Shown here: one piece after another, positions 1-32,128 of the stretch
How the letters are laid out: each line of letters opens with the position of its first letter
Numbering within the stretch: position 1 is the first letter of the stretch
Assembly: GCA_025359985.1 (NCBI GenBank)
Contig: JANYDB010000050.1
Coordinates: forward strand, 1-32,128
From: Burkholderiales bacterium
Lineage (GTDB): Bacteria; Pseudomonadota; Gammaproteobacteria; Burkholderiales; Usitatibacteraceae
Direction: 5' to 3'
Length of the DNA: 32,128 nucleotides
Position numbers and translations under genes: made by a program
Notes under the pieces: generated by a model
The model's database searches: none
The model's input: the letters and a program-made list of their open reading frames with translations, nothing else
Told to the model about the DNA's origin: nothing

Positions 1-239
1 TAGGCCAGCACCATCCCGATCAGGACGGTAGCAATCGCGACTTTGAGCGCCGGCGTGGCCGCTACAAAATCGATTTTCGTCTTTGCAATCGAATTAAACA
101 ACAGCGCCGGAAACAAAACATAGTAAATCAACTTCTCCAGCCCGCTCCAAAAATGCCGTCCCCAATCGGTGATGCGATTTATAAAAAAGCCGAATAAAAT
201 CAGCGCAAAATCCGGAATGAGCAGCAGAGCTAGAGACAT
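1..239 (-). CDS. AEC-family permease, N-terminal part (cut by window edge)
   Basis: Reading the minus strand from the ATG at 239 gives 79 residues that run off the left edge without a stop. The protein begins MSLALLLIPDFALILFGFFI, a hydrophobic first helix, followed by an amphipathic stretch (NRITDWGRHFWSGLEKLIYY) and a second hydrophobic helix (VLFPALLFNSI). This order, with the 'W..LEKLIYYVLFPALLF' pattern, is typical of the auxin efflux carrier (AEC) permease family, inner-membrane transporters often annotated as malate or auxin-like carriers. The substrate cannot be told from this fragment. It is transcribed divergently from the Bug-type binding protein, with about 106 bp between the two starts that must hold both promoters. 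Confidence 0.75.
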   Translation of the reverse strand, partial: MSLALLLIPDFALILFGFFINRITDWGRHFWSGLEKLIYYVLFPALLFNSIAKTKIDFVAATPALKVAIATVLIGMVLA

Positions 240-345
240 ACGCGCATTGTAAGGCATTACCCTGAAAGACTCGATCAGCAAACTGACTGCAGCAGCGTAA
301 AATAGAATACATGACGATATATAAAATGATCGAGGTCAAACTAAA

Positions 346-1335
346 ATGAAATTTTTCAAACTATGGATCACCACTAGATTCTGGCGAGCACCCACCGCCA
401 TCACGATTCTGCTGGCAACTTTATCGATGACGGCCGCGGCCAACAATTTTCCGCAAAAACCGATTCACTATGTGGTGCCTTTTTCTGCAGGTGGCCTTAC
501 CGACACCATGGCACGCATCATCGGGCAAAAATTATCCGAGTCCTGGAAGCAGCCGATTCTGGTAGAAAATCGCGCCGGTGGCAACGCAAATATTGGCGCA
601 GAGGTCGTCGCAAAATCACCTAACGACGGCTATACCTGGCTGGCAATCACACTAGCGCACGCGGGCAATCAAACCCTGTTTCCAAAATCAGGCTACGTGC
701 TGGACAAAGATTTTACCGCCGTGGCAGGTTTAGCCACCTCCCCACTGGTGTTGGTGGTACATGCTGATAGCCCCGTTCGCACCATGAAAGATCTGGTTGC
801 GCTTGCCAAGAGCAGCAAGCTTAACGCGGGCTCTAGCGGCAACGGTACGCCACCGCATTTGGGTCTTGCACTCCTGGAAGACGCGATAGCGGTCAACATA
901 CAGCATGTGCCTTACAAGGGTGGCGTGCAGGCAGTGACTGACCTGCTAGGCAAACAAATTGATTTGATCGTTGCCAATCTCCCGGAAGTAATAGCTCACC
1001 TCAACAGTGGCAAGCTGCGCCCGCTGGCGATTGCTAGCAAACAGCGTCATCCGTTGCTGCCGGGTGTACCGACGATGGCTGAGGCTGGCTATCCGTCTGT
1101 AGTTGTCGAAAACTGGACGGGTCTGGTGGTGCCGACGGGCACCCCCAAAGCGATCATCGATAAAATTGCCGCGGATGCGCTTAAGGTCATCCAGCAACCC
1201 GAGGTGCGCGATAAGATTGCTGCCGCCGGTTTTCGCCCCACCGGGCTGGGCCCCGACGAATTTCAAGCCTATATGAAATCCGAAATTCAGCGTTGGAGCC
1301 GCATTATTCGTACCGCTAAAATGACAGCCGAGTAA
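346..1335 (+). CDS. Bug/TctC-family periplasmic solute-binding protein
   Basis: A 329-residue exported protein. Residues 1-31 form a signal peptide (basic MKFFKLWITTRFWR, hydrophobic ITILLATLSMTAAA, probable cleavage after AAA or AAAN). The mature part starts FPQKPIHYVVPFSAGG, the hallmark of the Bug (Bordetella uptake gene)/TctC family, in which the first beta strand and the PFxAGG loop contact the carboxylate ligand. The later ENRAGGNANIGAE and HVPYKGG motifs also fit. Family members bind carboxylates or related small molecules for tripartite tricarboxylate transporters. No tctA or tctB membrane gene lies nearby, so this is one of the many orphan Bug receptors of betaproteobacteria and its ligand is unknown. 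A GAGG about 10 nt upstream supports the ATG at 346. Confidence 0.9.
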   Translation: MKFFKLWITTRFWRAPTAITILLATLSMTAAANNFPQKPIHYVVPFSAGGLTDTMARIIGQKLSESWKQPILVENRAGGNANIGAEVVAKSPNDGYTWLAITLAHAGNQTLFPKSGYVLDKDFTAVAGLATSPLVLVVHADSPVRTMKDLVALAKSSKLNAGSSGNGTPPHLGLALLEDAIAVNIQHVPYKGGVQAVTDLLGKQIDLIVANLPEVIAHLNSGKLRPLAIASKQRHPLLPGVPTMAEAGYPSVVVENWTGLVVPTGTPKAIIDKIAADALKVIQQPEVRDKIAAAGFRPTGLGPDEFQAYMKSEIQRWSRIIRTAKMTAE

Positions 1336-1373
1336 AAATTCATTTCGCGCACTGCCGCTCCATTTAAAATTTC

Positions 1374-2405
1374 ATGCCTCTGAAAATCATAGAGTCTTTT
1401 AAATTTTTGAAGTTTTTAAAAACTTTATGCCCCGGCCTGATAGCCGCCGGCATTGTCGCGATTGCGGCGATGTTTTTATCAGAGCACTACGGGGCCTCTG
1501 CCATGTTGTTTGCGTTGCTACTGGGCATGTCACTCAATTTTCTGGGTGACGAAGGCAAAACCGTTCCGGGCATTCAGTTTAGCGCCTCAATTATTTTGCG
1601 CACGGGTGTAGCGTTGCTGGGACTGCGCATTACCTTCGGCGATATTGCGGCACTGGGGCTGCCCACTACACTGTGTGTGATCGGCAGCGTGATACTGACC
1701 ATTTTATTTGGTGCGGCCGCCGTCAGGCTGACCTATGCGCAACGCCATTTTGGGGTCCTGACAGGTGGGGCTGTCGCCATTTGTGGTGCTTCCGCCGCGC
1801 TGGCGATTGCTGCCGTATTACCCCGGCATCCTCATCATGAACGCGATACCAGCTTTACGGTCATTGGAGTCACCGCGCTTTCAACCATAGCGATGGTGGT
1901 GTATCCGATTATTGTCAGCTTGCTGGGTCTGGACGCAAAAGATGCTGGCATTTTTATCGGCGCCACCATTCACGATGTGGCACAAGTGGTCGGTGCAGGC
2001 TATAGCGTCAGCAAGGAAGCAGGAGATGTCGCCACCATTGTGAAACTGTTGCGCGTGGCGATGCTGTTACCGATTATTTTAGGGCTGACGATCCTAATGC
2101 GGCGCACCCATCAAGGGCCTGACGTAGGCAGGGAACAAAAACGCCCGCCCTTGTTGCCCTGGTTCGTTGCGCTATTTGCGGCGCTGGTCGCGCTCAATAG
2201 TTTTGTCGCGCTTCCCCGATCAGTGCTCGCCTTGGCGAGCGAGACATCACGGGTGGCTTTAGTCATGGCGATTGCGGCTATCGGCATGCGCACCGCGCTG
2301 AAAGATTTGGTTGCACTGGGCTGGCGACCGGTCGCGCTGATGGTGGCTGAGACCGTGTTTCTGGCCGTCATCATGACAGTGGCTATAAAATACTTTATTC
2401 ATTAA
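1374..2405 (+). CDS. YeiH-family putative sulfate exporter (UPF0324)
   Basis: A 343-residue polytopic inner-membrane protein with roughly ten hydrophobic segments. It carries the pattern of the YeiH/UPF0324 family: GxxxAMLFALLLGMSLNF near residue 50, FSASIILRTGVALLGLRI near 75, GGAVAICGASAALAIAAVLP near 135, and FIGATIHDVAQVVGAGYSVS near 200. The ICGASAA and TIHDVAQVVGAG stretches are its most conserved parts. The family is named putative sulfate exporter by similarity; the transported substrate is not firmly established. It lies 38 bp after the Bug gene on the same strand, so the two may be cotranscribed. The start ATG at 1374 gives a slightly long basic N-terminus (MPLKIIESFKFLKFLKTL). Confidence 0.85.
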   Translation: MPLKIIESFKFLKFLKTLCPGLIAAGIVAIAAMFLSEHYGASAMLFALLLGMSLNFLGDEGKTVPGIQFSASIILRTGVALLGLRITFGDIAALGLPTTLCVIGSVILTILFGAAAVRLTYAQRHFGVLTGGAVAICGASAALAIAAVLPRHPHHERDTSFTVIGVTALSTIAMVVYPIIVSLLGLDAKDAGIFIGATIHDVAQVVGAGYSVSKEAGDVATIVKLLRVAMLLPIILGLTILMRRTHQGPDVGREQKRPPLLPWFVALFAALVALNSFVALPRSVLALASETSRVALVMAIAAIGMRTALKDLVALGWRPVALMVAETVFLAVIMTVAIKYFIH

Positions 2406-2516
2406 GCTGGTAAACCAAATCAAGCCCATGAGCAGCGCATATTTATCGGCATCAACCCTGTTCCACGCACCTATTAGCGGCAGTAGATATAAACCAACCG
2501 CTGCACGTCTGACGCG

Positions 2517-3011
2517 ATGTCCACACTATTAAATTTAGATCAATACGCTGCCCGCATCAAAGCGCCTTTCGCCACGCTGGGCGTGATTGCAGACCATGCC
2601 TTTGTGAAGGCGATTCATTTTCTGCCTGCCAGTGTCTCTGCCAAATCGCCTACGTTCAATACCATCGCGCACCTTACGGCGGTGCAATTGATGTCATATT
2701 TGAATAACCCAAAATTCAAATTCGATTTGCCGATCCGACTTTCAGGCACCAAGCATCAACTCGATGTATGGCACAGCATGCAAAAAATTACGGCTGGCAA
2801 AACCAGCACCTATGGTGAACTCGCAGAGTCTATTGCTTCCAGCCCGCGCGCTGTCGGTACCGCTTGCGGTCGTAATCCGCTACCGATTGTGGTGCCATGT
2901 CATCGCATCGTGGCGGCCAATGGCCTCGGCGGATTTATGGGCGGCAAGCAGGATGATCCGCTCGCGATTAAACGCTGGCTGTTGATCCATGAAGGCTACT
3001 TGCTGGTATGA
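2517..3011 (+). CDS. ogt: Methylated-DNA--protein-cysteine methyltransferase (Ogt type)
   Basis: A 164-residue O6-alkylguanine-DNA alkyltransferase that moves the alkyl group from damaged guanine onto its own cysteine in a one-use reaction. The C-terminal domain starts near LDVWHSMQKITAGKTSTYGELA and contains IVVPCHRIV, with the acceptor cysteine at residue 128. AVGTACGRNPLPI just before it is the arginine-finger and DNA-recognition helix region, and the protein ends with the expected KRWLLIHEG. The N-terminal 80 residues form the weakly conserved ribonuclease-like domain. The stop codon overlaps the xerD start (ATGA at 3008-3011), indicating translational coupling. There is no Ada-type regulatory domain, so this is the constitutive Ogt form. 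Confidence 0.92.
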   Translation: MSTLLNLDQYAARIKAPFATLGVIADHAFVKAIHFLPASVSAKSPTFNTIAHLTAVQLMSYLNNPKFKFDLPIRLSGTKHQLDVWHSMQKITAGKTSTYGELAESIASSPRAVGTACGRNPLPIVVPCHRIVAANGLGGFMGGKQDDPLAIKRWLLIHEGYLLV

Positions 3012-3943
3012 ACACAACAGGCACCATAGACGCCATAGGCGCCGTCATCTCATCGGATCCTCTGGTCGAACAATTTACGGATAGTTTGTGGCTTTCCGAT
3101 GGTCTGGCGCAGAACACCATTGAAAGTTACCGGCGTGATATTTCACAGCTTGATGCTTGGCTCATCACCGCCAAGCGGCCCACCCTGGCGCAAATTAGTG
3201 CGCCGGATTTACAAGCGTTTTTAGCGCATCGGATTGAAGCCCTCAAATCAAGCCCGCGCTCAACGGCACGATTGACCTCGGCGATGAAAAGGTTCTATCA
3301 GTTTCTAGTACGGGAACGCCTAATAACCCAAGACCCCAGTACCCGGCTGGAATCTCCCAAGCTGACACGCGGCCTGCCTAAGTCACTGTCTGAAGCCGAT
3401 GTTGAATCGCTGCTAAATGCACCTGATCTCAATACCGCGCTGGGGATACGCGATAAGGCCATGCTGGAAACCTTGTATGCGACCGGTTTGCGAGTGACCG
3501 AATTGGTCACGCTCAAAATCGCTCAGGTAAGCCTTGATATGAATGTAGTGCGGGTGATTGGCAAAGGCAATAAAGAACGACTGGTGCCGATGGGCGAAGT
3601 CGCGGCCGATTGGATCAAACGCTATTTGGCTGAAGCACGTGCGGATATTCTGCGCACACAAAAAACGTCCGACTTGTTTGTGACTCAGCGCGGTGCCTGC
3701 ATGACGCGGCAAATGTTTTGGCATACGATTAAGCAGCAGGCCATACGTGCGGGCATCCATAAAGCGATCTCGCCGCACACCTTGCGGCACGCCTTCGCCA
3801 CGCATTTGATCAACCACGGTGCGGATTTGCGGGTCGTGCAGCTATTGCTCGGCCATGCCGATATCACCACTACACAAATTTATACCCATGTCGCACGCGA
3901 GCGTTTAAAACTGCTGCACTCCCAACACCATCCACGCGGATAA
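3008..3943 (+). CDS. xerD: Tyrosine recombinase XerD
   Basis: A 311-residue site-specific recombinase that, with XerC, resolves chromosome dimers at dif. Residues about 18-105 form the SAM-like N-terminal DNA-binding domain (FTDSLWLSDGLAQNTIESYRRDISQ). The catalytic domain shows the full set of active-site residues: R162 (ATGLRVTEL), K186 (GKGNKE), H257 and R260 (HTLRHAFATH), H283 (LLGHADITTTQIYTH) and the nucleophile Y292. The ending HSQHHPRG matches the HP-rich tail of XerD proteins. It overlaps ogt by 4 nt. Its housekeeping setting and XerD-specific sequence argue against a mobile-element integrase. Confidence 0.95.
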   Translation: MNTTGTIDAIGAVISSDPLVEQFTDSLWLSDGLAQNTIESYRRDISQLDAWLITAKRPTLAQISAPDLQAFLAHRIEALKSSPRSTARLTSAMKRFYQFLVRERLITQDPSTRLESPKLTRGLPKSLSEADVESLLNAPDLNTALGIRDKAMLETLYATGLRVTELVTLKIAQVSLDMNVVRVIGKGNKERLVPMGEVAADWIKRYLAEARADILRTQKTSDLFVTQRGACMTRQMFWHTIKQQAIRAGIHKAISPHTLRHAFATHLINHGADLRVVQLLLGHADITTTQIYTHVARERLKLLHSQHHPRG

Positions 3944-3965
3944 ATTTTATTTATACATTATTGAT

Positions 3966-4463
3966 ATGAGCAAACATTCCGAAACCCCCGCCACAGCCAT
4001 GCTTAAAGAACATAAGGTTGCCTATACTGAACATGTGTATGACTACATTGAGCATGGCGGCACCGCGGTTTCGGCAACATCGCTCGGCGTGGATGAACAT
4101 CATGTGGTAAAAACCCTGATTTTTGAAGACGATGCACAAAAACCGCTGTGCGTATTGATGCACGGTGACTGCAAAGTATCCACCAAAGAACTAGCTCGGC
4201 AGATCGGCGTAAAGCGCGTTGCCCCCTGCAAGCCGGAAGATGCAACACGACACTCAGGCTATCAGGTCGGTGGCTGCTCACCGTTTGGTTTACGCAAGCC
4301 CATGCCGGTCTACATGGAACGCACCATTCTTAATCTAGAGAAAATATTAATCAATGGTGGCAAGCGCGGATTTTTAGTTGGCTTAGCGCCGCGTGAAGTG
4401 ATGCGCGTGGCGCAACCGGTGTTAATCAATGCGGCAATGGTCAATGCCGCGCCGGCTGAATAA
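3966..4463 (+). CDS. ybaK: Cys-tRNA(Pro)/Cys-tRNA(Cys) deacylase YbaK/EbsC
   Basis: A 165-residue cytoplasmic trans-editing enzyme that hydrolyses cysteine mischarged on tRNA(Pro). The sequence fits the YbaK/ProX fold: TPATAMLKEHKVAYTEHVYDY at the N-terminus, the conserved VVKTLIFE strand near residue 48, CKVSTKELARQIGVKRV, and the substrate-pocket loop GYQVGGCSPFGLRKPMPVY near residue 100. The full length is as expected for the family. It begins 22 bp after xerD and runs in the same direction. The downstream neighbour is convergent and ends 3 bp after this stop. Confidence 0.9.
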   Translation: MSKHSETPATAMLKEHKVAYTEHVYDYIEHGGTAVSATSLGVDEHHVVKTLIFEDDAQKPLCVLMHGDCKVSTKELARQIGVKRVAPCKPEDATRHSGYQVGGCSPFGLRKPMPVYMERTILNLEKILINGGKRGFLVGLAPREVMRVAQPVLINAAMVNAAPAE

Positions 4464-4466
4464 CCC

Positions 4467-4667
4467 CTAAATTCCGAACAGGCGCATCACCAGTGTGAGT
4501 AGCACCGACATCAAAATCGTGCTGACAATCGGCAAATAATAGGTGCGGCCGTTGCGCGTGAAACGAAAATCACCAGGCAAGCGCCGCAGGCCGAGCTTTG
4601 ATAATGTCGGCGTTAACCAACCCAGCATTAGCACGGCAATAATGATGACCAGAAACCACTTAAGCAT
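4467..4667 (-). CDS. DUF2905 small membrane protein
   Basis: A 66-residue protein with two transmembrane segments: MLKWFLVIIIAVLMLGWLTP at the N-terminus and VSTILMSVLLTLVMRLFG at the C-terminus. Between them sits LSKLGLRRLPGDFRFTRNGRTYYLPI, the LGxLPGD...Y.P signature of the DUF2905 family, which has no known function. The ATG at 4667 was chosen because the protein then begins right at the first helix, as in relatives; a longer in-frame reading to 4712 adds 15 residues lying within folB. The start overlaps the 3' end of folB by 8 nt, so the two are probably translationally coupled. Confidence 0.75.
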   Translation of the reverse strand: MLKWFLVIIIAVLMLGWLTPTLSKLGLRRLPGDFRFTRNGRTYYLPIVSTILMSVLLTLVMRLFGI

Positions 4668-5094
4668 CTGCGCGGGCGGGGCCAGAGCCGTCATTAGCAG
4701 CGGATGCGACAACGGGAATGACGAGCGCTTCGCGCTGCCGCTCGATCGTAACGCCGACCAGTTTCACACCCCGTATATGCGCAATTTTAGCCACACTAAT
4801 GCGAATCCAGTGTGCCTTGAAATCATGCAACACCACCGTCGCAATATGCTCGGCCAGGGCTTCCAGTAATTTAAAATGCTGGTCTTTCAAGTCGGCACGA
4901 ATACGTTCAACCACCTCGCCGTAGTGTACGGTGTCGCCGATATTGTCAGACAATCCAGCCCGATGCGTATCCACCCCGATTTCCAAATTAAAATCCAGTG
5001 TCTGTGGCTTCAGCTTTTCCCACTCATAAATGCCGATCCAGGCTTCAGCGCGAAGTTCGCGAATAAAAATAATGTCCAAATTAATCCCGTCCAT
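4660..5094 (-). CDS. folB: Dihydroneopterin aldolase FolB
   Basis: A protein of about 144 residues of the folate pathway, which converts 7,8-dihydroneopterin to 6-hydroxymethyl-dihydropterin and glycolaldehyde (some members also epimerise). Recognisable parts are DIIFIRELRAEAWIGIYEWEKLKPQTLDFNLEIG (the family's 'G.h..E+...Q.h..dh.h' pattern), DNIGDTVHYGEVVERI, FKLLEALAEHIA with the active-site LxExxA helix, and RISVAKIAHIRGVKLVGVTIER. The C-terminus is a little longer than usual, with an alanine-rich tail. The ATG at 5094 follows a possible GTG at 5097; I chose ATG. It is transcribed divergently from plsY across 52 bp. Confidence 0.87.
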   Translation of the reverse strand: MDGINLDIIFIRELRAEAWIGIYEWEKLKPQTLDFNLEIGVDTHRAGLSDNIGDTVHYGEVVERIRADLKDQHFKLLEALAEHIATVVLHDFKAHWIRISVAKIAHIRGVKLVGVTIERQREALVIPVVASAANDGSGPARADA

Positions 5095-5146
5095 CACTTG
5101 CTAAAAGTGTTTGTTAAAAAATATTTTTCTATTGTAAAGTACCGCT

Positions 5147-5770
5147 ATGACAAATTCCCTCATTGGCATTATCGCCGTTATGGTGGCTTACTTGATCGGC
5201 TCACTGTCATTCGCCGTGATTGTCAGCAAACTTTTTAGCTTGCCCGATCCGCATACCTACGGCTCCGGCAATCCGGGCGCAACCAATATATTGCGTTCGG
5301 GCAAAAAACTCGCCGCGCTGTTAACGCTACTGGGTGACGCTGCCAAAGGCTGGTTTGCAGTGTGGCTGGCGCAACAATACCAGGCCGACTTGTCTTTATC
5401 GCAGCACACACTGGCGGGCGTCGCATTCGCAGTTTTTCTCGGCCACTTATTCCCCGTGTTTTTTAAATTTAAGGGCGGCAAAGGCGTGGCAACAGCAGCC
5501 GGCATACTCTTGGCCATTAATTTCTGGCTAGGTCTTGCCACACTGGCCACCTGGGCGATTATCGTTATTTTCTTTCGCTACTCTTCATTGGCCGCGCTGG
5601 TGGCCTCGATCTTCGCACCGTTCTACACCTTCTATTTATTTGGACTAACACCTTATCTATGCGCTGTGATCGCCATGTGCGCGCTGCTGATTTGGCGTCA
5701 TAAAGCAAATATCATTAAGCTCATGAATGGGACTGAATCAAAGTTAGGTGCGAAAAAAATAGTGCCCTAG
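5147..5770 (+). CDS. plsY: Acyl-phosphate:glycerol-3-phosphate acyltransferase PlsY
   Basis: A 207-residue inner-membrane enzyme that makes lysophosphatidic acid from acyl-phosphate and glycerol-3-phosphate, the first committed step of phospholipid synthesis. All three family motifs are present: [15 protein letters not shown] then [12 protein letters not shown] near residue 41 (motif 1), [21 protein letters not shown] near residue 100 (motif 2, glycine-rich phosphate-binding loop), and the C-terminal [18 protein letters not shown] (motif 3). About five to seven hydrophobic helices can be seen. The length matches the family. A possible promoter (TTGTTA at 5111 and TAAAGT at 5135, 18-bp spacing) lies just upstream but would leave a very short leader. 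Confidence 0.94.
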
Positions 5771-6092
5771 CGATGCAAAACACAGATCAACCTGACTAAA
5801 AATATAAACTCCAGAAATCACGCGGCTTTACAGCACGAAAATGCCCGAAGATAGCCGTCGTTATTAGAGTTTTATTTTGTTTGTACCGCCCATTTTTCAC
5901 GCCGCAACCGATCTCAAACGTTGCTATGCGTTCCGCCAATACATGCTCGGCCAAGCTGCCACAAATTCGAATAGCCGCAGCAGCCTTGCCAAACCACTGA
6001 TGCGCGCCTAGACTACGGCGTGTCTTAAGTAGCCCATAAGTGGCCACCCCAATAGTTGCAATTTTTCCAGCAAATTTAGAAAAGGATTTATC
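5771..6092. other. Intergenic stretch of 322 bp without a recognised gene
   Basis: The only sizeable open frame is 83 codons on the minus strand (5796-6047, GTG start), with a protein I do not recognise and no clear ribosome-binding site. I see no tRNA-like fold and no terminator with a U-tract. The last 30 bp hold the ribosome-binding site (AAAAGGA) of the S9 peptidase gene. Confidence 0.4.
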
Positions 6093-8105
6093 ATGCTGAT
6101 GCGATTTGAAATCATCATTCTGGCGGCGACCGCTGCCTTGCTGGGGTCATTCCCCAACACTGTTTTTGCGCAAGCTGACGCTCCCATCACGCTCGAAGAA
6201 CTGTTTAAACCGCCACAACTTAGCGGTGTCAATATTTCCAACAATGGCCGTTACATGGTGACAACCATGCCCCTAAAAGGCCGCATGAATCTAGCGGTTA
6301 TTGATCTTGAAACGCGTAAGGCTTCAGCCTTAACCAGCTATGACGATTTCGATGTGCTGAGCCCGTCCTGGGTTGGTAATGAGCGGATTATTTATACGCT
6401 GGGACAGGCAAATTCACCGACAGGCCCTGGCCAATTTGACGGCGGTGGTCTATTTGTGGTTAATCGCGACGGCAAGGAATTTCGCCGCCTTTCAATGACG
6501 GTTCGTGAATTTCGCAAGCAAAACCAGTATGTTTTTCGCGGTCTTAGTTTATTTCGGACCATTCCAGGTAACGAAGAGGAAGTTATTGCTTCCGGCAATA
6601 TGACTTCGGCTGATTCTCAGGATTTATACCGGCTGAATATCAAAACTGGCCGCTATATCTTGCTCACGCAAGGTCGCCCAGCGGACCGAACGAGCGACTG
6701 GATCATGGATAGCAAATTGGTGCCGCGCGTGGTTTCAGCCAACATTAAAGACACCTTGACCACCGTAGTTTATTACCGCAAAGATGATAAAAGCGATTGG
6801 TATGAAATCGCCCGCTACGACGGCGGCAAAGGCTCAACCTTTGTGCCGCTGGCGTTTGAAAGCGATGAACAAAGCTTGCAAATCGCCTACAACGGTGGCC
6901 GCGACACGATGGGGGTTTTTCACTACGACCCGATCAACAAAAAAATAGGCGAGCTGATCGCACAACATCCGCGCTACGATATGGGCGCAGCCGCTGATGG
7001 AAGTAGCGTACCGGGTGTCATCACAGACTCCAAAACCGACAAAATCTTGGGCTATCGAGTGGCCGCCGCAAAACCAGAGGTGGTTTGGCTTGATGAAAAA
7101 TATGCCGCCATTCAACGCAATCTGGATGCCGCCTTGCCAAACCGTATTAACAGCTTTCGACGCGCACCGGATGGTAAGCGATTGATCGTCACGTCCTCTT
7201 CTGATAGTTCGCCCGTGCGCTGGTATTTGCATGATGAAGCGGCCAAGACCCTTGAACCGATTGGCAGCTCGCGGCCATGGCTTGACGGCAAACTGGTTGA
7301 TCAAGGCATCATGACGTTCAAGACCCGCGATGGCCTAGAGATTCCGGGATACTATTTCCTGCCTAAAAACTACAAGCCCGGCACCAAGCTGCCCACTATT
7401 GTTCATGTCCACGGCGGGCCGTTTGCTCGTGCTGATTTTTGGGGCTCAGGCTTTGGCTACCGTGAAGGGCAACTGTTTGCATCGCGCGGATACGCGGTAA
7501 TCGTGCCCAACTTCCGCGTCACACCGGGATTCGGCTCAAAAATTTATTATGCAGGCTTCGGCACGGTCGGACGTGAAATGTCTAACGATCATGAAGACGC
7601 ATTGAAATGGGGTATTGAACAAGGTTTTGTCGACCCGAAAAACGTCTGTATTTCCGGTGCCAGCTATGGTGGCTACGCGGCGCTGCAAGCGCTCGTGAAC
7701 AACAACGATATGTGGAAATGTGCGGTAGCTGGACTTGCTGTGACTGACTATAAATATCAGCTTACCTCACGTGACGGTGATAGTGCTGATAACACGGCGG
7801 GTGTGACCTACTGGAAATCGGTGCTTGGTGACACCAATCTTGATTCACCATTGATCAAAAGTATTTCGCCTGTTTTCAACGCATCAAAAATCAAGCGCCC
7901 TGTGTTTCTGTACGCAGGTGAAGATGATATTCGTGTGCCGATTGCGCAGATCAGTCGCATGGCAAGAGAGCTTGATCGAGCGGGTAATCCAGTGAAGGCC
8001 TTCGTGATTAAAGAAAAAGAAGGTCATGGGTATGGCAAGCTCGAAAACAACGTGGATCTGTACACGCAGATGTTAGCGTTTTTGAAAGAGCAGTTCGGCC
8101 AATAA
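6093..8105 (+). CDS. S9-family (prolyl oligopeptidase-like) exported serine peptidase
   Basis: A 670-residue protein with a signal peptide (MLMRFEIIILAATAALLGSF..VFAQA, cleavage near residue 27). Residues about 35-390 look like a beta-propeller that restricts access to the active site. The C-terminal alpha/beta hydrolase domain starts near IPGYYFLPKNYKPGTKLPTI and has HVHGGP (oxyanion region), the nucleophile elbow GASYGGYAALQ with Ser524, Asp612 in GEDDIRVP, and His645 in EGHGYGK. This is the order and spacing of S9 peptidases that cleave short peptides, here probably in the periplasm. The substrate is unknown. It faces a second S9 peptidase across a terminator. An AAAAGGA ribosome-binding site sits about 8 nt upstream. 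Confidence 0.9.
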   Translation: MLMRFEIIILAATAALLGSFPNTVFAQADAPITLEELFKPPQLSGVNISNNGRYMVTTMPLKGRMNLAVIDLETRKASALTSYDDFDVLSPSWVGNERIIYTLGQANSPTGPGQFDGGGLFVVNRDGKEFRRLSMTVREFRKQNQYVFRGLSLFRTIPGNEEEVIASGNMTSADSQDLYRLNIKTGRYILLTQGRPADRTSDWIMDSKLVPRVVSANIKDTLTTVVYYRKDDKSDWYEIARYDGGKGSTFVPLAFESDEQSLQIAYNGGRDTMGVFHYDPINKKIGELIAQHPRYDMGAAADGSSVPGVITDSKTDKILGYRVAAAKPEVVWLDEKYAAIQRNLDAALPNRINSFRRAPDGKRLIVTSSSDSSPVRWYLHDEAAKTLEPIGSSRPWLDGKLVDQGIMTFKTRDGLEIPGYYFLPKNYKPGTKLPTIVHVHGGPFARADFWGSGFGYREGQLFASRGYAVIVPNFRVTPGFGSKIYYAGFGTVGREMSNDHEDALKWGIEQGFVDPKNVCISGASYGGYAALQALVNNNDMWKCAVAGLAVTDYKYQLTSRDGDSADNTAGVTYWKSVLGDTNLDSPLIKSISPVFNASKIKRPVFLYAGEDDIRVPIAQISRMARELDRAGNPVKAFVIKEKEGHGYGKLENNVDLYTQMLAFLKEQFGQ

Positions 8106-8157
8106 ATGCTTAACGTGCAGCTGCAGAACCACGCAGCAAGTTGATGTATTGCACGTA

Positions 8158-8187
8158 AAAAAACCCGCCATTGCTGGCGGGTTTTTT
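8158..8187. terminator. Bidirectional rho-independent terminator
   Basis: A perfect 13-bp inverted repeat (AAAAAACCCGCCA, loop TTGC, TGGCGGGTTTTTT) between two convergent genes. The GC stem is flanked by an A-run and a T-run, so it can end transcription from both sides. Confidence 0.93.
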
Positions 8188-8216
8188 ATGGGCCAAAACA
8201 ATTTGGCTGTGGGCGC

Positions 8217-10376
8217 TTAATTCAACAACATTTGCTCCATAAATTTAATCTGCGCATAAAACAAAAAATCCTGATTCGATTTTTTAGCGAAGCCGTGGCC
8301 TTCATCATTCGCCATTAAAAACCATACTGGTACATTCTGTTTTTTGACCTTCTCAACAATCTGCAGCGCTTCGGTGTAAGGCACACGCGGATCGTTCCTG
8401 CCTTGCACCACGAACAACGGCTTGCGGATTTTTCCGGCGTTGGTCAGCGGCGAGATCGCGGCCAAAAATTTGCGCATGTCCGGATTACGTTCATCGCCAT
8501 ATTCTGCGCGACGTAAATCACGGCGGTAGCTTTCGGTGTTGGTCAAAAAAGTAACGAAATCCGAAATGCCCACCGTATCAATACTGGCCGCAATTTTAGC
8601 CGCGTAATGGGTGGCGACGGCCAGCGACATATAGCCGCCGTAACTGCCGCCCATGACCAAAATTTTATCGGCATCAAACTCAGGCTGCGATTTGATCCAT
8701 TCCAGCAATGCGCCGATGTCTTTTACGGAATCCTCACGCTTCATACCGTTATCCATCGCCAAAAAGGTTTTGCCAAAGCCGCTTGAGCCACGCACATTGG
8801 GATAAATAATAGCGAGGCCCATCTCATTGACCATATAGTTATTGCGCGCAATAAAACCGGGGTGCGCCTGACTTTCCGGTCCACCATGAATATTGATAAT
8901 CACAGGGCGTTTACCCGTGAATTTTTTCGCGTCGGGCAGATATAGAAAGCCTGAGATCATCAAACCATCAAATGATTTCCAGCGAATTAATTTAGGATCA
9001 ACAAAATCCAGCGGATTAATCCCCGGCATGGCGCCATTGGTCCAGCGCGTCATTTTTATCGTATCCAGATTGAAGGTATATACCTCGCCTGGTGAGCGCG
9101 CAGACGCTAAATTAAAAGCTAATTCGCTTTGCGTTTTTACTTCAGTAGCAGGTTTCTTTTCAATGTTGATTGCGCTTTTTTCGACAACAATTTTTTCGGC
9201 CGTACCTTCTACCGCGCCATCCTCTTCATTACCACCCGATTTCCAGCGTAACCCGGAAATTTCACCCGCCAGCAACGCGGGTCTCGGCAATTCTTTACCA
9301 CTGGCCAAATCGAGAAAACGCAATACGGAGGAGCCGTCTTCGTTGGTGGTAAACGCGATTCGATTGGCTTTGGATGAAATGGCGAAATCACTAACATCGT
9401 GTGGCAGGTGAGCTGTCAAGACGGCTTCTTTGCCAGTGACCAAATCAATATATACAAGATGACGAAACTCACTTCCCCTGTCAGAGGTGGTGTAAAACCC
9501 TTTACCGTCACGCGAAAAATGGGCGCTGGAATACGCGACAGGCGTATCACCCGCTTTGGGCTCGGGCGTCAAACGGTGTTTTTTCCCGGAAGCAATATCC
9601 ATGGTCCAGAGATGCGATTCGGCAGCAGAAATATATTCAAGATAGGCAAGCGCTTTATCGTTGCGCACAAACCGCACATTGGAAATTCGGCCACCTTCAA
9701 AGGTTGCAATAATTTTTGCGCTTTCAGGATTGAGCGGGTCGACTACATACAGCTTGGTCGTCGCCACACGCGCTACACTGTCATCCCCAGCTACACGAGT
9801 GGCAGGATTATTTTTATCAACTGTGACCGTGGTGAAAACAACGCGGTCACCCTGGCGGTTCCAGGCGGGTGCTGACGCTCTTTCTTCAACTGGAGAAATC
9901 GCGGTAATGACATGGCTCATATTTTTGCCACTACTTATGCCGACAGAATGACCCGCCAGATCGAGACGATATATACGAAATATTTCATCCCCATCTGTGG
10001 CTTTTTCAAATAGTAAATATTCGCCTTTTTTGGGTTGAAAGGTGGCGCCTGACACCGCATCCGGGAAATCAGTCAGCGGCTCAGGCTTGGCCCCGGGCGA
10101 TTTAACGATTTGCAATTGCTGCGTGTTATCGAGGCGGCTCCGAATCAACACGCTGCCATCTTTGGGATGCCAAGCGACGATGGAGGAAGCTTTAAACTCT
10201 GTATAAGCCTCAACTTTTTTGACCAGCTCAATCGAAATCGGCGGGATGTTTTCAATCACCAGATTACTGGCGGGCGTAATGTATTGAGCGCTTGTACCGA
10301 TCGGCAGCGCCATCAACCATGCTGCACAAAACACATAAAATAATAGGCGAGCTGCAATATTGAAAGATGTGTTCAT
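8217..10376 (-). CDS. S9-family exported serine peptidase (dipeptidyl/acylaminoacyl peptidase-like)
   Basis: A protein of about 719 residues when started at the ATG at 10376; a GTG two codons upstream (10382) is the alternative. A signal peptide (LLFYVFCAAWLMALPIGTSAQ) points to export. The N-terminal part shows beta-propeller strands with TolB-like repeats (IVAWHPKDGSVLIRSR, APAWNRQGDRVVFTT, AHFSRDGKGFYTTSDRG). The C-terminal hydrolase domain has INIHGGP, the nucleophile Ser578 in GGSYGGYMSLA, Asp662 in GRNDPRVP and His694 in NDEGHGFAKK. It differs clearly from the convergent S9 peptidase next door, so the pair is not a recent duplication. It is the last gene of a minus-strand run that includes a sulfurtransferase, an EamA permease and a Rieske oxygenase. 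Confidence 0.9.
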   Translation of the reverse strand: MNTSFNIAARLLFYVFCAAWLMALPIGTSAQYITPASNLVIENIPPISIELVKKVEAYTEFKASSIVAWHPKDGSVLIRSRLDNTQQLQIVKSPGAKPEPLTDFPDAVSGATFQPKKGEYLLFEKATDGDEIFRIYRLDLAGHSVGISSGKNMSHVITAISPVEERASAPAWNRQGDRVVFTTVTVDKNNPATRVAGDDSVARVATTKLYVVDPLNPESAKIIATFEGGRISNVRFVRNDKALAYLEYISAAESHLWTMDIASGKKHRLTPEPKAGDTPVAYSSAHFSRDGKGFYTTSDRGSEFRHLVYIDLVTGKEAVLTAHLPHDVSDFAISSKANRIAFTTNEDGSSVLRFLDLASGKELPRPALLAGEISGLRWKSGGNEEDGAVEGTAEKIVVEKSAINIEKKPATEVKTQSELAFNLASARSPGEVYTFNLDTIKMTRWTNGAMPGINPLDFVDPKLIRWKSFDGLMISGFLYLPDAKKFTGKRPVIINIHGGPESQAHPGFIARNNYMVNEMGLAIIYPNVRGSSGFGKTFLAMDNGMKREDSVKDIGALLEWIKSQPEFDADKILVMGGSYGGYMSLAVATHYAAKIAASIDTVGISDFVTFLTNTESYRRDLRRAEYGDERNPDMRKFLAAISPLTNAGKIRKPLFVVQGRNDPRVPYTEALQIVEKVKKQNVPVWFLMANDEGHGFAKKSNQDFLFYAQIKFMEQMLLN

Positions 10377-10447
10377 GTCCACTTTCTTGATCCATAAAAG
10401 TCTATGCTATTTGTGCGCGGTCACGGACGCGCGTGGTACGTACCTGT

Positions 10448-11338
10448 TTATGGTTCGCTGCCTGTTGCAACCGGCCTGGCAGGATCACTCACCCATTCGC
10501 TCCATGAGCCTGCATATAATTGAGAGCCTTTTAATCCTGCGTATTCCATGGCGAAAATATTGGCGCAGGCGGTAACACCGGAGCCGCATTGATGCACAAC
10601 CCGCCTCGCTGGTGTGGCACCTAATGTCTGGCTGAAAGATGCATGCAAATCATCCACGGATCGCAGCGTTAAATCTGGATTCAAATTTTCTTTATAAAAC
10701 CGGTTGTACGCGCCAGGAATATGGCCGGCAACCGGGTCAATCGGCTCCACTTCGCCGCGATAGCGCTCAGCGGCACGTGCATCGATCAACAGCATGGCGG
10801 TGGTATCGCCCAGACGCGATTTAACTTCGTCAGCACTCACCACCATGAGCGGATCAGCATGCCCTTGCAGCGGCGCGGACTGGGGTATGCCGTCATGGGT
10901 GCGGATGTGGATATGCATGGGAACGGGCGCCTCGCGCGACAGCGTGCGTACTTCTGCAATCCATTTGGGGATACCCCCATCCAGCAGCAAAACAGAAGGT
11001 AGCCCAATCCATCGCGCGAGCCACCACAGTCGCGACGCAAACTGCCCGCCAACATCGTCATAAGCCACAATAGTCGACGTATTAATTACACCATGACGTG
11101 CTAAAAACGCGGTAAACGCAGCGGGCGAAGGCAGTGGATGGCGGCCATTGATGCCGGTTTTTTCCCCGGACAAATCAATATCCAGATTAGCTAAATACGC
11201 ACCTGGAATATGGCCTTCACGGTAAACATGCTCGCCTTTGCCGGCGTCGTTCAGATCATGACGACAGTCGAAAATGATCCAGTCAGGATCCGTCAGGTGT
11301 TGCGCCAGCTGTGCAGTTGAAATCAGCATCGTCGTCAT
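10448..11338 (-). CDS. 3-mercaptopyruvate/thiosulfate sulfurtransferase (two-domain rhodanese)
   Basis: A 296-residue protein with two rhodanese domains. The first, inactive one covers about residues 5-135 (IIFDCRHDLNDAGKGEHVYREGHIPGA) and the second about 165-285 (LLIDARAAERYRGEVEPIDPVAGHIPGAYN). The catalytic cysteine is C251 in the loop CGSGVTAC, the motif of SseA-type mercaptopyruvate sulfurtransferases rather than classical thiosulfate rhodanese. The enzyme moves sulfur from mercaptopyruvate to thiols or cyanide. It lies 42 bp after the EamA permease gene on the same strand. The physiological acceptor is not clear from the sequence. Confidence 0.88.
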   Translation of the reverse strand: MTTMLISTAQLAQHLTDPDWIIFDCRHDLNDAGKGEHVYREGHIPGAYLANLDIDLSGEKTGINGRHPLPSPAAFTAFLARHGVINTSTIVAYDDVGGQFASRLWWLARWIGLPSVLLLDGGIPKWIAEVRTLSREAPVPMHIHIRTHDGIPQSAPLQGHADPLMVVSADEVKSRLGDTTAMLLIDARAAERYRGEVEPIDPVAGHIPGAYNRFYKENLNPDLTLRSVDDLHASFSQTLGATPARRVVHQCGSGVTACANIFAMEYAGLKGSQLYAGSWSEWVSDPARPVATGSEP

Positions 11339-11380
11339 CTTGATCAGAAAGCCTTATAAAAAGTAACCTGGATTATCACG

Positions 11381-12250
11381 CTAAACATCTTCGGTGACGG
11401 TCGCGGCCAATTTTTTATCTGCCCGCTTGGCCAGAAAGCCGCTAACGACAATAATCGCCATGCCAAGCCAGGCAATCGGCGGCAACACCTCATCAAAAAA
11501 GACAATGCCTGCCAGCGATGCAAAAATAATGGTGGAATAGGCAAACGCACCGACCACCAGCATATTACCGCTATGATAAGCCCGCGTCATGGTGAGCTGT
11601 GCCACCGTGGCCGCCAGCCCAAGGGCCAGCAAATACGCGGCGTTCAGTGCATTCATCGGATGAAAATCATGCACCGTCAGCGCCTGGAAAAACGCCGAGC
11701 CAACGCTGCCGATGACGGCAAAATAAAACACCACACGCCATTCCGGCTCGCCTGCTTCACCCAGTTTTTTGACATTCACATAAGCGCACGCTGCAAAAAA
11801 GCCGGAGGCCAGACCAATAAAGCCTGCATACGCCTGCTGCCCTTCAAATGTTGGTCGCAGCAATAATGCGACCCCCACAAAACCCAACAAAATGGCGAAT
11901 ACCAGCCTGGGCCGAAATTTTTGTTTCAGCAAAATCGTGGAGAGAATGGTGAGGAAAATGGGTGAGGTGTAATTCAGGGTGATGGCAGTTGCCAGCGGCA
12001 GTTTGGTGATCGCGTAAAAATAGCCAATAAGTGAAATAGTGCCGGTCACACCTCGCCAAAAATGGCTGCGCCAGAACGGCGTCCTGATTGATTTGCGTTT
12101 GATCAGCACAAACCCGCCGATGGTAACGAAAGCAATTAGCGATCGATACAGCGACAGTTCAGCCCCGGTGAAATAAGGCGCTAAAAATTTTGCGAAGACA
12201 CCCATGGTGGCGAACAGCGCGCCCGCGACCAACATCCATGATGAGGTCAT
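11381..12250 (-). CDS. EamA/DMT-superfamily permease
   Basis: A 289-residue membrane protein of about ten helices arranged as two EamA repeats. The first repeat spans about residues 1-135 (TSSWMLVAGALFATMGVFAKFL, RGVTGTISLIGYFYAITKLPLATAITLNYTSPIFLTIL) and the second about 145-280 (YAGFIGLASGFFAACAYVNVKKL, SGNMLVVGAFAYSTIIFASLAGIVFFDEVLPPIAWLGMAIIVVSG). The drug/metabolite transporter superfamily exports or imports small metabolites; the substrate is unknown. It starts 19 bp after the Rieske oxygenase gene and is very likely cotranscribed with it. Confidence 0.88.
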   Translation of the reverse strand: MTSSWMLVAGALFATMGVFAKFLAPYFTGAELSLYRSLIAFVTIGGFVLIKRKSIRTPFWRSHFWRGVTGTISLIGYFYAITKLPLATAITLNYTSPIFLTILSTILLKQKFRPRLVFAILLGFVGVALLLRPTFEGQQAYAGFIGLASGFFAACAYVNVKKLGEAGEPEWRVVFYFAVIGSVGSAFFQALTVHDFHPMNALNAAYLLALGLAATVAQLTMTRAYHSGNMLVVGAFAYSTIIFASLAGIVFFDEVLPPIAWLGMAIIVVSGFLAKRADKKLAATVTEDV

Positions 12251-12269
12251 GCCGACTCAACACCAAACA

Positions 12270-13382
12270 TCAAACATGCTCTTGATCAATTTCGCGTCGG
12301 ATAAATTCATGAAAATGCACCAGGCCATCTTCCATCGGACTTTGATAAGGCCCCTGCTCGTCGCGACCTTCGCGCCACAGCAGCTTGCGGCCATCATTCA
12401 TGCGCTGACAAATATCTTCATCTTCCACCGCTGTTTCGTCATAGGCGTGTTGATTCGCGGCGATAAATTCGGGCTCGAAATGTTGAATCTCTTCCGGATA
12501 ATAAAACTCGACAATATTGGTACAAGCTTCCGGCCCGCGCGGCACGATGGTGGAAATGACCAACACATGCGGATACCACTCGACCATGATGTTGGGATAG
12601 TAGGTTAGCCAGATCGCGCCTTGCACCGGCACTTCGCCGCCGCGAAAATTCATCACGGATTCATGCCACTTTTTGTACACATCTGAACCAGGGCGTTGCA
12701 ATGCCTTATGCACGCCGACAGTCTGCACGCTATACCAGTCGCCGAACTCCCAATTGAGATTTTCACAATCCACAAATTGACCCAAGCCGGGATGGAACGG
12801 GCCCACATGATAATCTTCCAGATAAACTTCAATGAAGGTTTTCCAATTGAAATTATATTCAGTGACTTCGACTTTATTCAGTACATAGCCTGCAAAATCC
12901 AAATCTTTGGCGCAGCCTAATTTAGCTAAGTCGCTTGCAATATCGCGCGGCCCTTGGAACAACATACCGTGCCATTCCTGCAATTTTTTTTGTGGCAGAT
13001 TGAGGCACGGCTGCTCAGCGAAATGCGGCGCGCCCAGAAGTTGGCCGGTGCCGTCATAGGTCCAGCGATGCAGCGGGCAAACAATATTGCCGCTGGGCAA
13101 ATTACCGGCCCCTTTAAGCATCACCGCCTGGCGATGGCGGCAAACATTCGAAACCAGATCAATGCCTGAATGGTTATTCACTAACGACCAGGCGCCGTCC
13201 GTCATTTCCAGTACGCGGTAGTCGTTCAGGCCGGGCACCATCAACTGATGGCCGACGTAGCCGGGCCCGCGCTTGAAGAAAACCTCAAACTCACGCTGAT
13301 AAATAGCAGGATCAAAATACCAACTCACAGGGAGCTGGGTTGCGACGGGTTGCAGTTCCCGTAGCCCGAGCAGTTTGGACAT
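12270..13382 (-). CDS. Rieske non-heme iron oxygenase, alpha subunit
   Basis: A 370-residue aromatic-ring-hydroxylating-type oxygenase subunit. The Rieske [2Fe-2S] ligands are C81 and H83 (NVCRHRQ) and C102 and H105 (IVCPLHRWTYDGTGQLLGAP). The mononuclear iron site shows H192 and H197 in EVYLEDYHVGPFHPGLG, with acidic residues 189-190 as the usual bridge. The family uses O2 and electrons from a reductase to hydroxylate or demethylate small molecules; this branch resembles choline/carnitine-type monooxygenases in layout, but the substrate is unknown. No reductase, ferredoxin or beta subunit is nearby. The start at 13382 was chosen because GGAGG sits about 8 nt upstream; an in-frame extension to 13463 lacks such a site. 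Confidence 0.9.
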   Translation of the reverse strand: MSKLLGLRELQPVATQLPVSWYFDPAIYQREFEVFFKRGPGYVGHQLMVPGLNDYRVLEMTDGAWSLVNNHSGIDLVSNVCRHRQAVMLKGAGNLPSGNIVCPLHRWTYDGTGQLLGAPHFAEQPCLNLPQKKLQEWHGMLFQGPRDIASDLAKLGCAKDLDFAGYVLNKVEVTEYNFNWKTFIEVYLEDYHVGPFHPGLGQFVDCENLNWEFGDWYSVQTVGVHKALQRPGSDVYKKWHESVMNFRGGEVPVQGAIWLTYYPNIMVEWYPHVLVISTIVPRGPEACTNIVEFYYPEEIQHFEPEFIAANQHAYDETAVEDEDICQRMNDGRKLLWREGRDEQGPYQSPMEDGLVHFHEFIRREIDQEHV

Positions 13383-13772
13383 AGTCCTTACCTCCAATTT
13401 CTCGCAATAAATTTCTTGTTTCAGCAAGAAATGACGACGAGACAACCAAAGTAAAAACAACACCTGGGCGATCGAGGAAACCAGCTTTTAACTCTGCTTA
13501 CTCCGTCCCGTATGAATGTGTCGAAAACGATTATTGATGACAGCTTTTTTGCAGATTTTTAACCAAAATCGACACCCGAAATGGAGCGAGGATTCTGCCC
13601 CACGGGGCTCGAAAAGGCAAGGCTTTTAGTGCTTTTTACCGTCCATATTGACCTTTATCACTCGTCGCAAGCAGGTGGCTTGAGTTACGCCCAAGATGCG
13701 CGTCAGTTGTACTAGGGAGGCTTGATTCGGTTATCATTTCAGCCTGCTCTTTTTATGAATCCGCACTTTCTC
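13383..13772. other. Divergent intergenic region, no gene recognised
   Basis: About 390 bp between the Rieske oxygenase start (minus) and the chosen xseB start (plus). It must carry promoters for both directions. I see a widely spaced inverted repeat, GTGTCGA at 13518-13524 and TCGACAC at 13569-13575, and a tiny GCCCC/GGGGC hairpin at 13597-13608. No RNA gene or convincing protein is visible. Confidence 0.45.
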
Positions 13773-13997
13773 ATGGCCAAAACTGCTATTGCTGAACCCA
13801 AGAATTTTGAAGCCGCTATTGCCGAGCTGGATTTGCTCGTTGAAAAAATGGAAAACGGCGAATTGGCACTCGAAGAATCGCTCTCAGCCTATCAACGTGG
13901 CACCGTGTTGCTAAAATACTGCGAACACGTTTTGGCAGACGCTCAACAACGCATCCAGGTGCTTGAAGGCGATGCGCTTAAAGACCTTAAGCTTTAG
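13773..13997 (+). CDS. xseB: Exodeoxyribonuclease VII small subunit
   Basis: A protein of about 74 residues, the small subunit that pairs with XseA to degrade single-stranded DNA. The core FEAAIAELDLLVEKMENGELALEESLSAYQRGTVLLKYCEHVLADAQQRIQVLEG is the complete XseB helical hairpin, with the conserved 'LE..V..ME.GEL.LEESL..Y.RG' pattern. The ATG at 13773 (MAKTAIAEPK) fits the usual betaproteobacterial N-terminus; upstream in-frame starts at 13755 (ATG) or 13722 (TTG) would add atypical residues. No strong ribosome-binding site marks any of them. It heads the xseB-ispA-dxs cluster, a common proteobacterial arrangement. Confidence 0.88.
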   Translation: MAKTAIAEPKNFEAAIAELDLLVEKMENGELALEESLSAYQRGTVLLKYCEHVLADAQQRIQVLEGDALKDLKL

Positions 13998-14120
13998 GCG
14001 CTTACACACCAGCCGCTGATTTTCAGCTCTCAGCCATGCTTTGTATTTACCGTCATGTAGCTAGCGTTTTGCACTGCGTCTCATCCTTTAAACACCATGG
14101 CATCAAGGATATTATTTACC

Positions 14121-15011
14121 ATGACTGATTTTCAAGACTGGGCGCGGCTGGTCGCAATTACAATGGAGCAGACACTTTCAAGTCTGCTGCCGACGTCCGG
14201 CTCTAACCCGCAGCGTTTGCACGATGCGATGCGCTACGCGACCTTGGGTGGCGGCAAACGGGTGCGTCCGATGCTGACATTTGCAGCGGGCCTCGTAGCG
14301 GATGCCGATATAGACCGCATAAAGGTGGCATCTGCGGCCGTTGAAATGATTCATGCCTACTCATTAATTCACGATGATTTGCCCTGTATGGATGATGATG
14401 TGTTGCGCCGGGGACGGCCCACCTGCCATATTGAGTTTGATGAAGCCACTGCATTATTGGCGGGAGATTCTCTACAGGCCTTGGCATTTGAGCTAGTAAG
14501 CACTCATAAATTATCTGATTCTGCAGCCGCCCAGCTTAAAATGATTCAGATTTTCACGCGCGCCTGCGGCTCGCATGGCATGGCAGGCGGACAGGCAATT
14601 GACTTGGCGAATGTTGGAATCGCGATCACCCTGCCTGAGCTGGAATTTATGCACATGCAAAAGACCGGGGCTTTGATCCGCGCCGCTGTGTTGTTAGGTG
14701 CCCAATGTGGCCAGCCGCTCAATGAGCAGGCCATGCAACACCTGGATCGCTATGCCAAATGTATTGGCTTGGCTTTTCAGGTAGTAGACGACGTGCTCGA
14801 TTGCGAGTCTAATACTGAGAAATTAGGGAAAACGGTTGGCAAAGATCAGGACGCCAACAAGCCGACTTATGTCAGTTTGATGGGCCTGGCGCCCGCCAAA
14901 CAATTTGCAAATGATTTATTGAACGATGCGCTTGATTCACTGAACAGTTTTGATGCCAAAGCTGACCGCTTGCGCCAGTTGGCTGAATTTATAGTGAGCC
15001 GAGAACATTAA
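14121..15011 (+). CDS. ispA: Farnesyl diphosphate synthase (polyprenyl synthetase)
   Basis: A protein of about 296 residues that condenses dimethylallyl/geranyl diphosphate with isopentenyl diphosphate. Both aspartate-rich magnesium sites are present: the first, DDLPCMDDD at residues 85-93, has the two-residue insertion typical of bacterial type II farnesyl diphosphate synthases, and the second is DDVLD at 223-227. GGGKRVRPMLTF (substrate binding) and GGQAIDL are also conserved. The ATG at 14121 (MTDFQDWARL) has AAGGA upstream; an ATG at 14097 would add eight residues. Gene order with xseB and dxs supports a role in the MEP isoprenoid pathway. Confidence 0.93.
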   Translation: MTDFQDWARLVAITMEQTLSSLLPTSGSNPQRLHDAMRYATLGGGKRVRPMLTFAAGLVADADIDRIKVASAAVEMIHAYSLIHDDLPCMDDDVLRRGRPTCHIEFDEATALLAGDSLQALAFELVSTHKLSDSAAAQLKMIQIFTRACGSHGMAGGQAIDLANVGIAITLPELEFMHMQKTGALIRAAVLLGAQCGQPLNEQAMQHLDRYAKCIGLAFQVVDDVLDCESNTEKLGKTVGKDQDANKPTYVSLMGLAPAKQFANDLLNDALDSLNSFDAKADRLRQLAEFIVSREH

Positions 15012-15083
15012 TCACTGATCGACGGTTCGATTTTTTTACATTTTTTTGTCTTTGACTGGCCGACTTGCCCTCAATATTTGACC

Positions 15084-17027
15084 ATGACCACATCACCATT
15101 AAATTCTACTTATCCGTTGCTCGACACCATTAACGACCCAGCCGACCTGCGCAAACTGGATCGGCGTGATTTACCGATGCTGGCCAAGGAATTGCGCAAC
15201 TATATTGTCGAGGCAGTGGCAACCACCGGCGGGCATTTTTCCTCCAACTTAGGCACGGTTGAGCTGACCATCGCGCTGCACTATGTATTTAATACTCCTG
15301 AAGATCGACTGGTATGGGATGTGGGCCATCAAACCTATGGGCATAAAATCCTGACCGGGCGTAAGACGGGCATGTCCAAGCTGCGGCAAAAAGGCGGCAT
15401 CGCCGGTTTTCCGCGCCGCGAAGAAAGTATTTACGACACCTTTGGCACCGCTCACTCATCCACTTCCATTTCCGCCGCGCTCGGCATGGCCGTGGCCTCG
15501 CGGCTGTCCGGCTGCCCTCGTAAAGCAGTCGCTATTATTGGTGATGGCGCGATTACCGGTGGCATGGCGTTTGAGGCGATGAACAATGTGGGCCGTGAAA
15601 ATATCATTGTTATTCTCAACGACAACGATATGTCGATTTCAGAATCAATCGGCGCGTTGAATAATTATTTTGCGAAACTGATGTCTGGCCGTTTTTATGC
15701 AACCACCAAAAAAACCGCCGAGCGAATTTTATCCGCAACCCCCACCTTCAAAGAAATCGCGAAGCGCGTTGAAGAGCACGCCAAAGGCATGATTTCGCCT
15801 TCGATCATGTTTGAAGAATTTGGCTTTAATTATGTCGGCCCTATCGATGGACACAACGTCGATGTGCTGGTGGATACACTCAGCAACATTCGCAAACTTG
15901 ATGGCCCGCAGTTTCTCCATGTCGTCACCAAAAAAGGCCAGGGCTACAAACTAGCTGAAGATGACCCGATCCAATATCACGCCGCTGCGGGCCGTTTTGA
16001 TCCCAAAATCGGTTTTGTAAAAGCCGCGTCTGCACCCGATGCGAAACCAAAGCCCAGCTACACACAGATTTTTGGTGACTGGCTGTGCGACATGGCGGCC
16101 GCCGATAAGCGCCTCGTTGGCATCACGCCCGCAATGCGCGAAGGCTCTGGCATGGTGAAATTCTCGCAGATGTTTCCGGATCGTTATTTTGATGTCGCCA
16201 TCGCCGAGCAGCACGCCGTGACCTTCGCCGCAGGCTTGGCCGCTGACGGTATCAAACCAGTGCTGGCCATTTATTCCACCTTCTTGCAACGCGGCTACGA
16301 CCAATTGATCCACGACGTCGCGATTCAAAATTTGCCGGTGGTGTTCGCGTTGGATCGCGGTGGCTTGGTAGGTGCAGATGGCCCCACCCACCATGGCGCG
16401 TTTGATATTTCATATCTGCGCTGTATTCCAAATATGACGGTGATGACGCCTTCCAACGAAGATGAATGTCGGCAAATGCTTTATACCGCGTTCTGCACCG
16501 ATTCACCCACTGCTGTGCGCTATCCCCGTGGCACCGGCCCGGGCGTAGTGCTGCAAAAAGAAATGACGGCGTTGCCGATTGGTAAAGGGCTGGTGGTGCG
16601 CGAGATCAAAGGATTTGAATCCGCGATGAAAAAAAATCGCATCGCCATTTTGGCTTTCGGCTCCATGGTGAAGCCTACCACCGATGCGGGCGATGAGCTG
16701 AACGCCACGGTAGCCAATATGCGCTTCGTCAAGCCGATTGATAAAGAGCTTATTTTCAAGCTCGCCACCACGCATGACTACTTGGTCACCGTGGAAGAAA
16801 ACGTGATCATGGGCGGCGCAGGCAGTGCGGTGCTTGAATCCCTGCAAGCGCAAGGCTTGAATCTGCCGGTGCTGCAATTGGGCTTGCCCGATATATTTGT
16901 GGAGCATGGTGATCCATCCGTATTGCTTGCTGACTGCGGTTTAAACAAGGACGGCGTAATCAAATCTGTTCGTGACTGGCTAGCGCGTGAAGAAAGCAAA
17001 CAGCCTGCCCAAAAAACCGCCAGTTAA
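15084..17027 (+). CDS. dxs: 1-deoxy-D-xylulose-5-phosphate synthase
   Basis: A 647-residue thiamine-diphosphate enzyme that joins pyruvate and glyceraldehyde-3-phosphate in the first step of the MEP pathway. Visible family features are [38 protein letters not shown], the thiamine-diphosphate/metal motif [16 protein letters not shown] (Asp154), [18 protein letters not shown], the catalytic glutamate region [18 protein letters not shown], and [19 protein letters not shown]. The length is as expected. ATG at 15084 was chosen over a TTG two codons upstream. It lies 72 bp after ispA, which uses the downstream products of the same pathway. Confidence 0.96.
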
Positions 17028-17049
17028 TTTAATCATTGATAAAACAATA

Positions 17050-17385
17050 ATGAAAAAAATAATCTCTTTCACGATCAGCACAGCTTGTCTGGTTTTTGTC
17101 TGCAACGCACCTGCGCAAGATTCCAAGCTCACCGCAGCCCCGCCCGCTATGACCACGGCAGCGGCCAACTTACCCAAACACAGTTGCACCCAACCTGAAC
17201 CCATCAGCAAATTAGCCAGCGACCGGCAACAAAAACAGTTCACAAAAGAAGTGAATACCTATCGCGATTGCTTGGTGGGCTATGAAAAAGAAATGCGGGC
17301 GCGCGCCATCCAGAATCGTGACGCCGCTAACGCAGCCGTGCAGGAATTCAATGATTTCGCAAACTCGTTAATGCCAAAAAAATAA
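17050..17385 (+). CDS. Small exported hypothetical protein
   Basis: A 111-residue protein that I do not recognise. The first 23 residues are a clear signal peptide (MKKIISFTISTACLVFVCNAPAQ). The mature part is alanine- and proline-rich at first, then a helix-prone, charged region (EVNTYRDCLVGYEKEMRARAIQNRDAANAAVQEFNDFANSLM). It has one cysteine in HSCTQ and another in YRDCLVG that could pair as a disulfide in the periplasm. An in-frame start at 16987 lies inside dxs and is unlikely. It ends just before a strong terminator, so it may be the last gene transcribed with dxs. Confidence 0.7.
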   Translation: MKKIISFTISTACLVFVCNAPAQDSKLTAAPPAMTTAAANLPKHSCTQPEPISKLASDRQQKQFTKEVNTYRDCLVGYEKEMRARAIQNRDAANAAVQEFNDFANSLMPKK

Positions 17386-17420
17386 ACAAAAGCCTTCGGT
17401 TTCTTCATCAACCTCCTTAC

Positions 17421-17446
17421 AAAAAGCCGCTTCACGCGGCTTTTTT
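17421..17446 (+). terminator. Rho-independent terminator after the isoprenoid cluster
   Basis: Inverted repeat AAAAAGCCGC, loop TTCAC, GCGGCTTTTTT. It lies between the small exported gene and the convergent GST gene, and the A-run/T-run symmetry allows use from both sides. Confidence 0.9.
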
Positions 17447-17514
17447 GCGTGGCTAGTATCCACACTAAGCTTGTGATGAACGATACTGACGTGAGCCCAA
17501 CCCAATAAATGTCA

Positions 17515-18219
17515 TTACTTAATAACGCTTTTATCCTGCCCGAATAAAATTTTGCGTGAGGCTTCATCATTCACGCTCGGCTTGGCGTCGGGATTAACCA
17601 GTTTTGATTTCGCATACGCGCGTGCGGTCGCAGGACGCGCTTTAATCAACGCATGCCAGCGGGCGAGATGCGGAAAATCAGCCGGATTCTGGCCTTGCCG
17701 TTCCCACAAAATCCACGGATAGCACGCCATATCGGCAATCGTGTATTGCGTGCCGCAAATAAATTTTTTTGCCGCGAGACGCTGGTTTAGCACCCCATAC
17801 AGGCGCGAGGTTTCTTTTACATAGCGGTCAATCGCATAAGGAATTTTTTCGGGCGCGTATTGCGCGAAATGATGGTTTTGTCCCAGCATCGGGCCGAGTC
17901 CACCCATTTGCCAAAACAGCCATTCGGTACATTCAACCTGACCGCGCAACTCTTTTGGAATGAACTGGCCCGTTTTGCCCGCGAGGTAAAGCAAGATGGC
18001 ACCCGATTCAAAAACACTGATCGGTTTTTTGCCATCCGTCGGGGCGTTATCGATAATCGCGGGCATGCGATTATTGGGCGAGAATTTTAAAAATTCAGGC
18101 GCAAATTGATCGCCCTTGCCGATGTTGATGCCATGTAATTTGTAAGGCGCTTTTGCTTCTTCCAAAAACATCGTTATCTTGTGACCATTCGGGGTTGGCC
18201 AGTAGTAAAGATCGATCAT
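17515..18219 (-). CDS. Glutathione S-transferase family protein (YfcG/YghU-like)
   Basis: A 234-residue cytoplasmic protein with an N-terminal thioredoxin-fold domain (MIDLYYWPTPNGHKITMFLEE, then FSPNNRMPAIID and SVFESGAILLYLAGKTGQFIP) and an all-helical C-terminal domain (ECTEWLFWQMGGLGPMLGQNHHFAQYAPEKIPYAIDRYVKE, YTIADMACYPWI). The WPTPNGHK active-site region and QMGGLGPMLGQ.HHF motif are typical of the YfcG/YghU group, which act as glutathione-dependent disulfide reductases. It starts 36 bp after the ene-reductase gene on the same strand; both are redox or electrophile-handling enzymes, so a shared operon makes sense. Confidence 0.9.
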   Translation of the reverse strand: MIDLYYWPTPNGHKITMFLEEAKAPYKLHGINIGKGDQFAPEFLKFSPNNRMPAIIDNAPTDGKKPISVFESGAILLYLAGKTGQFIPKELRGQVECTEWLFWQMGGLGPMLGQNHHFAQYAPEKIPYAIDRYVKETSRLYGVLNQRLAAKKFICGTQYTIADMACYPWILWERQGQNPADFPHLARWHALIKARPATARAYAKSKLVNPDAKPSVNDEASRKILFGQDKSVIK

Positions 18220-18255
18220 GCTTGCTCACCTCGTCAAAAATTAAACAGCGGACAT

Positions 18256-19335
18256 TTATTTGCCAAACGCATTCACACCGGCCCGTTTGTATTGATCAGG
18301 CCACACCGGCTGAGCACCCAATTCCTGCGCTGCATGAATCGGCCAATACGGGTCGCGCAATAATGCGCGCGCCAGAAATACGCAATCAGCATCGCCATCG
18401 CCGATGATTTGCTCGGCTTGCACCGGCTCGGTAATCAAGCCGACCGCGCCCGTGGGCACGCCTGCACTTTCGCGAATGGCCCGCGCAAACGGCACCTGAT
18501 AGCCGGGGCGGATGGTCATTTTTGCATCGGCCACATTGCCACCGGATGAAACATCGATTAGATCAATGCCGACGGTTTTTGCTTGCTTGCAAAACTCGAT
18601 TGATTGCGCCACATCCCAGCCGCCGTCTTTCCAGTCGCTAGCTGAGATACGCAAAAATACCGGCAACTCAGTCGGCCATGCTTCGCGCACAGCAGCGCAC
18701 AATGCCAGCGGAAAACGCATACGATTCTGCAGCGAGCCACCGTACTGATCGGTGCGCGTATTCGATAAAGGCGATAGAAATTCATGGGCCAGATAGCCAT
18801 GCGCCGCATGAATTTCGGGCACCTCAAAGCCCGCCTGAAGCGAACGCTTTGCGGCTTCGGCAAATGCATCAATAGTGGCGCGAATATCGGTAAGCGTCAT
18901 CTCATGCGGCTGCGCATAGCTCGGCGAAAACGCGACCTCACTTGGCCCGATCACCTGCCATCCGCCCGCGTCTTCAGCCACTTTGCCATGTCCTCGCCAA
19001 GGCGAAAAGGTGGAAGCCTTGCGGCCCGCATGGGCCAGCTGAATACTCGGCACCGCACCTTGAGATTTAATAAACGCGGCAATCGGCGCCCATGCATGCA
19101 TTTGCGCATCGTTCCAGATGCCGGCATCTTCAGGGGAGATGCGGCCCGCTGGCGTGACCGAGGCCGCCTCAGTCATCACCAGCGCCGCGCCGCCTACGGC
19201 ACGCGAGCCTAGATGCACCATATGCCAATCATTCGGTACGCCATCGGCACAGCTGTATTGGCACATCGGGGAAACAAAAATACGATTTTTAAAAGTCAGC
19301 TCGCGCAGTGTAAAAGGGGAAAATAATTGGGGCAT
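18256..19335 (-). CDS. NADH:flavin oxidoreductase, YqjM-type old yellow enzyme
   Basis: A 359-residue FMN-dependent ene-reductase that reduces activated C=C bonds using NAD(P)H. Key residues are Cys25 in SPMCQYS (the redox-sensing cysteine of the YqjM class, absent from classical OYE), the H176/H179 pair in EIHAAHGYLAHEFLSPLSNTRTDQYGGSLQNRMRF, and IQLAHAGRKAS. The TIM-barrel length is as expected. It is probably cotranscribed with the downstream GST. The natural substrate is unknown. Confidence 0.92.
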   Translation of the reverse strand: MPQLFSPFTLRELTFKNRIFVSPMCQYSCADGVPNDWHMVHLGSRAVGGAALVMTEAASVTPAGRISPEDAGIWNDAQMHAWAPIAAFIKSQGAVPSIQLAHAGRKASTFSPWRGHGKVAEDAGGWQVIGPSEVAFSPSYAQPHEMTLTDIRATIDAFAEAAKRSLQAGFEVPEIHAAHGYLAHEFLSPLSNTRTDQYGGSLQNRMRFPLALCAAVREAWPTELPVFLRISASDWKDGGWDVAQSIEFCKQAKTVGIDLIDVSSGGNVADAKMTIRPGYQVPFARAIRESAGVPTGAVGLITEPVQAEQIIGDGDADCVFLARALLRDPYWPIHAAQELGAQPVWPDQYKRAGVNAFGK

Positions 19336-19360
19336 GGTTGTTTTTCTGGGTTGGTTAAAA

Positions 19361-19582
19361 TCAGCAAAATCGAATGAAAATAAGTGATGCTAATAAGATG
19401 GAGATACCGTCTGAAATTTCAATGACAATGTTATTGCGGCGAGCAAGCAGAAGATAGGTCAGAATAACGCTTGATACAGCATAAGTGCCTTGATTAAAAG
19501 CAGCCGCTAGCAGCACCACAACAGCGCCATAGCAACAACAAAGCAACCGCAAGCCGCAGCACCCCAATACATAACATGACAT
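19361..19582 (-). CDS. Possible small cysteine-rich membrane protein
   Basis: A 73-codon open frame starting at the ATG at 19582, directly upstream of the ene-reductase gene and nearly touching the divergent hydrolase start at 19581. The protein has six cysteines in its first 17 residues (MSCYVLGCCGLRLLCCCYG), then a hydrophobic helix, a longer hydrophobic stretch (AVSSVILTYLLLA) and a final segment ISILLASLIFIRFC. I do not recognise it and see no strong ribosome-binding site. It could be a real small membrane protein, a decayed gene, or chance. Confidence 0.25.
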   Translation of the reverse strand: MSCYVLGCCGLRLLCCCYGAVVVLLAAAFNQGTYAVSSVILTYLLLARRNNIVIEISDGISILLASLIFIRFC

Positions 19583-20528
19583 GACACAACGCACCTCACT
19601 TACAGCACTGGACGATTGGAAGGCCCGTGGCCAATCATTTCGCTATCGCGGGCACCCCATATTTTTTACACGGGCTGAGAACCCGCATCGCGAAACGCTG
19701 CTATTGATTCATGGTTTCCCTACCGCATCATGGGATTGGTCGGCCGTGTGGGCGAAGCTGGCATCGCGTTTTCAATTGCTCGCGCCAGATTTAATCGGCT
19801 TTGGATTTTCCGCCAAGCCGCCGGATTATGATTACAGTATTCATGATCAAGCCAGCTTGTGCGAGGCGCTGCTGGTGCATGCAGGCGTTCGTGAATATCA
19901 TATTCTGGCCCACGACTACGGCGATACGGTCGCCCAGGAGTTACTGGCCCGCAGTCTGGAAGGAGGCCCTGGAGGTGGCTTGCGGCCGCGTTTAAAAAGC
20001 GTGTGTTTTTTAAACGGCGGATTGTTCCCCGAAACGCATCGGCCCCGCATGGCGCAGCGCTTATTGCAGAGCCCATTGGGGCCAATGATTGCGCGGATGA
20101 TCACCAAAGAAAAATTTGCGGCGAATATGATCGCCATTGCCGGCCCTGATTATCCACCGAGTAGCGTCGAGATCGATGGCTTCTGGGCGCTGATTGCGCA
20201 TAACGATGGACTCAAAATTTTTCCCAAGTTGATTGGTTACATGCGCGAGCGACGCCAACACCGTGCGCGCTGGGTAGGTGCGCTGGTGTCGTCCACGACA
20301 CACGCGACCATTCCATTGCGCCTGATTGATGGTGCGGCTGATCCGATTTCTGGCGAACACATGGCTGCCCGCTATCACCAACTGGTGCCGCATGCAGATT
20401 GCATTTTACTCAACGCTATTGGCCACTATCCACAGGTAGAAGTGCCGTCAATTGTCGCCGACATGGTGATTAATTTTCATGACACCCGCGTCAATCTCGC
20501 CACATTGAAACCGAAAATATCTGCATGA
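19581..20528 (+). CDS. Alpha/beta-fold hydrolase with aspartate nucleophile (epoxide hydrolase/dehalogenase-like)
   Basis: A 315-residue hydrolase. The oxyanion-hole motif is LLLIHGFPTASWDW. The nucleophile elbow is AHDYGDTVAQELL with Asp112 in place of serine, which puts it with epoxide hydrolases, haloalkane dehalogenases and the MEST-like group that share HDYG. The other triad members are probably Asp254 (DGAADPISGEH) and His282 (NAIGHYPQVEVP). There is no signal peptide. The substrate is unknown. The stop overlaps the start of the patatin gene (ATGA at 20525-20528), so the two are translationally coupled and probably work on related molecules. Confidence 0.85.
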   Translation: MTQRTSLTALDDWKARGQSFRYRGHPIFFTRAENPHRETLLLIHGFPTASWDWSAVWAKLASRFQLLAPDLIGFGFSAKPPDYDYSIHDQASLCEALLVHAGVREYHILAHDYGDTVAQELLARSLEGGPGGGLRPRLKSVCFLNGGLFPETHRPRMAQRLLQSPLGPMIARMITKEKFAANMIAIAGPDYPPSSVEIDGFWALIAHNDGLKIFPKLIGYMRERRQHRARWVGALVSSTTHATIPLRLIDGAADPISGEHMAARYHQLVPHADCILLNAIGHYPQVEVPSIVADMVINFHDTRVNLATLKPKISA

Positions 20529-21706
20529 GCAGCGCCATTGAGCTTCGTGCCGGGCCGCGTGCGATCGCGCATATTCGTGAGCATGGCTTACGCCCCCAGG
20601 ACATTGATATTATTCCCGGCGCAGCAGGCGGCCCCAAAGGATTGGGGCTCGCCAAGCTGGATGAGTGGCTGTTCGCCGACTTCCTGCCGCAGGGTTTTTC
20701 AAAGCGAAAAAATCCAACCCAACTGATCGGCGCATCCATCGGCGCATGGCGCTTTGCAGCGGTGTGTCGAGGCATGATTGACGGAAAATTTTCGGCTGAG
20801 GAAACCCGCAAAGCCCTGGCACTCTTTGCCCAAACCTATTGCGAAACCCGCTATGGCCTGAACGTTAGCGCGGCCGCTATTACCGACAGTGCGCGCCGCA
20901 TGATTGATCTGTTATTCGATGGGCAAGTTGCAAATGTGCTGGCCCATCCGCACTATCGTCTGAACGTACTCGCGGTGCGCGGCAAAGGTATTCTCGCCCG
21001 CGAACAGCGTGGCCGCACGCACGCGGGCTATGCACTCGCAGCGCTCGCCAACGCCGTAGGTCGCAAACACTTGCGACATTTTCTAGATCGCACCTGGTTC
21101 TATTCTGCATATGAAACTTCCCTATCTACGGGCGTTTCGGGGCAAAAATGGCCTGCAAGTACCGCCAATTCTAGTGTTTTAAATATGCAGCCGTTTTTTG
21201 CATCCCTAGAACTTGATCCGTTCCAGACTGAATATGCCGCCCTCACCGAGAAAAATTTTCGCGATGTGCTGATTGCCTCAGGCTCCATCCCGCTGGTGCT
21301 GGAAGGTGTAATGGGCATTGACGGCGCATCTGAAGGCACCTACTGGGATGGCGGCATCATCGACTATCATTTGCATCTGCCGTATGCGCACACTGAAGGT
21401 ATCGTGCTGTATCCCCACTTCACCAACAAGATCGTGCCAGGCTGGCTCGATAAAATGCTGCCCTGGCGCAAAGCCAAAGGCGCCTCGCTTGATAACGTCG
21501 TGCTGGTTTGCCCAAGCGCTGAATATCTGCAGCAACTCCCGATGAAAAAATTACCCGACCGCAACGATTTCAAACGCTTCGCCAACGACTACGAAGGCCG
21601 CCTGAAATACTGGCGATTCGCCATCGATGAAAGTGCACGCTTGCGGGATGAACTGGCCAGGTTGATTGAGAGCGGAGATATTGTCGGACGGTTGAAGCCG
21701 ATTTAG
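20525..21706 (+). CDS. Patatin-like phospholipase family protein
   Basis: A 393-residue protein with the patatin catalytic layout: the glycine-rich oxyanion motif GAAGGPKGLGLAKL near residue 33, the nucleophile Ser71 in GASIGAW (GxSxG), and Asp275 of the Ser-Asp dyad in YWDGGIIDYH (DGG motif). Patatin-like enzymes hydrolyse acyl ester bonds of lipids. There is no signal peptide or obvious membrane segment, so a cytoplasmic or membrane-peripheral place is likely. It is coupled to the hydrolase upstream by a 4-nt overlap. The sequence does not look like the short patatin effectors of CBASS, and no cyclase is nearby. Confidence 0.87.
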   Translation: MSSAIELRAGPRAIAHIREHGLRPQDIDIIPGAAGGPKGLGLAKLDEWLFADFLPQGFSKRKNPTQLIGASIGAWRFAAVCRGMIDGKFSAEETRKALALFAQTYCETRYGLNVSAAAITDSARRMIDLLFDGQVANVLAHPHYRLNVLAVRGKGILAREQRGRTHAGYALAALANAVGRKHLRHFLDRTWFYSAYETSLSTGVSGQKWPASTANSSVLNMQPFFASLELDPFQTEYAALTEKNFRDVLIASGSIPLVLEGVMGIDGASEGTYWDGGIIDYHLHLPYAHTEGIVLYPHFTNKIVPGWLDKMLPWRKAKGASLDNVVLVCPSAEYLQQLPMKKLPDRNDFKRFANDYEGRLKYWRFAIDESARLRDELARLIESGDIVGRLKPI

Positions 21707-21774
21707 TCGATGATTTTAAAATTAACTTAAATAGATTTTTGCGTCTTAGCAGGCCTGTAAATGCGAATAATGTA

Positions 21775-21803
21775 GCCACAATTTTGTGGCGCCGAATAGG
21801 CGC
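21775..21803. repeat. Two adjacent short inverted repeats upstream of the WYL gene
   Basis: GCCACAA (21775-21781) pairs with TTGTGGC (21784-21790), and immediately after it GCGCC (21789-21793) pairs with GGCGC (21799-21803). They lie in the 253-bp gap between the patatin gene and the WYL regulator. There is no following T-run, so a terminator is unlikely; an operator or a chance palindrome is possible. Confidence 0.35.
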
Positions 21804-21959
21804 GAATCGATTAGACCGTTCTGTAAAAAGTGTCCATTAAACGCCCGCCGTTAAGACAGCAACAATGATTACGAGATACCTAAAACAAAAATAGATAACC
21901 TGCACTCAAAAAAAGCGTTTCTGATTTTTCACGCCGCTAGTAAATAAGGACCATTCTTC

Positions 21960-22964
21960 ATGGATCTTTTTCATCGCATTAATCACTTCCATCACCTGCT
22001 CAGTGGCCGACGCCAACCCGCCTCCCGTGGATGGCTAGAACATGAATTGGGCTGTGGAACTTCTACCGTAAAACGCATCATTACTATCTTGCGCGGCTAC
22101 GGTGCAGTCATCGACTACGACAGAGAAAGTAATGGGTACACCTATAACCGCAGCGTTGCCTTTGAATTGCCCGGCATATGGTTTACCCATGACGAGCTGC
22201 TTGGCCTGATAACCGCACATGATTTGCTCGCCAGCGCCGAACCAGGTTTGCTAAACGACACACTGCAACCTATCCGCCAAAAACTGGATAAGTTATTACT
22301 TACCGAAAAACTGGGCGCTGGCGAATTGCCCAAACGCGTCCGCATATTAAGGCTGGCCGGACGCGGCGCAGGAAATTTTTTTGGCGAAGTGACGCGCGCA
22401 CTAGTGGAGCGCAAGCAATTACAATTTTCATACCATGCACGCACCACCGACGAAGACAAGATGAGAAAAGTATCGCCGCAGCGCCTCACTCACTATCGCG
22501 ACAACTGGTATCTGGATGCGTGGTGCCATGACCGCCGAGCACTCCGAAGCTTCGCCCTTGAGCGCATTCGTGAAGCACGCGTGAGCCGCTGGACCGCGCG
22601 TGACATTATTGAATCCAAACTTCACGAGCACTTTGCCAGCGCTTACGGCATCTTTGCCGGTAAACCTGTTGGCACTGCAAGGCTCATTTTCAGCGCACAC
22701 CGCGCACAATGGGTCAGCGAAGAAGAGTGGCACGCCAAGCAAATCGGCATATTTCTCGATGACGGCCGGTACCAACTCGACATCCCTTATTCAGATACGC
22801 GCGAACTGATGATGGACATTTTAAAGAACGGGCCAGATGTGGAAGTGGTCAGCCCGGCAGCCCTTCGAATTGAAGTTCAACAAAGGCTGGCTGCCAGCCT
22901 GCAACAATATGCAAATGCCCCAAACGCCGCGCCAAATATCGCGTTTGGCGGGGTCGTGGATTGA
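21960..22964 (+). CDS. HTH-WYL transcriptional regulator linked to the CRISPR-Cas operon
   Basis: A 334-residue regulator. Residues about 1-65 form a winged helix-turn-helix (HHLLSGRRQPASRGWLEHELGCGTSTVKRIITILRGYGAVIDYD). The WYL domain covers about residues 135-210, with LVERKQLQFSYHART, the W183-Y184-L185 triplet in DNWYLDAWCHD, and RSFALERI. A C-terminal extension domain follows (about 230-325). WYL domains are thought to bind nucleic acid or nucleotide ligands, and HTH-WYL proteins control several phage-defence operons and often sit beside type I CRISPR loci. AAGGA lies about 9 nt upstream of the ATG. It ends 63 bp before cas3 on the same strand, so it probably regulates the cas genes, most likely as a repressor, though this is inference. 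Confidence 0.88.
   Translation: MDLFHRINHFHHLLSGRRQPASRGWLEHELGCGTSTVKRIITILRGYGAVIDYDRESNGYTYNRSVAFELPGIWFTHDELLGLITAHDLLASAEPGLLNDTLQPIRQKLDKLLLTEKLGAGELPKRVRILRLAGRGAGNFFGEVTRALVERKQLQFSYHARTTDEDKMRKVSPQRLTHYRDNWYLDAWCHDRRALRSFALERIREARVSRWTARDIIESKLHEHFASAYGIFAGKPVGTARLIFSAHRAQWVSEEEWHAKQIGIFLDDGRYQLDIPYSDTRELMMDILKNGPDVEVVSPAALRIEVQQRLAASLQQYANAPNAAPNIAFGGVVD
22920..22948 (+). promoter_or_regulatory. Hairpin at the end of the WYL gene
   Basis: CCAAACGC (22920-22927) is a perfect inverted match to GCGTTTGG (22941-22948), with a second possible pairing CGCCAAA/TTTGGCG inside. It overlaps the last codons of the WYL gene and lacks a T-run, so it may only slow transcription or stabilise an mRNA end before cas3. 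Confidence 0.35.
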
Positions 22965-22992
22965 GGTTGTAGGCGGGTATGATAGAAGTTCG

Positions 22993-23007
22993 CATATTAA
23001 AAATATG
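22993..23007. promoter_or_regulatory. AT-rich dyad in front of cas3, possible operator
   Basis: CATATT, three As, AATATG: a perfect 6-bp dyad 20 bp upstream of the cas3 start. A TATGAT that could serve as a -10 element lies just before it (22978-22983), but no good -35 box is at the right distance. A regulator bound here would block cas3 transcription or translation start; the link to the WYL protein is a guess. Confidence 0.3.
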
Positions 23008-23027
23008 ATGAGATAAGCGATAGCAGA

Positions 23028-25307
23028 ATGGGAGAAAATAAAAAAGTGTTTTATGCTCACAGCGCGAACGGTAGCAATAAATGGCATCCGTTGTCGGAGC
23101 ATCTCACATGCGTTTCGCGTCTTGCATCAAAGTTTTCTGCTGCTACAGGTTGGGCAGACGAAGCGCGTCTAGCTGGCGTTCTGCATGACTTGGGAAAGTA
23201 CGGTGACCGTTTTCAAGCGCGACTAAACGGCGCGGATCAAGGCTTGGATCACTGGACACAAGGTGCGTCAGTCGCGCTTAACAAATTTAAGTCTGTAGCA
23301 GCGGCACTGGCGATTCAAGGTCATCACGTTGGTTTGCAACGCGGTATCAAAGACTCTTTATTACGGCTCATACCCACCAATATCTCTCAAGCTGTTTTGC
23401 CTAATTTGGACCTCAGTGACACAGACATAGAAAGACTGCAAACACGCGCGAATATAGACGGGCTTGAGTTCTCTAAACCCACATCTTTCGCAATAACTTC
23501 ATGGTCTAAAGCGGTTGCCGCCATGTTGGACGTGCGTCTACTTTTTTCGTGCCTGGTGGATGCCGACTTTCTTGATACTGAAGCGCATTTCAATGGTAAC
23601 GAAGAGGGCAAGCTCGCTCGCTTGCCTGGTCCCACATTGGATACCAGCGCAGCACTTGCTGCACTTGACAAACATATGACTGCATTGCGTGCTTCCGCGA
23701 ATGCGCATGGCAATGTGAACCAGGCCCGCGAAACCCTTTGGAGTTCGGTAACCAAAGCTAGTCAAGAGAATCGTCGCTTGTTTACGCTAACCGCGCCAAC
23801 AGGCTCAGGGAAGACGCTGGCGATGTTCAAATTCGCACTTGAGCACGCAAAAAAATACGGATTGAAACGGATTATCGTGGTTGTTCCCTTTTTAACGGTT
23901 ATTGAGCAGACTGCGCGCACTTATCGAAAAGTATTAGAAGGGTTTGAAGCAAACTTTGTATTGGAGCACCACAGTATGGCCGGGCTGGGGGTTGAAGCAG
24001 AGCAGCAGGATGCTGAAGGAGCGAACGAGCGTCAACGGCGTTTACTGGCTGATAACTGGGATGCGCCCATTGTGCTAACCACCAATGTTCAGTTACTGGA
24101 ATCGCTCTTTTCCAATCGGCCATCATCTTGTCGCAAACTGCACAATTTGATGGAGTCGGTCATTTTGTTTGACGAGGCGCAAAGCCTGCCAACCAATCTC
24201 GCCGTACCAACTTTGGCGGCGTTGTCGCATCTCAGCGCGTCTTATCAAACCAGCGTGGTGTTTGCGACGGCCACCCAGCCAGCATTCGATACTTTGCATG
24301 ACGAAGTTAAGAGTCATGCAATTCAGGGCTGGCAACCATATGAAGCCGTGCCCGAACACCCAGCGTTATTTGCTGCATTGGAACGTGTCACAGTCCGTTG
24401 GCCTGTAGTGAACGAAAAATATAACTGGAACCAACTTGCCAGTGAACTGCGCAACTCGTCACAGGTATTGATAATAGTCAATCTCAAACGCCACGCCCTC
24501 GCTCTGCTCGATGAGCTGAGCGAGATGGAAGGTGTGTTTCACCTCTCCACCAATCTGTGTGCAGAACACAGGCGCGCGATCTTGAATCGAGTACGAAAGC
24601 AACTCAAAACCGGTAAACCTTGTCGGCTAATCTCAACGCAGTGTATCGAGGCAGGCGTTGATCTGGATTTCCCAATCGTCTATCGCGCACTTGCGCCATT
24701 AGAAGGCATTGCGCAAGCGGCAGGACGCTGCAACCGCGAGGGTCGCTTGAACGAGAAAGGCATAGTGATCGTGTTCGAGCCGAATGAAAATGGAAACTGG
24801 CGACGACGCTACCCAACGCACTCTTACTATCAGGCGGCGGAAGTGACGCGGACAATGCTTATTCAGCATGGCAAACTTGATATTAACGATCCTGCGCTTT
24901 TCCGCGAATATTACCGGCGGCTTTATGATTTGAATGATCCTTCCAGTCAGAATCAAGCACTAAAAAAAGCAATAAAGGCTTTAGATTTTGTTGAAGTTGC
25001 GCGTTGTTATCGCATTATTGATCAAAACACCATACAAGTTTTAGTGCCGTGGGGAGATCGTTGGGAGGAGTTTGAGGCGTTACGAAGCGAAGCTGATCGT
25101 CATGGCATATCCGCAAACTGGATGCGGCGAGCACAAGGGTTGGCTGTTAGCGTCTATCGCACCAGTGACGGCACACCTGCTTGGGCGATCCCCGCAAAAC
25201 TTCGACGCGGTGGCGCCTCTAATGAATGGTTCATTCTTGAAGGTGACTTTTACGACGACACGCTAGGGCTGAACCCGCCCAAGGGCGAGCAGGTTTTTAT
25301 TGCATAA
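23028..25307 (+). CDS. cas3: Type I-C CRISPR-associated nuclease-helicase Cas3
   Basis: A 759-residue protein with an N-terminal HD nuclease domain followed by a superfamily 2 helicase. HD ligands visible are H25 region (WHPLSEHL), H53-D54 (GVLHDLGKYGDRF), and H99-H100 (IQGHHVG). The helicase has Walker A at residues 256-263 (APTGSGKT), Walker B DEAQ at 382-385 (VILFDEAQSLP), ATATQP (motif III), and motif VI-like QAAGRCNREG. Cas3 is recruited by target-bound Cascade and then unwinds and degrades the non-target strand. All motifs look intact. It is the first cas gene and lies 9 bp before cas5c, in the standard I-C order. Confidence 0.95.
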   Translation: MGENKKVFYAHSANGSNKWHPLSEHLTCVSRLASKFSAATGWADEARLAGVLHDLGKYGDRFQARLNGADQGLDHWTQGASVALNKFKSVAAALAIQGHHVGLQRGIKDSLLRLIPTNISQAVLPNLDLSDTDIERLQTRANIDGLEFSKPTSFAITSWSKAVAAMLDVRLLFSCLVDADFLDTEAHFNGNEEGKLARLPGPTLDTSAALAALDKHMTALRASANAHGNVNQARETLWSSVTKASQENRRLFTLTAPTGSGKTLAMFKFALEHAKKYGLKRIIVVVPFLTVIEQTARTYRKVLEGFEANFVLEHHSMAGLGVEAEQQDAEGANERQRRLLADNWDAPIVLTTNVQLLESLFSNRPSSCRKLHNLMESVILFDEAQSLPTNLAVPTLAALSHLSASYQTSVVFATATQPAFDTLHDEVKSHAIQGWQPYEAVPEHPALFAALERVTVRWPVVNEKYNWNQLASELRNSSQVLIIVNLKRHALALLDELSEMEGVFHLSTNLCAEHRRAILNRVRKQLKTGKPCRLISTQCIEAGVDLDFPIVYRALAPLEGIAQAAGRCNREGRLNEKGIVIVFEPNENGNWRRRYPTHSYYQAAEVTRTMLIQHGKLDINDPALFREYYRRLYDLNDPSSQNQALKKAIKALDFVEVARCYRIIDQNTIQVLVPWGDRWEEFEALRSEADRHGISANWMRRAQGLAVSVYRTSDGTPAWAIPAKLRRGGASNEWFILEGDFYDDTLGLNPPKGEQVFIA

Positions 25308-25316
25308 GGAGAACAT

Positions 25317-26069
25317 ATGTCCAATGGCACACATACATTAGAAGTCTGGGGTGATTTTGCTTGTTTCACTCGTCCCGAAATGAAGGTCGAGCGATTTTCA
25401 TATCCGATTATCACGCCATCGGCAGCACGCGGTATTTTTGATGCGATTTACTGGGATGGCCGTCGGGAAAAGCAGGGCACGGAAACAGTCATGCGCCCTT
25501 ATTTTCATTGGCAAGTTACACGTATCGAAGTGTTGGAGCTGCCGCGCTTCATCGCACTCCGACGAAATGAAGTGAAAGGTCGCGTCCCTGGATCAGTAAC
25601 GCTCAACAAATGGATGTCTGGCAAGGAGCATCCAGAACCGCTTTGGGCCGACGGTAATGACGAGAACACAGGGCGCACTCAGCGACAGACGATGGCTCTG
25701 AAAAATGTGCGCTACCGGCTTTCAGCGAAAATCGTTCCCAAGTCTGGTTTTGTAAATGATTATGGGAAATTTTGTAGCCAGTTCGAGCGTCGTGCAAAAC
25801 AGGGCAAATGCTTTCAACAACCGTACTTCGGCTGCCGAGAGTTTCCTGCGTTCTTTGAATATATTGAATCGTCTGATGCGAAAGTTTATTCGTCCATTGC
25901 AATGGATCAGCATTTTGGCCTCATGCTCTACGATGTTTTTGATTTGCGCAAAGAGGTTGTGAATGCAAACGAAAAACCGTTCATCACACTGTTTGACGCT
26001 CACATTCGCAACGGCATATTGGAAGTACCGTCGTTTGATAGTGTGGCGGTAAAGAAATCGGGGGGTTAG
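25317..26069 (+). CDS. cas5c: Type I-C Cas5 (Cas5c/Cas5d), crRNA-processing subunit
   Basis: A 250-residue RAMP protein. Type I-C systems lack Cas6, and Cas5c cuts the repeat RNA and then stays on the 5' handle in Cascade. The N-terminal signature LEVWGDFACFTRPEMKVERFSYPIITPSAARGIFDAIYWDG is characteristic of the I-C Cas5 family, as is CREFPAFFEY near residue 180. I cannot assign its catalytic residues with certainty from sequence alone. The ribosome-binding site is AAGGAG, about 6 nt before the ATG. It ends 5 bp before cas8c. No cas6 gene is found in the window, in agreement with Cas5c doing the processing. Confidence 0.94.
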   Translation: MSNGTHTLEVWGDFACFTRPEMKVERFSYPIITPSAARGIFDAIYWDGRREKQGTETVMRPYFHWQVTRIEVLELPRFIALRRNEVKGRVPGSVTLNKWMSGKEHPEPLWADGNDENTGRTQRQTMALKNVRYRLSAKIVPKSGFVNDYGKFCSQFERRAKQGKCFQQPYFGCREFPAFFEYIESSDAKVYSSIAMDQHFGLMLYDVFDLRKEVVNANEKPFITLFDAHIRNGILEVPSFDSVAVKKSGG

Positions 26070-26074
26070 TAACC

Positions 26075-27823
26075 ATGCTTCAAGCGCTGATGGAATATGG
26101 AAATGGCCTCGATTCTGAACCTGGGTTCAAAACTCGAGAAGTGCGCTGGTGTGTTGAACTTGACGCTGACGGCCGCTTTCTTAACGTATTGCCATTAGGC
26201 GATGGCAACCGTGGCGCAATGCATCATCGTTGCCCCGATATGCACGGGATGAATGCAGGCGGTAAGTCTCACTTTCTGGTGGAGACGGTTCAGACAGTTT
26301 TGCTTATGTTTAAGGCAAACGAGGAAACAATAAAAATTGCAGGTACCGCAGATAAACATAGTTTTTTTATTGCGATGCTTGGCAAAGCTGCCCATTCGTT
26401 CACGCAACTTAGCGCTTTAGTCAACGCACTCGGGAATGAGTCACAACTTTCAATTATTCGGGCTGCGCTTATTGAGAAAAAAGCCAAGCCTTCCGACTGG
26501 CTTTGTTTTCGGGTCGACGGCAAAGATCCACGCGAGGCCATTGCAGTTCAAGCGTGGTGGCGCGAATGGCGCAAGTCAGATATGGGCGGGGATAACATGC
26601 CCTCGACATCGACCAGCAACGGCGATATGGTCTGCTTTCTCACAGGCGAGGTAGCTCAGCCGCTGTTAACGCACCCAAAAATTACTGGGCTATCGGGCGT
26701 TGGCGGCTTGAGTATGGGCGACGTGATGGTTGGTTTCGACAAAGGTGCGTTTGGCTCATTCGGTTTAAAGCAATCCGCGAACGCTGCGATGAATGCCGAT
26801 GCAGCGCAGAAATATGTGGACGGCCTTAATGACTTAATTCGTAATCGCTCACGCAAGCTTGCCAATGCTCTGGTCGTTCACTGGTTCAAAGCGCAGGTCG
26901 CACTTGAGGATGATCCGCTGGAATGGCTACATGGCTTTGAGTCTCAGGAGCAAACAGAAGCCGCCGCCCAGATTGCATCACGTCAGCTACTTGATGCCAT
27001 TCGTACCGGCAAGCGTGCGGATTTAGGCAGCAACCATTACTACGCGCTTACCGTCTCTGGTGCGGCAGGTCGCGTGATGGTGCGTGACTGGATGGAAGGC
27101 AACTTTGAAGATTTGGTGTGTAATATCGAAGCGTGGTTCACTGACTTCGCCATTGTCGCTCGCGATGGCGTAGTGCAAGCTCGCGATCCTAAGTTCATGG
27201 CGGTATGCGGCGCGTTGGTTCGTGAACTCAAGGATTTGCCCGCTCCTACCGCCGCGACATTATGGAAAGTCGCCCTACAACGTCTGCCCATTCCGCAACC
27301 AATAATGGCTCAGGCACTCGCTCGTTTTCGTACCGATCTGGTCGACAAAGATCAGCCCCCATTTAACCATGCTCGCATGGGTCTTATCAAAGCGTATTTT
27401 GTTCGACTTAACTCAGGAGGAAACCAAACTATGACTGCGTATTTAAACCGCGAACACCCCGAACCCGCATATCACTGCGGGCGATTGCTCGCGATATTTT
27501 CTAACTTACAGTACGCGGCACTCGGCGATGTGGGTGCCGGTGTGGTGCAACGCTTCTATGCCGCTGCCAGCCAGACACCTGGATTGATTATTGGACGACT
27601 AACAAGCAACGCCCGTAATCATTTGGGGAAACTCGAGGGTGGGTTGGCGCACTGGTACGAAAACCAGATTGCCGATGTAATGGGGCGCTTGGGTGATGGC
27701 GCACCGCGCATTCTCGATCTAAACGGCCAAGGTCTCTTTGCCCTTGGCTATTACCAACAACTCGCCGCATTGCGTGAGGGTAAGAAAACAGACAACATTA
27801 CAAAACAAGGAGAAACAAAATGA
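26075..27823 (+). CDS. cas8c: Type I-C Cascade large subunit Cas8c
   Basis: A 582-residue protein (Csd1 family) that recognises the PAM and helps open target DNA. The N-terminal region [39 protein letters not shown] fits the family, as does [72 protein letters not shown] in abbreviated form (the start of the Csd1 core, from about residue 185). The last 130 residues are also translated alone as Cas11c (separate entry). Its stop overlaps the cas7c start (ATGA at 27820-27823). The G-run a few bases before the ATG at 26075 may serve as ribosome-binding site. Confidence 0.93.
27415..27420 (+). promoter_or_regulatory. Internal ribosome-binding site within cas8c
   Basis: AGGAGG inside the cas8c reading frame, 10 nt before an in-frame ATG at 27431. 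Such a perfect Shine-Dalgarno sequence inside a gene decides an internal start, here that of the small subunit Cas11c. Confidence 0.8.
27431..27823 (+). CDS. cas11c: Cas11c small subunit made from an internal start in cas8c
   Basis: The ATG at 27431 is in frame with cas8c (codon 453) and preceded by AGGAGG. It would give a 130-residue, mainly helical protein beginning [20 protein letters not shown] and identical to the Cas8c C-terminus. In type I-C systems studied experimentally, Cas11c is produced in exactly this way and is needed for a full Cascade, where two copies line the belly of the complex. The call rests on the start signal and on knowledge of the family; no separate gene for a small subunit exists here. 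Confidence 0.82.
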
Positions 27824-28797
27824 CCGCTATTCAGAACCGATATGAATTTCTTTATCTTTTTGATTGCGAAAATGGCAATCCGAACGGCGACCCGGATGCC
27901 GGGAATAGTCCGAGAATTGATCCGGAAGATATGCACGGATTAGTCTCAGACGTTGCCATCAAACGGCGGGTACGCAACTATATTCAGGCGGCTCATGGAA
28001 ATGAAGCACCGAATGCGATTTTTATTGAGCATTCAACTAATCTCAACAAGCAAATTGCGGCCGCACATGAGGCCACCAGCGGCGCACCCGCTGGTGGTGG
28101 AAATAGAGTGCAGGTTGGAAACGCTCGCGACTGGATGTGTCAGCAGTTTTTTGATGTCCGAACCTTTGGTGCAGTGATGTCAACTGGCGCAAACGCCGGA
28201 CAAGTGCGCGGCCCCGTTCAGGTGGCGTTTTCACGCTCAATTGATCCGATTTTGCCTATGGATGCTGCGATTACACGCATGGCTGTTGCCGAAAAAGTGC
28301 CTGGGGCCAAGACCAAAGCCGACTACGAAGAATGGGAAGGTAAGCAAGCCGAAGACTCATTGCGTACGATGGGACGGAAATCACTCATTCCATATGGTCT
28401 GTATGCGGTAAAAGGTTTCGTCTCTGCGAACCTTGCCAAAGGAACTGGGTTTTCCGACGCCGATCTCACTCTCTTGTGGGATGCGTTAAAAGGCATGTGG
28501 GACCACGACCGCTCGGCCAGCAAAGGCGTCATGTCATGCCGCGGGCTATATGTATTCAAGCATGTGGGCACCGATACTGACGCAGCTCAAAGAGTGCGTC
28601 AAGCGGTGCTGGGCTGCGCGCCGGCGCAGCGGCTGTTGGATTTCTCCGTACCTGACCGCAAGATCGAAAACTCAATTGTAGAAATCCAAAAGCGCGCAGG
28701 TTTTACAGGCTCTCCACGCGCATTTTCTGATTATGTTGTGATCGTCAATCGAGACCGGCTGCCCAAGGGCGTTGAATTAATTGAAACTGGTTTGTAA
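27820..28797 (+). CDS. cas7c: Type I-C Cas7 (Csd2), Cascade backbone subunit
   Basis: A 325-residue RAMP protein that polymerises along the crRNA spacer. Family hallmarks are [29 protein letters not shown] at the N-terminus, [50 protein letters not shown] near residue 105, and [19 protein letters not shown]. It overlaps cas8c by 4 nt and has its own strong ribosome-binding site (AAGGAG), which suits the high copy number of this subunit. A 51-bp gap separates it from cas4. Confidence 0.95.
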
Positions 28798-28848
28798 TTC
28801 GCGCACCAAACGAAGAATTGTTTCAATAAAACTATCTTCTGCTCCGCC

Positions 28849-29475
28849 ATGAGTTCACTCCCCGAAGAGCCGATCATGCTTTCGGCGCTCAATCATTGGA
28901 GCTACTGTCCGCGCCGCTATTATTTGATACACGTTGAGGGCGAATTTGTTGACAATATTCATACCGCTCGCGGTAACGCTGAGCATCAGCGGGTGGATGA
29001 AATTCGTCATGAGACTTTGGGCGGGCGGCGTGTAGAAACAGCGCTACCAGTGTGGAGCGAGCGGCTTGGGTTGATCGGTAAATGTGATGTCGTGGAATTT
29101 TTTGCTGATGGAACGCCATATCCTGTGGAGTACAAACATGGCGCTCGAAAAAAATGGATTAACGATGATCTTCAGCTCGCCGCGCAAGCGCTATGCCTTG
29201 AAGAAATGACAGGCAAGGCAGTAGCCAATGGCGCGATTTATCATTTCACTTCGCGCAGGCGGCGCGAGGTAGCAATTAATGAAGCGCTGCGCGAACAATT
29301 GAAGATAACTGCCGCCACGATCCGTGAAACTACCCGTGCTGGAAAATTGCCAAAGCCGGTGAATGATAAGCGTTGCGATCAATGCTCAATGAATGAAGTT
29401 TGCCAGCCATCTGCAATAGATAATCATGCTCGGTGCGAAAACGCACACCGATTGCTTTTGCTGCAGGAGATTTAA
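28849..29475 (+). CDS. cas4: Cas4 exonuclease/adaptation protein (type I-C)
   Basis: A 208-residue RecB-like nuclease that selects and trims PAM-containing prespacers for Cas1-Cas2. The four iron-sulfur cysteines are C20 (HWSYCPRRYYL) and C176, C179, C185 (KRCDQCSMNEVC). The nuclease core shows KCDVVEF, PVEYKHG (catalytic Glu and Lys) and QLAAQALCLEEM. Nothing appears broken. In most I-C loci cas1 follows directly; here a 610-bp interval with a cas1 fragment and toxin-antitoxin remains lies between them. Confidence 0.94.
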   Translation: MSSLPEEPIMLSALNHWSYCPRRYYLIHVEGEFVDNIHTARGNAEHQRVDEIRHETLGGRRVETALPVWSERLGLIGKCDVVEFFADGTPYPVEYKHGARKKWINDDLQLAAQALCLEEMTGKAVANGAIYHFTSRRRREVAINEALREQLKITAATIRETTRAGKLPKPVNDKRCDQCSMNEVCQPSAIDNHARCENAHRLLLLQEI

Positions 29476-29487
29476 TTTAATCTAATC

Positions 29488-29571
29488 ATGCCGCAACATT
29501 TCAATACGTTCTACATCGCTGCGCACGAAGACGAAATGCGGTTGGAAAATGACACCTTATTTTTTGATTGA
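29488..29571 (+). pseudogene. Fragment of a cas1 5' end, stopped after 27 codons
   Basis: Starting at an ATG 12 bp after the cas4 stop, 27 codons read MPQHFNTFYIAAHEDEMRLE and then NDTLFFD before a TGA. Aligned without gaps to the intact cas1 start ([20 protein letters not shown] then NDTLRID), about 13 of 27 residues match. At the DNA level a 17-bp run (29542-29558 and 30140-30156) is identical and lies at the same distance (54 nt) from each ATG. The position right after cas4 is where cas1 normally begins. This looks like what is left of an older or different cas1. After the stop I find no convincing further Cas1 similarity in any frame. Confidence 0.7.
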
Positions 29572-29800
29572 GAGGGCATTAATATTGCTGTAGAGCGTGA
29601 TGCCGCAATCGAAGTGGGTCAGGTTCAAACGATAAGTTACAACGAATTTCTTTTGCGCACCAGCGGCGAACTTTGAAAGCATCTAGTTCCACAAGAGTTT
29701 TATTGCAACGAAGATGTGGCGGAGTGTAGTTGTTGCGGTGGGTGCTATGGTTGCTGTACCAACAGCGGCTTATGATATTTTTAAAGAGGGTGGGGAGCCA
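29572..29800. other. Unassigned stretch between the cas1 fragment and vapB
   Basis: About 230 bp without a recognised gene. The frame of the cas1 fragment stays open for a further 34 codons after its TGA (to 29676) but does not resemble Cas1. A TATGAT at 29771 and the GGGGAG before vapB suggest a vapB promoter and ribosome-binding site at its right end. Confidence 0.4.
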
Positions 29801-30031
29801 ATGAAATACGCCCGCATAATTGCAAGCGAGGCCGCTTCTCTTCCGTTAGGAAAACAGGCCGAGGTGATTAAATTCATTAAGTTTCTGAAAGCGAAGCAAT
29901 GTCGCAAGGAAGTGATTTCAGCACCTGTTTCGGCATTCATGTCATTGGCAGAAATTAAAGCATTCTTTGGCCGCTTTAAAGTCGATACGAGCAACTTCAA
30001 ATTTCACCGTGATGAAGCCAATGCGCGCTAA
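29801..30031 (+). CDS. VapB/DUF2281-like antitoxin
   Basis: A 76-residue protein starting at the ATG at 29801, with GGGGAG 7 nt upstream; a longer in-frame reading from 29714 adds an unlikely hydrophobic leader. The N-terminal part (ARIIASEAASLPLGKQAEVIKFIKFLKAKQ) matches the 'LP...Q.EV..FI.FLK.K' pattern of DUF2281/VapB-type antitoxins, and the C-terminal half (SLAEIKAFFGRFKVDTSNFKFHRDEANAR) would be the toxin-binding tail. Its 3' end overlaps the start of a PIN-domain toxin fragment, the normal vapB-vapC arrangement. The antitoxin seems complete although its toxin is not. It lies within the cas operon, between cas4 and cas1. Confidence 0.65.
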   Translation: MKYARIIASEAASLPLGKQAEVIKFIKFLKAKQCRKEVISAPVSAFMSLAEIKAFFGRFKVDTSNFKFHRDEANAR

Positions 30032-30083
30032 GGTGCTCATTGATACGAATATCGTTACCCATGCTCGCGGAGACGCAATTTAG
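30012..30083 (+). pseudogene. Truncated VapC (PIN-domain) toxin
   Basis: An open frame of 23 codons, MKPMRAKVLIDTNIVTHARG then DAI and a TAG stop. KVLIDTN is the first strand and first catalytic aspartate of PIN-domain ribonucleases, which normally have about 130 residues. The start (30012 or 30021) overlaps the vapB end, as usual. The frame stops 2 bp before the cas1 ATG, so at least 80% of the toxin is missing and it cannot be active. The deletion end point coincides with the cas1 start, and a GGAGA in this remnant may now serve as a weak cas1 ribosome-binding site. Confidence 0.68.
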
Positions 30084-30085
30084 CC

Positions 30086-31120
30086 ATGCGACAACTTCTC
30101 AACACCCTTTATATAACAATACCCAAAGCCTATGCGCACTTGGAAAATGACACCTTGAGGATTGATGTCGAGCGCGAAAAAAAGCTTGCCGTACCGCTAC
30201 ATCATCTAGGTGGCGTGGTTTGCTTTGGCAATATTATGGTGTCACCTGCGCTTATGCATCGGCTGGCTGAAGAAGGGAAGTCGCTGGTGTTGCTAGATGG
30301 CAACGGCCGTTTCAAAGCGCGACTCGAAGGTCCAACCTCGGGCAACGTGTTGTTGCGGCAGGCACAGCACAAGGCAGCGGGGGAACCGGCTCAAACACTA
30401 GCACTGGCGCGGAGTTTCATTGCGGGTAAGTTAAAAAATAGCCGTCAAATATTGCTGCGTGGCGCGCGTGACAATACTGACGTCACCGAGCAAGAAGAAT
30501 TAAAACGTGTGGGTGAAAATCTGAATGCTTCGCTGCGTGCGTTGGCGAACGCAAATGATCTGGATACGCTACGCGGTGTGGAAGGTGAAGCCGCTCGCGG
30601 CTATTTCGGCGCACTCAATTTGCTGGTGAAAAAAGATGCTCGCGAACATTTTCAGATGGATGGTCGCAGCAAGCGCCCGCCGCGTGATCGCATGAATGCT
30701 CTCCTGTCTTTTTTATATTCGATGCTCACCAATGATTGCCGCTCGGCTATTGAAAGCGTGGGCCTTGATCCGCAGCTTGGTTTTTTACACGCAGTGCGGC
30801 CAGGACGTGCCGCACTGGCGCTCGATTTAGTAGAGGAATTTCGCGCCTTTATTGCAGATCGTCTGGCGCTTTCGCTGGTGAATCGCGGGCAGATTGTGGC
30901 CGACGATTTTGAATTTCGCGAAGGCGGCTCAGTACAACTGGCGGATGATGCTCGCCGTACACTGGTGGTTGCCTTTCAGGAACGCAAGCAGGAAGAAATC
31001 ACGCATCCGCTACTGGAGCAAAAAATGCCTTTGGGCCTTGTGCCGCTGCTGCAAGCCCGATTTATCGCCCGCACATTACGCGGCGAAATGGAAGGCTATG
31101 TGCCGTTTCTGGTGCGCTAA
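30086..31120 (+). CDS. cas1: CRISPR-associated integrase Cas1 (type I-C)
   Basis: A 344-residue protein that inserts new spacers into the array together with Cas2. The N-terminal beta domain ([34 protein letters not shown]) is followed by the helical catalytic domain. Metal ligands are E168 ([12 protein letters not shown]), H235 ([21 protein letters not shown]) and D247/E250. All look intact, as do length and ending. The gene is preceded by the vapC remnant instead of cas4. A cas1 fragment upstream differs in about half of its residues, so this copy may have been acquired separately. Confidence 0.95.
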
Positions 31121-31139
31121 TTTCTCAGGAATTTTTGCC

Positions 31140-31430
31140 ATGCTGATCTTGGTCGCTTATGATGTTTCTACTCTTACCAAACAAGGTGCACGTCGACTAC
31201 GCCGTGTGGCGAAAGTCTGCGAGAGTACTGGCCAGCGCGTGCAAAATTCCGTATTTGAATGTGAAGTGAATCAAATGCAATATGAAGAACTGGAACGCCG
31301 GTTGCTCGCTGAGATTGACGAAAAAGAAGACTGTCTTCGACTCTATCGCCTCACCGAACCTGTTGAGCAGCGCATCAAACAATACGGCACCTATCGCTCG
31401 GTCGATTTTGGTGGCCCGCTCGTTATTTAG
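31140..31430 (+). CDS. cas2: Cas2 adaptation protein
   Basis: A 96-residue ferredoxin-fold protein that forms the central dimer of the Cas1-Cas2 integrase. It begins [20 protein letters not shown] with the conserved aspartate D8, and continues [23 protein letters not shown], which is typical of Cas2. Its end [15 protein letters not shown] carries the short C-terminal tail seen in type I-C Cas2 proteins. It starts 19 bp after cas1 and is the last cas gene before the leader. Confidence 0.94.
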
Positions 31431-31621
31431 CAATCCGATGGCCTGCGCGAACCCCAAGCGATCAACGCTTACCGCACTGGTTCGCGCCATCAATAAATCC
31501 ATGAAATTAAGTAGATTTCCCGAAAATCGGTGTCAAAAATTATCGATTAGGCATAGCGATTTTGCAGGTTCGCGCAAACCACTTGGAAATGTGTTCTGTA
31601 TCATGGCTTTGCTGCAATGAA
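31431..31621 (+). promoter_or_regulatory. CRISPR leader
   Basis: About 190 bp between cas2 and the first repeat with no real gene. It becomes AT-rich in the middle. The 9-mer GGTTCGCGC occurs at 31479-31487 and 31567-31575, and its inverse GCGCGAACC at 31445-31453. By position it should hold the array promoter and the Cas1-Cas2 integration signals; I cannot mark a promoter with confidence. Confidence 0.75.
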
Positions 31622-32128
31622 GTTGCGCCCACGCTCACGCGTGGGCGAGGATTGAAACATAACACCTGGGCGGCCTAAAACAGTTACGCGCCGTTGCGCC
31701 CACGCTCACGCGTGGGCGAGGATTGAAACAGATGAAGACCAGTCCGCATTTGAGGCCGCCAACGTTGCGCCCACGCTCACGCGTGGGCGAGGATTGAAAC
31801 TCGCCACGACCGGCGCAAATGCGTTTTTGTTCAAGTTGCGCCCACGCTCACGCGTGGGCGAGGATTGAAACATTTTGGGGCTGCTTAATTCGAGCATCGT
31901 GTCGCGTTGCGCCCACGCTCACGCGTGGGCGAGGATTGAAACTTGTCCTGCACCAATCCCCACGCGCCGCCAGCGGAGTTGCGCCCACGCTCACGCGTGG
32001 GCGAGGATTGAAACTTCGCTGGGCAGCACGCCCTTTGGCCATTCTCGACGTTGCGCCCACGCTCACGCGTGGGCGAGGATTGAAACGATCACCTTCCAGC
32101 GCGTGCGCCAATTCGTGCAGGTTGCGCC
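31622..32128 (+). CRISPR. Type I-C CRISPR array, seven full repeats, continues past the window
   Basis: Seven identical 37-bp repeats start at 31622, 31693, 31764, 31835, 31906, 31978 and 32050; the first 8 bp of an eighth are at 32121-32128. Spacers are 34, 34, 34, 34, 35, 35 and 34 bp and all differ. Each repeat starts GTTG, contains a perfect 9-bp stem (CGCCCACGC, loop TCAC, GCGTGGGCG) and ends AGGATTGAAAC, the 11-nt handle that Cas5c leaves on crRNAs. The ATTGAAAC end and the leader next to cas2 set the direction to plus. No repeat shows decay, as expected at the leader end, where the newest spacers lie. Total array size is unknown. Confidence 0.98.

Follow-up and report, generated by a model that had tools for sequence, protein, structure and literature searches.

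A decayed cas1 start behind cas4 as a probable scar of one-sided recombination at a type I-C CRISPR-Cas seam that also holds toxin-antitoxin genes

In the type I-C CRISPR-Cas operon of a Burkholderiales bacterium, cas4 is directly followed by a short, decayed cas1 start, in addition to the intact cas1 further downstream. We consider it likely that this ghost was left as a scar when a one-sided, illegitimate recombination took place at the seam between cas4 and cas1, which would have brought in a toxin-antitoxin (TA) pair and probably cas1-cas2. The ghost is homologous to cas1, a TA remnant lies beside it, the same seam is used repeatedly in other loci, fresher scars of this shape occur there, and the gene trees of the operon disagree. 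The window, i.e. the whole stretch of 32,128 nucleotides that was analysed, ends with a complete operon in the order Cas3-Cas5c-Cas8c-Cas7-Cas4-Cas1c-Cas2, in which all seven proteins (7/7) scored over the NCBIfam cut-off. Its features are as follows.

23028-25307, plus strand: cas3 (NCBIfam cas3_core and cas3_HD, over cut-off)
25317-26069, plus strand: cas5c (TIGR01876, over cut-off)
26075-27823, plus strand: cas8c (TIGR01863, over cut-off)
27820-28797, plus strand: cas7 (Csd2; TIGR02589, over cut-off)
28849-29475, plus strand: cas4 (TIGR00372, over cut-off; its tree position is close to cas4 genes from loci sharing the window's cas8/cas7)
29488-29568, plus strand: cas1 ghost, the first 27 codons, decayed (nhmmer E 2.8e-7; 52/81 nt to the window's own cas1)
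29569-29800, no strand: stretch between ghost and antitoxin (weak gapped cas1 similarity up to about 29616)
29801-30031, plus strand: antitoxin ORF, 76 aa, DUF2281/VapB-like (DNA match to the L142 pair)
30012-30083, plus strand: PIN-domain toxin stump, 23 codons (overlap and start as in the L142 PIN protein)
30086-31120, plus strand: intact cas1 (Cas1c; TIGR03640, 507.6 bits, over cut-off)
31140-31430, plus strand: cas2 (TIGR01573, over cut-off)
31622-32128, no strand: CRISPR array with repeat GTTGCGCCCACGCTCACGCGTGGGCGAGGATTGAAAC, adjoining the operon and running past the window end

As the initial annotation had placed it, the ghost starts at 29488, 12 bp past the end of cas4, and the start of the intact cas1 (30086) follows 598 bp further downstream; the entire gap between cas4 and cas1 (29475 to 30086) measures 610 bp. 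The gap-free match to the N-terminus of the window's own cas1, put at about 13 of 27 residues, was confirmed at 13/27 residues and 52/81 bases, and the exact 17-bp run at the same offset from both ATGs is present. When all 3,600 start codons of the window on both strands were ranked, the ghost came second only to cas1 itself in similarity to the cas1 N-terminus (13 residues, the next one reaching 8). A DNA profile of the cas1 starts of other loci, built without the window's own sequence, found it as the second-best match in the window (nhmmer E 2.8e-7, model positions 1-80), and a protein profile of cas1 starts detected it with an E-value of 4e-4 over six frames, so that the significant match to Cas1 implied by the original reading does exist. 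Its score was reached by none of 1000 mononucleotide shuffles of 90 bases (0/1000). Chance similarity is thus out on the start-codon ranking, the profile E-values and the shuffles. A Pfam scan of the ghost, with X at stops, returned 0 families. Beyond codon 27, weak, gapped similarity to cas1 continues as far as about codon 36, and the interval 29567-29800 gave no convincing match among the loci compared, the best being 15 bp in one other locus (E 0.62).

Two simple accounts of the ghost could be discarded. The 17-bp run had been put forward as a possible recombination point; since 42 out of 2,224 pairs of cas1 starts with comparable identity contain a run of at least 17 bp, it is unremarkable by itself, and we dropped this idea. 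A recent tandem duplication is rejected by the DNA identity of 64%. It had been dismissed before on a protein identity of about 50%, and this argument is weak because the start of a pseudogene decays freely. That the ghost is instead an old tandem duplicate of cas1 that decayed by ordinary drift, with the TA pair inserted independently, seems improbable to us. Mismatches between ghost and cas1 are spread across the codon positions (9, 8 and 12), as such decay would predict, but 11% of functional pairs are equally even. Remains of the rest of cas1, past the first codons, were not recognised between the ghost and the antitoxin, and in two other loci, L005 and L087, scars and cargo occur together at this seam.

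Between the ghost and cas1 lies a decayed TA module (29801-30083) that was overlooked in the initial annotation. Its antitoxin ORF (76 residues, with a longer open frame from 29714) overlaps at its end the PIN toxin stump, which stops 2 bp before cas1. The interval 29801-30055 matches an antitoxin-toxin pair of locus L142 over 258 bp with 70% DNA identity (E 1.7e-25). In L142, a 72-residue antitoxin overlaps a full-length PIN protein of 137 residues in the same arrangement, and the pair sits between cas7 and cas4. An intact toxin is absent from the window module, where a stump of 23 codons remains that gave no family match of its own. The antitoxin itself scored below the family cut-offs, both for TA_VapB of NCBIfam (E 0.0025, 18.3 bits against a cut-off of 60) and for Pfam DUF2281 (E 0.066, 14.3 against 26.5). 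Among the annotated slots, the same antitoxin family was found outside the window only upstream of cas4, between cas7 and cas4, in L138, L142 and L145. The DUF2281-PIN antitoxin family is rare elsewhere, with matches in 2 of 99 other relatives' genomes (100 searched, the window's own included).

For comparison, 30 type I-C cas1 loci were collected by similarity (L002-L031, picked by likeness to the window's Cas1). A family search then covered 369 genomes of the class, 398 of the phylum and 399 of the order, of which 47, 26 and 42 matched, the window's included; the class search used a looser limit than the other two. From this survey 96 regions were taken, and 17 class matches below the family cut-off were left out. 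The surveyed genomes belong to the window's phylum, and the named relatives are mostly Pseudomonadota. Overall, 127 loci including the window were compared, 124 of them with cas4 upstream of cas1; the other three (L018, L030 and L107), in which cas4 is absent from this position, were excluded from the counts. Final counts also drop the duplicates L143, L150 and L171 and the broken-cas1 loci L134 and L174. None of 12 same-genus genomes (0/12) matched the window Cas1, and no insert-free sister locus was found among them. A plasmid search returned three distant records, matching cas1 alone. In L078/L107, an I-C cas1 match contains one in-frame TAG, and no cas4 was recognised upstream.

The spacing seen in the window is not the usual one. 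Rather than the same spacing in most loci together with congruent trees, the picture that would speak against the initial interpretation, we found cas4 and cas1 at -20 to 34 bp from each other in 98 of the 124 loci, at 178-1,838 bp in 25 and at -334 in one broken locus. This also bears on the idea that the short ORF is a functional leader peptide or coupling element for cas1, which we regard as very unlikely: the ATG is kept 12 bp past cas4 and 27 codons are open, but 98 of 124 loci have no room for such an element, and the profile found nothing similar in 90 slot interiors except the scars described below. An insert longer than 100 bp separated cas4 from cas1 in 24 of 119 type I-C loci, and cas7 from cas4 in 60 of 113. 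Such inserts were absent between cas5 and cas8 (0/83), cas8 and cas7 (0/102), and cas1 and cas2 (0/113), and the difference in frequency between the cas4-cas1 and cas1-cas2 junctions is significant (Fisher p 4e-8). The only inserts between cas1 and cas2 were those of L134 and L174 (2/118 before both broken loci were removed); L174 presumably holds transposase pieces. The family survey alone (L079-L174) gave inserts in 18/90 loci between cas4 and cas1 and in 42/87 between cas7 and cas4. On the Cas1 tree, the inserts between cas4 and cas1 and between cas7 and cas4 require at least 16 and at least 19 changes of state, respectively; at both seams they have therefore been gained or lost many times.

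TA families were found in 14 of the 24 cas4-cas1 inserts and in 51 of the 60 cas7-cas4 inserts, so that one or both seams hold them in 58 of 119 loci; the window is counted among the 24 and among the 14. The remaining junctions of the same operons served as control. Labels were assigned from 25 seed proteins taken from slots and spread by two rounds of tblastn. Of these seeds, 21 scored over the Pfam cut-off, three scored under it (DUF2281, one ParE-like and MqsA-like), and one without a family match we take to be HicB. We also assume that DUF433, DUF5615, DUF4258, PIN and MNT-HEPN proteins are members of TA pairs. With a strict count, limited to Pfam descriptions naming a toxin, antitoxin or addiction, the numbers were 10/24, 41/60 and 46/119 loci. 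The cas4-cas1 cargo comprises RHH with PemK/MazF, Phd with PIN, MazE-like with PIN, Unstab_antitox with ParE, and MNT with HEPN, and the cas7-cas4 cargo HicA with HicB-like, ParE with Unstab_antitox, DUF433 with DUF5615, DUF2281 with PIN, and others. A HicA remnant lies within the 178-bp gap of L089. Further cargo includes BRO-N proteins (PDC-S13, a PADLOC candidate), an AbiP2-type reverse transcriptase, an Nmad2 protein and a PIN_12 protein.

Some inserts deserve separate mention. In L010, L011, L141 and L173, an RHH-MazF pair lies on the minus strand between cas4 and cas1, ending in the cas4 tail and starting at most about 50 bp from cas1; because of this position, a divergent TA promoter may drive cas1-cas2 in these loci. 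Six loci with one genus code (L154, L155, L156, L158, L162 and L163; f44, g47) have related cas1 genes and differing cas4-cas1 cargo, namely PIN_12, a small protein, Nmad2-like (two), an AbiP2-like reverse transcriptase and an unknown protein of 585 aa. The cas7-cas4 interval of L022, L024, L096, L145 and L147 contains an ORF of about 730-800 aa, which looks to us like a relocated cas3.

Fresher scars were found at the cas4-cas1 seam of two loci. L005 has the order cas4, RHH-MazF, 184 bp of a cas1 start (91% identical to its own cas1), a cas4 tail, Phd-PIN and cas1. The 1,164 bp that begin with the cas4 tail match L006 at 90%, and the two parts have about 10 bp in common at the join. RHH-MazF at this seam is also carried by L011, and the stub is nearest to L011 (170/184), followed by its own cas1 (167/184) and L006 (160), with a small margin. 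Judged from these similarities, L005 seems to combine an L011-like with an L006-like locus, spliced within cas1. L087 has the order cas4, 34 bp, 20 bp of a cas1 start, MNT-HEPN, a cas4 remnant and cas1; in the remnant, the N-terminus of another cas4 is fused to the tail of a cas4. L083, which is 92% like L087 on both sides, has just 34 bp and no insert at the seam. About 115 bp of the resident junction are found on both flanks of the L087 insert, and the downstream cas1 is the resident's.

When the cas1-start profile was run over 90 slot interiors, five gave E-values below 0.02: L005, L174 (its own interrupted cas1), the window, L087 (0.018) and L093 (0.019). The last is a reverse-strand match that we took for chance; because the profile value of L087 is no better, the scar in L087 rests on the comparison with L083. 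In L152, a possible stub lies right behind cas4 and before MNT-HEPN (37 bp, 76%, E 0.002; profile E 0.63). When each locus was searched by blastn with the start of its own cas1, short matches also turned up where no scar is expected. The best of these, 28 bp at 89% identity in L092 (E 1.5e-5), lies in mid-cargo; its blastn E-value is as good as that of the window's 17 bp (3.3e-5), and the profile scan did not pick it up. We count three of the 24 cas4-cas1 inserts (window, L005 and L087) as solid cas1-start scars.

The initial annotation had predicted discordant trees, and this was borne out. We built quick trees and selected a group of eight loci from the BLAST ranks of Cas8, Cas7 and Cas5. 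In the Cas8 and Cas7 trees (102 rows), the window groups with L005, L082, L009, L089, L095, L159 and L167 (support 100). In the case of Cas4, the smallest firm set contains the same eight and L013 (99 and 98), and a clade of the eight is not rejected (p 0.38). Cas1 (38 rows), in contrast, rejects this clade (AU p 5.5e-7). In the Cas1 tree, the window stands alone on a long branch (0.34-0.4), for which reason no donor lineage was identified. Pairs of loci show the same break: between L167 and L170, which have one genus code, Cas1 is 94% identical, Cas8 29% and Cas4 75%; between L005 and L006, the values are 94%, 31% and 72%, and between L009 and L002, 94%, 28% and 69%. L168 and L170 are alike in Cas8 (68%), Cas4 (95%) and Cas1 (94%).

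Across 85 loci, the agreement of tree distances was 0.95 for Cas7-Cas8, 0.89 for Cas1-Cas2, 0.78 for Cas4-Cas1, 0.25 for Cas1-Cas8 and 0.19 for Cas4-Cas8. Since Cas4 distances track Cas1 and not Cas8, the cas7-cas4 seam is the common exchange point. The window's group appears as the exception: here cas4 accompanies cas8/cas7, and the break falls at cas4 or behind it. Both exchange seams are sites where cargo sits.

The events at the window's seam may be pictured as follows. One end of the incoming DNA would have joined by homologous recombination in cas1 or cas4, and the other by an illegitimate join just inside the start of the resident cas1. The incoming DNA would have contained the DUF2281-PIN pair and probably the cas1-cas2 of another I-C locus, so that a stub of the resident cas1 was left behind cas4 and the TA pair was placed in the seam. 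An extra copy of cas1 or cas4 could have been brought along and the spare lost later. A subsequent loss between the antitoxin and the new cas1 would have removed most of the toxin and, if brought along, the second cas4, after which the stub and the TA pair decayed, leaving what the window retains: stub, antitoxin and toxin stump. We infer from the present arrangement the order of these events, the joint arrival of cas1-cas2 with the TA pair and the deletion of a second cas4. Homology-facilitated illegitimate recombination, in which partial duplications result from the combination of a homologous with an illegitimate join, is known from transformation experiments, and the partial duplications in L005 and L087 resemble its products.

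Two versions of this event differ in the origin of the present cas1, and we regard it as about evenly balanced whether cas1-cas2 arrived with the TA pair or the resident cas1 stayed with a duplicated junction. In the latter, which we hold to be a real possibility short of probable, the TA pair was inserted into the seam without any foreign cas1, and the ghost is a duplicate of the beginning of the cas1 present today. Of 115 cas1 genes, that of the window itself resembles the ghost most (52/81 nt, 13 aa), which favours the duplicated junction over replacement and is at odds with the earlier expectation that the ghost would group with the cas1 of loci sharing its cas4. The likelihood placement is of little help here, as 81 bp are too short to place the ghost firmly: it gave the position as sister to the own cas1 weights of 0.01 and 0.03, and the best placements 0.08 and 0.20. 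L087, with its junction on both sides and a cas1 that is the resident's (92% to L083), demonstrates such a duplication, and a ghost therefore does not require replacement of cas1. On the other hand, the window's cas4-cas1 gap showed no duplicate of the cas4 end, and a separate event would be needed for the discordance of Cas1 with Cas4, Cas7 and Cas8.

That discordance is what speaks for replacement of the adaptation genes, in which the ghost would be what is left of the original cas1, while cas1-cas2 as now present would have come from another I-C locus together with the TA pair and a cas4 since lost. We consider this, too, quite conceivable while stopping short of calling it probable. The closest Cas2 (81%) is that of L142, a locus with the TA family upstream of cas4, and the Cas1 of L142 is among the nearest by path; by BLAST bits, however, L142 takes rank 22 for Cas1, and the cas1 of L145, with the same TA family, belongs to another clade. 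The L005 ghost is nearer to L011 than to its own cas1, but by the small margin given above, and the window ghost behaves in the opposite way. In addition, the seven partner loci differ among themselves in Cas1, which falls into several clades. Thus, the original proposal that a different cas1 had been brought in agrees with the trees but is not tied to the ghost, for which a duplicated junction gives the same picture.

In excerpts of two studies, effector and adaptation genes of CRISPR-Cas loci are described as recombining freely (PMC5704561, PMC12669027); the 2025 classification estimates swaps between cas1 and effector genes (PMC12669027), and according to the phylogenomics of Cas4, cas4 moves almost exclusively with the adaptation module (PMC5704561). 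The low agreement of Cas1 and Cas8 distances in our loci (0.25) is in line with this module exchange. Unlike what PMC5704561 reports in those excerpts, the cas4 of the window's group appears to travel with cas8/cas7 and not with the adaptation module; if true, this qualifies the published claim. Scars and cargo at the module break are not described in the excerpts of either paper, and TA cargo in I-C loci is not mentioned in those of PMC12669027. Exchange of CRISPR modules has mostly been inferred from trees, whereas here the joins themselves are legible, fresh in L005 and L087 and fossil in the window. Module swapping inside an operon is now testable, and so is the idea that addiction genes keep CRISPR loci in genomes.

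TA cargo at both cas4 seams is the wider pattern and, in our view, more interesting than the ghost itself. Its recurrence may be explained by the exchange of modules at these sites and by the difficulty of losing addiction genes. Makarova et al (2006; PMC1462988) listed HicB, PIN, COG2442 and AbrB/MazE as genes 'loosely associated' with cas genes. These are similar kinds of TA genes near cas genes; the part of that paper considered makes no link to a seam, a frequency or recombination, whereas in our loci both TA partners are present in many cases. TA systems have been treated as ancestors or guards of CRISPR-Cas, and in the excerpts of these papers not at such seams (PMC6452270, PMC8730458, PMC3150331). 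A 2025 review of TA and CRISPR (PMC12737573) contains neither cas4 nor type I-C. Among the matches listed in the open full-text literature, subscription papers and preprints aside, TA pairs at these seams were not reported in titles or in the opening lines of abstracts, and the passages returned for HicA, cas4, cas7, TA and CRISPR together, or for 'between cas4 and cas1', held no report of such a seam.

CreTA, too, is a TA pair within a cas locus and could keep the locus from being lost (PMC8730458, PMC9458426, PMC10097628). As far as the excerpts describe it, CreTA consists of RNA and is held down by Cascade (PMC8730458), while the pairs at the seams are proteins with no known link to Cascade. 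As a tentative extension, which we would sooner doubt than assert, the seams beside cas4 might be recurrent docking sites where TA pairs ride with swapped modules and stabilise the operon, with ghosts as fossil joins. If so, the pairs at the seams would be a protein counterpart of CreTA. The cargo, if our reading of it is true, also qualifies the published claim that immunity loci lack typical antitoxins. In the excerpt of PMC6519985, Cas4 and Cas1 are reported to bind each other, so that splitting cas4 from cas1 is also a functional question.

Upstream of the operon, a gene for a protein with a WYL/WCX domain (21960-22964) lies immediately 5' of cas3 on the same strand and perhaps encodes a regulator of the operon. 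Further 5', a gene for a patatin-like phospholipase (20525-21706) lies next to one for an alpha/beta hydrolase (19581-20528).
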